From: Alphaproteobacteria bacterium
GTDB lineage: Bacteria > Pseudomonadota > Alphaproteobacteria > RF32 > CAG-239
Length of the DNA: 64,000 nucleotides
Direction: 5' to 3'
NCBI GenBank assembly: GCA_015062585.1
Contig: SUUJ01000001.1
Coordinates: 1-64,000, forward strand
In this document: positions 1 through 64,000 of the stretch, piece by piece
How the letters are laid out: every line of letters starts with the position of its first letter
How positions within the stretch are numbered: position 1 is the first letter of the stretch
Notes under the pieces: generated by a model
The model's input: only the letters and a program-made list of their open reading frames with translations
Told to the model about the DNA's origin: nothing
Databases searched by the model: none
Program-made: the position numbers and the translations under genes

Positions 1-68
1 CCAAAGTCAGCCAACGGATGTGAAGGGCACATCCGGTTGAAAAAAGCGTATAAAAAAACATCTTGAGC

Positions 69-124
69 GGTGACTTTTGGTTACTTTTGGTCATTCAAAA
101 GTAACATAAGAATAATTTGAAGAT
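69..124. repeat. Palindromic tandem repeat, copy 1
   Basis: This 56-base unit recurs at 187-242 with one difference. It contains a perfect inverted repeat: the 10-base arm GTTACTTTTG at 80-89 pairs with CAAAAGTAAC at 96-105 around a 6-base loop. The following bases also partly match between the copies (both reach a CTCAAG..ATGACAAT stretch), so the real period is about 118 bases. No credible gene lies in 1-512; this repeat pair is the main content there. Confidence 0.8.
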
Positions 125-186
125 GCCAAGTCTCGCTACACTAAAGTTCCGCTCAAGGCATGACAATTATAAAAAAACTTTCTCGA

Positions 187-242
187 GGTGACTTTTGGTT
201 ACTTTTGGTCACTCAAAAGTAACATAAGAATAATTTGAAGAT
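187..242. repeat. Palindromic tandem repeat, copy 2
   Basis: Second copy of the 69-124 unit, with the same 10-base hairpin arms and one changed base in the loop. The arms are identical while the spacer after each copy has diverged, which suggests the hairpin is the conserved part. Its role is unknown; an extragenic palindromic element is the simplest reading. Confidence 0.8.
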
Positions 243-512
243 CGCTAACCTCGTTCGTTGGCACTCACTCAAGCGATGACAATATTTTTTATAAGAAACA
301 ACAATAAAGTCATTCCTATTTTTTGTGCAACAAAAAAATCTAGGAATTTTTCGCTTTTTCTTAACAAATAAAAACAAGTATAACATATTGAAAATAAATA
401 AAAATATCGATTGTAACAATTGGTATTTTTTTGTGTTTTGCTATAATAAAAATAATCTAATAAGTTTGAAAATAGGTGTTAAATTTTTTAATTAAGAAGG
501 ACTTATAAGTTT

Positions 513-1310
513 ATGGCTAATATTCACCCTAGTGCTGTTGTTGAAGAAGGAGCTCAAATCGCTTCAACAGCTGAAATCGGACCTTTTTGTTGGGTTAGTT
601 CAAAAGCAAAAATTGGCGAAAATGTAAAATTGTTGGCTCGTGTTACCGTATATGGTGATACCACCATTGGCGAAGGCACAGTTGTGTTCCCGGGAGCTTG
701 TTTGGGAACAGGTCCGCAAGATCATGGTAACGAGTTTGTTGAAGGTGCTAAGGTAATTATTGGCAAAAACAATGTAATCAGAGAGAATGTAACCATTCAT
801 GCAGGCACACCAAAAGAACAAAAAACAACAATTCTTGGTGATGATTGTATGTTGATGGTCAATTCACATATTGCTCACGACTGTGTCGTCGGTAATCATG
901 TAATTATGACCAACAACGCCGTAATTGGTGGCCACGTTCGTTTAGGTGATGGAGTAATTTTGGGAGGTAATAGTGCTGTTCACCAATTCTGCCGTATAGG
1001 ACGCAAAGCTATGATCGGCGGTGTATCAGGTGTGGATCGTGATGTTATTCCTTTCGGAATTGTTACCGGCGATCGTGGTAAATTACGCGGCCTAAATCGT
1101 ATCGGTATGATGCGTAGCGGCATGGATGAAGCAACCGTAAAATCTGTAACCAGAGCCTATATGTATATCTTCAAAGGCAAAGAAGATACTTTGGAAATTA
1201 GTCTTGAAAAAGCTAAGGAAAAATTCAAGGACAATGAATTGGTTATGGAACAAATCAAATTTATTGCCGAAGGCTTGGAAGGTCGTCGCAAAATTATGAC
1301 GGCTGAATAA
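513..1310 (+). CDS. lpxA: LpxA, acyl-ACP--UDP-GlcNAc O-acyltransferase
   Basis: First enzyme of lipid A synthesis. It moves a hydroxyacyl chain from acyl carrier protein to the 3-OH of UDP-N-acetylglucosamine in the cytoplasm. The 265-residue length is normal for the family. The N-terminal two thirds is a run of hexapeptide repeats forming a left-handed beta helix, and the C-terminal part is helical. His122 in the AHDC motif matches the catalytic His125 of E. coli. A purine-rich AAGGA lies upstream of the ATG. It begins a cluster with lpxI and lpxB. The usual partners lpxD and fabZ are not in the window and could lie just upstream of it. Confidence 0.97.
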   Translation: MANIHPSAVVEEGAQIASTAEIGPFCWVSSKAKIGENVKLLARVTVYGDTTIGEGTVVFPGACLGTGPQDHGNEFVEGAKVIIGKNNVIRENVTIHAGTPKEQKTTILGDDCMLMVNSHIAHDCVVGNHVIMTNNAVIGGHVRLGDGVILGGNSAVHQFCRIGRKAMIGGVSGVDRDVIPFGIVTGDRGKLRGLNRIGMMRSGMDEATVKSVTRAYMYIFKGKEDTLEISLEKAKEKFKDNELVMEQIKFIAEGLEGRRKIMTAE

Positions 1311-1500
1311 GAAAAGTTTGAGTAACAAAAATTGATTTTGCCCAAAAATTAAATCAATTTTTACAAAGCTTGATATATGATGCGTTAATAACAAAATAAG
1401 ATGGTCGCATACTAAAATTTATATTTTATATTGCCGCTGTTTAAAAAATTTTGTATAACAAGTCGTATATCAAGTTTTTTATTGCTTAGGAATATAAAAA

Positions 1501-2346
1501 ATGGCTAATAACAAGCGCAAATTAGGTATCATTGCCGGTGGTGGCAGTATCCCGAAAATGTTGATAGAAAAATGTATTGCTCAAGATGTTGATTTTGTCG
1601 TTATGGCTATCGAAGGCAATGCTGACAAAAATTTGCTAAAAGGAATAAAATCGCCTTGCAAATGGATTCGTATCGGACAGGCCGGCAGCGGATTCAAATT
1701 TTTCAAAGACGAAAAAGTTGATGATGTTGTCATGATAGGCACTATCAAACGCCCCAGCATTTTTGATATTGTTCCCGATTTGCGAACAACCGCATTTTTT
1801 GCCAAAGTCGGTGCCAAGGCTTTGGGTGATGACGGATTGCTACGAGCCGTTGTTGACGAGATTGAAAAAGACGGTATGAAAGTCAAAGGCATTCACGAAG
1901 TTATGCCCGATTTATTGATAAAAGAAGGTGTCTTGACCAAGAAAAAACCGACTAAAGAACATTTGATTGATATCAAACGAGGCGTTGAGGCTGCTTTTGA
2001 ATTAGGAAAACTTGATATCGGACAAGCTGTTATAGTTCAACACGGACTTGTCTTGGGTGTTGAAGGTATTGAGGGTACTGACGAACTGATTCGCCGTTGT
2101 AAAGACTATCGTAGAAAAGGCGGCGGTGGTGTTTTGGTAAAACTTCGCAAACCGCAACAGGATATGCGAATTGATTTGCCCACTATCGGCCCTCGCTCTG
2201 TGGAGAGAGCTCATGAAAGCGGATTGGAGGGAATAGTCGTTCACGCCGGTAACGGACTTATTGTTGATGAAAAAGAAACTATCGCCTTGGCTGATAAATA
2301 CAAAATGTTTATTGTAGGAGCAACCGCTGATGACTACCTCAAATAA
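1501..2346 (+). CDS. lpxI: LpxI, UDP-2,3-diacylglucosamine pyrophosphatase
   Basis: Hydrolyses UDP-2,3-diacylglucosamine to lipid X and UMP, the step done by LpxH in enterobacteria. The 281-residue protein matches the DUF1009/LpxI family, with an N-terminal GGGSIP segment and the charged C-terminal catalytic half containing conserved GADD-like and RRC segments. It lies 190 bases after lpxA and its end overlaps lpxB by 17 bases, so the two are probably translated together. LpxI rather than LpxH is typical of Alphaproteobacteria and supports the taxonomic reading. Confidence 0.95.
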   Translation: MANNKRKLGIIAGGGSIPKMLIEKCIAQDVDFVVMAIEGNADKNLLKGIKSPCKWIRIGQAGSGFKFFKDEKVDDVVMIGTIKRPSIFDIVPDLRTTAFFAKVGAKALGDDGLLRAVVDEIEKDGMKVKGIHEVMPDLLIKEGVLTKKKPTKEHLIDIKRGVEAAFELGKLDIGQAVIVQHGLVLGVEGIEGTDELIRRCKDYRRKGGGGVLVKLRKPQQDMRIDLPTIGPRSVERAHESGLEGIVVHAGNGLIVDEKETIALADKYKMFIVGATADDYLK

Positions 2347-3496
2347 ATTAAAAATTTATCTTATTGCCGGAGAACCGAGTGGTGATTTACTCGGCTCAAG
2401 ACTGATGCGAGCCTTAAGAAAAAAAACAAATGATAATGTCGAATTTTTCGGACTTGGCGGCGATACCATGGAACAAGAAGGTTTAACACCTTTGTTTGAT
2501 ATTTCCGAGCTGGCTGTTATGGGCTTGGTCGAGGTAATTCCAAGTATTCCGCGAGTTTTAAGACGCATTAAACAAACCGTAAACGATATCAAAAAATGTC
2601 AACCGGATATTGTTATAACTATCGACAGTTGGAGCTTTTGTGCAAGGGTTCACAAAGCACTTCGGAAAGAAAATCTGGGTATCAAGCAGCTTCATTATGT
2701 AGCTCCGCAAGTTTGGGCTTGGAAAAAGCGCCGTGCCAAAACCATGTATAAATATATCGATGAATTGCTTACCCTGTTGCCCAACGAACCGCAATATTTT
2801 ACTCCGCATAAATTAAGAGCAACTTTTGTCGGTCATCCGGTGATTGAAAGCAATGTCTTAACCGCTAAAGGCGAAGATTTTAAGAAAAAATACAATATTT
2901 CTGATGATATGCAGGTTATATCAATTTTGCCGGGTTCTCGTCATACCGAAGTAAGTAAATTGTTACCCGATTTTATGACCGCGGCCAGATTATTGTATCA
3001 ACAAAATCCTAAATTTGTATTTGCATTGTCAACCGTAAAAACCGTTGCCAATCGTGTTAAACATATGGTTAAAAAATATAACCTTCCGGTAATTGTTTTA
3101 GAAACCGAAGCCGACAGATATTCGGCATTTCAGGCTTCTTGTGCCGCTATTGCCGCTTCCGGTACCGTAGCATTGGAATTGGCTATATGCAAAATTCCGC
3201 ACATAATTTCTTACAAGGTTTCGCCTTTGACATACTTTTTGGCTAAACATCTGGTCAAAATAAAATATGTTAATTTGACCAATATAATGTTAAACAAAAA
3301 TATTGTTCCCGAATTGTTGCAAGAAAAATGCACTCCGCAAAATATTGTAAAACACATCAATGAATTGTTGGAAGGCAAGTCGCTGTTTGCAAAACAAATG
3401 CAAGGATTTGAAGATATTAAAAAATATTTATCAAATGGCGAGCAAACCCCAAGCGAAAATGCCTCAGATGAGATTTTGAGATTGATAAAATGTTAA
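2330..3496 (+). CDS. lpxB: LpxB, lipid-A-disaccharide synthase
   Basis: Joins UDP-2,3-diacylglucosamine to lipid X to make the lipid A disaccharide at the inner face of the inner membrane. The 388 residues fit the GT19 family. Recognisable segments are the N-terminal AGEPSGDLLG, the central PQVWAWKKRR and the LPGSR motif of the nucleotide-binding half. The start lies inside the end of lpxI and the stop overlaps the start of comEC by 7 bases, giving a tight lpxI-lpxB-comEC unit. Confidence 0.97.
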   Translation: MTTSNKLKIYLIAGEPSGDLLGSRLMRALRKKTNDNVEFFGLGGDTMEQEGLTPLFDISELAVMGLVEVIPSIPRVLRRIKQTVNDIKKCQPDIVITIDSWSFCARVHKALRKENLGIKQLHYVAPQVWAWKKRRAKTMYKYIDELLTLLPNEPQYFTPHKLRATFVGHPVIESNVLTAKGEDFKKKYNISDDMQVISILPGSRHTEVSKLLPDFMTAARLLYQQNPKFVFALSTVKTVANRVKHMVKKYNLPVIVLETEADRYSAFQASCAAIAASGTVALELAICKIPHIISYKVSPLTYFLAKHLVKIKYVNLTNIMLNKNIVPELLQEKCTPQNIVKHINELLEGKSLFAKQMQGFEDIKKYLSNGEQTPSENASDEILRLIKC

Positions 3497-5430
3497 AACT
3501 TATAAAAGAGGGATGGCGACAGGACAAAGACAGACGCAATCTGTGGTTTGTGGTTTTGTATGCTCTGGGAATAGCCGTTTATTTCAGCCTGAAATTCGAG
3601 CCCAATAAGTGGATAGCTGTTGGCATTGCTGAAGGCTTGATTGTTTTGGCCATTATTTTTCGTCATCATCTGAGCATATTAAGAGTGTTAAGTTGTCTTG
3701 CTATTGCGGTGGCAGGATTTAGTGCCGTTCAGCTAAAAACTATATGGCTTGCACAAAATAATTCTCAACTGCCTGATGATACATTTTATTTCAAGGGCAA
3801 AATTGAAAATATAGATACCAACTATCAGGGCAGAAAAAGATTTATTCTGACCGATGTAAAAGATTTTGACGGCAATTCTTACAAGGGAAAATATCGCATT
3901 ACTCAGCGTTCGTCAAAGGAAGAAGCCAATATCGGCGAATGCGTCGAAATGGTCGGCAAAATTATGCCTTTGTCAAAAGAGGTAATGGTTGGCGGATATC
4001 AGTTTGATCGCAAAGGATTTTTCGAAGGATTAAAAGGTTCGGGTTTCGCCGAAAGTCGTTGGTTTAAGATAGATTGCGAAACTAAAAGTGCTTTTGATTT
4101 TAATGCTTTTATCGGTAACCTTCGTTATGATATAGCTAATCGCATAAAAAATATTTTGCCCAAAGAAGAAGCTTCGATTGCTTCGGCCATTATTGCCGGC
4201 GAACGCGGAGATATAGATAGCAGACAATATGAAAATTACCGCAATTCCGGGCTTGCACATTTCTTATCAATATCGGGGCTTCATATGAGTATGTTGGCCG
4301 GATTGATGTTCTTTTTTATTCGTTTTGTTTTGGCATTTATACCGGACATTTCATTAAAATTTGATACTAAGAAGATATCGGCGGTTTTTGCCATTATAAT
4401 AAGTTTTATTTATCTGCTTATTTCAGGTCAAGCCATTCCCGCCGAGCGAGCTTTTATAATGACTTTTGTTGTGTTGCTGGGAGTATTGTTTAATCGTCGC
4501 GCCATATCAATGCAAACGATATGTTTAGCCGGTTTTATTGTTTTGCTTTTATCCCCGCAAGTTTTGGTTTCGGCAAGTTTTCAAATGTCTTTTGCCGCGG
4601 TTATGGGACTTGTGGCTTTTTATGAAAAAACCTCAAATGCTATCAGCAGATTCTTGAATGTCGGAACTTTGCACAAATACATAAGAATAATAATTTTATA
4701 TGTCTTAGGTGTAGTTATATCAGATTTTATAGCATCCTTAATGACTTTGCCTTTTGCCGTATATCATTTTAATATGGTAGCCGTTTACACAACCTTGGGC
4801 AATTTTTTAGCCGGTCCGATAATCGGGCTGATTATAATGCCCATGGTTTTGCTTTCTATGTTGTTTATGCCTTTTGGCTTGGACGGAATATTTCTAAAAG
4901 CTTTGGGTTATGGTATAAATCAGGTTAATCAGATTACCGAATATGTTTCCTCACTGCCAAATTCAGCCGTTTATGTTCCGTCAATGCCTCATTGGGGTTT
5001 GGTTTTGATAGTATTGGGCGGTTTATGGCTGATGTTATGGCAAGCCAAATGGAAATATTTCGGCATAATAGGAGTAGTGCTTGGTTTGTTGAGTATTACT
5101 ACGGCAAAAGTTCCGGATATTATAATCGGACCCGATGCCAAAGCCGTTGCCTTCAAAAATCTGCAGGGCGAACTGGAAATAGCTTCTTCTCGCGGTGGCC
5201 GATTTATTAAAGATGTATGGAAAAATAAATATAAGGTTTCTAAATATAAAAGTAAATTGAGTGAACATTCGTCAATAGATGTTTCGTATGATAAGGTTAT
5301 ATATAATAACAAAACATACAATTTGGATGACGAAATCGGTATGAGTATTTATATAGATTATAACGGTGTCAGCAATGTTATAACCATCCGAGACGATATC
5401 GGCAATCGCCCTTGGAATAGCGCCAATTAA
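3490..5430 (+). CDS. comEC: ComEC/Rec2-family DNA uptake channel protein
   Basis: A 646-residue inner-membrane protein. Two or more N-terminal hydrophobic segments are followed by a soluble OB-like domain (about 95-200) and then the ComEC competence domain with many membrane helices (about 215-530). The signature ISGLHMSM and the SGQAIPAERAFIM segment are present. The C-terminal tail is short and lacks the metallo-beta-lactamase domain seen in Bacillus ComEC, as is common in Alphaproteobacteria. The predicted role is transport of single-stranded DNA across the inner membrane. Its place behind lpxB is a frequent alphaproteobacterial arrangement. Confidence 0.9.
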   Translation: MLKLIKEGWRQDKDRRNLWFVVLYALGIAVYFSLKFEPNKWIAVGIAEGLIVLAIIFRHHLSILRVLSCLAIAVAGFSAVQLKTIWLAQNNSQLPDDTFYFKGKIENIDTNYQGRKRFILTDVKDFDGNSYKGKYRITQRSSKEEANIGECVEMVGKIMPLSKEVMVGGYQFDRKGFFEGLKGSGFAESRWFKIDCETKSAFDFNAFIGNLRYDIANRIKNILPKEEASIASAIIAGERGDIDSRQYENYRNSGLAHFLSISGLHMSMLAGLMFFFIRFVLAFIPDISLKFDTKKISAVFAIIISFIYLLISGQAIPAERAFIMTFVVLLGVLFNRRAISMQTICLAGFIVLLLSPQVLVSASFQMSFAAVMGLVAFYEKTSNAISRFLNVGTLHKYIRIIILYVLGVVISDFIASLMTLPFAVYHFNMVAVYTTLGNFLAGPIIGLIIMPMVLLSMLFMPFGLDGIFLKALGYGINQVNQITEYVSSLPNSAVYVPSMPHWGLVLIVLGGLWLMLWQAKWKYFGIIGVVLGLLSITTAKVPDIIIGPDAKAVAFKNLQGELEIASSRGGRFIKDVWKNKYKVSKYKSKLSEHSSIDVSYDKVIYNNKTYNLDDEIGMSIYIDYNGVSNVITIRDDIGNRPWNSAN

Positions 5431-5566
5431 AAATATATTGCACCAAGCCTTAAAATGTGATACTATATATTTATAAAAATTATAAATATAGATGCCATTA
5501 ATAAATTAAATTAAATACTAACCCGAGGATTACTCGCAAGAATAATTCTCATAAATTATCACAAAG

Positions 5567-5779
5567 ATGAAGAATCTAAACAAAAAGCTGACTAACACAG
5601 CTATCATTTGTGTATGCTTAGTACTAGTTCCCCTTGGCTATTTGCTTTTTTTTAAGCCAGATCCAGCGCCAATATGGCCCGCATATGTAATATGTGTGCT
5701 TTTGGCTGTGGCCCTTATCACAGGTATTTTGGCGCTTGTTCGCCACTTGACAGGGGCGGATCAGTATGACAATTTGTAA
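5567..5779 (+). CDS. Small two-helix membrane protein, unknown
   Basis: A 70-residue protein with two hydrophobic helices (about 12-30 and 36-58) joined by a proline-rich turn and a short polar C terminus. No family is recognised. There is no Shine-Dalgarno sequence before the ATG, unlike most genes here. A TTGCAC-N17-TACTAT promoter-like pair lies about 100 bases upstream, giving a long AT-rich leader. It is followed by a strong hairpin terminator. It may belong to the set of ribosome-site-poor, possibly transferred genes seen elsewhere in the window. Confidence 0.6.
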   Translation: MKNLNKKLTNTAIICVCLVLVPLGYLLFFKPDPAPIWPAYVICVLLAVALITGILALVRHLTGADQYDNL

Positions 5780-5801
5780 CTGGGAGACAGTCACAAAAAA
5801 C

Positions 5802-5843
5802 AACCGCTTTACTGAATTTTCAGTAAAGCGGTTGAGCTTTTTT
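5802..5843. terminator. Bidirectional intrinsic terminator
   Basis: A 13-base stem (AACCGCTTTACTG with its complement) and a short loop, with a T run on both strands. It sits between the convergent small membrane gene and the HxlR regulator. Confidence 0.9.
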
Positions 5844-5852
5844 AAAAGTGTA

Positions 5853-6194
5853 TTATGCCAAATTTTCGATACCCAACATCATATTTTCACGATATTCGGC
5901 GCCCCAAGCTACCATCGATTCTATAACCGGCTTTAGGGCATAGCCCACAGCGGTCAAAGTATATTCCACACGAGGCGGAATTTGAGCATAAACCTCACGA
6001 ATAACAAGTCCTTTTTCTTCCAGTACGCGCAAATTCGAAGTCAAAACCTTTTGGGTAATATCGCCCAAAGACTTCTTCAATTCGCCAAAACGCTTAGTCC
6101 CGTCCATTAAAGTTTGTATTATTTGCATTTTCCAACGGTCGCCAATTAACTTGACGGTCATTTCAGCTAAATACTTCTGCACATCATCTATCAT
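5853..6194 (-). CDS. HxlR-family transcriptional regulator
   Basis: A 113-residue winged-helix regulator of the HxlR (DUF24) type. Its core segments are the IGDRWKMQIIQTL helix, the GDITQKVLTSNLR recognition region and the RVEYTLTAVG wing. The start at 6194 is chosen because AGGAG lies 7 bases upstream; the longer reading frame has no such site. Members often sense thiol or carbonyl stress through cysteines, but this protein has no cysteine, so any sensing would work another way. It is divergent from the FadL-like gene, and two palindromes lie between them. Confidence 0.9.
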   Translation of the reverse strand: MIDDVQKYLAEMTVKLIGDRWKMQIIQTLMDGTKRFGELKKSLGDITQKVLTSNLRVLEEKGLVIREVYAQIPPRVEYTLTAVGYALKPVIESMVAWGAEYRENMMLGIENLA

Positions 6195-6229
6195 AAAAAA
6201 ACTCCTAAATATTCGCAGAAACACTACAT

Positions 6230-6265
6230 TAGTTTCCTTGAGGAAACTATCGCACTTTCAAGTGC
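6230..6265. promoter_or_regulatory. Two palindromes in the HxlR/FadL divergent region
   Basis: Two perfect palindromes lie side by side. AGTTTCCT/AGGAAACT with a 2-base centre spans 6231-6248 (one more pair at the ends), and GCACTT/AAGTGC with a 2-base centre spans 6252-6265. They sit between the HxlR start and the FadL-like start. The likely use is as operators for the dimeric HxlR protein, controlling itself, its neighbour or both. Confidence 0.55.
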
Positions 6266-6364
6266 TTACTTTACTTTTTTAACAGATTGAGGTTATAAAA
6301 GCAATAGAAAAAATAAACTTAATATACAAAAAATACAAATACTAACGGACACAAAGGACTAAAT

Positions 6365-7588
6365 ATGAAAAAATATACGCTTACCGCTATTGCTTTGGCT
6401 GTTGCCTGTGCTTCACAAGCTCATGCTGCCGGCTATCAACTTAATGAATATTCCATAACCGGCTTAGGCCGTTCTTTTGCCGGTGCCGGTGTTGTCGGCG
6501 ATGACTATTCGGCTCTTGCTTATAACCCTGCCGGTATGACTTTGATGAAACGTTCCGGTTTTCAAGGTGGTTTAACTGTTGCCGAAATGGAATCAAAAGT
6601 TAAAGGCAATAGTATGTTTGAAGGTCAGTCAACCGATATGCACTATGGCGTGCCATTACCGTCCGGTTTTGCTCACTGGAATGTTAATGACAAATTGTTC
6701 TTAGGTGCCGGTATCTATGCTCCTTACGGTTTGTCAACCAAACATGACCAAGAAGGTTTTGTTGCTCCCTATGCTCGCAAGTCAGAATTGGAAGTTATCG
6801 ATTCGTCTGTTGCCGCAGCTTATAAGGTAACCGACAAATTGTCTTTGGGTGCAACATTAACACTTCGCTACATCCACGGACATATGAGTGGTGATAAATA
6901 TGGCACTCCGGGTATTCCTGCTACTAAAGAAGGTGATTATAACTATGACTTGGATGGTTGGACCGGAACCGGTACAATCGGTGCTATGTACGAGTTTACA
7001 CCGGATACTCGCGTAGGTATCAGCTATAAGTTCCGCAGTATCCAAAAAGTTAAAGGTGATTTTACATTTAACTCTGTAATTCCCGGAGTATCTATGGTTG
7101 CTTCCGATGGTTTGGCTTCTCCTGACTTGCCGGCCGGTGTTTTACTTTCGGCTTATCACAAAGCAACAGACAAAATCGGTTTGTCTTCATCGGTTCGTTG
7201 GACAGAATGGAACAAATCATTTAATCAATTTTCTATGAGTTCGAGTTTTCCTGAAAGTAGCGTGACTCAACCGTATGAATGGCGCAATACTTGGACAATA
7301 TCTGCCGGTGCCGATTATTACTACAATGATAATTGGACATTCCGTGTAGGTACGGCTTATGACCAATCTCCGGCCAAAAGCCAGTACAATCGTTCAAACC
7401 GTATTCCTGATACCAACCGTATTTGGTTGTCTGCCGGTTTGAGCTATGCTTCTGATAATTGGCAAATTGATGCCGGTTTTGCTCACTTGTTTATGCAAAA
7501 AGGCAATGTTGCCATGGAAAAGAATATACCGGCTGAATACACAAGCTCGGCTAATATGTATGGTATAAACTTCCAATACAAATTCTAA
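6365..7588 (+). CDS. OmpP1/FadL/TodX-family outer-membrane porin
   Basis: A 407-residue outer-membrane beta barrel for uptake of hydrophobic compounds such as long-chain fatty acids. A signal peptide ends near residue 21 (AHAAGYQLNEYS). The N-terminal hatch segment ALAYNPAGMT (about 50-60), typical of FadL, is clear. The rest is alternating barrel strands ending in the aromatic YKF C terminus needed for BAM recognition. It is transcribed alone and ends in a terminator. Control by the divergent HxlR regulator is possible. Confidence 0.92.
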   Translation: MKKYTLTAIALAVACASQAHAAGYQLNEYSITGLGRSFAGAGVVGDDYSALAYNPAGMTLMKRSGFQGGLTVAEMESKVKGNSMFEGQSTDMHYGVPLPSGFAHWNVNDKLFLGAGIYAPYGLSTKHDQEGFVAPYARKSELEVIDSSVAAAYKVTDKLSLGATLTLRYIHGHMSGDKYGTPGIPATKEGDYNYDLDGWTGTGTIGAMYEFTPDTRVGISYKFRSIQKVKGDFTFNSVIPGVSMVASDGLASPDLPAGVLLSAYHKATDKIGLSSSVRWTEWNKSFNQFSMSSSFPESSVTQPYEWRNTWTISAGADYYYNDNWTFRVGTAYDQSPAKSQYNRSNRIPDTNRIWLSAGLSYASDNWQIDAGFAHLFMQKGNVAMEKNIPAEYTSSANMYGINFQYKF

Positions 7589-7636
7589 AGGACGAAATAT
7601 ATCAAAGTCCGCTATTATTATTAAACACACACACAA

Positions 7637-7671
7637 TAAAAAAAACCTCGCTGTTTGCGAGGTTTTTTTTA
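7637..7671. terminator. Bidirectional intrinsic terminator
   Basis: Stem ACCTCGC with GCGAGGT, flanked by A and T runs, between the convergent FadL-like gene and a small minus-strand gene. Confidence 0.88.
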
Positions 7672-7672
7672 T

Positions 7673-7837
7673 TTAGTAATTAGCCTCTTTCACTGCTTTG
7701 TCGGTAGCAAAATCGGCTGTTCTTGTTACCGTATTGTCAAAACTTTGTAAAAAACTGTCAAAATATCCGTAATCATACAAATATTTTGCGCCATAAGCCA
7801 AACCGGCCAAGATTAACAACCACAGCAATTTTTTCAT
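7673..7837 (-). CDS. Small single-helix membrane protein, unknown
   Basis: A 54-residue protein starting MKKLLWLLILAGLAYGAKY: one N-terminal hydrophobic helix and a polar tail rich in Asp, Thr and Lys. The start is set by AAGGAGA just upstream of the ATG at 7837. It could be a membrane-anchored peptide or an uncleaved secreted one. No family is recognised. Confidence 0.65.
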   Translation of the reverse strand: MKKLLWLLILAGLAYGAKYLYDYGYFDSFLQSFDNTVTRTADFATDKAVKEANY

Positions 7838-8033
7838 TTTCTGTCTCCTTAAATAAATTATCCATACCATAAAAGATATTATAAGAAGCTTAAATATAGA
7901 TTAAAAATGATGTTGCCAATAGTTTTTAAAAGAAGTAGTATCTAAAATTGTTAATTTTTGCCGATTCTAACTTGGCTGAATCATAAAAAAGATATAGTTT
8001 AATCTTGGTGTATAGATTAAAAAAGAGGATAAA

Positions 8034-9182
8034 ATGATTGAAAACGAAAAACAACCTGTTGTTTTACAAGTGTTACCGGAGATGAATCACGGCGGTGTGG
8101 AAATGGGAACCGTTGAGATTGCTTCCGGTTTGCAAGCTGCCGGTATTAAAAACTTTGTTGCTTCTGCCGGCGGAAGAATGGTTTATGACCTAAACAAAAT
8201 AAAAGTACAACATTTTGAACTTCCGTTAAAAACCAAAAATCCGTTAAAATGGATTATAAACGCCCACAGACTGAAAAAAATAATCAAAGAAAACGGTATT
8301 AACATTGTTCATGCCCGTTCACGAGCTCCGGCATGGAGTGCATACTGGGCTGCCAAAAAAGCAAAAGTACAGTTTTTGACCACATTTCACGGAACTTATG
8401 GTCGAGGCTTTTTAGGTTTAAAAAAAATATATAACCGTATAATGATTAAAGGAAAGTTGGTTATTGCCATATCAACCCACATCAGAAATCATTTACAAAA
8501 ATATTATAAGGTGGATGACAAAAAGATAAGACTTATTCATCGTTGCGTTAATACAGATAATTTTTCGCCGGAAAAAGTTTCACAAGAACGCATTGTCAGA
8601 GCCATACAAGAAAACCACCTTCCCGAGGACAAACCTATTGTGTCGCTTATCGGAAGAATTACTCGTTGGAAAGGACAGCATCTTTTTATTGAAGCTTTGT
8701 CTAAGCTAAAGAGCAAAGATTTTTATTGTCTTATAGTCGGCTCTGATCAAGGCAGAGTTCATTATACCAATGAATTAAAATCAATGGTAAAAAAATACAA
8801 TTTGGATGCTAAGGTTCAATTTATTGATCATAGCTTTGATATACCGGCCCTTCTTATGCTTTCGGATGTAGTATTGTCAACAGCAATCGAACCCGAAGCA
8901 TTTGGTCGTGCAGCTATTGAAGGTCAGGCTATGGGCAAAATTGTCATAGCTTCAAACATCGGTGGCTCATTGGATAATACTATTGACAGTGTAACAGGCA
9001 AACTTTTTGAAAATAACAATTCTCAAAGTTTGGCCGATGCTATTGATTGGGCCTTAAATTTGCCGGCTAATGAAAGAGAAAAAATTTCTAAAGCCGCAAT
9101 AAAGAACATAAAAGATAATTTTACAAAACAAATAATGTGTGATAAAACAATTGCTGTTTATCAAGAACTTATGAAAAAATAG
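8034..9182 (+). CDS. Glycosyltransferase family 4 (GT-B fold)
   Basis: A 382-residue retaining glycosyltransferase. The N-terminal Rossmann half begins LQVLPEMNHGGVEMG. The C-terminal GT1-type domain carries LIGRITRWKGQHLFIEAL (about 205-222) and the nucleotide-sugar motif EPEAFGRAAIEGQAMG (about 285-300). The substrate is not evident; lipopolysaccharide or other surface glycan assembly is the usual role. AGAGGAT lies before the ATG. It is 16 bases upstream of thrS and is probably cotranscribed with it. Confidence 0.9.
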   Translation: MIENEKQPVVLQVLPEMNHGGVEMGTVEIASGLQAAGIKNFVASAGGRMVYDLNKIKVQHFELPLKTKNPLKWIINAHRLKKIIKENGINIVHARSRAPAWSAYWAAKKAKVQFLTTFHGTYGRGFLGLKKIYNRIMIKGKLVIAISTHIRNHLQKYYKVDDKKIRLIHRCVNTDNFSPEKVSQERIVRAIQENHLPEDKPIVSLIGRITRWKGQHLFIEALSKLKSKDFYCLIVGSDQGRVHYTNELKSMVKKYNLDAKVQFIDHSFDIPALLMLSDVVLSTAIEPEAFGRAAIEGQAMGKIVIASNIGGSLDNTIDSVTGKLFENNNSQSLADAIDWALNLPANEREKISKAAIKNIKDNFTKQIMCDKTIAVYQELMKK

Positions 9183-9198
9183 AAAGGAATATTTAATT

Positions 9199-11124
9199 AT
9201 GGTTGCGATTAAATTGCCAAATGGCGATGTAATGAATATGGAAGGAGAGGTCAACGGTATGGCCGTTGCCCAAAATATTAGTGCCGGTCTGGCAAAGGCC
9301 GCTTTAGCTGTAAATGTAAACGGAAAACTTACCGACTTAAGCACTCCTATCACTACCGACGCAACCGTGACTATTATCACCGGTAAAGATAAAGAAGGCT
9401 TGGAAATTATCCGTCACTCGTGCTCTCATATTATGGCAGAAGCAGTCAAAGAGTTGTGGCCCGAAGTTCAAGTTACAATCGGCCCCGCTATCGAAAACGG
9501 ATTTTATTATGACTTTTCTCGCAAAGAACCTTTTACTACCGATGATTTTGAAAAAATAGAAGCCAAAATGCACGAAATTGTAAAGCGTGATGAAAAGGTT
9601 GAACGCAAAGTTTTGCCTCGCAACGAAGCTATTGCATATTTCAAGGGTATCGGCGAAAATTATAAGGCTGAAATTATCGAAGATTTGCCTGAAAGTGAAA
9701 CAATTTCATTATATACACAAGGTAATTTTACCGATCTTTGCCGCGGACCACATGTACCATCAACCGGTAAAGTCGGCGATGCTTTCAAACTTATGAAAGT
9801 TGCCGGAGCTTATTGGCGTGGCGATTCTTCTAAAGAAATGTTACAACGCATTTATGCTACGGCTTGGGCTGATAAAAAAGACTTGAAAGCTTATTTGGAA
9901 ATGTTGGAAGAAGCCGCCAAGCGCGACCATCGTAAACTCGGTCGTGATATGGACTTGTTCCATTTTGAACCTGAATATGCGCCCGGTTCGGTATTTTGGC
10001 ATGACAAAGGATACAAGGTCTATCGCAAGTTGATTGATTATATGCGTCATCGCCAAGAAAACAACGGCTATGTAGAAATTTCAACTCCGCGCATTATGGA
10101 CAGATGTTTGTGGGAAACTTCCGGCCACTGGGAAAAATACGGCGCTCATAACTATTCGGGCAAAACCGAAGATGACAGAGTATTTTGTGTCAAACCGATG
10201 AACTGCCCCGGCGGACTTTTGGTATATAAACAAGGTGTAAAATCATATCGTGATTTGCCATTGCGTATGGCCGAATTTGGTATGGTAAACCGTTACGAAG
10301 CTTCAGGTTCGTTGATGGGCTTGATGCGTGTTCGCGAATTTACTCAAGACGATGCTCACATTTTCTGTACTCCGGAACAAATGGAAGAAGAATGCATTAC
10401 AACCTTGAAATTGATTTTAGATATTTATAAAGATTTCGGTTTTAATGATGTTAAGATTTATCTTTCAACTCGTCCGGAAAAGCGTATCGGTTCTGACGAA
10501 ATTTGGGATCTGTGTGAAAAATCTTTGGCCAATGCCTTGTCATCACATGGCTATGCTTTTGAAATTAACGAAGGCGAGGGTGCATTTTATGGTCCTAAGT
10601 TAGAATTTATTTTGCGTGACGCTATCGGCCGTGAATGGCAATGCGGAACAATTCAGGTTGATATGAACTTGCCTCAACGCTTTGATATCAGCTATATCGG
10701 CGAAGATGGCGAAAAGCATCAACCGGTTATGTTGCACCGTGCTTTGTTCGGTTCTATTGAACGATTCTTAGGTATTTTGATTGAAAATCATGCCGGTCGT
10801 TTGCCTTTGTGGTTGTCTCCGGAACAAGTTGTAGTTTGCCCGATTGTCAATGAATTTGACGATTATGCAACCGAAGTTGCTCAAGCTTTGAAAAAAGCCG
10901 GACTTTCTGCTAAGACAGATTTGCGTAACGAAAAAATTAACTACAAAGTTAGAGAACACTCTGTCGCCAAGACACCGGTAATTGCCGTTGTCGGTGCTAA
11001 AGAAAGAGAAAATCGTACTGTTACGGTTCGTCGTATCGGTTCTGACAAACAAGAAGTTATGGCTTTGGATGACTTTATTAAAGCTTTGGTCGAAGAAGCC
11101 AAAATGCCTCATATTGATGAGTAA
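9199..11124 (+). CDS. thrS: Threonyl-tRNA synthetase, full length
   Basis: Charges tRNA-Thr and removes misactivated serine. Domains in order: TGS (1-60), the N2 editing domain with its HSCSHIMAEA zinc/editing motif (about 72-82) and a later CRGP segment, the class II catalytic core (about 240-530) with VKPMNCPGG and RYEASGSLMGLMRVREF, and the anticodon-binding domain (about 540-640). The 641-residue length is standard. This is the housekeeping enzyme. A second copy lacking the first 240 residues lies at 27368-28642. Confidence 0.98.
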   Translation: MVAIKLPNGDVMNMEGEVNGMAVAQNISAGLAKAALAVNVNGKLTDLSTPITTDATVTIITGKDKEGLEIIRHSCSHIMAEAVKELWPEVQVTIGPAIENGFYYDFSRKEPFTTDDFEKIEAKMHEIVKRDEKVERKVLPRNEAIAYFKGIGENYKAEIIEDLPESETISLYTQGNFTDLCRGPHVPSTGKVGDAFKLMKVAGAYWRGDSSKEMLQRIYATAWADKKDLKAYLEMLEEAAKRDHRKLGRDMDLFHFEPEYAPGSVFWHDKGYKVYRKLIDYMRHRQENNGYVEISTPRIMDRCLWETSGHWEKYGAHNYSGKTEDDRVFCVKPMNCPGGLLVYKQGVKSYRDLPLRMAEFGMVNRYEASGSLMGLMRVREFTQDDAHIFCTPEQMEEECITTLKLILDIYKDFGFNDVKIYLSTRPEKRIGSDEIWDLCEKSLANALSSHGYAFEINEGEGAFYGPKLEFILRDAIGREWQCGTIQVDMNLPQRFDISYIGEDGEKHQPVMLHRALFGSIERFLGILIENHAGRLPLWLSPEQVVVCPIVNEFDDYATEVAQALKKAGLSAKTDLRNEKINYKVREHSVAKTPVIAVVGAKERENRTVTVRRIGSDKQEVMALDDFIKALVEEAKMPHIDE

Positions 11125-11130
11125 TAATAT

Positions 11131-11397
11131 ATGTTTGAGTTAATCGGTTTAATCGGGTCAATATGCTTTGCGGTCAATTCTTGGCCGCAGGCATGGATGG
11201 CCTACAAAAACAAAACAGCTCAAGGTGTTTCGCTATATCTTTTGATATTTGCCACATTAGGCGGAGCGTGTTCCTTAGTATATGTTGTTGCAACTGAGCA
11301 ATATGCCATTATACCCAATTTCCTTTGCGGACTTATGGGAATTTTGGTGGTATTTTATTACAAGTTGCACGATATTTTTAAGGGGGCTAAGCAATGA
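11131..11397 (+). CDS. SemiSWEET/PQ-loop half-transporter A
   Basis: An 88-residue membrane protein with three helices and a PQ motif in the first (SWPQAWMAYKNKTAQGVSL). This is the single triple-helix bundle of bacterial SemiSWEET sugar transporters, which act as dimers. It starts 6 bases after thrS and its end overlaps the next gene by 4 bases (ATGA). The neighbour is a second, different half-transporter, so a heterodimer is possible. The substrate is unknown. Confidence 0.8.
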   Translation: MFELIGLIGSICFAVNSWPQAWMAYKNKTAQGVSLYLLIFATLGGACSLVYVVATEQYAIIPNFLCGLMGILVVFYYKLHDIFKGAKQ

Positions 11398-11645
11398 TTC
11401 AAATAATCGGTTATATCGGTTCACTCGCTTATGCTCTCTGCGGATTACCCCAAGCAGTATTAAGTATTAAAAACGGACATTCTCAAGGAATATCCCGTGC
11501 CTATGCGCTGTTGTCGTTGTTGGGTTCTGCCTTAAGTTTGATATATGCTTTTCCGCGCGGAGACTATGTGTTGTTGCTAAACTTTGGTGTAAACATTATT
11601 GTTTGGAGCATAGTCTTAAAATACAGCTATTTTGAAAGAAAATAA
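11394..11645 (+). CDS. SemiSWEET/PQ-loop half-transporter B
   Basis: An 83-residue, three-helix protein with its own PQ motif (GLPQAVLSIKNGHSQGIS). It is only distantly similar to the preceding gene and coupled to it through a 4-base overlap with AGGGGG upstream. The pair looks like the two halves of one SWEET-type transporter encoded separately. A terminator follows. Confidence 0.8.
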   Translation: MIQIIGYIGSLAYALCGLPQAVLSIKNGHSQGISRAYALLSLLGSALSLIYAFPRGDYVLLLNFGVNIIVWSIVLKYSYFERK

Positions 11646-11646
11646 T

Positions 11647-11680
11647 AAAAAAGCCTCTTAATTTTAAGAGGCTTTTTTTT
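11647..11680. terminator. Bidirectional intrinsic terminator
   Basis: A 10-base stem (AGCCTCTTAA with its complement), flanked by A and T runs, between the convergent half-transporter genes and mlaC. Confidence 0.92.
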
Positions 11681-11693
11681 GAATTTACAAATA

Positions 11694-12299
11694 TTACAAC
11701 TTGCTCAATCTGTCGTTTAAGTCTTTAATCAAAGCATCTAAACCACCGGGGTTGTTTTTAATAAATGAAGTATATTCACTGCGCGATGCTTGAGCAAGAC
11801 TTACACCCTCGATGATGATATCAACGATTTTATAATTGCCGTCTTTCTCTCTGACGCGCCACAAAACTTTTGCCGGAGCACCTTGATCCATCGGAACCTC
11901 GGTGTTTACAAATACTTGACCTTTAGAGCTTGAAGGAGTTGTACCTTTAAATATGAAATTTTTGCCCTTAAATTCATTAAAGCGCTTAGACCAAGTTTTG
12001 ATATTCAAATCACGATAAACTTTGATAAAATCAGCGCGTTGAGTGGCGTTAGCAGTTCTCCAGTTGCGACCCAAAACAAATTGGCCGATAAAATCCATAT
12101 CCAAAGCGCCGTTTAACAAGTCATAAAATCTTTTATCTTTAACTTCATCTGATACATTGGCGTTGATAATCTCTTCCACACCTTGTGCGGTTGTTGTTTT
12201 TATGAAAGATTCGGCTTTTTCAGCATTTACTTCGGCATTTGCGTTAAGAGTGAAAGTTAATAAAAAGGTTGCCACCAATAAAAAGACATTTTTTTTCAT
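11694..12299 (-). CDS. mlaC: MlaC-like periplasmic phospholipid shuttle
   Basis: A 201-residue periplasmic protein with a signal peptide ending near residue 22 (NANAEVNAEK). It matches the MlaC/Ttg2 family, including the DMDFIGQFVLGRNWR segment (about 68-82) and a KVLWRVREKDGNYKIVDIIIEGVS strand region in the second half. It carries phospholipids between MlaA at the outer membrane and the MlaFEDB pump at the inner membrane. It follows mlaA by 41 bases. The genes for the inner-membrane complex are not in the window. Confidence 0.93.
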   Translation of the reverse strand: MKKNVFLLVATFLLTFTLNANAEVNAEKAESFIKTTTAQGVEEIINANVSDEVKDKRFYDLLNGALDMDFIGQFVLGRNWRTANATQRADFIKVYRDLNIKTWSKRFNEFKGKNFIFKGTTPSSSKGQVFVNTEVPMDQGAPAKVLWRVREKDGNYKIVDIIIEGVSLAQASRSEYTSFIKNNPGGLDALIKDLNDRLSKL

Positions 12300-12340
12300 A
12301 TCATTTGTTCCTAAAGTTTATTTAAGTTAGTTTGTTAAAA

Positions 12341-13099
12341 TTATTCTTCCCATTCTTCATCAAAATCGAAATCATAAGAAGCTGTTGTTTCTTCCGGTGC
12401 AAAACGGCATTTTAGATTCTTTTGATTCTGTAAATATGCCGAGCGCATAGTTGCATAAAAGTCAACCGAATTTTTCTTAAAGTCGTTGTATAAATCCATA
12501 TAATTTTCGGCTTTTGCGGTATATTTTATGACAGCATACGGATAGTTAACTTTGTCATATACATTAGCATCATTATATGTTGCTAAGAATATCGGATCAG
12601 AGAAAGTATCGACGGTTAAACCGACTGTTCCTCTGACACTTCGGCCTCCGATGAAAGGCAATACTATATACGGGCCATCTGCAACACACCAAGAAGCCAT
12701 AGTTTGATTAAATCCCGTTACATCGGGTTTTATTCCCCATCCTTGAGCCACATCAAAAGTTCCGGCTAGACCAAGGGTTGTATTGATAACAAAACGAGCA
12801 ACATTTTTCAAAGCCGGCAAAGGCTCTAATTGCAATAAGTGATTGACTGCCGAAATAGGTTCATCAACATTGGCTACAAAAGAGTTAACTCTGTCCCTGA
12901 TAGGTTGGTTGGTAATTGCACGATAACCTTTGGCTACGGGGAAAAATATATTTTCATAAACGCTGTCGTTAAAGTTAAAAACTTTGCGATTAAAATTCTC
13001 ATAAGGATCGGCATCTGTTTCATTTCTGTGGATGTTTGTGGCGCATGCTGTTGTTAAAAATATTACGGATAAAACAGCTAGTTTTTTCAAATTATACAC
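12341..13099 (-). CDS. mlaA: MlaA (VacJ) outer-membrane lipoprotein
   Basis: Removes mislocalised phospholipid from the outer leaflet of the outer membrane and hands it to MlaC. A lipoprotein signal ends in LTTAC (Cys about residue 19). The family core DPYENFNRKVFNFND and the NTTLGLAGTFDVA segment are clear. The GTG at 13099 is taken as the start because AAGGAG lies 7 bases upstream; this gives 252 residues. The tail is very acidic (DFDFDEEWEE). It forms an operon with mlaC. Confidence 0.93.
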   Translation of the reverse strand: MYNLKKLAVLSVIFLTTACATNIHRNETDADPYENFNRKVFNFNDSVYENIFFPVAKGYRAITNQPIRDRVNSFVANVDEPISAVNHLLQLEPLPALKNVARFVINTTLGLAGTFDVAQGWGIKPDVTGFNQTMASWCVADGPYIVLPFIGGRSVRGTVGLTVDTFSDPIFLATYNDANVYDKVNYPYAVIKYTAKAENYMDLYNDFKKNSVDFYATMRSAYLQNQKNLKCRFAPEETTASYDFDFDEEWEE

Positions 13100-13305
13100 A
13101 ATGCTTCTCCTTAAACCATTAAAATAAAACAAGCAGAAATATACCAGTTTTATTTACAAAAATCAAGATGTTCTATTATTAAATATATATTTTTTTTACA
13201 ATGTTACAAATATGAAAAATTTTGTGTTTTGCTAAAGTCAAATTTTTTTTCTACTATCATCCTCAGTGTGAAAAAAAAGAACTAATTTATATTAAGGAAA
13301 AAAAT

Positions 13306-14466
13306 ATGTTGAACAAACCTCAAAAAGCTATACCGTTGTTTGATTGCAAAACTACTCAAGAAGTTATCGGACAACAAAAATTTTTGGATGCATTTAAAAC
13401 CATTTTGGATCATGGCGGATACTGCCAAGGACCGGAAACCAGAGAACTCGATACTGCATTAGCTAATTATGCAGGTTCAAAATATTGTGCAACCAACGGT
13501 TCGGGTACCGATGCTTTGACTCTTACTTTGATGGCATGGGGAATTGGAGCCGGCGATGCTGTGTTTGTATCATCATTTACTTTCGTTGCTTCTGCCGAAT
13601 GTGTTACAATCAATGGCGCAACACCGATATTTATCGATTCTGATCCTAATACTTTCAATATGGATGTAAAAGATTTGGAACGCGCAATTGCCGAAGTTAA
13701 GGCTGAAGGAAAACTTACACCAAAAGTTATTATCCCTGTTGATATCTTTGGTTCTCCGTGTGACTATGACGAAATTATGAACATTGCTAAAAAATACAAT
13801 CTCAAAGTTTTGGCCGATTCTTGCCAATCTTTCGGATCAGTATACAAAGGCAAAAGAGCCGGCTCAATCGCCGATGCAACAGCAACATCATTCTATCCTA
13901 CCAAACCTTTGGGCGGATACGGTGATGGTGGTGCAGCATTTACCAATTCAGAAGAAGACAATGAATTGATTAAATCTTGCCGTGTTCACGGTATGAGCCC
14001 TCAAGACCATTATGACAACATTCGTATCGGTATGACCGGTCGTATGAACTCATTCCAGGCTGCTGTTTTGTTACAAAAATTGACAGTATTTGATGATGAG
14101 TTGGTTAAAAGAGCTAAAGTAGCCTCTCGTTATGACAACGAATTGGACAGCTACTTCGGTAAACAAAAAATCTTGGATAATTGTAAATCAGCTTATGCTT
14201 TGTACACAATTACCTGTGAAGACCGTGACGAATTGATGTCTTACTTAAAAGAAAGAGGTATTCCTTGCGGTGCATACTATCCGCGTCCGGTTAATACTCA
14301 AACAGCTTATGCCAAATGGAATACTCGTTCATTGCCGGTATGCGAAAAATTGTCAAAGACAGTTTTAAGTATCCCGATGACACCGTATTTGGATGATGAA
14401 CAATTAGACTATGTTATCGGTTGCATGAACGAATTTGCAACCAACAAGAAAAACAAAGCCGCCTAA
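13306..14466 (+). CDS. DegT/DnrJ/EryC1/StrS-family sugar aminotransferase
   Basis: A PLP enzyme that aminates nucleotide-linked keto sugars for surface polysaccharides. The 386-residue length is usual. The PLP lysine lies in SFYPTKPLGGYGDGG (about 200-214) and the cofactor-site segment NGSGTDALTL is near residue 65. The start at 13306 follows TTAAGGAAAAA and removes a poorly supported extension. It stands alone, with no nucleotide-sugar genes beside it, so the sugar cannot be named. Confidence 0.9.
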   Translation: MLNKPQKAIPLFDCKTTQEVIGQQKFLDAFKTILDHGGYCQGPETRELDTALANYAGSKYCATNGSGTDALTLTLMAWGIGAGDAVFVSSFTFVASAECVTINGATPIFIDSDPNTFNMDVKDLERAIAEVKAEGKLTPKVIIPVDIFGSPCDYDEIMNIAKKYNLKVLADSCQSFGSVYKGKRAGSIADATATSFYPTKPLGGYGDGGAAFTNSEEDNELIKSCRVHGMSPQDHYDNIRIGMTGRMNSFQAAVLLQKLTVFDDELVKRAKVASRYDNELDSYFGKQKILDNCKSAYALYTITCEDRDELMSYLKERGIPCGAYYPRPVNTQTAYAKWNTRSLPVCEKLSKTVLSIPMTPYLDDEQLDYVIGCMNEFATNKKNKAA

Positions 14467-14500
14467 ATAGCTGTATCAAAATTAAAATAAGGCGCAAAAT

Positions 14501-14536
14501 AAAAACCCTGTCGTTTGTAACCGGCAGGGTTTTTTA
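14501..14536. terminator. Bidirectional intrinsic terminator
   Basis: Stem AACCCTG/CAGGGTT with an inner CG pair and T runs on both sides, between the convergent aminotransferase gene and slyX. Confidence 0.85.
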
Positions 14537-14549
14537 TTTGGTATAAAAT

Positions 14550-14744
14550 CTAATAATGCGGCGGCGGTGTTTCTTCCGACAAAGGTTTTACCACATCTTT
14601 ATCCATATTATCTAAGATATAACGGTTTAATTTTTGCAGGTGAGCGATTTGTTTTGATTGCTCGACAACTACCGAATTAAGCTCATCAAAATTTTTTTGC
14701 AAAACGGCCAAAGCCATTTCAATATCAATAAATCTGTCTTCCAT
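14550..14744 (-). CDS. slyX: SlyX-family protein
   Basis: A 64-residue coiled-coil protein of the SlyX family, with EDRFIDIEMALAVLQKNFDEL followed by a second helix and a proline-rich PPPHY tail. Its function is not established. The start at 14744 has AGGAG upstream; the longer frame would run into the neighbouring gene. Confidence 0.85.
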   Translation of the reverse strand: MEDRFIDIEMALAVLQKNFDELNSVVVEQSKQIAHLQKLNRYILDNMDKDVVKPLSEETPPPHY

Positions 14745-14754
14745 TGTTAAACTC

Positions 14755-15921
14755 CTATATTTTTTTATATACCTTAAACAAGTTATTGTATAAAACGGCA
14801 ATACCTATTTGTACAATTACAGCTACCCAAAGAGCTGTTTCGACAGAATAAAAATCGGCAATAGCACCAAATACATAACCCATTATGGCAATTAAAAAGC
14901 TTTGTAGCAATCCGCATAGCGACGCCATTGTGGCTCTTAAGCTCTTATTATATTCTTTTTGTTGCAAAGTAGTTTGCGCCGTAACTCCGATACCATATCC
15001 CAAATTGGTAAATGATGTAACAAAAGGAGTTAAGGCATTATTTAAAACTAATCCGATTATTCTGATAACTGCCATACCGATTCTGGAATAAAATAATAGT
15101 TGTAAAAAGTTTATTTTTCTAAATATTGGCATTAGTAAAAAGCTGAAATATCCTGAAGTATGAGTAATAATTCTGACCACATTTATAAGGTATAAAGGAA
15201 TAAGCTTGGCAAAATAAAGGGCCTCAAATCTGTACATGGTAAGCAAAATACTGCCGTCTAATATTGTCATTGATACATAATTTCTCAATTTTTTTCTGCT
15301 TTTCAAAAGCTTTACACTTTTAACCAATTGTTGCCAAGGTGTAAGCTTGTCATCGGCATTTGATTTGGGATTCTTTAGTTGTATTGAGATAAAAATTTTC
15401 AAAAATGCCGGAATTACCGATAGCCAAACCAGATAAATGAGCGGAAAATAATAAGTGACAACCATACCTGTAATGGCACTTACCAATAATCCCATTTGGT
15501 GAAAACTGCAAATTTGAGAATATACTTTGTCAAACAGCTTTTTACTGCGCAAATCACACATTGTTTCATAAATGATGGCTGTATCGGTTCCTGATTGAAG
15601 GGCAACAGCTAAACCACGCATTGATGATCCTAAAAACAGCATCCATACCGAATTATAAATTCCGGCCAAAGCCCAAAAAAGCATATTTAAGAAAAAGCAT
15701 ATTGACGATATTATAATATTAAATTTTCGACTGTATCTGTCGGACAAAATACTCAAAGGAACTTCGACAATCCCAGAAACAATACTTATCATTGTGTACG
15801 CTAATATTGCCAAAGTGTATGATTGACAAACATCTTGAAAAAATACTACGGCCAATGCGGAAAATAACCACATACCGGTAAACAGTTGGTATAATTTCAT
15901 AATTATAATATTTTTACGCAT
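14755..15921 (-). CDS. MFS-type transporter
   Basis: A 388-residue protein with about 12 predicted membrane helices. MFS motif A appears as LSDRYSRK between helices 2 and 3 (about 62-70), and a charged cytoplasmic loop follows helix 6. The substrate is unknown. It begins 10 bases after hydE ends and is probably cotranscribed with it, although a link to hydrogenase assembly is not established. Confidence 0.85.
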   Translation of the reverse strand: MRKNIIIMKLYQLFTGMWLFSALAVVFFQDVCQSYTLAILAYTMISIVSGIVEVPLSILSDRYSRKFNIIISSICFFLNMLFWALAGIYNSVWMLFLGSSMRGLAVALQSGTDTAIIYETMCDLRSKKLFDKVYSQICSFHQMGLLVSAITGMVVTYYFPLIYLVWLSVIPAFLKIFISIQLKNPKSNADDKLTPWQQLVKSVKLLKSRKKLRNYVSMTILDGSILLTMYRFEALYFAKLIPLYLINVVRIITHTSGYFSFLLMPIFRKINFLQLLFYSRIGMAVIRIIGLVLNNALTPFVTSFTNLGYGIGVTAQTTLQQKEYNKSLRATMASLCGLLQSFLIAIMGYVFGAIADFYSVETALWVAVIVQIGIAVLYNNLFKVYKKI

Positions 15922-15930
15922 TGTATAATC

Positions 15931-16917
15931 CTATATTTTCTTTTTGTGCTCGCCATAGCCTTTGCCGATAGTTCGTCCGATAGATGTAATCTTGGCAACA
16001 ATATCGGTATTTGATTGAGCTTTATCCACATTTGTTTTGTTAGGATATAAGGTGTATAATTGTTTATATTCGTTAGCGGTAATATTTGGCATAACGACAT
16101 TAGCGCCGGCCTGAAGAGCCATAATACGACCGTTTGGATGCAGGCTCTCCATAGCGGTTGTTGCCGGAATATTGATATCAGGCATCAACAACCGCATAAC
16201 AGCCATTGTACGCAAAGCAAGATTAAGTGTTCCGCCTTTCTCATTAGCTAAGGGAGTATTCGGAGCCGGAATAAACGGACCGATACCGGCCATATCTACT
16301 TCAATATCTCGCAAAAACAACAAATCATCGGCGATAGATTCAATACTTTGCCCCGGTAATCCGACCATAATTCCCGAACCAAGTTCGTATCCCAGTTCTT
16401 TTAGCCACATAGAGCAATTATAACGATTTTGCCAACTCATCCCCGGATCAAGCCTGTGATACAAATCTTTGTCTGTTGTTTCAATTCGTATCAAATATCT
16501 GTCGGCTCCGGCTTCTTTCCACAGTTTATAATCTTCATATGTTCTTTCGCCTACACTTAATGTTATGGCTACATCAAATTTTTTAATTTCGCTTAAAATC
16601 TCACACATAACATCATTAGAAAAATGCAAATCTTCACCCGATTGCATAACAATTGTCTTAAAGCCGATATTAGCCGCATTTTTAGCTGTTTCGATAATTT
16701 CCTCTTTGCTCATGCGATAGCGCTTAAGCTCATTATTATCGCGCCTTATACCGCAGTACATACAGTTATTGCGGCAGATATTGGAAAATTCCATTAGACC
16801 GCGAAGATGTACTTCATCGCCGACATATTGCTGTCTGATTTCATCAGCTTTTTTAAAAAGAATTTCTTGATTGTCATTACTCAATAATTCGACAATTTCG
16901 TCTTTTGACAAATTCAT
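15931..16917 (-). CDS. hydE: [FeFe]-hydrogenase maturase HydE (radical SAM)
   Basis: A 328-residue radical SAM enzyme with the CRNNCMYC cluster motif (about 49-56) in the sequence context of HydE (LMEFSNICRNNCMYCGIRR). With HydG and HydF it builds the 2Fe subcluster of the [FeFe]-hydrogenase active site. AGGAG lies upstream of the ATG. It is divergent from hydF across 130 bases. No hydG or hydrogenase structural gene is in the window. Its presence implies anaerobic hydrogen metabolism, which is uncommon in Alphaproteobacteria. Confidence 0.93.
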   Translation of the reverse strand: MNLSKDEIVELLSNDNQEILFKKADEIRQQYVGDEVHLRGLMEFSNICRNNCMYCGIRRDNNELKRYRMSKEEIIETAKNAANIGFKTIVMQSGEDLHFSNDVMCEILSEIKKFDVAITLSVGERTYEDYKLWKEAGADRYLIRIETTDKDLYHRLDPGMSWQNRYNCSMWLKELGYELGSGIMVGLPGQSIESIADDLLFLRDIEVDMAGIGPFIPAPNTPLANEKGGTLNLALRTMAVMRLLMPDINIPATTAMESLHPNGRIMALQAGANVVMPNITANEYKQLYTLYPNKTNVDKAQSNTDIVAKITSIGRTIGKGYGEHKKKI

Positions 16918-17047
16918 CTGTTAACTCCTTTATACTCAATCTGATGTCAAATATAACCAAAAATTAGTTTCAATTTTATTAAGTTAATATATTTTTAGTG
17001 CATTATGATATATACTTTTTTCAAATAAAAAGGAAAGGATATCTGAT

Positions 17048-18232
17048 ATGAGCTTAAATTCTACGCCGAGAGGTATGCGTTCGGCTATCGCAATTATAGG
17101 TCGCACAAATGTCGGAAAATCATCGCTGTTGAATGCGATTACGGATATGGAGGTTTCTATTGTTTCCGAAACTTCGGGAACAACAACTGACGCGGTTGCC
17201 AAACCTTATGAGTTGGTTCCGGTCGGACCGGTTGTTTTTTATGATACGGCCGGACTTGATGATGTAACAGAACTGGGGCAAAAAAGAATCAAAGCCACTG
17301 ATAAAGTTTTATTCAAATCAAATTTGGCACTATTGGTTTGTGGTGAGCAAGGCTTGGGTGAATTTGAAAAAAATATTATGCAAAAATTGTCTGACCTAAA
17401 GATTCCGTTTGTTGTTGTTTTTAATAAATCAGATATTTATATGCCTAACGAAGAAGATATTTCATATTGTGCAAATAATAAGATTATCCATATTAAAACT
17501 AATGTAAGCGATAAAGCTTCAATAAATGGCTTAAAAGAACTGATTATCAAACAAATCCCGCAAGATGATATGACTTTGCTTTCCGGTATGGTAAAGGCGA
17601 ATGATTTGATAGTTATGGTTGCCCCCATTGATGCAGAAGCTCCTAAAGGTCGTTTGATATTGCCTCAAGTACAGGCAATCAGAGATATTTTGGATAAAAA
17701 TGCTGTTGCCATAGTTACACAAGTGGAACAATTAAGACAAACAATTGCTTCATTAAATCGTTTGCCTGATTGGGTTATAACCGATTCTCAAGTGGTTAAA
17801 CAAGTAAAAGAGCTAATTCCCGCAGATATAAAATTGACAACATTTTCTATTCTGTTTGCGCGCCTTAAAGGTGATTTAAAAACCATGCAAAAAGGAGCCG
17901 AAGTTTTAGACAGCTTGCAAGACGGTGCCAAAGTATTGATTGCCGAGGCTTGTGCTCATCATATGGCCGGCGATGATATTGCCAAAGTAAAACTTCCTAA
18001 TGCGATAAAAAAATATACGCAAAAGCAAATTGAATTTACTTATTGTAATGGCTCCGATTTTCCCGAAAATTTAGAAGAATTTGATTTAGTTATTCATTGT
18101 GGTGCATGTATGCTCAATCGCGCCGAAATGCTAAATCGCTTGAATGAATGTGTCAGAAGAAATGTTCCGGTTTCTAATTTTGGTGTAATCTTAAGTAAGA
18201 TTAGCGCGGTAAAAACATCGGAAATACCATAG
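17048..18232 (+). CDS. hydF: [FeFe]-hydrogenase maturation GTPase HydF
   Basis: The scaffold that carries the 2Fe precursor to the hydrogenase. The 394 residues have an N-terminal GTPase (P-loop GRTNVGKSSL at about 18-27, GTTTDA switch, DTAG, NKSD), a dimerisation domain, and a C-terminal iron-sulphur domain. The cluster ligands appear as CAH near residue 300 and HCGAC near 350, fitting the family CxH...HCxxC pattern. AAAGGA precedes the ATG. The next gene starts 10 bases after its stop. Confidence 0.95.
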   Translation: MSLNSTPRGMRSAIAIIGRTNVGKSSLLNAITDMEVSIVSETSGTTTDAVAKPYELVPVGPVVFYDTAGLDDVTELGQKRIKATDKVLFKSNLALLVCGEQGLGEFEKNIMQKLSDLKIPFVVVFNKSDIYMPNEEDISYCANNKIIHIKTNVSDKASINGLKELIIKQIPQDDMTLLSGMVKANDLIVMVAPIDAEAPKGRLILPQVQAIRDILDKNAVAIVTQVEQLRQTIASLNRLPDWVITDSQVVKQVKELIPADIKLTTFSILFARLKGDLKTMQKGAEVLDSLQDGAKVLIAEACAHHMAGDDIAKVKLPNAIKKYTQKQIEFTYCNGSDFPENLEEFDLVIHCGACMLNRAEMLNRLNECVRRNVPVSNFGVILSKISAVKTSEIP

Positions 18233-18242
18233 GGCTTGATAG

Positions 18243-19376
18243 ATGGTCGATACTTTAATTGAAGATTTTGATGAAGAAGAATGTATAAATTTTGCATTAT
18301 CATTGCAAGATAAAGCTTATAATCAAGCTCTTCAAAGTGGTTTAAGTAGTGAAGAAGCTCAAAAAATCGGGCAAAATAAGTATAACGAGGTTTGCAAGCG
18401 ATATTGTTTGGAATTTATCAAAAAAATAGAAGAAAAACTTGCTTCTTTAAGCAATCAGACAGTCGCTAATTTGTTACGAATGTTAATAGCGCTGGGTTTG
18501 GATATCGAAGATGAAGAAGAGTTAGAATATTGGATTAACCGCCTGACACAAGAATCCTTAAATAGAGTCGCCCTGTATTTTAATGAAAGGGACAATATCA
18601 GTCTGTATCGTCAGCTTATATCAAAACCCGATACTTCAAAAGTTTTATTCAATTTGCAAAATTATTCATTAAAAGAAATAGAAGCCTTATCTTCAATTAT
18701 AAAGTCGTTAAGCTTGTTAAATGATAAAAACACCAAAAATGAAGTAAATCGTTTGCAACGCAAAGAGATTTTGAAAAAAATTGAGAAAATTCTTGAAAAA
18801 GATATACAACTCAAAATACAACAACAAAGATCCAACCGACAAACAAGAGGCCGAGGAAGAGGACAAGGTCGAAGTGGTGGCGGTGGTGGTGGTGGCGATC
18901 CTAAGGATGCTTTGATAAGTAAAATGACCTCCGAAGGCATTGAATCAGGCGGGCGCTATTGGAACGAAGTAATGAGCGATTATGAACGCTCAACTAACAA
19001 AAATGAATTTGTAAAAAATTGGCAAATTGATAATGATCGTCATAATGAATTAGATATAAAACCTATCAATGACAAACAAAGAGAAGATGAAAGGGCTCTG
19101 GCTGAAAATGAAGAACACCAAAGACAAGAACAGGAAAAACAATTAAGACAACAGCAAGAGCAAGAAGAAATTCGCCAACAAGAACAATTGGAAATAAGGA
19201 AAAAACAAGAAGAACAAGCCAAACAGGATGAAAAAGAAAAACAAGATAGAGAACGCGACAAGATACAAGAAAAAAGAGGTATAAAAGATAACTCACAAAC
19301 GAGAGCTCGAAGTGATTATAAAGCAAACCAAGGAAGACAATCCATGCGGCAAATGTCTTCAAGGGGCGGACGATAA
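18243..19376 (+). CDS. Unknown coiled-coil protein with Gly- and Gln-rich regions
   Basis: A 377-residue soluble protein of no recognised family. Residues 1-190 are helical and acidic. Residues 195-220 form an Arg/Gly/Gln stretch ending in seven glycines. Residues 275-345 are a highly charged Q/E/R/K coiled coil, and the tail is basic. It sits 10 bases behind hydF and before a terminator, so it should share the hydF transcript. It could be an assembly or scaffold protein, but no direct evidence links it to hydrogenase. Confidence 0.7.
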   Translation: MVDTLIEDFDEEECINFALSLQDKAYNQALQSGLSSEEAQKIGQNKYNEVCKRYCLEFIKKIEEKLASLSNQTVANLLRMLIALGLDIEDEEELEYWINRLTQESLNRVALYFNERDNISLYRQLISKPDTSKVLFNLQNYSLKEIEALSSIIKSLSLLNDKNTKNEVNRLQRKEILKKIEKILEKDIQLKIQQQRSNRQTRGRGRGQGRSGGGGGGGDPKDALISKMTSEGIESGGRYWNEVMSDYERSTNKNEFVKNWQIDNDRHNELDIKPINDKQREDERALAENEEHQRQEQEKQLRQQQEQEEIRQQEQLEIRKKQEEQAKQDEKEKQDRERDKIQEKRGIKDNSQTRARSDYKANQGRQSMRQMSSRGGR

Positions 19377-19408
19377 AAAAGGCAACTCGTCAAGAGTTGC
19401 CTTTTTTA
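19375..19408. terminator. Bidirectional intrinsic terminator
   Basis: Stem AAAAAAGGCAACTC with its full complement and a 5-base loop, between the hydF unit and the convergent small genes. Confidence 0.95.
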
Positions 19409-19689
19409 GAAAATTTTACAGTTGCTTCCGATCCTACAACAGCAAGTGTAACGCGGAAACCTCCATCGTCTTCTTCTATGTCTAAGCAAATCGGTTGTCC
19501 TGGAATTACTTTTCTGTTAGGATCCAAAACAGGCAGAAGCATAGGCATAGGAGGTACCAACATTTTAGCTTCATTTGCTTTGTGTCGATTGTCGTCATGC
19601 AACTCTTCAAGGCGCACAACAATTTTTCCGTCATTTTCGACTGACAAAATAGTTCCCTTATAGGAAACACTAAGATTTTTATTCCTCAT
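19390..19689 (-). CDS. Small beta-rich protein, unknown
   Basis: A 99-residue soluble protein with many predicted strands (SVSYKGTILSVENDGKIVVRLEEL) and a Pro/Met-rich middle (PPMPMLLPVL). No family is recognised. It overlaps the end of the upstream gene by 4 bases. The three genes 19390-20551 form one tight unit. Confidence 0.65.
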   Translation of the reverse strand: MRNKNLSVSYKGTILSVENDGKIVVRLEELHDDNRHKANEAKMLVPPMPMLLPVLDPNRKVIPGQPICLDIEEDDGGFRVTLAVVGSEATVKFSKKGNS

Positions 19690-20111
19690 AAATGTTTTTG
19701 TTTTTGGTTTAATACATAATCATGTCCAACTTTAGAAAGCGTACAATGTACCTCTTGAACACCTTTCACAAAGTGAGGTTCAATATATCCTTTTCGCAAA
19801 AGATTTATATAAACATCTTGCCCGAAAAGTAAAGAAAAAGATGACGCTTTTATAAAATATGTCTCGTGTTTTGACATATATAATAAAGCTTCTTTTTCTT
19901 GTTTGGTCAGTTTCTTAGATTTCTTATGATTGACAATTTGCCCGATAACGATAGTCAGGGTTACAACCGTAAAAAATCCCAAAGCTACATAGCACAACGG
20001 TTTATGTACATCAAGAGGGAAACTCAATGCACTAAACAGTAACAATAACATTCCGATAAAAATCAGACATACCATAGTCCAACGCAAGACTTCCTTAAAT
20101 TGCTGCTTCAT
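19686..20111 (-). CDS. Membrane protein with cytoplasmic winged-helix-like tail, unknown
   Basis: A 141-residue protein with two N-terminal membrane helices (about 12-32 and 38-60) and a soluble tail rich in Lys. The tail segment KQEKEALLYMSKHETYFIKASS...LLRKGYIEP resembles a winged-helix or marR-like layout, but this is only a visual impression. It is coupled by 4-base overlaps to genes on both sides. Confidence 0.6.
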   Translation of the reverse strand: MKQQFKEVLRWTMVCLIFIGMLLLLFSALSFPLDVHKPLCYVALGFFTVVTLTIVIGQIVNHKKSKKLTKQEKEALLYMSKHETYFIKASSFSLLFGQDVYINLLRKGYIEPHFVKGVQEVHCTLSKVGHDYVLNQKQKHL

Positions 20112-20551
20112 AATCTTAAAAAATTAGGTAAATTATGTGTCAGGTAAATACAAAATGCAACTACCCATAAACTTCCCATAATTCCGGTACAATTTTCGGA
20201 TAGACTAAGATTATCTTTGATCTCTGCCACAACAGCCATAATGAAAAACACAATGGATATTCCAAAGAGAACACTGGCAATTGTTTTGGAAATGAGAGAT
20301 TTTCTTTCTTCCGGTTGCAACTCTTTGCTTCCATGAGGTTTCACTACACCACCTGCAAAGTACAGGAGAATGGTTGGAAAAGCCAAAATTGATGCCGCAC
20401 CAAGGTAGTGCTCATAGATAAGATCACCTTTGATGTTAAACACAAGAGCGATAATAATCAGCACAAAGATTGCTGCAAATAAGGTTAGAGCAATCGTCTT
20501 AAGGACTAGAGATTTTTTTTCCCTAGAAAGTAGTTTTTCTTTTTCTGTCAT
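20108..20551 (-). CDS. Four-helix membrane protein, unknown
   Basis: A 147-residue protein with two related halves. Each begins with a charged KSLVLKTIAL / RKSLISKTIAS segment followed by two hydrophobic helices, so it looks like an internal duplication. There is no Shine-Dalgarno sequence before the ATG; the 40 bases upstream are almost entirely A and T. It is the first gene of a three-gene unit of unknown role. Confidence 0.6.
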   Translation of the reverse strand: MTEKEKLLSREKKSLVLKTIALTLFAAIFVLIIIALVFNIKGDLIYEHYLGAASILAFPTILLYFAGGVVKPHGSKELQPEERKSLISKTIASVLFGISIVFFIMAVVAEIKDNLSLSENCTGIMGSLWVVAFCIYLTHNLPNFLRL

Positions 20552-20615
20552 AATAGTATTTTTTTTAAGTTAATAACTGTCTATAGTCTTAAATTTTTTG
20601 TACAAACCTTATACA

Positions 20616-20657
20616 AAAAAATAACAAAAAGGTCAAATCCTTTTTGTTATTTTTTTA
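20616..20657 (-). terminator. Intrinsic terminator after apt
   Basis: Very long A/T-rich stem: AAAAAATAACAAAAAGG pairs with its complement across a 6-base loop. It lies just beyond the apt stop on the minus strand. Confidence 0.9.
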
Positions 20658-20668
20658 TTGAGATAAAA

Positions 20669-21193
20669 TCAGTATTCAATCAAAGATAATACAGGGGCAT
20701 ATTTTTCTAATTTTTTGCGTGCATTAATATCTTTTAATTCAATCATAAAAGCAAATCCCGATATTGTAGCACCGGTTTTGTTAACCAACTCGGCCGCTGC
20801 TAAGGTAGTTCCGCCGGTTGCCAACAAATCATCAATGATGACAACTCTGTCGCCCTTATTTAAGGCATCGGTATGAATTTCTATTTTGTCGGTTCCGTAT
20901 TCCAGTTGATATTCTTGGGCTATAACATCAGCCGGAAGCTTGCCCGATTTTCTGATAGGCACAAAACCGCAATTCAAATGATAGGCCAAAACAGAAGCAA
21001 AAATAAAACCTCGCGATTCGATACCGACGACATAATCAATTTGTTTACCTTGATAATGCTTAACGAATAAATCGATAATTTCTTTGAATGTTTCCGGTTG
21101 TTTGATAGCGGTGGTAATATCCTTAAATTGAATCCCTTTTTTAGGGTAATCAGGTATATTGCGTATAGCATTTTTTATATTTTCTATAGTCAT
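20669..21193 (-). CDS. apt: Adenine phosphoribosyltransferase
   Basis: Salvages adenine to AMP using PRPP. The 174-residue length is standard. The PRPP-binding motif VVIIDDLLATGGTT (about 118-131) and the IESRGFIFAS segment (about 57-66) are intact. It is divergent from the NAD salvage genes, which also consume PRPP through pncB. Confidence 0.96.
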   Translation of the reverse strand: MTIENIKNAIRNIPDYPKKGIQFKDITTAIKQPETFKEIIDLFVKHYQGKQIDYVVGIESRGFIFASVLAYHLNCGFVPIRKSGKLPADVIAQEYQLEYGTDKIEIHTDALNKGDRVVIIDDLLATGGTTLAAAELVNKTGATISGFAFMIELKDINARKKLEKYAPVLSLIEY

Positions 21194-21276
21194 TTTATCC
21201 TCTTTGGTTTATTAAATATATTACTAGCAAACAAAAATTCCAAAGTCAAAAAAATAAGAGAAATAAATAAAATTTG

Positions 21277-21304
21277 TTGACATATCATATTTCTATGCTA
21301 CTCT
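21277..21304 (+). promoter_or_regulatory. Promoter of the nadM leader
   Basis: TTGACA at 21277-21282, a 16-base spacer and TACTCT at 21299-21304. The predicted start of transcription near 21311 places the leader hairpin at the very 5' end of the message. Confidence 0.7.
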
Positions 21305-21311
21305 AAAATTG

Positions 21312-21437
21312 TTCTTGAAGTTCGCAGGGCTTATGAACTTAAGAATGTTTAGTAAACTGAGCCGGTTTGAATAAATTAAGATAAATTTCGTTTATTTTAT
21401 ATTCTTTTGACGGCTCCTCATGTAAGGAGTTTTTTTT
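21312..21437 (+). ncRNA. Candidate NAD-pathway riboswitch-like leader, element 1 (nadM)
   Basis: P1 is TTCTT/AAGAA outside and AAGTTC/GAACTT inside with a bulged G, and is closed by the loop GCAGGGCTTAT (21324-21334). A second small hairpin, AAAC/GTTT (21354-21368), exposes TGAGCC, which can pair 6 bases with GGCTTA of the first loop. Downstream, CTCCT (21414-21418) can mask the AGGAG ribosome site (21425-21429). Alternatively GAGCCG (21359-21364) can pair with CGGCTC (21411-21416), which would break the mask. The predicted logic is that a loop-loop bound state frees CGGCTC and closes the ribosome site. All pairing was found by eye. Confidence 0.65.
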
Positions 21438-21980
21438 ATGACTGAATACAAATATACTCACGGTCTTTGCATTATGAGGGCACAACCTTTTCATATCGGT
21501 CATCAAAAGCTGATAGACAGAATGCTCAGAGAATGCCAAAGAGTAACGGTTGTTTTAGGTTCTATCCAAGAGCAAGGAACTGCTCGCAATCCGCTAAATT
21601 ATACCACCAGAAAAAAGATGATTCAAAACATCTATCGCCCAAGACCGGAATATGAAAGATTAAAAATAGTAGGTTTGTTTGATATAAATAATCCGGCCGA
21701 ATGGGGCGGATATGTCTTAGATTTTATTTCCGAAAGCTTTCCTGATCTTCCGCGTCCTGATGTTTACTATGCCGGTTCATCTTATGACGCGCACTGGTTC
21801 AAAGAATATTTTAAAAATATTGAGTTAGAAGATCGTACCGATCCTGATTTTCCGTTTGTAACCGCTTCAATGGTGCGAGATATGATTCGTTTTGATGACA
21901 AGCGTTGGAAAAACTTTGTTGCCAAAGAAAATCACGAACTGATAGAGGAATTTTTCACTAAGAAAAAAGGAATTATCTAA
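21438..21980 (+). CDS. nadM: NadM-type nicotinamide/nicotinate mononucleotide adenylyltransferase
   Basis: Adenylates NaMN or NMN to the dinucleotide. The 180-residue nucleotidyltransferase has the (H/T)xGH signature as PFHIGHQKL (about 18-26) and the second motif as ATASMVRDMI-like TASMVRDMIR (about 140-150), in the NadM rather than NadD style. It lacks the Nudix domain fused in some relatives. It begins the NAD salvage set and is preceded by a structured leader. AAGGAG sits 8 bases before the ATG. Confidence 0.88.
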   Translation: MTEYKYTHGLCIMRAQPFHIGHQKLIDRMLRECQRVTVVLGSIQEQGTARNPLNYTTRKKMIQNIYRPRPEYERLKIVGLFDINNPAEWGGYVLDFISESFPDLPRPDVYYAGSSYDAHWFKEYFKNIELEDRTDPDFPFVTASMVRDMIRFDDKRWKNFVAKENHELIEEFFTKKKGII

Positions 21981-21994
21981 AATTTTTAATACAT

Positions 21995-22068
21995 CGTCTG
22001 CGTCTTCTGCAGGGCTTATAGAAGACAGACGCCAATTATCACCCTAATAAGCCTGAAAGGGAAAATAA
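21995..22068 (+). ncRNA. Candidate NAD-pathway riboswitch-like leader, element 2 (pncA)
   Basis: It has the same architecture as element 1 with a different stem sequence. CGTCT/AGACG outside and GTCTTCT/AGAAGAC inside enclose a 2-base bulge and the identical 11-base loop GCAGGGCTTAT (22009-22019). After a 10-base linker, CCCT/AGGG (22042-22061) forms a second hairpin. Its loop holds ATAAGCC, which pairs 7 bases with GGCTTAT of the first loop. The 3' arm of this second hairpin is the ribosome site (AAAGGG), 8 bases before the ATG, so folding would directly hide it. The stems covary with element 1 while the loop is invariant. Confidence 0.68.
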
Positions 22069-22692
22069 ATGAACAATCGTATTTTAATGCGAATAGACTT
22101 CCAAAATGATTTTGTTCATCCGCATGGAAGCTTATCGCTAAACAATCAACAACTTATCAATCGTCATCAAACTTTTGCCAACGGACTGTTTAAGGACAGT
22201 TTTGATAAAATCATCGACAGCTATGATACTCATTTTGCCGAAACTTATGCTAATACAACCGAAGCCCAAAGTTATCCGCCGCATTGTGTATATTGTATGT
22301 GGGGCTGGATGCAGGCAGCTCCGTTTAAGTTCGGTTTGCCGGTTACCAATGTTTATAAGTCGACAACGGATATATGGCACGAGGTCAAAAATTATCAGGT
22401 TTTGAATGAAGATTGGCGCGGCAAAGAAGTCTATCTTTGCGGAGTATTAAGTGATGTTTGTGTTGTCCAAGCTATGAACGGACTGTTAAAACGCGGCGCC
22501 AATGTCGTTATTATCGAAGATTTGTGTCAAGGTGCTCAAATGCAAATCAGCGACATCTTACAAAAAGATATTTATCGTCCCATGCTTGACAATGGCAGAA
22601 TAAAAACCATTACCACTTCGCAATATTATAGAGCTCAGGTATTGGATAAAAAAATTCAATATAATTTAGTAAATAGAAATAAAGGAGAATAA
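22069..22692 (+). CDS. pncA: Nicotinamidase (isochorismatase-like fold)
   Basis: Converts nicotinamide to nicotinate and ammonia, the entry to the Preiss-Handler route. The 207 residues show the catalytic Asp in MRIDFQNDFVHPHGSL, the metal ligands DTH (about 52-54) and the PPHCVYCMWGWMQA segment, a lysine in NVYKSTTDIW, and the nucleophile Cys in GVLSDVCVVQA. The context (nadM, pncB, nadE) supports nicotinamide over other amides. It is translated behind leader element 2. Confidence 0.88.
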   Translation: MNNRILMRIDFQNDFVHPHGSLSLNNQQLINRHQTFANGLFKDSFDKIIDSYDTHFAETYANTTEAQSYPPHCVYCMWGWMQAAPFKFGLPVTNVYKSTTDIWHEVKNYQVLNEDWRGKEVYLCGVLSDVCVVQAMNGLLKRGANVVIIEDLCQGAQMQISDILQKDIYRPMLDNGRIKTITTSQYYRAQVLDKKIQYNLVNRNKGE

Positions 22693-22694
22693 TT

Positions 22695-24161
22695 ATGACC
22701 AGACCAAATATTTTAGCCGACGGAAATCCGCTTTTTTGTGATTTGTATCATCTTACAATGGCTCAGGCCTGGTTTAACGATGGCAAAGCCAATGATATCA
22801 AAACCTCGGAATGCTTTTTCAGAAAATGTCCGTTTAAGGGAAGCTATCTACTGGCTGCAGGCCTGGCCGAATTTAGCGAATGGCTGGAAAATTGGCATAT
22901 CTCAGACAAAGATGTCAGTTATCTTCAAAGCCTAAAAAACGCCGACGGAAGCTCCAGGTTTAATGACGAATTTTTGCAATTTATCAAAGATCAGCCTCTT
23001 CAAATCAGCATTGACGCTGTTGAAGAGGGTGAGATTGTTTTTCCTCATGAGCCTGTTTATTCAATCACCGGCCCGACATGGCAAGTCGAAGTTGTTGAGG
23101 CCGCTTTGTTAAATATATTTAATTCGCAAAGTCTGATAGCAACTAAGGCATCTCGTATTGTACAGGCCGCCGGCATTGATGGTGTGAATCGTCCGGTCTT
23201 AGAGTTTGGTGTAAGGCGCGGACAAGAACTCGGAGGATTTACGGCAACCCGAGCTTGTTATATCGGTGGTATGACCGGAACTTCAAATGTGGCAGCGGCG
23301 CAATATTATGATATTCCGGTAAGCGGAACAATGGCGCATTCTTTTATTATGAGCTATGAGGATGAAACAGATGCTTATAAGGCCTATTTGAAAGCCAGCG
23401 CCGGTAATACAACTTTGTTGGTAGATACTTATGAAACTCGACAAGGGATAAAAAATGCTATCAAAGCCTCTGAAGAAACCGATATTCCGTTGCAAGGAAT
23501 TCGTATCGATTCCGGTGATTTGGCCTTTTGGAGTAAAGAAGCACGCAAAATACTTGACGATGCCGGTTTTACGGATACTAAGATTATAGGTTCTAATGAT
23601 TTAGACGAATACTCAATAGCAAAATTAGTAGAACAAAAAGCTCCTTACGATATATTTGCTGCCGGTACTAAGGCTGTGACGGCTTATGATAATCCGGCCT
23701 TGGGCGGAGTATTCAAAACCAAGCAATATGCTGGCCGTCCGGTAATAAAAGTGGCTGAAGGAAAAACCACAATTCCCGGCAAAACAAATGTTGTTCGCGT
23801 AATAAAAGATGGCAAATATGCCGGTGATATTATTCAATCAGCTGACAGAAATATTGTTGCTGACGGCAAGCTAACCATAGATGTAAAATCACATATTTTG
23901 GGAAGTAACGGTAGCCAAATCTTACATTTTAGCAATGGCGAAGAAGCATATACTTTGCTAAGACCGTTAATGCGTAACGGCAAGTTTGTAAAAACTGTCG
24001 AAAAAGACTTGAAAGTATTGCAGGTAAAAGCCAAAAACAATTTACAAAAATTGGACGATAAACACAAAGATTTTACTAATCCGCAGACTTATCAGGTAGG
24101 AATAGAAAATTCTGTTTACACTTTACAACAAAATTTGATAAAATTGCACCAAGGGAGATAA
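22695..24161 (+). CDS. pncB: Nicotinate phosphoribosyltransferase
   Basis: Joins nicotinate and PRPP to make NaMN. The 488 residues include ADGNPLFCDLYHLTMAQ at the N terminus, EFGVRRGQ (about 168-175), the catalytic-His motif SGTMAHSFIM (about 210-219) and a phosphate-binding RIDSGDLAFWS segment (about 272-282). It starts 2 bases after pncA. An AAAGGAG ribosome site overlaps the end of that gene. Confidence 0.94.
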   Translation: MTRPNILADGNPLFCDLYHLTMAQAWFNDGKANDIKTSECFFRKCPFKGSYLLAAGLAEFSEWLENWHISDKDVSYLQSLKNADGSSRFNDEFLQFIKDQPLQISIDAVEEGEIVFPHEPVYSITGPTWQVEVVEAALLNIFNSQSLIATKASRIVQAAGIDGVNRPVLEFGVRRGQELGGFTATRACYIGGMTGTSNVAAAQYYDIPVSGTMAHSFIMSYEDETDAYKAYLKASAGNTTLLVDTYETRQGIKNAIKASEETDIPLQGIRIDSGDLAFWSKEARKILDDAGFTDTKIIGSNDLDEYSIAKLVEQKAPYDIFAAGTKAVTAYDNPALGGVFKTKQYAGRPVIKVAEGKTTIPGKTNVVRVIKDGKYAGDIIQSADRNIVADGKLTIDVKSHILGSNGSQILHFSNGEEAYTLLRPLMRNGKFVKTVEKDLKVLQVKAKNNLQKLDDKHKDFTNPQTYQVGIENSVYTLQQNLIKLHQGR

Positions 24162-24167
24162 ATCATC

Positions 24168-24941
24168 ATGCAAAAATTATGGAACAATTTGAAAAAAGGT
24201 TTGAAAAATCATCTTGATAACAACGGTTTTAATAAGGTCATCTTAGGTTTGTCGGGCGGACTTGATTCGGCTGTCGTTTCGGTGCTGGCAGCCGATGTTC
24301 TGGGCGGACAAAATGTCAAAGCCGTTATGATGAAAACTAAATATACTTCGGAATTAAGCCTAAAAATTGCCAGAGAAATTGCTTCATTAAACAATCTTGA
24401 TTATCAAGAGATTGATATTGACGAGATAGTTAATAACGAAATTATTTTCTTGCAAAAGTCATTTAATGAAAATGTTAAAGGTATAGTTCAAGAAAATTTA
24501 CAAGCTCGTATCAGAGGACAAATTTTGATGGCTTATTCCAATCAAAACGGTGGCATGGTCTTAGCCTGTGGTAATAAATCGGAAGCCTTGACCGGTTATT
24601 GTACTTTGTATGGTGATACTTGCGGTGGTTTAATGCCGATTGGCAATGTTTATAAATCGACCATATTTGAACTGGCAAAATGGCGCAATTCTTTGGGCAG
24701 AGTTTTGCCTGAAGAAGTAATCTCACGCGCGCCGTCAGCTGAGCTTGCTCCTGATCAAAAGGATGAAAATTCGCTTCCGCCATATTCTGTACTGGATAGA
24801 ATTTTGCAAAAAATGACAGACGAGGGCAAAAGTTCGGAAGATATAATCAATTCCGGCGAAGATAAGAACACGGTATTGAGAGTTCAAAGTTTGGTTTCTC
24901 GCTCTGCCTTCAAGCGTCAACAACTACCGCCGGCACTGTAA
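24168..24941 (+). CDS. nadE: Ammonia-dependent NAD synthetase
   Basis: Amidates nicotinate adenine dinucleotide to NAD. The 257-residue single-domain form has the PP-loop LGLSGGLDSAVVSV (about 26-39) and KSEALTGYCTLYGDTCGGLMPI (about 140-161). The glutaminase domain of larger NadE proteins is absent, so free ammonia is the donor; pncA releases ammonia in the same pathway. It completes a four-gene nicotinamide-to-NAD route. Confidence 0.95.
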   Translation: MQKLWNNLKKGLKNHLDNNGFNKVILGLSGGLDSAVVSVLAADVLGGQNVKAVMMKTKYTSELSLKIAREIASLNNLDYQEIDIDEIVNNEIIFLQKSFNENVKGIVQENLQARIRGQILMAYSNQNGGMVLACGNKSEALTGYCTLYGDTCGGLMPIGNVYKSTIFELAKWRNSLGRVLPEEVISRAPSAELAPDQKDENSLPPYSVLDRILQKMTDEGKSSEDIINSGEDKNTVLRVQSLVSRSAFKRQQLPPAL

Positions 24942-24955
24942 TAAAGTCAAATGAA

Positions 24956-25741
24956 TTAGCGTGCTTTTTGATAAAATTTGTTAATGGTGGCCGATACATT
25001 GTCATCCATAAATTTTGTGGCCTGCTTTTTTAATGTTTCAGGAACTCCAAAACGCATTTCGGCAATGCCTCCGGCCATACAAGCCAAAGTATCTGAATCG
25101 CCACCGATTGATACGGCATTTCTAATGGCGTCTTCATAAGAGTTAGCGTCCAAGGCACAAATAATTGCTTGCGGTACCGAGTTTTTGCAAGAGGTATAAA
25201 ATTTATTATAATTCGGGCGTATTTCATCAACGCTCATTGATAAATCATAGCCGTATTTATTGGTAATATAATTTTTAATTATCGGTGATGATATACCTTT
25301 TTTGGCCATATACATCGTTTCGATATAGACTCTTGTCGCAATCACGCTTTCGGGGTGGTTGTGGGTTATCTGCGTAAGCTCAACAGCCTTCTCCAGCGCT
25401 GTTTTAAGATTATCTGTCATCAAAGGGATAGGGCTTAGGCGCATAATACATCCGTTGGTTTTTGCTTTGTAAGCCTCACCGGTTTCAAGCCAATTGGTAA
25501 ATCCTTTGCCAAAAGCTCCGACCTTTCCGTCTTCATAAGTGCGATTTTTATATAGTTCACCCCATTTTTTTAACAATTCTTCGGGTTTTTTGTCAGTTAA
25601 CAGCCATTCGGCAGTTGCGCAAGTCAAAATAGTGTCATCGGTAAAACAACATTTATCGCAAAAAAGCTCAAAGTCTTTGCGTTTTATATTATGGAACTCG
25701 TACGGCGAGCCCACTATGTCACCGATTATGGCACCTAACAT
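24956..25741 (-). CDS. ADP-ribosylglycohydrolase family protein
   Basis: A 261-residue DraG/ARH-fold hydrolase that removes ADP-ribose from proteins or other acceptors. The metal-site motifs are present: GDIVGSPYEF near the start, FTDDTILT (about 34-41) and the C-terminal GGDSDTLACMAGG (about 217-229). The start at 25741 follows AGGGA. It is convergent with nadE, which puts an ADP-ribose-releasing enzyme next to NAD synthesis. Its target is unknown. Confidence 0.9.
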   Translation of the reverse strand: MLGAIIGDIVGSPYEFHNIKRKDFELFCDKCCFTDDTILTCATAEWLLTDKKPEELLKKWGELYKNRTYEDGKVGAFGKGFTNWLETGEAYKAKTNGCIMRLSPIPLMTDNLKTALEKAVELTQITHNHPESVIATRVYIETMYMAKKGISSPIIKNYITNKYGYDLSMSVDEIRPNYNKFYTSCKNSVPQAIICALDANSYEDAIRNAVSIGGDSDTLACMAGGIAEMRFGVPETLKKQATKFMDDNVSATINKFYQKAR

Positions 25742-25906
25742 TCGATTATCCCTGCAATTAATAAGCAAAGGTATTATGCTATTTTTTCTTTGCGAGTCAA
25801 GATATAGTTGATAGGCAGATAGTTTATGACAAATTGATATTTATTTTTTATTAAACATAATGTTGTAACCTCTATATATTACAAAAGAAAACTAAAGGAA
25901 TAATGT

Positions 25907-26485
25907 ATGAAAGTATATTTATACACCTTTGCTTATGACAAAATTAAAGAAGAAGGCTATAAGTCATTAGCAATGCTTGACAAGGATAATGAAGTTACTA
26001 AAGAAAGATTATTGGTACATAGAAGTTCGGCAAAGTCTGAAAATCTTGATGATATTATCGCCTATTTAGAGCAAACATTCAAAGGTCGTTTGCGTTCAAT
26101 TTGTGTTGTTACGGAGATGGCACCGATAGAAGAATATAAGCATCCGTACTTAAACAATCTTGTTCGTCAGGCTGATGTAATCTCATTTGATTTGAACAAA
26201 CTTATTGAAGACGGAATTGTCGAAGCTATTTATTGTAAGGACTTAAGAGAATCAATTTTAAAGGACTCAAGTTTTGAAAATATCTATAAAATAGATGATA
26301 TAAAAGATATTGATTTAACCCCTTATGATTGGCACTTATGCGGAAATGACGAATATATAAAATATTCACCATGGGCTACCATAAAGCATTATTTTCTTGT
26401 TCTAACCAAAGGCTACATTCCGACAGAATATATCACACTGGAAGTAGATAATTCAAAAGCCAGAGCAAACGGCCATACAAATTAA
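25907..26485 (+). CDS. Unknown protein, paralogue 1 of a pair
   Basis: A 192-residue soluble protein with no recognised family. It is a clear paralogue of the next gene: both begin MK(V/L)Y.Y and share SFDLNKLIEDGIVEAIY / SIDLKKLQADGLIEAVY near residue 108. They also share IDDI.DIDLTP.DW and a C-terminal KGYIPTEYIT / KGGVIPPEYLT. It is divergent from the ADP-ribosylglycohydrolase gene. An N-terminal LY-hydrophobic-Y start with a following glycine segment recalls some ADP-ribosyltransferase folds, but that is weak. AAAGGA precedes the ATG. Confidence 0.75.
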   Translation: MKVYLYTFAYDKIKEEGYKSLAMLDKDNEVTKERLLVHRSSAKSENLDDIIAYLEQTFKGRLRSICVVTEMAPIEEYKHPYLNNLVRQADVISFDLNKLIEDGIVEAIYCKDLRESILKDSSFENIYKIDDIKDIDLTPYDWHLCGNDEYIKYSPWATIKHYFLVLTKGYIPTEYITLEVDNSKARANGHTN

Positions 26486-26502
26486 AAAAAAAGGAGATTT
26501 TT

Positions 26503-27033
26503 ATGAAACTATATCACTATGTAGCCAGACCAAATACTGCTCAAAAACAAGGGATTTTATCCTTTGCCAAAAATCCTGACGCTGATTTGCGCTATTATTA
26601 CAAACGCTCGGGTGAAACCACTCACGAAGGCATTGTAAAATGGATGGAAAGCTGTTTTATAGGCAGAAGCCGAGCTATTCGCGGTTTTTCCGAACCGATT
26701 AAGTGGACTGAGAAAAGTATCAATATGTTTAAGCTTTTTATTGAAAATGCAGACCTTTTTTCAATAGATTTAAAAAAATTACAAGCAGACGGACTAATCG
26801 AAGCTGTTTATATAAGCCCTGCCATAAAGCCGGATTCAGATAACAATTTTCCGCAAAATGTTGATGAAGTATTAGTAAAATTAGCTTCAATTGACGATAT
26901 TGATACCTCGCCTGTGGACTGGTCTGTTTGTGACGAAGAGCTGGGGTTACGATTTTCCGTAGTTCCGTATTATCTGATTGTGGTAAAAGGTGGTGTTATT
27001 CCACCCGAATATCTGACAAAAGAAAGTAACTGA
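26503..27033 (+). CDS. Unknown protein, paralogue 2 of a pair
   Basis: A 176-residue relative of the preceding gene, 17 bases downstream with AAGGAG before the ATG. It begins KLYHYVARPNTAQKQGILSF, the form closest to the 'YHY...GIL' start of some ADP-ribosyltransferase-like proteins, and keeps a tryptophan-rich middle (KWMESCF...PIKW). The pair is probably one operon ended by a terminator. Its function is unknown; the ADP-ribosyl link is inference from motif and neighbours. Confidence 0.75.
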   Translation: MKLYHYVARPNTAQKQGILSFAKNPDADLRYYYKRSGETTHEGIVKWMESCFIGRSRAIRGFSEPIKWTEKSINMFKLFIENADLFSIDLKKLQADGLIEAVYISPAIKPDSDNNFPQNVDEVLVKLASIDDIDTSPVDWSVCDEELGLRFSVVPYYLIVVKGGVIPPEYLTKESN

Positions 27034-27082
27034 TTCATCATAAAACAAAGCAGGTATAGCAAATCAAGTTAAATATTATACA

Positions 27083-27118
27083 GAAGCGCCTTTTATCATT
27101 GAAGGTGTTTCTTGTTTG
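27083..27118 (+). terminator. Intrinsic terminator after the paralogue pair
   Basis: Stem GAAGCGCCTT with AAGGTGTTTC (two G-T pairs), followed by TTGTTTG. It separates the pair from the threonine leader. Confidence 0.65.
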
Positions 27119-27137
27119 TAGCTCTATGAAAAACAAA

Positions 27138-27166
27138 TTGACTTATCTTGCAAATTATGCTAAATA
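27138..27166 (+). promoter_or_regulatory. Promoter of the ThrRS2 leader
   Basis: TTGACT at 27138-27143, an exact 17-base spacer and TAAATA at 27161-27166. The predicted transcript start (about 27173) is only a few bases before the leader ORF's ATG at 27176, so that ORF would be translated from a leaderless or nearly leaderless 5' end. Confidence 0.7.
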
Positions 27167-27175
27167 TAAGTTGTT

Positions 27176-27286
27176 ATGATATACGAAGAAAACATTTTTT
27201 TTAATTCACTTCAACAGAACTTTAACAAAAGTTCTGCGTTTTCTTGCGCCCTTTTAACCTTGACCACAAACACCACCGCTTTTTAA
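27176..27286 (+). CDS. Threonine-rich leader peptide (36 codons)
   Basis: An uninterrupted ORF of 36 codons whose end reads T-L-T-T-N-T-T-A-F, with Thr at positions 28, 30, 31, 33 and 34, then TAA. It ends 81 bases before a threonyl-tRNA synthetase gene, as in classical amino-acid leader peptides. There is no ribosome site, but the promoter puts the transcript start almost at the ATG. A 9-bp hairpin (27215-27236) lies within it, and another (27274-27292) covers Thr33, Thr34 and the stop. Start-codon use is inferred. Confidence 0.6.
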   Translation: MIYEENIFFNSLQQNFNKSSAFSCALLTLTTNTTAF

Positions 27287-27367
27287 GCGGTGATAATTCT
27301 TATTCTCTGGATTTTATATCCATACAAGCAATTTTTAAGTGTAACAAATTTGGTAAAGGTTTAAAAA
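27252..27367 (+). promoter_or_regulatory. Candidate translational attenuator of ThrRS2
   Basis: The leader's Thr28-Thr30 codon region (27252-27265) is complementary at 12 of 14 positions to 27352-27365, which contains the ThrRS2 ribosome site AAAGG (27355-27359). The core is AACCTT against AAGGTT. A ribosome stalled on those Thr codons would keep the ribosome site open; one that reaches the stop would let the two strands pair. The hairpin at 27274-27292 (CACCGCT/AGCGGTG) could act as a spacer or antagonist. There is no clear T run, so transcription termination is less likely than translational control. Confidence 0.55.
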
Positions 27368-28642
27368 ATGAATAATATTATAAACGAAAAACAAAGCATT
27401 TCCGAAAACGATCATCGTCGTATCGGAAAAGAATTGGATTTATTTTCTTTTAGTGAGTATGTAGGTTCCGGATTGGCTTTATGGCATCCTAACGGAGCAA
27501 TTATACGCAATGAAATCGAATCTTTTTGGAAAAAGGAACACCAAAAAGCCGGGTATAAGTATGTATATTCTCCCATTGTCGGATTAAAACAACTATGGGA
27601 AAAATCAGGACATTTGGAGCATTTTGCCGATTGTATGTATCCGCCGATGGATATGTCATTAAAAGACAAGAAAGAACAGGGCGCTTACTATGTTAAGCCG
27701 ATGAGCTGTCCTTTTCATGTGGCAATTTATAATTCATCCGTTCATTCATATAAGGAGCTACCGATTAAATATTGTGAATTGGGCAATGTATATCGTTACG
27801 AAGCCTCCGGTGGCTTACAGGGATTATTGCGGGTTCGCTGTATTTCGCAAGATGATGCTCATATTATTTGTCGTCAGGACCAGTTTATGGAAGAGCTTTC
27901 CAAAGTTTTTGATTTCGGTTTTGCTTTCAATAAAGCCTTTGGATATGATAAGTTCAAAGTTTATTTTTCCGTTCGAGATTTAGACGGCAAAAAAGATAAA
28001 TATATCGATAATGAACCGATTTGGAAAATGGCGGAGCAATCCATTGAACAAGTTCTAAAAGACAAAAATATTTCTTATGATATAGATGTCGGAGGCGCCA
28101 AGTTTTACGGTCCGGCAATAGATGTCAAAGCAGTTGATAAAAACGGCAAAGAATGGCAATGTATGACGATACAATTAGATATGAATTTGCCGGAAAAATG
28201 GGGAATGTATTATATCGGTGAAGATGGGCAAAAACATATACCGATTATGTTACATCGCGCCATTTTGGGTTCTATCGAACGATTTATCGGCGTTTATTTG
28301 GAACAATGTGAAGGCAAACTTCCGGTGTGGTTATCGCCTGTTCAGGTAAAGATATTACCAATATCCGACAGACATCAAAACGCAGTTGCGAAGCTTCAAG
28401 AAAAGCTGTCGGAAAATGACATACGAGCCGAAATAGATAATTCCGGCAACTCGATATCTTATCAAATCAGAGATGCGGTTAAAAAGAAGATTCCATATCT
28501 TATTGTGATTGGCGATAAAGAAGTGGAAAATAACTGTATTTCCGTTCGGTTAAGAAACGGCGAGCAGATAAATAATATTTCGCTTGCTGATTTTATCAAA
28601 CGAGTATCCGAAAAAATAAAAAACAAAAGTTTTGATTTGTAA
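27368..28642 (+). CDS. Second threonyl-tRNA synthetase, lacking TGS and editing domains
   Basis: A 424-residue ThrRS made only of the class II catalytic core and the anticodon-binding domain. Its start aligns with about residue 240 of the full-length ThrRS at 9199-11124 (DHRRIGKELDLFSF against DHRKLGRDMDLFHF). VKPMSCP, RYEASGGLQGLLRVR, QDDAHI and the C-terminal domain are intact. Without the editing domain it cannot clear Ser-tRNA-Thr itself and must rely on the other enzyme. The leader suggests induction by threonine or charged-tRNA shortage; drug resistance is another possibility. Confidence 0.93.
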   Translation: MNNIINEKQSISENDHRRIGKELDLFSFSEYVGSGLALWHPNGAIIRNEIESFWKKEHQKAGYKYVYSPIVGLKQLWEKSGHLEHFADCMYPPMDMSLKDKKEQGAYYVKPMSCPFHVAIYNSSVHSYKELPIKYCELGNVYRYEASGGLQGLLRVRCISQDDAHIICRQDQFMEELSKVFDFGFAFNKAFGYDKFKVYFSVRDLDGKKDKYIDNEPIWKMAEQSIEQVLKDKNISYDIDVGGAKFYGPAIDVKAVDKNGKEWQCMTIQLDMNLPEKWGMYYIGEDGQKHIPIMLHRAILGSIERFIGVYLEQCEGKLPVWLSPVQVKILPISDRHQNAVAKLQEKLSENDIRAEIDNSGNSISYQIRDAVKKKIPYLIVIGDKEVENNCISVRLRNGEQINNISLADFIKRVSEKIKNKSFDL

Positions 28643-28650
28643 AATATACG

Positions 28651-28681
28651 CACCACCCGAAAGGGTGGTGTTGTTTTGTTT
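28651..28681 (+). terminator. Intrinsic terminator of ThrRS2
   Basis: Perfect CACCACCC-GAAA-GGGTGGTG hairpin followed by TTGTTTTGTTT. It abuts the first tRNA-Pro-tail repeat. Confidence 0.93.
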
Positions 28682-28829
28682 GTCGGAATGACTGGACACG
28701 AACTCACTCTTGCTTCGTAAGTTTCGCATTATAAAATGCTCAACAACTCTGCTTCGGTCGCCGGTTCTTTGTCCGCCGATACCAAACCACAAAAAAATCC
28801 TACCATAAGGGTAGGATTTTTATATGGTC
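28681..28829 (-). repeat. tRNA-Pro-tail repeat, copy 1
   Basis: About 149 bases. Read on the minus strand it is a hairpin terminator (AAATCCTACC type), a structured core containing GTTGAGCAT..ATGCGAAAC, and then a degraded copy of the tRNA-Pro 3' tail. The tail copy has two changes from the real tRNA end. Copies 2-4 lie at 29791, 30776 and 35726. Together with the ThrRS2 terminator it fills the gene-free stretch 28643-28992. Confidence 0.85.
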
Positions 28830-28992
28830 TAGCATAATAACTTAGTTTCGTGCTGAAAATACGCAAGAATATAAGCAGTTAGCCTGTAAAATAGTTGGAG
28901 GCCACCCAAAGGGAGTACTTTATGTTTTAATAGTTTATAAATAGTTATCTCATATAATGAGCTACATACCATCAATATAAGGAAGAAAAATT

Positions 28993-29781
28993 ATGAGAAA
29001 ATTTGGATTTAAATTATATAGTACAAACCTATATGATGCACCTAAATTGATAAAAGAATGTGCAGAATTTGCATCAAGCGTATCAGATTCTTTTATTGAA
29101 CTTATGGTTGTGCCAAGTTCTACGATTGCTGATTTAAGAAAAATAAAGGAGCAAATGTGCGATATTGAGGTAAGAATACATGCTCCGCATGACTCAATGG
29201 GTTTTGATCCCGGAAATAAAGAACTGGAACAACGAAATCAAAGTCTTGTAGCTTTAGCGCAAACAGCCGCTGATCTTTTTAATTCCCAAACAATAGTTGT
29301 TCATGCCGGATTAGGGCATGGTCAACTGTACATTGATGAAACAGTTAGGCAATTTAAGCTTTTTAATGACGCACGCATTGTAGTTGAAAATTTACCACAT
29401 TTAGATTATGGCACAGTACCTATGCATGGCTGTACACCTGAGGATATTTCATATATTATGCAAGAAAGCGGATGTGGTTTTTGTTTAGATTTTTCTCATG
29501 CTATTTGTGCAGCATACACACTAAATGTAAATATTGATGAACACTTAAAGAAATTTTTTAATTTAAATCCAACAGTTTATCACATGTGTGATGGTGATGT
29601 TACTCAAGCAAATGATTTGCATTTGCATTTTAGAGAAGGTAATTACCCCTTACCCCATTTCTTAAATGATTTTACTAATAAAGATGCCTATATCACTATG
29701 GAAACAAATATGAATATTGAACAAAGTTCAGACTTAAGAATACAAGATTATTTTTATCTAAAATCTATTCAAAATATATAA
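28993..29781 (+). CDS. Xylose-isomerase-like TIM-barrel protein
   Basis: A 262-residue protein resembling the AP-endonuclease-2/sugar-isomerase superfamily. It shows paired metal-ligand-type segments: VRIHAPHDSMGF (about 61-72), IVVHAGLGHGQ (about 101-111), IVVENLPH (about 133-140), GFCLDFSHA (about 158-166), YHMCDGD (about 197-203) and ITMETN near the end. Those His/Glu/Asp residues fit a metal-dependent isomerase or endonuclease. AAGGAAGAAA precedes the ATG. It is the only gene between repeat copies 1 and 2 and runs opposite to the tRNA. The substrate is unknown. Confidence 0.75.
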   Translation: MRKFGFKLYSTNLYDAPKLIKECAEFASSVSDSFIELMVVPSSTIADLRKIKEQMCDIEVRIHAPHDSMGFDPGNKELEQRNQSLVALAQTAADLFNSQTIVVHAGLGHGQLYIDETVRQFKLFNDARIVVENLPHLDYGTVPMHGCTPEDISYIMQESGCGFCLDFSHAICAAYTLNVNIDEHLKKFFNLNPTVYHMCDGDVTQANDLHLHFREGNYPLPHFLNDFTNKDAYITMETNMNIEQSSDLRIQDYFYLKSIQNI

Positions 29782-29790
29782 GTCAGTTTA

Positions 29791-29935
29791 AATGACCAGA
29801 CTCGAACTCACTCTTGCTTCGTAAGTTTCGCATTATAAAATGCTCAACAACTCCGCTTCGGTCACCGGTTCTTTGTCTATCAATACCAAGCCACAAAAAA
29901 ATCCTACCGCGAGAGTAGGATTTTTATATGGTCGG
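29791..29935 (-). repeat. tRNA-Pro-tail repeat, copy 2
   Basis: Same terminator-core-tail order as copy 1, about 145 bases. The tail copy is the most degraded, having lost part of the acceptor-stem sequence. The terminator stem carries compensating changes (GCGAGAGT in place of GCAAGGGT), so it still folds. Confidence 0.85.
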
Positions 29936-29961
29936 AGGCATCGTGCAATCCACGGACTTAA

Positions 29962-30408
29962 TTATGTTAGTGATTTTCTATAAAATCTCGTAGGAGCATC
30001 CCACAAATACATCCCCAAACCAATTTCTTCAAAACCAAATTTTTCATAGTATCCTATGTGTTCTGTTGCCAAAAATAAATTGCTATATCCCATATTTTTA
30101 ACGCGTTGGCACACATCATCAATCAATATCGAACTGTAGTGATTGCCACGATATTTTTCTCTGATAAACAATGTTCCCAACCATGGCGTATAGTTATGAT
30201 TATCTTTTACCAACTCTTTAGCTACAAGTGAATAATAGCCAATAATTTCTTTGTTTTGGGTTGCCACAACAATTTGCGGAAAGTCGCTAATAGACCAATC
30301 ATCAATCACATCGGTTAGCCAACCATAGGCTTCCGGCCATTCTTTTTGTAAAATTTCCAATAATTCGTCTGTCAGTTTTGAATTTTTGATAATTATTTCA
30401 AATTGCAT
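29962..30408 (-). CDS. GNAT-family N-acetyltransferase
   Basis: A 148-residue acetyltransferase using acetyl-CoA. The core has the LGTLFIREKYRGNHYSSILIDDVCQRV segment (about 80-106), which holds the CoA pyrophosphate-binding loop in its RGNHYS form, and the later YYEKFGFEEIGLGMYLWD strand region typical of small-molecule GNATs. The start at 30408 has AAGGA upstream. It is the only gene between repeat copies 2 and 3. The substrate is unknown; an antibiotic or metabolite is the usual guess. Confidence 0.88.
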   Translation of the reverse strand: MQFEIIIKNSKLTDELLEILQKEWPEAYGWLTDVIDDWSISDFPQIVVATQNKEIIGYYSLVAKELVKDNHNYTPWLGTLFIREKYRGNHYSSILIDDVCQRVKNMGYSNLFLATEHIGYYEKFGFEEIGLGMYLWDAPTRFYRKSLT

Positions 30409-30702
30409 ATTTTGTCCTTCATGTTTTAAATTACATATCAGTAAGATGAAAGTCAAGCAGTTTAATATAGAAGAAATGTTAGTCCGTATAAATTATAAGG
30501 ATAGGCTATTTTTAAAACATATTATACATATCACATTAAGTTATTGAAAACAAAAGAAAAAGTCGCCATTTCTGACGACTTGTAAAATCTGGTCAGAAGT
30601 CATTGGATTGGTGCGCTTTGCTTGCCGCACTGGCGCTCATAAACCTTCGGTTTACCGCGATACTTCCGTCTCGCTTTCGCTGGTAGTCAAACCAACTTCT
30701 TC

Positions 30703-30776
30703 GTTGGTTCAAATCCAACCCACTTCATGGTAATAAAACAAAAAGAGGCACCACAAGGGCACATCTTTTGTTTTAT
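30703..30776 (+). other. Orphan tRNA 3'-tail-like sequence plus terminator
   Basis: GTTGG-TTCAAAT-CCAAC is a perfect tRNA T-arm, followed by an acceptor-strand-like CCACTTC. No matching 5' half, anticodon arm or CCA end is present, so it is not a functional tRNA. A hairpin terminator with AAAACAAAAG / CTTTTGTTTT arms follows. A GC-rich, hairpin-forming stretch (about 30595-30700) precedes it, matching the core-tail-terminator order of the tRNA-Pro and tRNA-Glu repeats but built on a different tRNA. I see no gene in 30409-31279. Confidence 0.6.
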
Positions 30777-31051
30777 GGTCGGAATGACTGGACTCGAACT
30801 CACTCTTGCTTCGTAAGTTTCGCATTATAAAATGCTCAACAACTCCGCTTCGGTCACTTGTTTTGTAAAAGTTTTTATCGCCGTTTTACACCGGCTCAAA
30901 AATTTAACAAAACTACGCCACTTGCGGTAAAAACAACAAGAGCAGTTGTTGTTTTTATCCTCGTGCCTCTATCAAGGTCGTCGGTTCTTTGTCCGCCAAT
31001 ACCAAACCACAAAAAAATCCTACCGCAAGGGTAGGATTTTTATATGGTCGG
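30776..31051 (-). repeat. tRNA-Pro-tail repeat, copy 3, interrupted
   Basis: The tail copy is intact and the terminator is perfect, but the core is split by about 119 foreign bases (30857-30975). The insert carries its own AACAAC..GTTGTT hairpin, and a GGTC-like tetramer is found at both junctions. This is the only interrupted copy. From 31052 to 31279 I see no gene. Confidence 0.8.
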
Positions 31052-31279
31052 GTTGCCCCCCTCTAAACAAGAAAACGGATACCACTTTTTTAGCGCACAA
31101 AATTGAGGGCCATTTCCCCCTTATTTTATAAGGCTTTGAAGCACATTTTCAAAACGCAGAGAGCAACAGTTCTAATCCGAACTGGTGGGGTTGACATTTT
31201 GATACTGCCCGCTGCGTATAAAGTGTATTTTTTCTTTCAAAAACAATGACATATACTGACAGCCTTGTTAGAACTTGAT

Positions 31280-32950
31280 TTATGCGTCTTCATTTTCATC
31301 TATCTTTATATCTATCAAATCTTTAATCTCATTACCCTTAAATAAATTATTCATAGAAAATTTCGTTTTTAATTCATCTTTCTTTTTATCAATTATATCG
31401 TTTAATAAAGATACCGCAGAGTCATATTTTTGATTTAACTCTAAGTTTTTAAAGTTGATTTTTCCATTTGTAATTTTATTATCCAGTTTCTTCATTGTAT
31501 AGATAATAGAATACCATGCATGTTTTATAAAACTCGTGTCTGTTTGTTCGTCCTTTTTCTTGTAAAGAAATTTTGAAATTTCATAGCATCTCTTTAATTT
31601 TAAGAAAATATCATTGCATGCAGTTTCCTCCGAAAACACTTTATCAAAATATTTTTTATATATCGATTTTTTACTTAATTTTGCTTTAGCTGGGTCATCT
31701 TCATATAGAGATGCATATAACTGTAATAAATATTCAACATTAATGGTATCATTATAATAGACGATATCCTCTCCTCTTTTAGTTAGTAATCCGATACCAT
31801 CTTCTGAAAATTTTTGTTTAATTTGATTCTGAAGCTCATTGTTAGCATTAAGGTCAACAATATCAATTTTATTTTGAGAATTTGTTGCTTTAGCGATTTG
31901 AATAGCAAAATCTGAAGGAGCTTTGCAAATTCGAATTAAAATCCCAGCGATATTAAAATTCGGATTCTTTTCATCCTTTTTGTATATATTATACAGTATA
32001 GATGTGGTTTGTCCTCCATTAACTATGCTAGGATTTTTCATAGAGATTTTAGAAAATCCAGTTCCTGTTGGAATAACAGTGTAATCGGTACAAATAATTG
32101 TTATACCATTATTTAAAAAACTGAACTTTTTAGGATTTTGCAAGAAAGTGTCTTCAATATCTTTATTAATCTGACTTTTCTTTAAACAAAATCTGACATT
32201 ACTTTCTAATAATCCCTCTCTTCCATATTGTTCATAAAATTTCATAAGATCACTAGCTGAACAAGAGGCCACCATCCCATCAATATTTATATCCTCTACT
32301 TCAAAAATCCTATCTGTTTTATCAGCACGAGAAGTATTTTTTGCTTCTTTTAAATTGCAAATTAGTTCTGCATTATTAATTTTTTCCACTTTTCCAAATT
32401 TTGTAGCATCAATGAAATAACAATTTATATTATACTGTTCGGCTTCTTGAATTTCTTTTAATAATTTATGCCCATCGCAAATGATGCCATTTGTTGCAAA
32501 ATAAAAATTTACTTTTATATCAGAAATATCCTCTTCTTTTAATTCTGTTCTATATTGTGTTAATTTTTCTTGTAATATTGGTGATGCATTTTCTAATTTT
32601 TGTCCCCTAACAATAGTTATCGCTGTATTTAAACATAATTTAATTTCATCAATCGAAAATGTCTTTGTTGTTCCAGCTTCCTTTTTATATTTTGATTGAA
32701 TTAAAATCAACTCAGGAATGTTTCCCTCAGGATTATAATAAAAAGCATCTATTTTACAGTCATCAGAGCCATCTGTTAAGCTATCAAACGCATCCTCAAA
32801 GGATAATTGGTAATATTCTTCTAAAACAGACATACAAATAGCCATACTATATGCTTTATTATCATCTTTTTGTGTTTTAGATGTGATAAAATCCTTATTT
32901 TTATTAATTAAGCTAGTAAATTTATTTAGTTGAGTTTTATTGATAGACAT
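31280..32950 (-). CDS. AIPR-family abortive-infection/phage-resistance protein
   Basis: A 556-residue cytoplasmic protein of the AIPR family. An N-terminal segment with SLTDGSDDCKIDAFYY and LILIQSKYKKE (about 60-95) looks like a PD-(D/E)xK-type nuclease core (D..D, then QSK). The middle has the family NPSIVNGGQTTSILYNI segment (about 305-321). The start at 32950 is set by GAAAGAG upstream and the loss of an unsupported extension. It lies 34 bases after the restriction nuclease gene and is the fourth gene of the defence operon. Confidence 0.85.
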   Translation of the reverse strand: MSINKTQLNKFTSLINKNKDFITSKTQKDDNKAYSMAICMSVLEEYYQLSFEDAFDSLTDGSDDCKIDAFYYNPEGNIPELILIQSKYKKEAGTTKTFSIDEIKLCLNTAITIVRGQKLENASPILQEKLTQYRTELKEEDISDIKVNFYFATNGIICDGHKLLKEIQEAEQYNINCYFIDATKFGKVEKINNAELICNLKEAKNTSRADKTDRIFEVEDINIDGMVASCSASDLMKFYEQYGREGLLESNVRFCLKKSQINKDIEDTFLQNPKKFSFLNNGITIICTDYTVIPTGTGFSKISMKNPSIVNGGQTTSILYNIYKKDEKNPNFNIAGILIRICKAPSDFAIQIAKATNSQNKIDIVDLNANNELQNQIKQKFSEDGIGLLTKRGEDIVYYNDTINVEYLLQLYASLYEDDPAKAKLSKKSIYKKYFDKVFSEETACNDIFLKLKRCYEISKFLYKKKDEQTDTSFIKHAWYSIIYTMKKLDNKITNGKINFKNLELNQKYDSAVSLLNDIIDKKKDELKTKFSMNNLFKGNEIKDLIDIKIDENEDA

Positions 32951-32984
32951 ACTATATCTCTTTCGCTTTATTTGATTGCAAAAA

Positions 32985-33524
32985 CTATTTCTCAGGAACA
33001 GGTAAACCAAATTTGCTCAAAGGAATGTACTCAAAGTAATAAGAACATCCAACAGAAATGATGTACTCTAAGACATCTTTGTATTGCTTCTGCTTGAACC
33101 AATCACTTAGTAAATAAATGTACTCTACTTCCATATTAAGTTGTGATAACAATTTCTTATATTGTTTTTTCTTGAAATCGCAAGTTTGCAGTTTTTCATC
33201 AACAGAACCAGCAACTTTTTGAAATTTACATTCTATAACAAAAAATGTATTATTCACAACTACATAAATAGAATCATCTGGTAAAAGCTTTTTAGATAAA
33301 ATGGATGCATAATCAACCTCTCTATAATCTAAAAATTTATAAAGTGCGTTTTTCTTGAAAATAGAGGCAACCTGTTCACCATTATACAATACATCAATCC
33401 AACCTAATTTATTTGGACAGCATGAATATCCTTCTTGATTACATAAAAAGGTTTGTAAATCTGTTTTACCTTCAAAGATCAAACCTGTTTTTGTGTTTGC
33501 TCCGCCAATTCCGTTTTCTTTCAT
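32985..33524 (-). CDS. Small type II restriction endonuclease, PD-(D/E)xK type
   Basis: A 179-residue protein with a PD-(D/E)xK core: DDSIYVVVNNTFFVIECKFQKVAGSVDEKL (about 81-110) supplies the D...ExK triad. The conserved N terminus begins ENGIGGANTKTGLIFEGKTDL. It overlaps the methyltransferase gene by 4 bases (ATGA) with a strong GGAGGT site. By position it equals dpnB, but it is far shorter than DpnII and not visibly similar to it. GATC specificity is inferred only from the methyltransferases. Confidence 0.8.
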   Translation of the reverse strand: MKENGIGGANTKTGLIFEGKTDLQTFLCNQEGYSCCPNKLGWIDVLYNGEQVASIFKKNALYKFLDYREVDYASILSKKLLPDDSIYVVVNNTFFVIECKFQKVAGSVDEKLQTCDFKKKQYKKLLSQLNMEVEYIYLLSDWFKQKQYKDVLEYIISVGCSYYFEYIPLSKFGLPVPEK

Positions 33525-34297
33525 TTATTACCTCCTTTTACAGCAGACAGTCTTTTTTCTGCAAGTTCTACAAATTCTTTTTCTTTTTCGATACCAACAA
33601 ATTTTCTGTTATGTTTCAATGCAGCAACTCCAGTTGTTGCACTACCCATAAAGGGATCTAAAATTAAATCTCCTTCATTTGTTGATGCTAAAATAATTCT
33701 TTTTAATAAATCCAACGGTTTTTGGGTTGGATGTTTGCCAAAAGTCTTTTCGCTTTTCTTGGGTGTTCCAATAGCCCAAACACTTCTCATCTGCGTATTA
33801 GGTTTTTTAATAAAGTCAGACGAAAAATCTCCGTTTTTCATGAGCTCATAATTAAAGGTATGCTTTGTTTTTTTATCTTTTCTTGCCCAAATCAATGTTT
33901 CATGACTGGCAGTAAAATACCTACAACACATATTAGGACTAGCATTCGGTTTAAACCAAGAAATATCGTTTAATATATGGTACCCCAATAACTGCATTGC
34001 AAAACCGCAAGAATAAATACTGTGATAAGTGCCTGACACCCAAAGAGTTCCGTTTTTCTTTAAAACTCTTTTACAAGCAGATAGCCATCTTTTATGAAAT
34101 TCAAAATCTTGTTCAAATCCTTGACTTTTATCCCATTTGCCTTTGTTGACAGAAACGACTTGTCCGTTTTGACAGGTAATACCGCCATTTGATAACATAT
34201 ATGGCGGATCTGCAAAAATCATATCAAAAGTATTTTCTGGAATGGTTTCCAAAATTTTTAAACAATCATCATGATATAATCGGTAGTTTTTCATCAT
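33521..34297 (-). CDS. DpnA-type adenine methyltransferase
   Basis: A 258-residue beta-class N6-adenine methyltransferase. The catalytic DPPYMLSNGG (about 31-40) comes before the AdoMet-binding DPFMGSATTG (about 214-223). GQVVSVNKGKWDK, CRYFTASHETLIWARK and GKHPTQKPLDLLKRII match DpnA/MboIB, the second methyltransferase of GATC systems. It overlaps both neighbours by 4 bases. A close paralogue lies outside the array at 53221-54003. Note GSATTG here against the usual GSGTTG. Confidence 0.9.
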   Translation of the reverse strand: MMKNYRLYHDDCLKILETIPENTFDMIFADPPYMLSNGGITCQNGQVVSVNKGKWDKSQGFEQDFEFHKRWLSACKRVLKKNGTLWVSGTYHSIYSCGFAMQLLGYHILNDISWFKPNASPNMCCRYFTASHETLIWARKDKKTKHTFNYELMKNGDFSSDFIKKPNTQMRSVWAIGTPKKSEKTFGKHPTQKPLDLLKRIILASTNEGDLILDPFMGSATTGVAALKHNRKFVGIEKEKEFVELAEKRLSAVKGGNK

Positions 34298-35229
34298 ACG
34301 CCATAGTTTGTAATAAGGATTTCTCTGATTTCACCGCGACCATCCGAATTTGCATTAATCAAACGTTTGGCAAAAATACGATAAATGTTATAATCTTGAT
34401 ATAAATCATCAAAAAATGGATCTGGCCCAACATTTGTTGGATCTGAATTACTTAACATTTGCAGAGCGCCCAGTTTATGAGCTTGTTCAAAAACATCTTT
34501 CAAACGAATTTGTTCTTTGTCATCAAAAGCCTCTACTGCATAGGTTGTAAAAGAAGAATCTTTTAGTGGACGATATGGAGGATCGTAATAGATAAATGTA
34601 TTATTATCTGCAAAATCCAATGCTTTGGCAAAATCTGCTTGTAAAATTGTTGCTTTACTTAATGCTTTTGAAACATCTATCAAATTTTCTTTATCTAGAA
34701 TACGAGGATTTTTGTAACTTCCCATGGGAACATTAAACAAACCTTTGCTGTTGACTCTGAACAAGCCATTAAAACATGTTCTGTTCAAAAAAACAGTTAA
34801 TGCTGCTCGTCTGATAAATAACAAAGAATACTTGTTAGCATCTACTTTTTTATCAAAAGAATTATACTCATCTCGCATTTGATAATAAAATTCTTTTCTA
34901 TCATTTGATGAAAAATAAGATTTTTGTAGGCCTTCTAATTCATCAATCAGTTCCAATACATTATTTTTAATAACATTGTAGAGAATAACTAATTCTGGAT
35001 TAATGTCGAATAAATATGCTTCTTCAAAATAGTATGAATTAGATATATCAAAAAATACAGCACCACCACCAACAAATGGTTCGATATATTTTTTTATTGC
35101 TCCACAACGAAGTTTATTCGGTAACTTTGGAGATAATTGCGGTAATAACATACCCTTACCACCCGCCCATTTTAAGACAGGAGATGCGAAGCTTGTTTCT
35201 GTATTCTTTTGAACTGCTAATTCTGACAT
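34294..35229 (-). CDS. Dam/DpnM-family GATC adenine methyltransferase
   Basis: A 311-residue alpha-class N6-adenine methyltransferase. LKWAGGKGMLLPQL (about 19-32), IEPFVGGGAVFFD, LNRTCFNGLFRVNSKGLFNVPMGSY and the catalytic YYDPPYRPL are diagnostic of Dam/DpnM, which methylate GATC. It is the first gene of the minus-strand operon in the dpnM-dpnA-dpnB order. GAGG lies upstream of the ATG. Expression before the nuclease would protect the host DNA. Confidence 0.93.
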   Translation of the reverse strand: MSELAVQKNTETSFASPVLKWAGGKGMLLPQLSPKLPNKLRCGAIKKYIEPFVGGGAVFFDISNSYYFEEAYLFDINPELVILYNVIKNNVLELIDELEGLQKSYFSSNDRKEFYYQMRDEYNSFDKKVDANKYSLLFIRRAALTVFLNRTCFNGLFRVNSKGLFNVPMGSYKNPRILDKENLIDVSKALSKATILQADFAKALDFADNNTFIYYDPPYRPLKDSSFTTYAVEAFDDKEQIRLKDVFEQAHKLGALQMLSNSDPTNVGPDPFFDDLYQDYNIYRIFAKRLINANSDGRGEIREILITNYGV

Positions 35230-35544
35230 GCTAATCCTCGTTCAATTATTTTAACGATAACGAAAGAAAATAGCAACTTTTTTTAATAAATATTCAAAAT
35301 TTTTTATATCTATATAACTTTTTTTAGACAATGTGTGTAAGTATTAGAAAATGCAGACGCCTTGCAAAACAAGGCTTTTAGGTGTGTATAAAAATTACTG
35401 TATCAGTTTCTGATTTTAAACTAACCACTGATTGACAGGTTGTGGAAGTGTGCACTCTTGGTAAGATAATTATTTAGATTTTTTATAAAAAAATAACTGG
35501 ACTTTTTTTATTTTATAGACATAGCTATGAGCATGGAGGTCATT

Positions 35545-35691
35545 ATGACATTAATAGAAGAACTTGTTAAGACAATTTTACCAGATTTTTTAAAGTATTT
35601 GGATATGCTTAAAGAAGAAAAAAATGTTCCAGAAAAGGAAATTAAGTTAAAAGATGGAAAAGCACTGATAATTTACCCCAAAAAAGAATAA
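35545..35691 (+). CDS. 48-residue acidic/basic small protein, unknown
   Basis: A 48-residue ORF with a near-perfect GGAGGT site 4 bases before the ATG, one of the strongest ribosome sites in the window. It has an amphipathic N-terminal helix (LIEELVKTILPDFLKYLDML) and a Lys/Glu-rich tail. It is divergent from the restriction-modification operon and lies between it and repeat copy 4. It could be a controller, antitoxin or inhibitor; nothing in the sequence decides this. Confidence 0.6.
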   Translation: MTLIEELVKTILPDFLKYLDMLKEEKNVPEKEIKLKDGKALIIYPKKE

Positions 35692-35725
35692 GATAGTATG
35701 TGAGCTTACATACTATGTTATGTAT

Positions 35726-35869
35726 TGGTCAGAATGACTGGACTCGAACTCACTCTTGCTTCGTAAGTTTCGCATTATAAAACGCTCAACAACTCCGCTT
35801 CGGTCACCGGTTCTTTGTCCGCCAATACAAACCACAAAAAAATCCTACCGCAAGGGTAGGATTTTTATA
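35726..35869 (-). repeat. tRNA-Pro-tail repeat, copy 4
   Basis: Immediately downstream of the real tRNA-Pro: terminator, core and then a tail copy with a single change in the acceptor strand. This is the array unit closest to the tRNA, and it holds no cargo between tRNA and repeat. Its terminator presumably ends the tRNA-Pro transcript. Confidence 0.88.
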
Positions 35870-35946
35870 TGGTCGGAATGACTGGACTCGAACCAGCGAC
35901 CTCTTCGTCCCGAACGAAGCGTTCTACCAGGCTGAACTACATTCCG
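35870..35946 (-). tRNA. tRNA-Pro (anticodon CGG)
   Basis: A complete 77-base cloverleaf with encoded CCA. The acceptor is CGGAATG/CATTCCG, the anticodon stem CTTCG/CGAAG has loop TTCGGGA giving anticodon CGG, and the T-arm is GCTGG-TTCGAGT-CCAGT. It reads proline CCG codons. Its 3' 25 bases are the segment repeated across the accessory array. Confidence 0.95.
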
Positions 35947-35965
35947 TTTCTTTTCGTGTGATAGT

Positions 35966-35995
35966 ATTATCACATTTTTTTTATAACACAAGCAA
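35966..35995 (-). promoter_or_regulatory. Probable tRNA-Pro promoter
   Basis: On the minus strand, TTGCTT, an 18-base A-rich spacer and GATAAT, ending about 20 bases before the tRNA 5' end. The -10 lies in a GTGATA/TATCAC inverted repeat. Confidence 0.55.
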
Positions 35996-36010
35996 AATTT
36001 TCAAAAATCG

Positions 36011-37339
36011 TTATATAATTTCACAGCACCATCTTTTGCGCCTCATATACCAATATGATATCGGCAGCATTGCAAGGTAATAACAGACCTCCGATGTCCA
36101 ACTCCACATCAAGCCCATATTAAATTCTGCTACAATCAATCTGATGGCAGTAATATAAACAACCGAAGACAAAACCTCAACCAACAATGCAATCTTGGTT
36201 TTACCGGTTCCGCAGATGGCATAAAAATATATCATCGACGGCAACGCAAGAGCATAAGGAATTAACATTGCATAGAACGGTTTTACCGCCTGCTCAATAA
36301 GATTAACATTATTGGTATATATTCTTAGCAATAGTTCCGGAAAACATATCATAAACACAAAACACAGATAATACGGAATAGCACCAAATTTTATTGTTCT
36401 GCTGATTGTCGGCAAAACCTCATGGTCTTTTCCGGCTCCGATAAGGTTGCTTATAATTGAGGATATGACAACCGACAATGCTTGGGCAATTACAAACGGA
36501 ATAGACGATATTGAGCGCAATATATTTGATATAGCCAAGGCATTTGCTCCAAGCTTTTCTATTTCGATAAAGAAATACAGCCAAGCGCCCCAACCGACAA
36601 AATTTTGAATCATAATCCAAATTGACAATCTCAATATATTGTTAAATAACGATTGTTTCCAAAGCAAAAATTTGTGAAACCCGTATTTTTTTACATTTGT
36701 TTTTATAAACAGATAAAATATAAAATATAATAAAGTAAGCCCTTCCGCAACTACCGAAGCAACAGCGGCACCGGCTAATCCCATCGGCTTAATTCCAAGC
36801 CCGCCAAAGATAAACCAATAGTCAAATACAAAATTTGAAAACAGCATAATCAATGACGAAATAAATATGGCTCTGGTCGAGTTAATTGCTACAAAAAATG
36901 CTCTGAAAACGGTTTTTATGCCGACAAAAATAAGCCCCCAACAACGCGGTAAAAGATATATCAAAATTGCGATTCTGACTGATCTGTCTTCAATGATATA
37001 ATCCAAAATATTTGGCGATAACAGATAAAAAAATACAATGCTGAGTAAGGACAAAATCAAAATAAAATTGGTCGTTTGATAAAATACATGCCCGATTTTT
37101 TTATGATTTTTTTCCCCGTTTCTTCGTGCCATTATAATTTGTGCACCAACTGCAAAACTTTGCTCAATCATAAAAACAAAAAGATATATAACACCGCCTA
37201 ATGCCGAAGCGCCGAGTTCTATTTCGCCAACTCTTCCCAAAAAGGCAACATCAGTCATTCCTACTAATACTTGGATTAACATTGCCAGCATTAAGGGATA
37301 TGAAATATTTAAGATATTTTTTATACTGTAAGTTATCAT
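36011..37339 (-). CDS. MATE-family efflux transporter
   Basis: A 442-residue inner-membrane protein with about 12 helices in two related halves, beginning SYPLMLAMLIQVLVGMTDVAFLGRVGE, the usual MATE N terminus. It exports drugs or metabolites with Na+ or H+ entry. A conserved Asp (in MTDVAFLG) lies in the first helix. The last helix is followed by a basic RRKRW tail. The substrate is unknown. Confidence 0.92.
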   Translation of the reverse strand: MITYSIKNILNISYPLMLAMLIQVLVGMTDVAFLGRVGEIELGASALGGVIYLFVFMIEQSFAVGAQIIMARRNGEKNHKKIGHVFYQTTNFILILSLLSIVFFYLLSPNILDYIIEDRSVRIAILIYLLPRCWGLIFVGIKTVFRAFFVAINSTRAIFISSLIMLFSNFVFDYWFIFGGLGIKPMGLAGAAVASVVAEGLTLLYFIFYLFIKTNVKKYGFHKFLLWKQSLFNNILRLSIWIMIQNFVGWGAWLYFFIEIEKLGANALAISNILRSISSIPFVIAQALSVVISSIISNLIGAGKDHEVLPTISRTIKFGAIPYYLCFVFMICFPELLLRIYTNNVNLIEQAVKPFYAMLIPYALALPSMIYFYAICGTGKTKIALLVEVLSSVVYITAIRLIVAEFNMGLMWSWTSEVCYYLAMLPISYWYMRRKRWCCEII

Positions 37340-37404
37340 TTATTTAACCTTATTATCGCAACATTATAAAATAGTATTGATAAATAAAAAATTAAGAGAA
37401 AAAA

Positions 37405-38538
37405 GTGTTTAGATTCTTTTTAAAAAGAAACAATGATATTGACTATCTATTGCAACAAGGCAACGCATTATATGATAGGAAAAAATACACATCAGCCATA
37501 AAAAAATATGCGCGGATTCTACAACTCGATTCTAAAAATTTTCCGTCGATTGTTAATACGGGAATGGCGTATTTCGAGTTGCAAAAATATGACCGTTCGA
37601 TTCCTTTTTTTAACCGAGCAATTGAGATGGATAATACTAATCCGTGGTGGTACAATTATCTGTCCCAATCCTTGCAAAAATGTGGTGATTTTCAAGGCTC
37701 GTTGGATAACGCATGGCAAGCGGTTTTATTAAGCGAAAACGATAATGCACATCATATAAATATGGCATATACAATCTATGAAATATCCGGAGAAACCGGG
37801 AGCGAAAAAACCGATTCTTTTCTCAAAGAATGGTATGAAAAATACCCCGAAAATCCGGTGGCAAAACAATGTTACAAATCATTTTTTTATGATGAAAATT
37901 ATACTAATTCGGATCCGAAATATGTTGAAGAATTGTTTGATGTTTTTGCTGAATATTTTGATGATGTTTTGCATAATTTACAATACGATTCCCCGAAGAT
38001 AATAGCCGAATATTTATATGAACATTTTAACACAAAAAATAAAAAAAATATATCGATTCTGGATCTCGGTTGCGGTAGCGGATTATGTGGAAAATACATC
38101 AAAAACAAGCTGACAAAAGTCCAATTATATGGGGTTGATATTTCAGCAAAAATGTTAGAAAAAGCAGCTGAAAAAAATGTTTATGATAATCTTTTGCAAT
38201 CGGATATAACGGATTGTTTTACAAAGGAAAAACTTGTTTTTGATGCTGTGGTTGCATCAGATGTTTTGACTTATTTCGGCGAGCTTGAAACGCTGTTTAA
38301 AAAAGTGGATTCTTTATTGAAAAAAAATAGTGCTTTTATCTTTACCGTTACCGAAAACAAGACCAATGATTTTGACTTCTTTTTAATGCCGTCATCACGC
38401 TTTGTACATTCTGAAAAATATGTTGATTCGATAATAAAAAAATATAATTTTAAGGTCAAAAAATCAGATAAAAAAATCTTACGAAAAGAAGGCGATAAAG
38501 ATATTGAAGGCATCATATATCAAGTAATAAAACAATAA
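37405..38538 (+). CDS. TPR protein with C-terminal SAM methyltransferase domain
   Basis: A 377-residue fusion. TPR repeats occupy about 10-110 (for example ALYDRKKYTSAIKKYARILQ), a linker runs to about 200, and a class I methyltransferase domain covers about 205-375 with motif I as ILDLGCGSGLCGKYI and a VVASDVLTYFGEL acidic segment. The start is GTG with AAGAG upstream. The TPR part probably docks the substrate. It is divergent from the MATE gene and followed by a terminator. Confidence 0.85.
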   Translation: MFRFFLKRNNDIDYLLQQGNALYDRKKYTSAIKKYARILQLDSKNFPSIVNTGMAYFELQKYDRSIPFFNRAIEMDNTNPWWYNYLSQSLQKCGDFQGSLDNAWQAVLLSENDNAHHINMAYTIYEISGETGSEKTDSFLKEWYEKYPENPVAKQCYKSFFYDENYTNSDPKYVEELFDVFAEYFDDVLHNLQYDSPKIIAEYLYEHFNTKNKKNISILDLGCGSGLCGKYIKNKLTKVQLYGVDISAKMLEKAAEKNVYDNLLQSDITDCFTKEKLVFDAVVASDVLTYFGELETLFKKVDSLLKKNSAFIFTVTENKTNDFDFFLMPSSRFVHSEKYVDSIIKKYNFKVKKSDKKILRKEGDKDIEGIIYQVIKQ

Positions 38539-38540
38539 AA

Positions 38541-38570
38541 AAATTCCCGCTGAAGAGCGGGAATTTTCTT
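38541..38570. terminator. Bidirectional intrinsic terminator
   Basis: AAATTCCCGC stem with its complement and a 6-base loop, between convergent genes. Confidence 0.9.
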
Positions 38571-38586
38571 TAAGCTAACCTAAGAA

Positions 38587-38844
38587 TTACTTAGATTTTT
38601 TTGAGCTTGACTTTGAGCAAGAAGCTTTCTTTGCGCAAGGTTTTACAGCTGCAACTTTTTTAACGCTGCTTGATTTAGAAGCAGGTTTAGAAACAGATTT
38701 TTTTGCACAAGAAGATTTTTTGCAACATTTAGAAAGTTGTTCAACAGCCATAGACCAGAAGTATTCATCTTGACCGTTAGGGCAACCGGCATTTTGCCAA
38801 ATGTAGTAAGCAGCTTCTCTTATTGCTTGTTCATTATATGCCAT
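38587..38844 (-). CDS. DUF2934 protein with Lys/Cys/Ser-rich tail
   Basis: An 85-residue protein. The N-terminal 40 residues fit DUF2934 (IREAAYYIWQNAGCPNGQDEYFWSMAVEQL). The C-terminal half is almost only Lys, Ser, Ala and Cys, with CCKK, SCAKK and KPCAKK repeats giving seven cysteines there. The start at 38844 has GGAG upstream. The tail recalls histone-H1-like or metal-binding tails. Its function is unknown. Confidence 0.8.
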   Translation of the reverse strand: MAYNEQAIREAAYYIWQNAGCPNGQDEYFWSMAVEQLSKCCKKSSCAKKSVSKPASKSSSVKKVAAVKPCAKKASCSKSSSKKSK

Positions 38845-39076
38845 AATCACTAACTCCAAATTAAATTTAATAAACACTAATCAATATACATACAAATTTT
38901 TATACGTCAATAGTTATTAAAAAGAAATGTAAAAAAATATTAAACCAGGTATAAATTTTATCTCATTTTTTAATTAAAGCTTGCATTTAAAACTAATAGA
39001 AATTATAACTATTGAATAGAGTTTTTTTGTGATGAAAAATTCGTGTAATTATGTTGTTAATTTTAAGGAAATTTGA

Positions 39077-41269
39077 ATGCAAAATTTATTATCAAAAGAA
39101 GAAATGGAAGCAATAATCCATGGTGATCATGGCAATGTTTTTGCCGTTTTGGGAATACATAAAAACAAAGGATCTAAAGAGGTGTATATTCGCGCCTACC
39201 AACCTCATACATCATCAATGGAGGTGCTGGATAGAAAAGGTGATTCTTTAGGGATGATGACCAAACTTGATGATAGAGGATTCTATCAAATTGAGCTCGG
39301 AAAAACCGATAATTTTGATTATAAATTTCGCATAACAAATGATCAAAATTATACATATATTGCCGAAGATGTTTACCGTTTTTCTTCTACCTTGGGTGAT
39401 ATGGATGTTTATCTTTTGGCCGAAGGTAATCACTTGGAAATGTATAAAAAACTGGGCGCGCATGTTATCGAAAAAGACGGCGTAAAAGGTGTCAGTTTTG
39501 CTGTGTGGGCACCAAATGCCAAACGCGTCAGTGTCGTGGGTGCATTCAACAATTGGGATGGTCGCGTCAATGTAATGCGCAAACATCCTTCTTGCGGTAT
39601 GTGGGATATTTTTATTCCCAACATCGGCGAAGGAGAGGTTTATAAATACGAAATAAAAACTCATTCAAACAACATTTTCTTAAAAGCAGATCCGGTTGCA
39701 TTTTTTGCAGAAAAGCGTCCGAATACCGCATCAATAGTTTATGATATAAACCACTATTTATGGAATGATGAAGAATGGATGCGCTATCGTCAGGAATATA
39801 ACTCATTTGACAAGCCTATGTCTATTTATGAAGTACATTTGGGTTCTTGGCGTCGCAAAGACGGAAATGATTATTTAACCTATCGTGAATTGGCCGATAC
39901 TTTGATTCCTTATGTCACCAATATGGGCTTTACTCATGTCGAATTTTTACCTGTTTCGGAGCACCCGCTGGATTCTTCTTGGGGCTATCAGGTAATCGGA
40001 ATGTTTGCCCCGACATCTCGTTTCGGTACACCGGATGACTTCAGATATCTTATCGATAAATTTCACCAAGCCGGCATAGGTGTAATTATGGATTGGGTTC
40101 CGGCTCACTTTCCGAAAGACGGACACGGCTTAAACGAATTTGACGGAACTCACTTGTATGAACACGCCGATCCGAGAAAAGGCGAACACACCGATTGGGG
40201 TACAAAAATTTATAACTATGGCCGTTCCGAAGTATCGAATTTCTTGTGCGCCAGTGCAGTATATTGGTTAAAAGAATTTCATATTGACGGTCTTAGAGTT
40301 GATGCTGTTGCTTCCATGTTATATTTGGACTATTCGCGCAAAAACGGCGAGTGGATTCCTAACCAATATGGCGGTAATGAAAACATCGAAGCCATATCAT
40401 TTTTACGCCGTATGAACGAGCTTGCATATTCTCAAGTTGACGGAGCTATGACCATTGCCGAAGAGTCAACGGCATGGCCGATGGTATCTCGTCCGACATC
40501 GATGGGAGGTTTAGGCTTTGGGTATAAATGGAATATGGGTTGGATGAATGATACACTTCGCTATATTGCTCACGAACCTATTCATCGTAAATATCATCAT
40601 GGTATGTTGACCTTTGGTTTGTTATACGCATTTAACGAAAATTTTGTGTTGCCGATTTCTCATGACGAAGTTGTTCATGGCAAAGGTTCTATGTTGGCTA
40701 AAATGCCAGGTGATGAATGGCAAAAATTTGCAAACTTGAGAGCTTATTACGGCTTTATGTATACCCACCCCGGAAAGAAACTTTTGTTTATGGGCTGTGA
40801 GTTCGGTCATGATAGAGAATGGAACTCGGAAGAAGGTTTGCGTTGGTTCTTGCTTGATCACCCGATGTACAAAGGTATGCAAAATTGTGTCAGAGATTTG
40901 AACTTGATGTACAAAGGAAATGAACCCTTATATCAACAAGATTTTGATTATCGCGGTTTTGAATGGATTGATCATTCCAACGCTGATGACAGCGTAATTG
41001 CATATATGCGTAAAGGATATAATGCCGGAGACTATTTGATTGTGATTTGTAACTTTACTCCGGTAGTCAGAGAAAACTATCGCATTGGCGTTCCCGAAGA
41101 TTGTCAGTACCAAGAAATATTTAACAGTGATGATCCGAACTATTGGGGAAGCGGTGTTAAAAATGACGGTCCGCGTCAAGCAGAGCATATCGATTGCAAC
41201 TATAAACCATATTCAATCAATTTACGCTTACCGCCACTGTCAACCATTGTGATAAAACCGATACGCTAG
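39077..41269 (+). CDS. glgB: 1,4-alpha-glucan branching enzyme
   Basis: Makes the alpha-1,6 branches of glycogen. The 730 residues comprise an N1 beta domain (about 10-110), CBM48 (about 120-215), the GH13 barrel and a C-terminal beta domain. Catalytic residues sit in DGLRVDAVASMLY (nucleophile Asp), TIAEESTAWP (acid Glu) and PISHDEVVHGKGSML (transition-state Asp). It is first in a three-gene glucan cluster. Confidence 0.97.
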   Translation: MQNLLSKEEMEAIIHGDHGNVFAVLGIHKNKGSKEVYIRAYQPHTSSMEVLDRKGDSLGMMTKLDDRGFYQIELGKTDNFDYKFRITNDQNYTYIAEDVYRFSSTLGDMDVYLLAEGNHLEMYKKLGAHVIEKDGVKGVSFAVWAPNAKRVSVVGAFNNWDGRVNVMRKHPSCGMWDIFIPNIGEGEVYKYEIKTHSNNIFLKADPVAFFAEKRPNTASIVYDINHYLWNDEEWMRYRQEYNSFDKPMSIYEVHLGSWRRKDGNDYLTYRELADTLIPYVTNMGFTHVEFLPVSEHPLDSSWGYQVIGMFAPTSRFGTPDDFRYLIDKFHQAGIGVIMDWVPAHFPKDGHGLNEFDGTHLYEHADPRKGEHTDWGTKIYNYGRSEVSNFLCASAVYWLKEFHIDGLRVDAVASMLYLDYSRKNGEWIPNQYGGNENIEAISFLRRMNELAYSQVDGAMTIAEESTAWPMVSRPTSMGGLGFGYKWNMGWMNDTLRYIAHEPIHRKYHHGMLTFGLLYAFNENFVLPISHDEVVHGKGSMLAKMPGDEWQKFANLRAYYGFMYTHPGKKLLFMGCEFGHDREWNSEEGLRWFLLDHPMYKGMQNCVRDLNLMYKGNEPLYQQDFDYRGFEWIDHSNADDSVIAYMRKGYNAGDYLIVICNFTPVVRENYRIGVPEDCQYQEIFNSDDPNYWGSGVKNDGPRQAEHIDCNYKPYSINLRLPPLSTIVIKPIR

Positions 41270-41277
41270 GAGTTTTA

Positions 41278-43359
41278 ATGGCTAAATATAAGGCATATAC
41301 CAAAACCCCATATCCTCTGGGCTCGACCTATGACGGCAAAGGTGTAAATTTTGCACTTTTTTCCGCTCATGCCACTAAAGTAGAATTGTGTATTTTTAAC
41401 GACAGCGGTTCAGAAGAATTGATGCGCTATGTCATTGAAGAAAACACCAACAACATATGGCACATATATTTGGAGGGTGCAAAGCCGGGATTGGTTTATG
41501 GTTATAGAGTATATGGTTTATACAAGCCGGAACAAGGTTATCGTTTTAATCCAAACAAATTGCTTATAGATCCTTACGGCAAAAAACTTGTCGGAACATT
41601 GATATGGAACAAGGCAATTTTCGGCTATGATTTAGACTCACCCGAGAAAGATTTATCATATTCCACACTTGATTCGGCACCTTATGTTCCAAAATCGGTA
41701 GTTGTCGATGATAACGAATATGATTGGGGCGATGATAAAAAGCCTGACTATCCGATGTCAGAAAGTATCATTTATGAAACTCACTTAAGAGGTGCTACCA
41801 AGTTAAACCCGTTTTTACCGGACACCAAGCGCGGAACATTTGCCGGATTTACTGACGATTCAACAGTCAATTATTTGAAACATCTGGGTATTACCGCTGT
41901 CGAGTTACTACCGGTACATGCCTTTTTCGGTCATCGACACAAACGCGGATATATTATCGATAATTATTGGGGATACGAAAGCTTCAGCTTTTTTGCTCCG
42001 GAGCAATCTTACTTATCCGAAGGCAATATAAATGAAATTCGTGACATGGTAAAAAAACTTCATCGTCACGGAATAGAAGTTTTGCTTGATGTGGTATACA
42101 ATCATACAGGCGAGGGCAATCACTTAGGCCCGACATTATGCTATCGCGGAATAGATAACCTGTCATACTATATCCTAAATCCCGACAACAAGAGAACCTA
42201 TCTTGATACCACAGGTTGCGGTGCCAGTTTGAATATGCAAAATTCCTATGTTGTAAGAATGGTTATGGATTCTTTGCGCTACTGGGTAGAAAAAATGCAT
42301 ATCGACGGATTCCGATTTGACTTAGCCACGACTTTGTGCCGTCGTAATAATGAATTTAGGCAAACATCAGGCTTTCTATATGCCGTTGCTCAAGATGAAG
42401 TTTTGCAAAAAGTAAAATTGATAGCCGAACCTTGGGATGTCGGTTATGGCGGCTATCAATTGGGTGCATTTTTACCCGGTTGGTCAGAATGGAATGACAA
42501 ATATCGTGATAATGTTCGTCGTTTTTGGAAAGGCGACCAATATCAAATTGCCGAAATAGCTTCAAGGCTTACCGGCTCAAGCGAAATATTCAATCACTCA
42601 AATCGCAGCATAAATTCCAGCATCAACTTTATCACGGCACACGACGGATTTACTTTGTACGATTTGGTCAGCTACAATATGAAGCACAATATAGCTAACG
42701 GCGAAAACAATCGTGACGGTACTGACGCTAACTGGAGTTGGAACTCCGGCGAAGAGGGCAAATCAACCAATGAGATAGTTATTAAAAATCGCAATAACCG
42801 CATGAGAGCAATGCTCGCAACTTTAATGTTTTCTTTCGGTACACCGATGATTACTTTCGGCGATGAGTTCGGCCGTTCGCAAATGGGCAATAATAATCCT
42901 TATTGTCAAGACAACGCAATTACCTGGATTGCCTGGGAAGGTTTGTCTACCAAGCAGCGCAGTCTTATTTCTTATACCAAAAAACTTATAAGCTTGCGCA
43001 AAAAATTAAAAATATTTAATCGCAATAGCTTTTTTACCGGCAAGGTTATTGATGAAAAAGGTAACAAAGATTTAGCCTGGTATACTGAAAAAGGTATTCA
43101 GTTTACATCATCTGACTGGCATGACGGTAACCGTCGTTGCTTGTCATATTTGCTAAAAACCGATAATGGTTTTATTCAGGCAATATTTAATGCCAATCAC
43201 ACCAATATTGATTGGAAACTTCCCACAATCAGAACCAAACATCAATGGAGTATAATCTTTGACAGTTCTGATACCGTTGATAAAGATATTGAGCTAAACT
43301 CGGGCAAAATCATAAGTGTTCCGTCTTGGAGCGTTTTGCTGATTGAAATAAAAAAATAA
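41278..43359 (+). CDS. glgX: Glycogen debranching enzyme GlgX
   Basis: Cleaves alpha-1,6 bonds in limit glycogen. The 693-residue GH13 isoamylase-type enzyme has an N-terminal CBM48 (GSTYDGKGVNFALFSAHA) and the catalytic segments DGFRFDLATTL, IAEPWDVG and TAHDGFTLYD. It lies 8 bases after glgB with AGGAG at the junction, so the two are cotranscribed. Confidence 0.95.
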   Translation: MAKYKAYTKTPYPLGSTYDGKGVNFALFSAHATKVELCIFNDSGSEELMRYVIEENTNNIWHIYLEGAKPGLVYGYRVYGLYKPEQGYRFNPNKLLIDPYGKKLVGTLIWNKAIFGYDLDSPEKDLSYSTLDSAPYVPKSVVVDDNEYDWGDDKKPDYPMSESIIYETHLRGATKLNPFLPDTKRGTFAGFTDDSTVNYLKHLGITAVELLPVHAFFGHRHKRGYIIDNYWGYESFSFFAPEQSYLSEGNINEIRDMVKKLHRHGIEVLLDVVYNHTGEGNHLGPTLCYRGIDNLSYYILNPDNKRTYLDTTGCGASLNMQNSYVVRMVMDSLRYWVEKMHIDGFRFDLATTLCRRNNEFRQTSGFLYAVAQDEVLQKVKLIAEPWDVGYGGYQLGAFLPGWSEWNDKYRDNVRRFWKGDQYQIAEIASRLTGSSEIFNHSNRSINSSINFITAHDGFTLYDLVSYNMKHNIANGENNRDGTDANWSWNSGEEGKSTNEIVIKNRNNRMRAMLATLMFSFGTPMITFGDEFGRSQMGNNNPYCQDNAITWIAWEGLSTKQRSLISYTKKLISLRKKLKIFNRNSFFTGKVIDEKGNKDLAWYTEKGIQFTSSDWHDGNRRCLSYLLKTDNGFIQAIFNANHTNIDWKLPTIRTKHQWSIIFDSSDTVDKDIELNSGKIISVPSWSVLLIEIKK

Positions 43360-43372
43360 AGGAAACTGAAAT

Positions 43373-45493
43373 ATGAACGCAGATCTCGAAAAACTTGCTT
43401 CGAAATTGAAGATTGCAACTTCGTATACCGACGGCGGATTAAAGCGTAAAGAATACAGCGTAAGCGACAAAGTTATAAAATTCTTTGTTCAAGCCTTAGG
43501 TTACAAAGCAGGTAATGAAAAACAAATCAAAGATTCAATTGCCGAAGTAGAAAACAAAAGATGGCGTCAAGCATTGGAACCGATATATGTATGCAATCAA
43601 AATAATCTGATAATTGATGTTGTTTCCCCTGATTTGTCAGATATTAAAATCAGTGCAAAAGATAAATCCGGCAAGGAAACAAAGCTTGATTATACCTATA
43701 TGCAAAATGCCGAAAACAAAGGACTGTTTTACAAAGAAAGCCTTCGTATCAATACAGAGCTGGAAATAGGCTATTATGATTTGACCGTAACAATTTCCGG
43801 CAAAAAATATGAAACGGTTTTAGCTGTTGCTCCTGACAAATGCTATGATGTTTTGACAGATAAAAAAATATGGGGGTATGCTTTACAACTATATTCCGTA
43901 AAAAGCAAACGCAACTGGGGTGTCGGTGACTTTACCGATTTAGATGATTTTATTAAGCTATGCGCTAAAGACGGAGCCGATATCATCGGGCTTAATCCAC
44001 TCAATACTCTAAGTCATGATCATCCGGAAAATGCCTCACCTTATTCATCAATTTCGCGTGAGTTCCTAAATCCGATATATATTGACGTCGAAAAAGTACC
44101 TGAGTTTGAAACCAAAGATAAAAAAGATGTCGAGGCCGTATTAAAAGAAGTCAAATCTTTAGAATTGATTGATTACGGCAAAATATACCCGCTAAAAATT
44201 TCGGTATTGGAAAAATGTTTTGAACGCTTTAAGGCAAAAAAATCAGGAGACAGAAAAAAAGCATTTGATAAGTTTTGCAAAACTTATGGTGAAGCGCTCG
44301 ATAACTTGGCTCTTTTTCAAAGTATATACGAAGTTAAGACCAAAGAAATATGGGGCGGTTGGCGTGCTTGGCCTGATGATTTGAAATCACCTTCAGCCAA
44401 AGGTGTTAAGCAATTTGCCAAAGAGCATCAAGACAGAATAGATTTTTTCAAATTTATGCAGTTTGAGGCTTTTCGTCAGTTTGACAAAGTGTCCGAAACC
44501 ATCAAAGAAAGCGGTTTAAAAATCGGATTATATCGCGATTTAGCGGTCGGTGTCGGACAAGACAGTGCCGAATTTTGGGGCGGTAATGAGTTGTTTATGC
44601 AAGAAGCCGGAACCGGTGCTCCGCCGGATGCTTTTTTCCCTGCCGGACAAAAATGGCGTTTGGGAACATTTTTGCCTCAAGCCTTAAAAGATAAAAAATA
44701 TATTCCTTTCATCAATATTTTACGCGCCAATATGCAAAATGCAGGTGCTTTGCGTATTGACCATGTAATGAGCTTAATGCGTCTTTATGTGATACCGGAC
44801 GCTTATGATGAAGGAACATATATATACTACAATTTTGAAGATATGCTAAACATTGTAGCATTGGAAAGCCAACTTAATAAGTGTATGATTGTCGGCGAAA
44901 GTATCGGAAATGTACCGGCCGGATTTTTAGAGGCTTTGGCTGATAAAAACATATATTCGCTTAGCGTTTTGTGGGCTGAACGTTGGGAAAGCGGTTGGGG
45001 TGACTTTAAACAACCGCAGTTTTATCCGAACAATGCTTTTGCCTCGGTAGCAACGCATGATATTGCGCCATTAAAAATGTGGTGGTTCGGTTATGATATA
45101 GAAGTCAGCGCATCTCTGGGCTTAATAGCCAACGATGGCGAAAAGTTGTCAGCCTATCATAAGCGCGAAGCTGACAGACAAAAGCTGTTATCGGCACTTG
45201 ACTATGCTAATGTATGGCCAAAAGACAGATTTCGTAGCGGTAATTATATTTATGGCGAAAGCTATCCCGAAGGAATAGAAGAAGCGGTAGAAGCTTTTGT
45301 GGCAAAATCAGCTTCTCCGGTCTATCTGGCACAATTGGAAGATATATTGCATATTACTCAAATGCAAAATCTCCCCGGTACTGATAGAGATAAGCACCCC
45401 AATTGGCAACGCCGACTAACTGTCGATTTGGAAGACTTGGCAAACGACAGTGCTTATATTCGTTGCGTCAGAGCAATCAAGCGCGAGAGATAA
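43373..45493 (+). CDS. malQ: 4-alpha-glucanotransferase
   Basis: Moves glucan segments between maltodextrins (GH77 disproportionating enzyme). The 706 residues have an N-terminal beta-rich extension (1-155), then the catalytic barrel with WGVGDFTDL, the nucleophile Asp in LRIDHVMSLMRL, the acid Glu in VGESIGNVP and ATHDIAPL. It comes 13 bases after glgX. glgC, glgA and glgP are not in the window. Confidence 0.95.
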   Translation: MNADLEKLASKLKIATSYTDGGLKRKEYSVSDKVIKFFVQALGYKAGNEKQIKDSIAEVENKRWRQALEPIYVCNQNNLIIDVVSPDLSDIKISAKDKSGKETKLDYTYMQNAENKGLFYKESLRINTELEIGYYDLTVTISGKKYETVLAVAPDKCYDVLTDKKIWGYALQLYSVKSKRNWGVGDFTDLDDFIKLCAKDGADIIGLNPLNTLSHDHPENASPYSSISREFLNPIYIDVEKVPEFETKDKKDVEAVLKEVKSLELIDYGKIYPLKISVLEKCFERFKAKKSGDRKKAFDKFCKTYGEALDNLALFQSIYEVKTKEIWGGWRAWPDDLKSPSAKGVKQFAKEHQDRIDFFKFMQFEAFRQFDKVSETIKESGLKIGLYRDLAVGVGQDSAEFWGGNELFMQEAGTGAPPDAFFPAGQKWRLGTFLPQALKDKKYIPFINILRANMQNAGALRIDHVMSLMRLYVIPDAYDEGTYIYYNFEDMLNIVALESQLNKCMIVGESIGNVPAGFLEALADKNIYSLSVLWAERWESGWGDFKQPQFYPNNAFASVATHDIAPLKMWWFGYDIEVSASLGLIANDGEKLSAYHKREADRQKLLSALDYANVWPKDRFRSGNYIYGESYPEGIEEAVEAFVAKSASPVYLAQLEDILHITQMQNLPGTDRDKHPNWQRRLTVDLEDLANDSAYIRCVRAIKRER

Positions 45494-45521
45494 TATTAAG
45501 AGATGAATATTATATGAATAT

Positions 45522-45552
45522 AAAAAAGGAGCTCACTCTATGAGTGGGCTCC
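45522..45552 (-). terminator. Intrinsic terminator
   Basis: GGAGC(T)CACTC stem with its near complement. The T run exists only when read on the minus strand, so it serves the gene at 45577-46119. Confidence 0.8.
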
Positions 45553-45576
45553 GTAGTCAGTTGTCCGGTTTCCGAG

Positions 45577-46119
45577 CTATTTTTCTACAAAATAGCTTTT
45601 CATTGTTTCTGATCCTAGATACTGTCTCAGGAATCTAAATTCCTCATCAGTAATCTCAAATTCCTGATCAGAAATTATTCCATTCGCTAACTTTTCGCGC
45701 AACACTTCTGCCTTTTCATGAGGCATCTTGATATCCTCAAATGGGGTAGCGCTGAAACCAAACACTCGTTTGAAGCAACCGAGACACCCCGCAGGATGCT
45801 CAATTGTGTACAATGTACCGTTATTAAACGCCTCTTTCAGTGCCCCTGCACAGCGAGGGTCAGTTTCTTTAACAAAATAACCATCCATATAGATGATCAT
45901 ATTTTTCACGCCGTTATTAAATAGGATGTATCCTTTGTAATACTCTCCCGCTTTTAACAGATCTCCGTTATATATTTTTTGGAGATATGTGAAGTCTTTC
46001 CCCATGTTTTCGAGGGTAATAGATAGAGCCTCTTTTTTTGTCATTTTTAATGCCAAAAATTCGGCAGCAACAGGTGTTTGGTTGCCGACAATCAGATTGA
46101 AAAATTGAATCTTTTTCAT
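45577..46119 (-). CDS. Unknown 180-residue protein
   Basis: A soluble protein with no recognised family: alternating helices and strands, a Cys-rich HPAGCLGCFKRV segment near residue 105, and acidic helices at the C terminus. There is no Shine-Dalgarno sequence before the ATG, only AAATTTACGAAAAA, and the leader is long and AT-rich. With the similar genes at 61284 and 20108 it may reflect transfer from a lineage that does not depend on such sites, for example Bacteroidota. Confidence 0.65.
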   Translation of the reverse strand: MKKIQFFNLIVGNQTPVAAEFLALKMTKKEALSITLENMGKDFTYLQKIYNGDLLKAGEYYKGYILFNNGVKNMIIYMDGYFVKETDPRCAGALKEAFNNGTLYTIEHPAGCLGCFKRVFGFSATPFEDIKMPHEKAEVLREKLANGIISDQEFEITDEEFRFLRQYLGSETMKSYFVEK

Positions 46120-46335
46120 TTTTTCGTAAATTTAGAAAGTTAATATTTTTTATTAGTTTATTATCGTCTCCAAAATCTTCATGAAAAAAGCAAAACGGCT
46201 AGACCGTAACAACCATGCCTCTCTACACAAAAATTTCTATAATTGTAATATTTTACTAAGGGTAATTATATCACATTTTTAAGCCTTGTGCAACCATTTA
46301 AATTTTATACGACAGTTGATGAAATATTTTTTTTA

Positions 46336-46382
46336 TTGATTTTTAAATATTATAGTTTATACATACCATCTGAATGTATGTA
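46336..46382 (+). promoter_or_regulatory. acrR/acrAB promoter with AcrR-type operator
   Basis: TTGATT (46336-46341), a 16-base spacer and TATACA (46358-46363). The -10 overlaps an inverted repeat, TACATAC (46360-46366) and GTATGTA (46376-46382), with a 9-base centre. The arms equal those of the E. coli AcrR operator as I recall it; the centre is one base shorter. Confidence 0.8.
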
Positions 46383-46405
46383 TGAATTGTTGTCGGAAGT
46401 TACAA

Positions 46406-47017
46406 ATGGTAAGAAAAACAAAAGAAGATACAGAGCAAACACGCATGGCGATTATGGAATCAGCTTTGCAAACTTTTTATGACAAAGGCTTTTCAAGAAC
46501 AACCTTTGATGAAATAGCCAAACGCATAAATTTGACCAAAGGAGCGGTATATTGGCACTTTAGGAACAAAGCCGATATTATTGCAGCCATAATCAAAGAA
46601 AGAATACCTCAAAACAGTACGGATATATCGAAAATATTAACTGTCGATGAGTTAAAATCATCCATTATAAAACGCGCAGAAAATATTGAAAAAGACAAAA
46701 AAGTAAAGGATTTTTTATTCTTTATGCTATATCGTATGGAATGGTCCGAAGCAGTGTTGGATAATGTATGGGCACAAATAGGTGATTTATGCGAATTATC
46801 TGATAAAAATTTATATGATATATTATGCAACCTGCAAAAAAACGGACAGATAAAAAAAGACGCAAATATTACAATTTTGAGTGAAATCTTGATTTGTTTT
46901 ATGCGCGGATGTATCAACAAATATGTTTCAGGTATCAGAAACAACACAAATTTAACAACCATTGTTGCCGAGGGATTCGACACAATAATAAATAATGTAA
47001 GAGCGGAGAATAAATAA
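46406..47017 (+). CDS. TetR/AcrR-family repressor of the adjacent efflux pump
   Basis: A 203-residue one-helix-turn-helix repressor. The DNA-binding domain fills residues 1-60, with FDEIAKRINLTKGAVYWHFRNKADI as the family signature. The C-terminal ligand domain is helical. The start at 46406 follows GGAAG; an earlier ATG lies inside the operator. It begins the acrR-acrA-acrB unit and is 2 bases from the next gene. Binding of a drug-like ligand should release the operator and switch on the pump. Confidence 0.93.
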   Translation: MVRKTKEDTEQTRMAIMESALQTFYDKGFSRTTFDEIAKRINLTKGAVYWHFRNKADIIAAIIKERIPQNSTDISKILTVDELKSSIIKRAENIEKDKKVKDFLFFMLYRMEWSEAVLDNVWAQIGDLCELSDKNLYDILCNLQKNGQIKKDANITILSEILICFMRGCINKYVSGIRNNTNLTTIVAEGFDTIINNVRAENK

Positions 47018-47019
47018 AA

Positions 47020-48177
47020 ATGCAAGTAGTAAAAATCCAAAAAAGAAAAATTATATTAAACTTTGTTATAATAATGCTTTCGGTTGCAACCGGTTGGTAC
47101 ATAAAAGCAAAACTTACTCCAAATGCCGGTGGTATGATGGGTATGATGGGAAATATTCCGCATGTATTGGTTGAAGATGTCAAAATTGTAGATGTTTCTT
47201 CCCAAAAGAAATATATTGCCTCGGTTGAAGCAATCAATAGTGTGAATCTTATTCCGCAAGTTTCAGGCTATATAGATAAAGTGTTGTTTCAAGAAGGTTC
47301 TGTTGTAAATGAGGGTGATATTTTATTTATAATTGAGCAAGATCGTTACATCGCCAATGTTGATTTGGCCAAAGCAGCTTTGTCTTCCGCTCAGGCAAAT
47401 TTAGTCAAATCAGAACGCGATTACAAACGCCAAAAAGCACTAAGCACTCATAACTATGCTTCAAAATCAACCTTAGACCAATCAGAAAGTGCCTATTTGC
47501 AAGCAAAGGCTGCTGTTGCTCAAGCCAAAGCGAATTTAGAATTGGCTCAAATTGATATGGAACACACCGAAATTAAAGCTCCTTTTACCGGAACTATCGG
47601 TAAAGCCTTGGTAACAGAAGGAAACTTTGTTTCTTCAAACAGCCAAACTCTTGCCCGCATTGTTCAAAAATCTCCGGTCAGAGTTGCTTTTTCCGTTCCT
47701 GATAAAGATCACCATTTGTTTAGTGGCTTAGGCATAAACAATTTGAGGACCAAGGTTATAATACCGGGCAATAATGTTTTTGATGAAAAAGTAAACTCAT
47801 ATTTTATCAATAACGAAATCAATACAAATACCGCAACATTGTCTGTTTATTTGGAATATTTGAATCACTCAAAAGAGTTAATCCCCGGTAACTATGTCGA
47901 TGTAATTCTTTCATCTGCCAATCCTCAACCGGCTGTTGTGATAAATCCTGCCGCCGTTATGCAAGATGCCAACGGTGCTTATGTATATGCCGTTGATGAT
48001 GAAGGCAAGGTAAAAGAAACTCGAGTTCAATTGGACGGTATGTTTGAAAGTAAACAAATTGTTTTATCCGGTCTTGAGGGTAACGAAAAAATCATCGTAA
48101 GCGGTGTGCAAAAAGCCAAAGACGGTTCAACAGTCAGAGCAAGTTTAGTTTCTAATGATACTGAGGAGGCTAAATAA
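47020..48177 (+). CDS. acrA: RND efflux membrane-fusion protein (AcrA/MexA type)
   Basis: A 385-residue periplasmic adaptor. An N-terminal hydrophobic segment (about 12-28) acts as an uncleaved anchor; no lipobox Cys is present. A lipoyl domain with LIPQVSGYIDKVLFQEGSVV, a helical hairpin (about 95-150), a beta-barrel domain and a membrane-proximal domain follow. A Met/Gly-rich patch (GGMMGMMG) lies just after the anchor. It links AcrB to an outer-membrane channel that must be encoded elsewhere. Confidence 0.93.
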   Translation: MQVVKIQKRKIILNFVIIMLSVATGWYIKAKLTPNAGGMMGMMGNIPHVLVEDVKIVDVSSQKKYIASVEAINSVNLIPQVSGYIDKVLFQEGSVVNEGDILFIIEQDRYIANVDLAKAALSSAQANLVKSERDYKRQKALSTHNYASKSTLDQSESAYLQAKAAVAQAKANLELAQIDMEHTEIKAPFTGTIGKALVTEGNFVSSNSQTLARIVQKSPVRVAFSVPDKDHHLFSGLGINNLRTKVIIPGNNVFDEKVNSYFINNEINTNTATLSVYLEYLNHSKELIPGNYVDVILSSANPQPAVVINPAAVMQDANGAYVYAVDDEGKVKETRVQLDGMFESKQIVLSGLEGNEKIIVSGVQKAKDGSTVRASLVSNDTEEAK

Positions 48178-48179
48178 CA

Positions 48180-51100
48180 ATGTTTTCTCGCATATTTATC
48201 GAAAGACCTCGTTTTGCGATGGTAATATCCATCGTTATGGCTATTGCCGGAATTATCTCGGTATTATCATTGCCGATTGCTCTTTATCCTGAAGTTACAC
48301 CGCCTGAAATTGTGGTTTCGGCGACCTATCCCGGTGCTTCGGCCGAGGTTGTGGCTCGAACAATCGGTATTCCGTTGGAGGAACAAATCAACGGTGTTGA
48401 AGATATGCTGTATATGTCCTCGTCATCAGAAGACTCATCTTATCAATTAACCGTTACTTTTAAGGTTGGTATTGATTCGGATATGGCTCAGGTAAAAGTA
48501 CAGAACCGTATCCAACAGGCTATGTCAAAGCTTCCAAGCGAAGTTCAGCGCCAAGGCTTAAGAGTTATGCGTCGTTCTTCAAATATTTTGGGTTTTGTAT
48601 CGGTGTTTTCTCCGGATAACAGTTGGACCAGCCAAGAACTTAGCGACTTTGTACAAAATAATATGAAAAATAACCTCGGTCGTGTAAACGGTGTGGGCGA
48701 GGTTAATGTTTATTCAGCCAGACTTAGTATGCGCGTATGGCTTGATGCAGATAAAATAGCCGCTTTGAATTTGCCTATAAGCTCAATTACCGCAGCAATT
48801 GAAGGTCAAAACTATCAACCTTCACTCGGTAAAGTAGGTGCTATGCCGGGTGACGGCAAACAGCAAATTGTATACTCGCTCCAAACCCAAGGTCGTGTTA
48901 ACGAAGTAAAAGACTTTTCCGACATCATTGTCAGAACTGACGAAGATGGTGGTTTGGTACGACTGAAAGATATCGCACGCATCGAGATTGGTGAAGAAAG
49001 CTATATGGCTTCATCACGATATAATGGTGCGCCCAATGTTGCGATAGCAATTAACCAATTAACCGGTGCCAATGCCCTCGACGCCATGAAAAATTTGAAA
49101 GCTGAACTGGAGAGAATGAAAGCCAACTTCCCCGAGGGTGTTGATTATTTATTCGGTTATGATTCAACCAAATATATCAGCGCCTCTATTGAAGAAGTTG
49201 TCTTGACACTTATATTGACATTTGCTTTGGTGGTTTTGGTTTGCTACATTTTCTTACAGGATTGGCGCTCAACATTGGTGCCGTCGCTCACTATTCCGGT
49301 GTCATTATTGGCAACCTTTGCGGTAATGCTGGCACTAGGTTACAGCCTTAATATGTTAACCTTGTTCGGTCTTGTTTTGGCAATCGGTTTGGTGGTGGAT
49401 GATGCCATCGTTGTGGTTGAGCGTGTTTTAGCCTTGATGGAGCAAGAAAACTTAGAACCTAAGGCCGCCACTATTAAGGCCATGGAAGAAGTTTCCGGAG
49501 CTATTGTTGCCACAACCTTAGTTTTGTTGGCAATCTTCGTTCCTGTCGGATTTATGGGGGGAATTACCGGTAAGATTTATCAGCAATTTGCCGTATCTAT
49601 TTCATTGGCAGTATTTTTCTCTGCTGTCAATGCCTTAACCCTGTCTCCGGCGCTTTGTGCCACAATCTTAAAACCGTTTAAGATGAAGGAAAAAGGTCCG
49701 CTTCATTGGTTTAACTTAGCCTTAAATAAGGGCCGAGATACCTATACCGGATTGGTTGGTATTTTTGGTCGCAAGATAGGTGTTGTTGCTGTTGTTTACG
49801 GTATTGCGTTAATTATCATATGCGCTATCTTAAATATCAGCCAAACATCATTTATTCCTTCCGAGGACCAGGGTGTGATTATGGCTAATATTCAGCTTCC
49901 TGAGGGTGCTTCTCGTGTACGAACACAAGAGTTTGTTGATAAAATATCTCCTATTATCAGAAAAGAATCAGGCGTCAGCGATTTGATGATGATTACCGGT
50001 ATCAGTATGATTGGCGGTCGCGGTGAAAATGTGGCAATGGCCTTTATCGTACTAAAACCATGGAACGAAAGAAGCAAAGAAGACTATTCTACCAATATTT
50101 TAAACCGTCTTCGTGCCAAACTTAGTGCCTTTCCTGATGCCGAAGTTCAACTTTTTGAACCTCCGGCAATTATGGGACTTGGTATGAGCGGTGGTATGGA
50201 TTTCAGGCTTCAATCACTTGATACGGATAATCCGCAAGCCATAGAACAGGCATTATTAGCTGTATTGTCAAAAATAAATGCTTTGCCCGAAGTTTCATAT
50301 GCTTATACTACTTATACAGCCAAAACTCCCAATATCTATGTTGATATCGACAGGGTAAAGGCTGAAAGTATGAAGGTTGCTGTAGGAAGCATCTTTTCAA
50401 CTTTGCAATTTTACTTAGGTTCGGCTTATATCAACGATGTAAACTTCGGAACACAAGTTAACAAAGTTATGGTTCAAGCCGATTGGAAGAACCGTAAAGA
50501 TATCGAATCTATTAAAGAGCTTCATGTTCAAAATCAAGATGGTCAAATGGTTCCATTAGGTAGTGTTTTGTCCTTGAAAAAAATATTATCACCCCGTGTG
50601 GTAAACCGTTATAACCAATATCCTTCAGCAACTATTACAGCTGTTCAAAACCAAGCCGTAAGTACCGGTGAGGCAATGAAAGCAGTTGAAAAGGTTGGCA
50701 ACAGTTTGCCCAAAGGTTTTGGTTATGAATGGTCAGGTATCAGTTTCCAAGAGAAAAACTCTCAAGGTCAAATCGGTTATTTGATTACTTTAGCGGTTAT
50801 CTTTGGTTACTTGTTCTTGGTAGCTCAATACGAAAGCTGGATTACTCCTTTGCCTGTGTTAACTTCGGTAGCCGTGGCTATGCTTGGTGCTTTGGTCGGA
50901 CTTTTTGTAACCGGATTACCGTTGAGTATTTATGCTCAGTTAGGTCTTATCCTATTGGTAGGTTTATCCGCTAAAAACGCTATTTTGATTGTGGAATTTG
51001 CCCGTGACGAACACGAGAAAAACGGCACCAATTTGGTAAGATCGGCAATGGTTGGTACCAAAGAGCGCTTCCGTGCTGTGTTAATGACTGCCTTTACCTT

Positions 51101-51284
51101 TATTTTGGGTGTGTTCCCGATGATTGTGGCAACCGGTGCCGGTGCTTCAAGCCGTATTGCAATCGGAGTTCCGGTATTCTACGGAATGTTGCTCGGAACT
51201 GCATTGGGCTTAATAGTTATCCCTCTGCTATACATATTGTTTGAAACACTATATGAAAAAACAGTCGGAAAAAACAAAAAATAA
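48180..51284 (+). CDS. acrB: RND multidrug efflux pump (AcrB/MexB, HAE-1 type)
   Basis: A 1034-residue inner-membrane proton/drug antiporter, standard length. It has 12 membrane helices with two large periplasmic loops. The proton relay is intact: VVDDAIVVVE carries the Asp pair and GLSAKNAILIVEFA the matching Lys. FIERPRFAMVISI at the N terminus is typical. It starts 2 bases after acrA and ends in a terminator; no TolC-type gene follows. Confidence 0.96.
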   Translation: MFSRIFIERPRFAMVISIVMAIAGIISVLSLPIALYPEVTPPEIVVSATYPGASAEVVARTIGIPLEEQINGVEDMLYMSSSSEDSSYQLTVTFKVGIDSDMAQVKVQNRIQQAMSKLPSEVQRQGLRVMRRSSNILGFVSVFSPDNSWTSQELSDFVQNNMKNNLGRVNGVGEVNVYSARLSMRVWLDADKIAALNLPISSITAAIEGQNYQPSLGKVGAMPGDGKQQIVYSLQTQGRVNEVKDFSDIIVRTDEDGGLVRLKDIARIEIGEESYMASSRYNGAPNVAIAINQLTGANALDAMKNLKAELERMKANFPEGVDYLFGYDSTKYISASIEEVVLTLILTFALVVLVCYIFLQDWRSTLVPSLTIPVSLLATFAVMLALGYSLNMLTLFGLVLAIGLVVDDAIVVVERVLALMEQENLEPKAATIKAMEEVSGAIVATTLVLLAIFVPVGFMGGITGKIYQQFAVSISLAVFFSAVNALTLSPALCATILKPFKMKEKGPLHWFNLALNKGRDTYTGLVGIFGRKIGVVAVVYGIALIIICAILNISQTSFIPSEDQGVIMANIQLPEGASRVRTQEFVDKISPIIRKESGVSDLMMITGISMIGGRGENVAMAFIVLKPWNERSKEDYSTNILNRLRAKLSAFPDAEVQLFEPPAIMGLGMSGGMDFRLQSLDTDNPQAIEQALLAVLSKINALPEVSYAYTTYTAKTPNIYVDIDRVKAESMKVAVGSIFSTLQFYLGSAYINDVNFGTQVNKVMVQADWKNRKDIESIKELHVQNQDGQMVPLGSVLSLKKILSPRVVNRYNQYPSATITAVQNQAVSTGEAMKAVEKVGNSLPKGFGYEWSGISFQEKNSQGQIGYLITLAVIFGYLFLVAQYESWITPLPVLTSVAVAMLGALVGLFVTGLPLSIYAQLGLILLVGLSAKNAILIVEFARDEHEKNGTNLVRSAMVGTKERFRAVLMTAFTFILGVFPMIVATGAGASSRIAIGVPVFYGMLLGTALGLIVIPLLYILFETLYEKTVGKNKK

Positions 51285-51289
51285 AATTA

Positions 51290-51322
51290 AAACACCGTCA
51301 TAAAATTGGCGGTGTTTTTTTT
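51290..51322 (+). terminator. Intrinsic terminator of the acrRAB unit
   Basis: AACACCG stem with CGGTGTT, inner partial pairs and a run of eight T. Confidence 0.85.
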
Positions 51323-51422
51323 ATCAGATATAAAAATTGTGCATAAACATAAGGCGCGCTTGTACTTTTGCAACCTATAATTTATCCTGACTTCAGTTGT
51401 GAAGAGCATAGAAAGTAGATTT

Positions 51423-52307
51423 ATGAAAAGAATTTGCTTGTTTTTTGTTATTTTTATGGCGGCTTTAGTCGTAAAGCCGTGCTTTGCCGTATCGTACGGA
51501 GACTTGTACGATATAGAATGGTGCCCTTGCAATCCTGAGAATGAATTAAGCGGTCAAGGATCTGTTGTTTTGGGCCAGACAGTTATGTGTCCTTGCGAGT
51601 CTATGTATGCAGGATATGGCAGAACATTTAAAAAAGATATGCAAGAGGCTAAGCAAGTTATAAAAAAAGTAAAGGAAAAGGCTGCTAATTATAAATATTA
51701 TATTGGTATAGAGTTTAACAAGTCAGCTACGGAAACCAATAATGAAAATTTAACTTTTGATAATATGAAGTTTTCTAATCCGGTTGTTGTAGGAGCCGAT
51801 GATGTCTTTGCCGATCAGGATAATTTGGGTATTGTAATCGGTACGCGTCCTCATCCTAATTTTGGTATTGAAGCTTTTTATAATCGTAGCTTTGATGAGA
51901 ATGAAACAATTCATGTTGATCATAATGCTTTAGCCGGTTCACCTTATCACATGGTGAATACCTATCTTACAAAGTATCAGGCATTTGGTGTTGATATCCT
52001 TGGTTATCTTCCTATAACCGGTTTCTTTGATTTTGTGGCCTCAGTCGGCTTGGGACAGTACTATTTTGATAACGAAGTAAAACACGATGTGGCATATATA
52101 TCAGGTGGTCTTGCCGGCGATCCGTATTATGATAATATGTCATCAGACTTTAGCGAAGATACATTAGCTTGGCGCTTAGGCTTGGGTGCTCAAATTACTA
52201 TCGGTCGCGGCTTAATGTTAAGAGGAATGTACAGATATATTCACATAAACTCTACGGCAATTAAAAATATGCAGGAATTTTCCGTCGGTTTAGGTTTTGT
52301 TTTTTAG
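51423..52307 (+). CDS. Outer-membrane beta-barrel protein, paralogue 1
   Basis: A 294-residue protein with a signal peptide ending near residue 23 (VKPCFAVSY) followed by a Cys-rich stretch (WCPCNPENE, MCPCES). The C-terminal 210 residues are alternating strands (IGTRPHPNFGIEAFYNRSF, YQAFGVDILGYLPI) ending in an aromatic Phe, as in OmpA-like or Opa-like barrels. The start at 51423 follows GAAAG. It is paralogous to the next gene. The ligand is unknown. Confidence 0.8.
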   Translation: MKRICLFFVIFMAALVVKPCFAVSYGDLYDIEWCPCNPENELSGQGSVVLGQTVMCPCESMYAGYGRTFKKDMQEAKQVIKKVKEKAANYKYYIGIEFNKSATETNNENLTFDNMKFSNPVVVGADDVFADQDNLGIVIGTRPHPNFGIEAFYNRSFDENETIHVDHNALAGSPYHMVNTYLTKYQAFGVDILGYLPITGFFDFVASVGLGQYYFDNEVKHDVAYISGGLAGDPYYDNMSSDFSEDTLAWRLGLGAQITIGRGLMLRGMYRYIHINSTAIKNMQEFSVGLGFVF

Positions 52308-52329
52308 TAAAGAAATATAGGACAGTAGT

Positions 52330-53208
52330 ATGAAAAAATTTGGTTTTATAACAGTATTGGCAATAGCAGGGTTTATCGCTACTCCCGTTATCGCACAAAA
52401 CTATTACGATCCCGGATATTTTCAAGATAATACTCAAGGAGAAAACGCCTATAATTACGGCTATCCTCAAAATTATAATCGCCCGCAAAACTATGGTTAT
52501 CCGCAAAACTACGGCTATTATCAGCAACAAGTTCCAAATACACCCAAAGCTATGTCAAAGCCTCAAAATCAACCTCGTCCGGAGAGAAAAAGACGCGGAG
52601 TAGGTACCATATCTGTCGGTGCTGACTATGTTTTGGGTTATACATCGTTTTTGAACAATGACTATAATTTAGGCAGCGTTATTACCGGAAGTCCGGATTA
52701 TATATATACAACTCGCGATTTTGATAAAAACAGCAACGCCGTTGGTGCAAATATTGGATGGCGTCCGTTCAAAAATATCGGAATAGAAGCTTTTTATACT
52801 TCATCGCTAAAAACAAGTACTAAAGAAAATCTTTTGTCTGACAGTTATTTTCCCGAGTTTGCGACAGTTGAAAAAGAATCATCTTACAGAGCCTATGGTA
52901 TAGATATTATCGGCTATTACCAAGTTAATGAATATATTGAATTGTTAGCCTCAATCGGTGTCGGTAAATACGATTACGAGGCCGATATCATTATCAAAGC
53001 CAAAGATGTCGGCGTTACTCCGAATGTGTTGAGAAGCAGTACCCAAACTTTTGAAGATTCGGTTACGGCGTATCGTATCGGCGGAGGTTTCCAAATTTGG
53101 CTCAGTCGACATTTGGCATTTCGCATAACCGGTCGATGGACACAGCTGGGCGGAGATGTTGCCGATTATATCACCGAAGTTAACATGGGTGTTCGTTATC
53201 ACTTCTAA
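52330..53208 (+). CDS. Outer-membrane beta-barrel protein, paralogue 2, with Tyr/Asn/Gln-repeat N terminus
   Basis: A 292-residue barrel related to the preceding gene (IGWRPFKNIGIEAFYTSSL and YGIDIIGYYQVNEYIELLASIGVGKY). A signal peptide ends near residue 22. Residues 40-75 are a low-complexity repeat of NYGYPQ-type units, probably surface-exposed or periplasmic. A short basic RPERKRRG linker follows, then strands to a C-terminal YHF. The 22-base gap to paralogue 1 suggests one operon. Confidence 0.8.
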   Translation: MKKFGFITVLAIAGFIATPVIAQNYYDPGYFQDNTQGENAYNYGYPQNYNRPQNYGYPQNYGYYQQQVPNTPKAMSKPQNQPRPERKRRGVGTISVGADYVLGYTSFLNNDYNLGSVITGSPDYIYTTRDFDKNSNAVGANIGWRPFKNIGIEAFYTSSLKTSTKENLLSDSYFPEFATVEKESSYRAYGIDIIGYYQVNEYIELLASIGVGKYDYEADIIIKAKDVGVTPNVLRSSTQTFEDSVTAYRIGGGFQIWLSRHLAFRITGRWTQLGGDVADYITEVNMGVRYHF

Positions 53209-53242
53209 ATAATAAGCCTCTTATAAAAGAGGCTTATTATTT
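53207..53242. terminator. Bidirectional intrinsic terminator
   Basis: A perfect 16-base stem with an ATAA loop, shared by two convergent genes. It overlaps the 3' end of the methyltransferase gene. Confidence 0.95.
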
Positions 53243-54003
53243 ATAGCATCATCAAAACGCTTTTTGGCCAGTTCGCAATATTCTTTGGTATTGTCAATTC
53301 CTACAAATTTGCGATTGAGTTTAAGTGCCGCCACACCGGTTGTACCGCTACCCATAAACGGATCAAATACGACATCTCCTTCCTTGGTCGAAGCTGCAAC
53401 AATGCGTTCAAGCAATGCCAACGGCTTTTGTGTCGGATGTTTACCAAACTTTTTTTCCTCCGGCGGAGTAGCGTTAATTGCCCAAACCGTACGCATTTGG
53501 TGTTCAGGCTTTTTTAAAATATCTTTAGGAAAATCACCATTTTTCATAGCCTGATAATCAAAATAATGTTTAGCTTTTTTATCTTTTCTGGCCCAAAGCA
53601 ATGTTTCGTGACTGGCTGTGAAATATTTACAAGACAAATTAGGACTGGCATTAGGCTTAAACCAGATAATATCATTCAAGATATGATAATTTAATTGTTG
53701 CATGGCAAATCCGCAAGGATGAATACTGTGATATGTCCCCGATACCCAAAGGGTCGCATTGGGTTTTAACAGTCTTTTACATTCGGCCAGCCAACGCTTG
53801 TGAAACTCATAATTTTGTTCCACGCCCTTACAATAATCCCATTTGCCTTTATTTATCGAAACAAGTTTGCCGTTTTGGCAACTTGTTCCCACATTAGATA
53901 TCATATACGGAGGATCAACAAAAATCATATCAAAACTTTCATCAGGCAAGTTTTTCATAACCTCAAAACTGTCTTGATTAAATATCTGATATTCGCTAGT
54001 CAT
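53221..54003 (-). CDS. Orphan DpnA-type adenine methyltransferase
   Basis: A 260-residue beta-class N6-adenine methyltransferase, collinear with the DpnA-type enzyme of the defence array (33521-34297). Both share NKGKWD, EFHKRWL, SGTYHSI.PCGFAMQ-like segments, YFTASHETL.WARKDKK and GKHPTQKPL.LL.RI. It has DPPYMISNVG and an intact DPFMGSGTTG. No nuclease or Dam-type partner is adjacent. A regulatory or protective role, or a relic of an older system, is possible. It lacks the C-terminal domain of CcrM. Confidence 0.92.
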   Translation of the reverse strand: MTSEYQIFNQDSFEVMKNLPDESFDMIFVDPPYMISNVGTSCQNGKLVSINKGKWDYCKGVEQNYEFHKRWLAECKRLLKPNATLWVSGTYHSIHPCGFAMQQLNYHILNDIIWFKPNASPNLSCKYFTASHETLLWARKDKKAKHYFDYQAMKNGDFPKDILKKPEHQMRTVWAINATPPEEKKFGKHPTQKPLALLERIVAASTKEGDVVFDPFMGSGTTGVAALKLNRKFVGIDNTKEYCELAKKRFDDAINNKPLL

Positions 54004-54094
54004 ATTGACACCTCAAGTGATTAAAATTTATAAAACAAGTATGCTGCATAAGAACAAAGCTTGCAACCCAAATTTATCAGCTTTACCCAAACAA

Positions 54095-54125
54095 AAACAG
54101 CCACCGCTTAAGCGATGGCTGTTTT
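54095..54125 (-). terminator. Intrinsic terminator
   Basis: AACAGCCA-CGCT stem with AGCG-TGGCTGTT, T-rich when read on the minus strand. It ends the lipoprotein gene at 54140. Confidence 0.8.
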
Positions 54126-54139
54126 CTAATACAAAGTTG

Positions 54140-54535
54140 CTAGTTGTTTTCCAGTTCCTGTTCATCATAAGGAAGTGTCTCATAGGTTACTTGAGAAACG
54201 GTCTTTGGATCGCAAACTGTTTTGTATGTGGTTTTCTTATATACGATTTCTACCGGTTCGCGAGTTTCAGATACTTTTCCTTCACAAGAGTTGCATGAGT
54301 TACAAAGAGGTTGTTTTTGTTGGCACTTACGGTAACGCACCGGATTTGGTCTTACGGTAGGGTGATCCGGTTTTTTGTAGACATAGCGATAACAAGTACG
54401 ACCGTCAAAATAATCACAATCAAGTTTTGCATTGCCTGCTTCTTTAATTTTTACAATAGGATCATCACTTTTACAATCAAAGCAAGCACAAGCAGATACT
54501 AATCCGGCCAAAACAATAACAACAAATTTTTTCAT
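54140..54535 (-). CDS. Cysteine-rich lipoprotein, unknown
   Basis: A 131-residue predicted lipoprotein. The signal ends at a VSAC lipobox (Cys about residue 16). Twelve cysteines follow within about 95 residues, including CACFDC and CNSCNSC, and then a Thr/Lys-rich tail. AGGAAATC lies upstream of the ATG. It is probably attached to the outer membrane and cross-linked. No family is recognised. Confidence 0.75.
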   Translation of the reverse strand: MKKFVVIVLAGLVSACACFDCKSDDPIVKIKEAGNAKLDCDYFDGRTCYRYVYKKPDHPTVRPNPVRYRKCQQKQPLCNSCNSCEGKVSETREPVEIVYKKTTYKTVCDPKTVSQVTYETLPYDEQELENN

Positions 54536-54666
54536 GCTGATTTCCTCAAATAAAATTTAGGTACATAATCTACTGCGAATATATACTTTTATTGCAAAAA
54601 ATCAAGAGTTTTTTGCTTTTTTGTCATTTTTCTTCTAAAAATTAAGGATTGGCAACCCTTAAAAGG

Positions 54667-55143
54667 CTATTTAACAGAAGTCGGTGCCGGAAATCTCAAA
54701 ACCTTTCTTTTACGGCGTTTATTACGCTTTTCTTCCAGATCTGGCTTATATCCGCCGGTTGTACAAAGCAATTTATCGGAGTCATATCTTTTGCATTTCA
54801 GCGGTTCTTTCTTTTCAATCTCGTATAATTTTCCGTCTTCGTCGCGCTCAAATACAACATTACTGCAACCAAGTTGTCCGCAGCTGAACGGAGCATCTAA
54901 CATAAAGACATATGATTTATCGGGAAAGCGAGAAACATAGAAATCTTCAAATTTCACTTCATTGGGCAATTCTTCGATAACGGTTCCGAATTCGCCCATA
55001 AATATTTTTTTGACCTCTTTTGTTTTGATGTCAATTTCTTTTAAGTATTCACTTTCCGAATTATAAAAAAGGTATACATCGGTAGCTTTTGCCTCAAATG
55101 AAAAAGCCATCATCAAAGAAAGTAATATATAAAATTTTTTCAT
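54667..55143 (-). CDS. Secreted protein, unknown
   Basis: A 158-residue protein with a clear signal peptide (KKFYILLSLMMAFSFEAKA, cleavage near residue 20), a beta-rich mature part with CGQLGC and KCKRYDSDKLLC cysteine pairs, and a very basic C terminus (EEKRNKRRKRKVLRF). ATG at 55143 is preferred with AGGA upstream. The gene is divergent from murE. Confidence 0.75.
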   Translation of the reverse strand: MKKFYILLSLMMAFSFEAKATDVYLFYNSESEYLKEIDIKTKEVKKIFMGEFGTVIEELPNEVKFEDFYVSRFPDKSYVFMLDAPFSCGQLGCSNVVFERDEDGKLYEIEKKEPLKCKRYDSDKLLCTTGGYKPDLEEKRNKRRKRKVLRFPAPTSVK

Positions 55144-55265
55144 CACAAAATCATCCTGTCAAATTAACTTAGAAAAATAATATAAGACAAATGTTAAAAA
55201 TTAAATACTTTTTTACAAGTTTTGATTTAAATATTGTAAATATATATAAAAACAAGGAAAGTACT

Positions 55266-56672
55266 ATGAAATTAAACAAAATTGTAAATACGGAACTGGA
55301 TTTAGAAATAAAAGGCATTACTTCCGATTCTCGCGAAGTTAAACAGGGCTATTTGTTCGGCTCGCTAAATAGTGATGAATATATCAAAGACGCTGTTGCA
55401 AAAGGCGCGTCGGTTGTAATTGTTTCCGAAAGCTATGATGAAAAATTGCCCAAAGATGTTGTAGTAATAAAATCTGACAATCCTGCTTTTACCTACGCTC
55501 AGGCAGTTGCCAAATATTATGGCAAAGTTCCCAACCATTTGTCTGCAGTTACCGGAACTAACGGTAAAACATCGGTTGTTGACTTTGTCCGTCAGGTACT
55601 TACCAAAATGGGATATTCTGCCGCCAGTATCGGAACATTGGGTTTGATAAAAGGCAACGAAGACGCCAAACCATCACCAAATACTACTCCTAACAATGTT
55701 GCTCTGCACAAGCAATTAAAACAATTGGCCGAAGAGGGATGTTCTTATTTGGTAATGGAAACCTCAAGTCATGGTTTGCATCAATATCGTGTTGGTGGTT
55801 TAACATATAATGTTGCCGCCTTTACCAATTTGACCCGAGATCATTTGGACTATCATAAAACATTTGAAGAATATTTAGATGCCAAACTTATTTTGTTTAA
55901 GCAATTGTTGTCAGCCGACGGAACAGCAGTATTAAATGCCGATATTGATGAATATGGTAAAATAGCCGATGTATGCCGTCATCGTGGTCAAAGAGTCATA
56001 TCTTACGGAAGACGCGGCGAAGATATCAAACTTTTGTCAGCAACACCTTCCTCAAAAGGTCAATGTCTTGAAATCGAATATTTTGGTCAACCGCAAACTA
56101 TTGAAATTGCTCAAGTCGGTGAGTTTCAGGCAATGAATGTGTTATGCGCCTTAGGAATGTTGGCGGCAATAACATCTCTTCCTGATGATGTAATCCGTTA
56201 TATCGGCGATATCAAAGGAGCCAAAGGTCGCTTGGAACATGTGGCAGATATTAACGGCGCCTCGGTTTATATTGACTATGCTCATACCCCCGATGCTTTG
56301 GAAAATGCTTTAAAAGCCTTGCGTCCGCACACTCAAGGTCGTCTTCATGTATTATTCGGTTGCGGTGGTAATCGTGATTCCGGCAAACGCCCGATAATGG
56401 GGCAAATTGCTCATGAATATGCCGATGTTGTTTATGTAACAGATGACAACCCTCGCTTTGAAGAAGCTGATGATATCAGAAACGAAATAATCCCCGGATG
56501 TCCGGGCGCATTTAATATCGCCGACAGATCAAAAGCCATTAAAATGGCTATGTCTTCCTTGATGCCCGGTGATGTTTTGGTTTTAGCCGGCAAGGGACAT
56601 GAAACCGGTCAATATATAAAAGGCGAAATTATACCTTTTAGTGACCATGAAGAAGTTTTGAAAAACATTTAA
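55266..56672 (+). CDS. murE: UDP-MurNAc-tripeptide synthetase, meso-DAP type
   Basis: Adds meso-diaminopimelate to UDP-MurNAc-L-Ala-D-Glu in peptidoglycan synthesis. The 468 residues form three Mur-ligase domains, with the P-loop VTGTNGKTS (about 91-99) and the acceptor-specifying DDNPR motif (about 392-396), which indicates diaminopimelate rather than lysine. The start at 55266 follows AAGGA. It is not followed by murF here. Confidence 0.96.
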   Translation: MKLNKIVNTELDLEIKGITSDSREVKQGYLFGSLNSDEYIKDAVAKGASVVIVSESYDEKLPKDVVVIKSDNPAFTYAQAVAKYYGKVPNHLSAVTGTNGKTSVVDFVRQVLTKMGYSAASIGTLGLIKGNEDAKPSPNTTPNNVALHKQLKQLAEEGCSYLVMETSSHGLHQYRVGGLTYNVAAFTNLTRDHLDYHKTFEEYLDAKLILFKQLLSADGTAVLNADIDEYGKIADVCRHRGQRVISYGRRGEDIKLLSATPSSKGQCLEIEYFGQPQTIEIAQVGEFQAMNVLCALGMLAAITSLPDDVIRYIGDIKGAKGRLEHVADINGASVYIDYAHTPDALENALKALRPHTQGRLHVLFGCGGNRDSGKRPIMGQIAHEYADVVYVTDDNPRFEEADDIRNEIIPGCPGAFNIADRSKAIKMAMSSLMPGDVLVLAGKGHETGQYIKGEIIPFSDHEEVLKNI

Positions 56673-56690
56673 GACAAAATATGCAATATA

Positions 56691-56724
56691 AAAGGGCTCG
56701 CCGCTAAAAAGGTGAGCCTTTTTT
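56691..56724 (+). terminator. Intrinsic terminator of murE
   Basis: AAAGG-GCTC-CC stem with its near complement and a run of six T. Confidence 0.85.
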
Positions 56725-56797
56725 AGTTTAATTTAAAACATTTACAAACTAATAAAAAGCAATATTTCACAAAAAGATGAGAGCTGTTATTTTATGT

Positions 56798-57115
56798 TTA
56801 AATATCATTATCCAAGATAATAAACTCGTCACCGGCTGCCATATTCAAAACAGCGCGAGCGCGTTCTTCTAACATATCAACATCTAAGGAATCTTTTGAC
56901 AGGTAATCAACATCGCGTTGCAAACTTGCTTTAACACTTGCATATTGTTTTGCAATTTCCTGTGCCTGTGCAATTTCTTGTTTTAATACAAAATATCGAT
57001 AAATATTTCTTTCGCCGCAAAAGATATGAAAGCAAAAATAAACAGCAATAAAACCGCTGGCCAGCAATAACCAATTCCTCTTAAACTTATTTTGAATGTC
57101 CAGCCCAAAATCCAT
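56798..57115 (-). CDS. ftsB: FtsB/DivIC-like septum protein
   Basis: A 105-residue bitopic membrane protein. It has a short cytoplasmic start, a membrane helix (about 16-33), a periplasmic coiled coil (about 43-75) and the family C-terminal ERARAVLNMAAGDEFII. It scaffolds FtsQLB in the divisome. Alphaproteobacterial ftsB often lies near metabolic genes, as here, not in the dcw cluster. Confidence 0.87.
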   Translation of the reverse strand: MDFGLDIQNKFKRNWLLLASGFIAVYFCFHIFCGERNIYRYFVLKQEIAQAQEIAKQYASVKASLQRDVDYLSKDSLDVDMLEERARAVLNMAAGDEFIILDNDI

Positions 57116-57272
57116 TTGTATACACCTTTATATTTTTTTTGTTTTTTTATTTTTTCCTACTGGAATTTAAGACTCGTAATTCTGGATTTATTTTTTTGCT
57201 AACTAAACCGAGTCAATCAGATTTTGGTTAAGATTGGTTTAATTTCAAATAAAATATTTTTTATTTTTTTTA

Positions 57273-57686
57273 TCAATTGCAGTCATTTCCTTGCCATTTC
57301 CAAGCAATTACTTTGTCGTTTTGAAGCAAAAACAAAGTCTTACAAATGTACTTTGCTTCATAACCGATATCGCCCGGATTATCAGAAAAAAGATAAGTCG
57401 ATAAAAACGGTGAGAACAATCCGTCTTCACCATAAATTTCTTCACCTTGCGAATAGGTATAAAATTCCGATGGTACAAAAACATTGTCAACATTGGTATA
57501 AGCCAATATTTCCGTATCATCCCCCAATATTTTTATTGCTGACGGGCGACCGAATTGCGATTCGATATCGCTTTTAGATGCTCCGATAAGAGAATTTAGC
57601 TTTAAGTTATAAGCGTTAGGCGAGGCACAAGCAAAAATGACCAATAAAATTATCAAAAAAAACGAAATCTTAGCTACACTGTTCAT
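57273..57686 (-). CDS. Lipoprotein with BamE/SmpA-like fold
   Basis: A 137-residue predicted lipoprotein. The signal ends in VIFAC (Cys about residue 20). LNSLIGASKSDIESQFGRPSAIKILGDDTEILAYTN (about 30-65) resembles the BamE/OmlA 'G.(s)..ev...fG.P' layout. There is a later cysteine pair. It could be a BamE-like assembly partner or a general outer-membrane lipoprotein. Confidence 0.7.
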   Translation of the reverse strand: MNSVAKISFFLIILLVIFACASPNAYNLKLNSLIGASKSDIESQFGRPSAIKILGDDTEILAYTNVDNVFVPSEFYTYSQGEEIYGEDGLFSPFLSTYLFSDNPGDIGYEAKYICKTLFLLQNDKVIAWKWQGNDCN

Positions 57687-57753
57687 AGCCCAAACTCCTT
57701 TGTTAATATTGTAATAATTAACAAAGATAAGGGCAAAGATACAAATTTCAATT

Positions 57754-58410
57754 CTAGTGATAAGTTCTAATCAGCGAGCTTAAAATACCTTGAATTTTTA
57801 CTCTGTTTGCCGGTAGGCGTCTTGTTTCATAGGCCTCATTTTTCGGAATAAGCAAAACTTCCGGTCCGTCTTTTTTAATTTGCTTTAATGTTGCTTCGCA
57901 ATCATCAACCAAAGCAACTACAATATCGCCGTTATGAGCAACATTGGTGCGTTTAATAATTACCGTATCGCCATTCATAATACCGGCATCAACCATAGAG
58001 TCACCTTCAATGGTAAGAGCATAAAATTCACCGCCGTGAATCATATTAAGCGGAATAGAAACTTTTTCGGTTTCGTTAGCGATGGCTTCAATCGGAGTAC
58101 CTGCCGCAATTTTACCGTATAGCGGAATTTCAACCGTCGATGAAGCTAAGGCTTCTTCTTTCAATTTTTCTTCAGCAATAATACTTGACGGCTTTAATTT
58201 CGGTAATCGGACAACTTCCAACGCGCGAGCCTTATGCGGCAGTTTTTTCAAAAAGTTGCGTTCAACCAAAGCATCAATAAGGGCATGAATACCGGACTTT
58301 GACTTTAGTCCCAAAGCGTCTTTCATTTCATCAAACGACGGGCAACATCCGGTTTCTTTCAAAGTTTTGTTAATAAACATCAAGAGTTTATATTGTTTTG
58401 GTGTCAGCAT
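57754..58410 (-). CDS. lexA: LexA repressor
   Basis: SOS master repressor. The 218 residues contain an N-terminal winged helix (1-65) and a C-terminal self-cleaving peptidase. The scissile Ala103-Gly104, Ser138 in GDSMVDAG and Lys176 in EATLKQI are all present. RecA filaments trigger cleavage. An alphaproteobacterial-type LexA box lies in its own upstream region, so it should repress itself. Confidence 0.96.
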   Translation of the reverse strand: MLTPKQYKLLMFINKTLKETGCCPSFDEMKDALGLKSKSGIHALIDALVERNFLKKLPHKARALEVVRLPKLKPSSIIAEEKLKEEALASSTVEIPLYGKIAAGTPIEAIANETEKVSIPLNMIHGGEFYALTIEGDSMVDAGIMNGDTVIIKRTNVAHNGDIVVALVDDCEATLKQIKKDGPEVLLIPKNEAYETRRLPANRVKIQGILSSLIRTYH

Positions 58411-58445
58411 TTGTCAAAACCTTTCGCAAAATAAATAATGATTTT

Positions 58446-58460
58446 GTTCTAGTTTAGTTC
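58446..58460 (-). promoter_or_regulatory. LexA box upstream of lexA
   Basis: GTTC-N7-GTTC, the direct-repeat form of the SOS box known in Alphaproteobacteria, 36 bases upstream of the lexA start. It supports both the LexA call and the taxonomic reading. Confidence 0.82.
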
Positions 58461-58592
58461 TTTTTTTTTTACTTGTCAAGGCATAATTACAAAACTCGTC
58501 AAATCGTTAAATTTTTATGTTGAAAAATTTTTCACTTGTCGTATAGTTAGAAAAGTTATGTAAAAATCAAAGAAAATTATAAGGAAATATAA

Positions 58593-60065
58593 ATGTCTAC
58601 AGAAACAAACATACATCGTGAATCTCGTTTGGTAAAATTGAAGAACCTGCAAGAAAAAGGATACAATCCATATCCGTACAAATTTGTGCCCAATGCCTAT
58701 GCTGCCGACCTGCAAGAAAAATACAAAGATATCGAAGCCGGAACCGACACCGAAGACAGAGTTACTATCGCCGGTCGTGCCATGGCTGTTCGCAACTCGG
58801 GTATGTTTATTGATGTAAAAGACAAAAGCGGCAAAATCCAAGCTTTTTGCCACAAAAATCATCTATCCGAAGCTGATTTGGAATTGTTAAAAAATCTTGA
58901 TGTCGGCGATATTGTCGGTATTTCCGGCTATGTCAGAAGAACTCCTCGCGGCGAATTGTCAATTGCTGCCGAAAAATTTGATATTATTTCAAAATCACTT
59001 CAGCCGTTGCCGGAAAAATTTCACGGTCTTACCGATGTTGAAGCTCGCTATCGCCAAAGATATGTCGATTTTATTATGAATGATGACAGCAAAGAAATCT
59101 TTCAAAAGCGTTGCCAGATTACATCGGCTGTTCGTCATTGGCTTGAAGAACACGAATTTATGGAAGTTGAAACCCCGATTTTGCACACCATTATGGGCGG
59201 CGCCAACGCCAAACCGTTTATTACTCACCATAACACTTTGGATATGGACTTATATTTGCGCGTGGCACCTGAATTGTTCTTAAAACGCTTGGTCGTCGGC
59301 GGATTTGACAGAGTGTTTGAAATCGGTCGAAACTTTAGAAACGAGGGTATTGACAAGAGCCACAACCCCGAGTTTACCGGTTTGGAAGCATATCAAGCTT
59401 ATGCTGATTATAATGATATGGCTGACTTGTTTGCTTCAATGATACCTTATGTTGCCGAAAAAGTTTTGGGAACAAAAGTTATTACCATAGGTGAGGAAGA
59501 GGTTGATTTATCAAAAGGTTTTGCTCGCAAATCAATTGTTGATTTAATCAAAGAATATGCCGGTATTGATTTGCTTTCGACCGAAGACTTAGCAGAGGCT
59601 AAGGCTATGGCAAAATCTGTCGGCGTTGATGCTGACGAATGCACCTGCTGGGGCAAAGTTGTCCAAGAAGTATTTGATGAAAAGGTAGAGCCTCATTTGA
59701 TTCAACCAACATTAGTTATGGATATGCCGAGAGATATTTCACCATTAGCCAAAACTCATCGTGATAATCCGCGTCTTGTTGAACACTTTGACGCTTATAT
59801 CGGCGGTATGGAAATCGGTTGCGCTTATTCCGAGCTTTCTAATCCTTTGGAACAAAGAGAGCGTTTTGATGCTCAAGTGGCCGAACGCGAAGCCGGTGAC
59901 GACGAAGCACAAATGCTTGACGAAGACTTTGTTACCGCTTTGGAAAACGGATTTCCTCCGTCAGGCGGTATGGGAATGGGTATTGACAGATTGGCAATAT
60001 TGTTAACCTCTGCCGCAACCATTCGTGATGTTATTGCATTCCCGACTTTGAGAAAAAGAGACTAA
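58593..60065 (+). CDS. lysS: Lysyl-tRNA synthetase, class II
   Basis: Charges tRNA-Lys. The 490 residues comprise an OB-fold anticodon-binding domain (about 55-170) and the class II core with motif 2 [18 protein letters not shown] and motif 3 [12 protein letters not shown]. This is the class II form, whereas many Alphaproteobacteria use the class I enzyme. AAGGA precedes the ATG. Confidence 0.96.
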
Positions 60066-60067
60066 AT

Positions 60068-61231
60068 TTGTTTGACAAACTACCGATAACAAAAGCGCAG
60101 CTAAGATTTATATTGCTAAAAGGTTTACATCTCTTAGCTGCGGTTTTTATCGTTTGTATGTTACTCATTTATTTTAGTTTGAAAAAAGAAATAAATAATC
60201 AAGCCGATATCTCAGACAAAGAAGTTGTTTCTCAATCGGCAAACATATCTCCATATGAAGAATTTTGCGCCAATAACAAAGATATAAGTTGCGGCTCGAT
60301 AGAAAGCTTTATTGCCGAAGACTATGATGAATATGGCAAAGTTATTCTAAGCGAACACATGGAAAAAAAGCAGACTATATCCGAATTGGTGTCAGGCAAT
60401 GGCGACATTAACATTCACCCCGAGGATATGAACAAGCTTTTAGATCACATATATGAAGAAAAATTGCCTGATGATATTATTGATGAAGCAACAAAAGAAA
60501 AATCTAAGGATATAAAAGTATTACCGGCTAAAAAACCGCCTTATTTCGGCAAACAAAAAGCCATTGTTATTGTTATTGACGATATGGGTATCAGTTTGAA
60601 AAGAACGGCTGATATAATTTCTCTAAAAGCTCCGATTACCGCTTCATTTTTGACTTATGGTCGCAAACTTGACGAGCAAATTAAAAGCTCGCTTCAAAGC
60701 GGGCACGAAATAATGGTTCATGTTCCTATGGAAGCTCAAACAGCCGTTGATGCGGCTCCGGATGTCTTAACTACTAAGATGAGCCTAAAAGAAATAAGGA
60801 ATAATTTGATTGAAATGCTCAAAAAATTCAAAGACATAAAAGGCATTAACAATCATATGGGCAGCAAGCTTACCGAAGATTATGGTCGAATGAAAGAAGT
60901 TATGAGTGTCTTAAAAGAGCAGGGGCTGTATTTTCTTGATTCTAAGACATCACCAAAATCACGAGCCGAAAAAGCAGCGCAAGATACAGGCATAGCTTAT
61001 GCTCATCGTCATGTATTTTTAGATAATCAAAATGATAAGAAGTATATTTTAGGACAATTGGCAAAAGTTGAAAAGCTTGCCGATAAAAACGGCTATGCAA
61101 TCGCCATAGGTCATCCGAAAACTCAGACTTATGCAGCCCTAAAAGAATGGTTGCCGACCCTGGAAAATAAAGGCATGAGATTGATACATTTAAGTAATGC
61201 TATAAAAATATTAAACCCTAATGTTAAATAA
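60068..61231 (+). CDS. Divergent polysaccharide deacetylase family protein
   Basis: A 387-residue envelope protein with one N-terminal membrane helix (about 12-36), an acidic low-complexity linker (about 45-150) and a C-terminal NodB-like domain (about 165-385). The IVIVIDDMGISL strand, HEIMVHVPMEAQ and INNHMGSKLTE segments give the Asp-His-His metal site. It is the YibQ/DUF610 type. The start is TTG, 2 bases after lysS; later ATG codons would lose the membrane helix. It is often linked to cell-wall or division factors. Confidence 0.83.
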   Translation: MFDKLPITKAQLRFILLKGLHLLAAVFIVCMLLIYFSLKKEINNQADISDKEVVSQSANISPYEEFCANNKDISCGSIESFIAEDYDEYGKVILSEHMEKKQTISELVSGNGDINIHPEDMNKLLDHIYEEKLPDDIIDEATKEKSKDIKVLPAKKPPYFGKQKAIVIVIDDMGISLKRTADIISLKAPITASFLTYGRKLDEQIKSSLQSGHEIMVHVPMEAQTAVDAAPDVLTTKMSLKEIRNNLIEMLKKFKDIKGINNHMGSKLTEDYGRMKEVMSVLKEQGLYFLDSKTSPKSRAEKAAQDTGIAYAHRHVFLDNQNDKKYILGQLAKVEKLADKNGYAIAIGHPKTQTYAALKEWLPTLENKGMRLIHLSNAIKILNPNVK

Positions 61232-61232
61232 A

Positions 61233-61262
61233 AAACTCTGCACTTTGAAAGTGCAGAGTTTC
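61233..61262. terminator. Bidirectional intrinsic terminator
   Basis: AAACTCTGCAC stem with its complement; T run on both strands between convergent genes. Confidence 0.93.
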
Positions 61263-61283
61263 TTCAGTTGGGTGTTTTTTTGA

Positions 61284-62042
61284 TTATTTTTGAAAAATCA
61301 AATTGTGTAATCTGAGTTTTTTGAACAGTCCCTTAAGACCGATAGCATCTGCAAATTTTTTCTTGTTTATGCAGTGCCAATTTTTTCTGATAAAATCTAA
61401 ATGCTTTTTATAAACATTTTTTTGAGCAATTTCACCAATCAATTCATCAAATTCACAAAATCTGTACAAAGTTGCTTTTGCAAACTCTGACAGTGCTTTT
61501 CCATCAACCGAATGAACAACAAATGTACTCTCGTACAAATCATCCTCAGCATAGTCATTGACTAAGGTAAAGAGGATTTTTTTCATGTGTTTTTTTTCGG
61601 TATAACCGCCCTTGCTTAGAATAAACTCTCCTTGTTTCAAGATAAAATCAGCACAAGCTTGGTTTAACAGGCCAGGATAGGCAATAATGGAATCAAAGTT
61701 AAGGATTTTTTTGTAGGACGACGGACATCTGTCATCGAAGTCGTATCCATAATCATTTTTCAAAGCGTTAATCCACGGCGATTGTTCCTCATTTTCAAAC
61801 ATCATTGTTTCACAAGAGATTCTTGCCATCGCAATATGAGCCAACAGAGGAGCTGTAGCACATTCTTGGGCATAGAATCTATTTAAGAACTCGGCCATGA
61901 ATTGCAAAAATTCATTTGAAACCCTTCCATTCGCATCTGCAAGCAGATTATTCACAACAACCAAAGCACATTCCTTTGGACTCATGTTCAAGATTCTTTG
62001 ATCTCCTAACATCTTAAACAGACGTAATCTAACATCAATCAT
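61284..62042 (-). CDS. Unknown 252-residue helical protein
   Basis: A largely helical, soluble protein of no recognised family, with a basic C terminus (KKFADAIGLKGLFKKLRLHNL). A near-consensus promoter (TTGACA-N17-TATACC on the minus strand, about 62085-62115) precedes it. The ATG has no Shine-Dalgarno sequence, and its leader is nearly all A and T. It may be a transferred gene. Confidence 0.65.
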   Translation of the reverse strand: MIDVRLRLFKMLGDQRILNMSPKECALVVVNNLLADANGRVSNEFLQFMAEFLNRFYAQECATAPLLAHIAMARISCETMMFENEEQSPWINALKNDYGYDFDDRCPSSYKKILNFDSIIAYPGLLNQACADFILKQGEFILSKGGYTEKKHMKKILFTLVNDYAEDDLYESTFVVHSVDGKALSEFAKATLYRFCEFDELIGEIAQKNVYKKHLDFIRKNWHCINKKKFADAIGLKGLFKKLRLHNLIFQK

Positions 62043-62172
62043 AATTATAAAGTTTAGAAATTAAAAATTGTATAAGTTATTAAGTGTCAAGGCGAGGTAT
62101 ACATTGATTATAAAAAAATGTCAATAAAAACCACAACCGGCTAAAAAAAATCATTTTTATGAAAAAAAATGC

Positions 62173-62201
62173 TTGACCAATAAAAAAAATACATATATAA
62201 A
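62173..62201 (+). promoter_or_regulatory. tRNA-Glu promoter
   Basis: TTGACC (62173-62178), a 17-base spacer and TATAAA (62196-62201), about 18 bases before the tRNA. Confidence 0.75.
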
Positions 62202-62219
62202 CCTCTTGTCATTTACGAT

Positions 62220-62294
62220 GGTCCCATCGTCTAATGGTTAGGACATCACCCTTTCACGGTGGTAATATGGGTTCGAATCCCGTTGGGATCACCA
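62220..62294 (+). tRNA. tRNA-Glu (anticodon TTC)
   Basis: A complete 75-base cloverleaf with encoded CCA. The acceptor is GGTCCCA/TGGGATC with one G-T pair, the anticodon loop CTTTCAC gives TTC, and the T-arm is TGGG-TTCGAAT-CCCG. A terminator and a duplicate of its 3' tail follow. Confidence 0.95.
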
Positions 62295-62336
62295 ATACAA
62301 AGAGCCTCCCCTTGTGGGAGGTTTTTTTGTATTGGT
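62295..62336 (+). terminator. Terminator of tRNA-Glu
   Basis: CCTCCC/GGGAGG hairpin with seven T. ACCAATACAAA before it and TTTGTATTGGT after it extend the pairing into a long stem that includes the CCA end. Confidence 0.88.
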
Positions 62337-62508
62337 AATTCTAACAGAGCTGAAGAACCCATTGGGTTCGGAGTGGATAGTTGGTGAAAACAAGTGTTGA
62401 GCATAGCAAATCGCTTAGCGAAACACGATGTTTGAGCCTTACGACACGAGGAGGACCCGCGAAGCTTTGAGCGGGAGTACCCAATCCCGTTGGGATCACC
62501 AATACAAA
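62302..62508 (+). repeat. tRNA-Glu tail duplication with structured core
   Basis: The last 26 bases of the tRNA-Glu region (62276-62301) recur exactly at 62483-62508. Between them lie the terminator, an AACCCATTGGGTT hairpin, and a core with GTTGAGCAT..GCGAAAC and CTTACGA segments like those of the tRNA-Pro repeats. A CCCGC/GCGGG hairpin closes the core. A second terminator-like hairpin follows. No gene is visible in 62295-62623. Confidence 0.8.
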
Positions 62509-62623
62509 CGGCAGGTATAAAAACCGCCGTTTTCTTTTTAAATCATGCGCTTAAGCGAGTTCGAGCATTATGTTTTTAAAAACAGGCATTTTGGGAATTT
62601 ATTCGAGCCAATTATCCGGAATT

Positions 62624-63193
62624 TTATTCAACAAACAGCATTTTCATTATTTCATCGAAGCGCTTTTTATATTCTTTTTGGCCTTCAGGACTTAATTTTT
62701 GATAACTTCTTATAAGTTTATTCCTTACAAACTCTTTCCCCTCCTCCATTGGCAGACCAATTTTATTATAAGCCAAACTGAATAATGACGGGATACTGTC
62801 AAAATGAGCGACACAATCAGCATCTGCAAGTATTTGTTCTTCCTTTGTGCCTCTGTTATCGTTTTTGCAGCCGCGGTGATGTAATACACATTTTTCGATT
62901 AATTCTATTTTATCATTCGGGTATTGCATTTCCTCTAGCATATCTCGAGCCATTTTTGCCCCATATATTTCATGCTCTTCTCTCGGACCAAAATCGGCCA
63001 CCATGGCCATATCATGAAACAATGCGGACAGCTCGCATATTTCAACATCTGCATTCCTTTTAACCGCCATATTATGCGAGTGACTGAAAACATATTTAAT
63101 ATGATTATTCCAAAAATCATACCCGTCCTTTTCAAACGATTTTTTGTTATAGCCAAATAATTTTTCTTTCACTTTTTCAACTATGTTTTCCAT
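62624..63193 (-). CDS. HD-domain phosphohydrolase
   Basis: A 189-residue metal-dependent hydrolase. HIKYVFSHSHNMAV starts the domain, ELSALFHDMAMV gives the HD pair (about 58-59), and ILADADCVAHFD supplies the later Asp. The extra HHRG segment (about 105-108) suits a YpgQ/YedJ-type nucleotide or phosphate ester hydrolase. The substrate is unknown. GGAGCG lies before the ATG. Confidence 0.87.
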   Translation of the reverse strand: MENIVEKVKEKLFGYNKKSFEKDGYDFWNNHIKYVFSHSHNMAVKRNADVEICELSALFHDMAMVADFGPREEHEIYGAKMARDMLEEMQYPNDKIELIEKCVLHHRGCKNDNRGTKEEQILADADCVAHFDSIPSLFSLAYNKIGLPMEEGKEFVRNKLIRSYQKLSPEGQKEYKKRFDEIMKMLFVE

Positions 63194-63290
63194 TTTCGCT
63201 CCTTTGTTTTATAATGAAATTAGCTGAAAATATTTAATAATTTGCAAATTTAAGTTCGTAAACTGCGAGGTAAGCATCACCATTTTGAAC

Positions 63291-63320
63291 AAGTCGTCTG
63301 AAAAGGCGACTTTTTCTTTT
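63291..63320. terminator. Isolated hairpin with T run
   Basis: AAGTCG-CT/AG-CGACTT hairpin followed by TTTCTTTT. A similar hairpin lies near 30560. I see no gene in 63194-63505; the short ORF there has no ribosome site. Confidence 0.55.
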
Positions 63321-63505
63321 ATTTACAAGCACTTAAGCTGGTTCGATTGGGCTCAACACAAAAAGCACCTATTTTCATCAACAATCGAACTCACAATCTT
63401 GAAAGTGCTTGATTTTATTATGTTTCAAGTCTTTGACATAAATGAAAAAATTGACTTTTCCTTTTGTATATCATATAATCCGCTTAAAAGTAATTAGGAG
63501 GATTT

Positions 63506-64000
63506 ATGTTTTTAAAGACAATCGTTTGTTCTGGTATAAATGAAAAAAATGACCTCACTGATGCGATAGAGTTCCTAAAAAAATACCCAAATACAGAATT
63601 TGGTGTACAATGTTCCCCGCGAAAAGCCGGGTATGGTACGGCACGCTTTGATTGGTTGAAAGAATTACTTTCAAAATTAGAGAGAGAAAAAATTGAAAGC
63701 AGAGTTGCACTTCATTTGAATGAAGGATTTGTCGTTTCTTTCTGCGATGGAAAAGTACCAAATGAAATTTCTGATTTACTAAAAATAGGAAAATCTGTTG
63801 GTCGATTACAGCTCAATTTTAAAATTGGAAGAGAACATTTTGCTTCAGGAACAGTTCCACATATAAGGACTCTTGAAAAAACAATGAAAACAGTCGCGCA
63901 ACATCCAATTATTTTGTCGGCCAGTAAACCGAATTTACCCTTTATTTATAAAGCCTATTACCGTGGGATGGATTTTGATGTCTTATTTGATGATTCATTT
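63506..64000 (+). CDS. Unknown protein, truncated by the window end
   Basis: An open frame of 165 codons with no stop before the window ends and a strong AGGAGG site 5 bases before the ATG. Alternating strands and helices (KTIVCSGINEKNDL, FGVQCSPRKAG, RVALHLNEGFVV, GRLQLNFKIG) suggest a TIM-barrel-like alpha/beta protein. No family is recognised from this part. Confidence 0.7.
   Translation, partial: MFLKTIVCSGINEKNDLTDAIEFLKKYPNTEFGVQCSPRKAGYGTARFDWLKELLSKLEREKIESRVALHLNEGFVVSFCDGKVPNEISDLLKIGKSVGRLQLNFKIGREHFASGTVPHIRTLEKTMKTVAQHPIILSASKPNLPFIYKAYYRGMDFDVLFDDSF

Follow-up and report, generated by a model that had tools for sequence, protein, structure and literature searches.

A conserved kissing-loop RNA in leaders of NAD salvage operons of gut Alphaproteobacteria, a likely new class of NAD-pathway riboswitch

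Introduction

Two classes of NAD+ riboswitch, both rare and lineage-bound, were the only ones identified in the literature searched, and the authors of the second class proposed that further classes could exist (PMC7749635). The NAD+-I class (the nadA motif), limited to Acidobacteria (PMC7749635), is composed of two similar tandem domains, each with a ACANCCCC bulge, and its binding occurs through ADP (PMC7297122). In the NAD+-II class (the pnuC motif), which occurs in Streptococcus, a pseudoknot pairs with the SD sequence and an A5 strand triplex is present (PMC7749635, PMC10085692); NMN is bound about three-fold better than NAD+ (PMC10085692). The guanidine-IV riboswitch (mepA or GGAM-1 motif), in the example of L. 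lactis, contains two hairpins with loop-loop pairing and a terminator with U7 near the start codon (PMC7736828). NAD salvage genes of other bacteria are also under the control of the transcription factors NrtR and NiaR, by protein-DNA binding. Neither an NAD+-III riboswitch nor a nadM or pncB riboswitch was found in the open-access literature searched, although absence there is not proof. Here we describe a pair of related leader RNAs in an alphaproteobacterial NAD operon and their relatives in other genomes.

Results

Genomic setting of the NAD operon

The window (the whole stretch of DNA analysed, 64,000 nucleotides of contig SUUJ01000001.1) belongs to a 1.5-Mb alphaproteobacterial genome, estimated to be 100% complete, for which the nearest named relatives are gut and rumen MAGs labelled Alphaproteobacteria. 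Downstream of element 1, the first of the two leader RNAs, the genes are arranged in the order nadM-like, pncA-like, pncB, and nadE.

21438..21980, plus strand: nadM-like nicotinamide-nucleotide adenylyltransferase (180 aa; best score 59 bits, under the NCBIfam equivalog cut-offs)
22069..22692, plus strand: isochorismatase-fold nicotinamidase (PncA)-like protein (207 aa; weak family scores)
22695..24161, plus strand: pncB, nicotinate phosphoribosyltransferase (488 aa; TIGR01513, 460 bits, over the cut-off)
24168..24941, plus strand: nadE, NAD synthase (257 aa; TIGR00552, 213 bits, over the cut-off)

The identities of the nadM-like and pncA-like genes, both below the NCBIfam cut-offs, are inferred and rest in part on the operon context. 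Neither nadA nor the NrtR winged-helix domain was found in this genome of estimated full completeness, and a nadD-like match scored under its cut-off. From the absence of nadA and NrtR it is inferred that NAD is probably supplied by salvage and that one of the usual regulators is missing; NiaR was outside the search. An ADP-ribosylglycohydrolase gene (PF03747; 24956-25768, minus strand) is convergent with the NAD operon and could be an NAD-linked neighbour.

Structure of element 1, the nadM leader

Element 1 is composed of two hairpins and a set of alternative pairings.

21311-21437, plus strand: element 1 (nadM leader), two hairpins and alternative pairings
21277..21304, plus strand: putative promoter, TTGACA at 21277-21282 and a weak -10 sequence TACTCT at about 21299-21304 (supported by the TTGA(C/T) spacing across leaders)
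21311..21346, plus strand: hairpin 1, P1 GUUCU/AGAAU, 5' bulge UG (2 nt), P2 AAGUUC/GAACUU
21324-21334, plus strand: hairpin-1 loop, GCAGGGCTTAT as DNA and GCAGGGCUUAU as RNA (hairpin 1 backed by RNAalifold and covariation)
21354..21368, plus strand: hairpin 2, AAAC-UGAGCCG-GUUU, with UGAGCC of the loop at 21358-21363
21359..21416, plus strand: anti-sequestor, GAGCCG (21359-21364) with CGGCUC (21411-21416), present in the MFE structure and supported by flanking-base covariation
21412..21437, plus strand: SD-masking hairpin GGCUCCU-CAUGUA-AGGAGUU, then a U run, abutting the nadM AUG (terminator-like)

The sequence-only reading had placed the hairpins and alternative pairings at 21312-21437, and all of its parts were present where it had located them. 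Its six loop-loop pairs also held, and consist of five Watson-Crick pairs and one U-G pair between GGCUUA (21328-21333) and UGAGCC (21358-21363). The GAGCCG/CGGCUC and CUCCU/AGGAG pairings are mutually exclusive, as had been claimed. That reading had overlooked a U8 tract directly 3' to the SD-masking hairpin, by which the hairpin also takes the shape of an intrinsic terminator.

The window holds three copies of the exact 11-mer of the hairpin-1 loop, where 0.02 would be expected, and the genome holds four. Copies 3 and 4 (26812, minus strand, and another contig) were found by inspection to lack the flanking stems and were set aside as chance occurrences; the 11-mer was thus rejected as a stand-alone marker of the element.

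When the whole element 1 leader was folded as a single sequence and compared with shuffles, the z score was -1.71, which is not significant. A lone sequence proves nothing, and the reality of the fold rests on comparative evidence. The same value, together with the existence of terminator-like hairpins and SD masking without any sensing, could be taken to favour hairpins that do not respond to a ligand and instead hold expression low, as constitutive attenuators, RNA thermometers, or mRNA-stability structures. Such passive hairpins would not need exclusive alternative pairings, an invariant loop, or an invariant bulge, and this explanation is considered very unlikely.

Element 2, the leader of the pncA-like gene

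A second copy of the fold precedes the pncA-like gene inside the operon.

21995-22061, plus strand: element 2 (leader of the pncA-like gene), second copy of the fold, with the 11-nt loop identical to that of element 1
21995..22031, plus strand: hairpin 1, P1 CGUCUG/CAGACG, bulge CG at 22001-22002, P2 UCUUCUG/UAGAAGA
22010-22018, plus strand: hairpin-1 loop CAGGGCUUA (RNAalifold, covariation)
22042..22061, plus strand: hairpin 2, CCCU...AGGG with loop AAUAAGCCUGAA, of which UAAGCC (22048-22053) kisses GGCUUA

The 3' strand of this hairpin 2, AAGGG, is the SD sequence of the pncA-like gene. The architecture common to both elements is P1, a 2-nt bulge (NG), P2, an A-GGG loop, and a small hairpin that kisses loop 1.

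Homologous leaders and covariation of the stems

A protein scan with nadM yielded 71 loci, and an automated layout search for the hairpin upstream of nadM detected the fold in 68 of them. Of the remaining three, L061 keeps the hairpin with its loop changed to AAUGGCUUA, as seen by eye, and L056 and L082 have none. A descriptor scan identified the same architecture upstream of pncA-like genes and, in addition, of nadM2 and nadV, which belong to a second operon, nadM2-nadV-x172-pnuC. The RNA is associated solely with this operon and with nadM-pncA-pncB-nadE, and NAD+ is the product common to both.

The leader types were counted separately, because a single mixed-type alignment misregistered the loops. 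Among the nadM leaders, 92.5% of the cells are paired and two-sided changes occur in 14 pairs. Their covariation score of 0.359 compares with 0.187 (sd 0.010) after shuffling; when the partner is slid by one column, pairing falls to 41-49%. The pncA-like leaders are 95.0% paired, with two-sided changes in 13 pairs and a covariation score of 0.434 against 0.208 for shuffled alignments; L055 (element apparently missing) and L049 (a degenerate row) are included in this alignment. Pairing reaches 100% in the nadV leaders and 99.1% in the nadM2 leaders, each with two-sided changes in six pairs. Among unpaired residues, G occupies the 3' position of the bulge in all but one of 92 sequences (91 of 92), and every one of the 92 has GGG in the loop. 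By unguided RNAalifold prediction, the bulged hairpin 1 was recovered in both large sets (nadM and pncA-like leaders); the small hairpin 2 was not predicted in either of them, and rests on the pair counts and the kissing helix.

Some loci depart from the usual arrangement. The nadM leaders of L047 and L066 are about 250 nt long, owing to extra sequence that separates hairpin 2 from the SD hairpin, and retain both pairing partners. In L141, L142, and L089, a nadV-type leader is retained, with the nadV frame downstream of it absent or degenerate; the leader may now control x172-pnuC. The L009-L021 congeners, with nadM-nadE and without the RNA element, carry a different conserved box, approximately GTCAATATAAATTATATTTGCAAA, upstream of nadM, possibly an operator or promoter. 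The gene following nadM in L025 (6191-7108) and L059 (G022) encodes what looks by eye like a fusion of an inorganic pyrophosphatase with a P-loop kinase; pncA, pncB, and nadE are not present at the nadM locus of G022.

The kissing helix

Four versions of the kissing helix were recognized, GGCUUA/UAAGCC, GGCCUA/UAGGCC, GACAGU/ACUGUC, and GGCAGU/ACUGCC. At one kissing position, 26 of the pncA-like leaders have U-A and six have C-G; at a kissing position of the nadV leaders, 11 have A-U and one has G-C. For loop 1 of the nadV leaders (UAGGGACAGU), pairing with the cognate loop 2 (ACUGUC) has a median energy of -7.8 kcal/mol, but pairing with loop 2 of the other classes just -3.1 to -4.0 kcal/mol; the U and C versions of the pncA-like loop likewise each favour their own partner. 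Loops 1 and 2 have thus changed in concert between leader classes. Within the nadM leaders the kissing core is either invariant or departs without compensation and never covaries, so that covariation leaves the kiss in this type undecided. Type B nadM2 leaders have only a short kiss, composed of GGC/GCC and an A.G mismatch. Both observations weigh against the riboswitch reading.

The inverted repeat formed by P1 and P2 adjoins the start site and could in principle be a DNA operator, for example for NrtR, mistaken for RNA structure. This alternative is all but excluded: what is conserved is the pairing and not the sequence of a palindrome, the second copy is intergenic and lies at an SD sequence, the kissing helix covaries, and the genome lacks the NrtR winged-helix domain.

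One family and its distribution

A covariance model built from nadM leaders alone picked up the pncA-like leaders of the same genomes and correctly placed eight nadM2 leaders in 82 kb, with E values of 0.004-0.2. The nadV leaders were detected by the pncA model. Detection in the reverse direction by the nadM2 model was weaker, with six matches, one of them away from any leader.

Of the 153 order genomes searched, 55 gave matches to the covariance models, and these represent 12 of 17 genera. The usual pattern is two matches per genome, about 650-740 bp apart, which is the spacing between the nadM and pncA leaders. Elements of the nadV type are present in seven and those of the nadM2 type in six of the 153 order genomes. 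In a sample of 385 genomes of the class, a single genome outside the family gave a match, and in a sample of 398 genomes of the phylum the window's own genome was the sole match. These large-scale searches used stricter filters, and weak members can be missed. Among the sampled genomes, the RNA is restricted to a single family and, outside it, to one genome of a different family.

Two loci under other labels, L077 (Lactobacillaceae) and L093 (Gastranaerophilales), contain the alphaproteobacterial operon together with its element, and are probably mislabelled or mixed MAGs. A phage origin was considered and rejected; viral contigs contained no nadV or nadV-type element, and just three distant nadM homologues.

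A narrow range could also be explained by a lineage-specific RNA-binding protein, and this counts against the riboswitch reading. As is known for many ribosomal-protein leaders, which function by autogenous protein binding, the leader could be the site of NadM, another salvage enzyme, or some other RNA-binding protein that stabilizes the kissing form. In favour of a protein site are the small invariant core, the narrow phylogenetic range, and the presence of two leaders per operon. Against it, the same fold stands before nadM, pncA-like, nadM2, and nadV genes with divergent kissing sequences, and NadM2 shares only 47-54% identity with NadM. The protein-site model is judged unlikely.

Expression platforms

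In most of the nadM leaders listed, TTGA(C/T) precedes the first base of P1 by an almost fixed distance of 33-36 nt. On the basis of this spacing P1 is likely to be the start of the transcript, the position claimed by the sequence-only reading, although the start site itself is inferred.

The GAGCC sequence of the nadM leaders has two possible partners, loop 1 or GGCUC, and this choice decides whether the SD-masking hairpin is formed. The base after GAGCC and the base before the GGCUCC partner are G-C in 35, A-U in six, and other combinations in 13 leaders. When the ON and OFF folds were forced, they differed by -0.7 to 5.7 kcal/mol (within about 6), and the ON fold was favoured in 47 of 51 leaders with the kissing energy excluded. 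Since the gap is small, a 6-bp kiss together with a ligand could tip the balance.

A run of U6-9 lies between the SD sequence and the start codon in all 67 distinct nadM leaders. With both strands counted, 1.03 Mb of these loci contain the SD-U-AUG string 70 times, approximately the number of leaders; only two of 33 pncA-like leaders have a six-T run. It is possible that the nadM platform acts by transcription termination besides SD masking, but this is inferred from sequence alone. The 3' strand of hairpin 2 is the SD sequence itself in pncA-like and nadV leaders, and the OFF direction follows more directly from this arrangement than from the nadM platform. A second AGGAG-T7-ATG leader was observed at 6180-6270 on the minus strand, before a small HxlR-like regulator ORF, with a TTTCCTCAAGGAAA hairpin upstream; this could be a further case of terminator/SD overlap or a chance occurrence.

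Search for known RNAs

In Rfam 15, the window elements gave no match at the gathering threshold and none of relevance at E values up to 10 (inclusion of the NAD+-I, NAD+-II, and guanidine-IV models was unconfirmed). With L083, L085, and L093 at E up to 1, the only match was to a microRNA model, below threshold and located outside the leaders. The ACANCCCC bulge of NAD+-I was absent from all 69 nadM leaders and from the pncA, nadV, and nadM2 alignments, and the NAD+-II core strings GCGUUGCGUC, GACACGGC, and UUAAAAACAAAAGGAG, searched as exact strings only, gave no match each. Loop 1 pairs with the loop of hairpin 2 and not with the SD sequence, and so an aptamer-SD pseudoknot of NAD+-II style is not formed. 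Membership in NAD+-I or NAD+-II was rejected on the tested features, in agreement with the sequence-only reading, which could not match the fold to either class.

Discussion

The fold and its covariation, the kissing helix, the gene association, and the mutually exclusive pairings are shown, and the regulatory RNA is genuine and conserved, with its fold strongly supported by evolution. Two properties generally expected of a riboswitch are met: a conserved covarying structure in the leaders of non-homologous and functionally related genes (nadM, pncA-like, and nadV), and a platform with mutually exclusive pairings (GAGCC/GGCUC versus the kiss plus CUCCU/AGGAG). Both elements likely represent a new, lineage-restricted, OFF-acting class of NAD-pathway riboswitch that shuts NAD salvage at high product, without binding or expression data to support it so far. 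Sensing of a small molecule, NAD+ or a close relative as the ligand, and the OFF direction are all inferences from the sequences.

The sequence-only reading had named the lack of homologues with a conserved loop and covarying stems as its refutation. This was tested and the outcome supports the claim, with the fold at 68 of 71 nadM loci, compensatory changes in the stems, and kissing-helix changes in the pncA-like and nadV copies. Control of NAD genes held as an association, exclusively with NAD salvage genes; a feedback-off riboswitch is supported, with its direction inferred and ligand binding unproven. A sister element, located before nadM2 and nadV of another operon (nadM2-nadV-pnuC), goes beyond that reading.

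In the proposed mechanism, a plentiful pathway product would bind near the bulge and loop-1 region (an inferred site) and stabilize the kiss between loops 1 and 2. In the nadM leader, the kiss would remove GAGCC from GGCUC, the CUCCU/AGGAG hairpin would form, and the ribosome site would be masked; because the SD hairpin directly precedes U6-9, transcription would probably be terminated as well. For the pncA-like and nadV genes, the kiss would directly stabilize the SD-containing hairpin of the leader and translation would be blocked.

NAD+ is the most economical guess for the ligand, since the two operons have it in common as their product; a protein ligand, NMN, or nicotinamide is not excluded. 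A riboswitch for another signal, such as NMN or NaMN (substrates of nadM), nicotinamide, or an adenine nucleotide, has precedents in the preference of NAD+-II for NMN (PMC10085692) and the binding of NAD+-I via ADP (PMC7297122), and nicotinamide is the input common to pncA and nadV. On the other side, the product shared by the operons is NAD+, and an OFF device of nadM driven by its own substrate would be wasteful; we consider such a signal a serious alternative, but the less probable one. It also counts against the riboswitch reading that the invariant unpaired core is small (the bulge G, loop A-G, and kissing GG), with no obvious pocket for a dinucleotide.

A bolder form of the riboswitch reading, judged more likely than not, is a third, structurally unrelated class for NAD+ or an NAD precursor, with a ligand-stabilized kissing loop, used twice per operon (at the transcript start via an SD-overlapping terminator and internally by SD masking) and in two salvage operons of gut Alphaproteobacteria. 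If true, it would add a third NAD-pathway class of different architecture in a compact and testable RNA, and would account for the regulation of NAD salvage in gut bacteria without nadA and NrtR. The two-tier design, with one copy for the first gene and its own copy for an internal gene, is unusual.

The RNA described here resembles NAD+-I in its location in leaders of NAD-synthesis genes, its proposed translational OFF switch, and its bulged stem-loops, but differs from it in having a 2-nt NG bulge, a GGG loop, and kissing hairpins. With NAD+-II it shares a leader in the NAD pathway, long-range pairing of pseudoknot type that controls the SD sequence, and an OFF design; it differs in its loop-loop kiss with a separate hairpin and in the absence of an A5 strand. 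The working principle is similar in outline to that of guanidine-IV and its Gd4v variant, an ON switch in which the second hairpin is the terminator and conserved residues of its loop are needed for binding. In the nadM leaders, hairpin 2 and the terminator-like hairpin are distinct structures, and loop 2 varies with loop 1 between classes; the conserved residues of the new RNA are instead located in loop 1 and the bulge, its predicted direction is OFF, and other genes are controlled.
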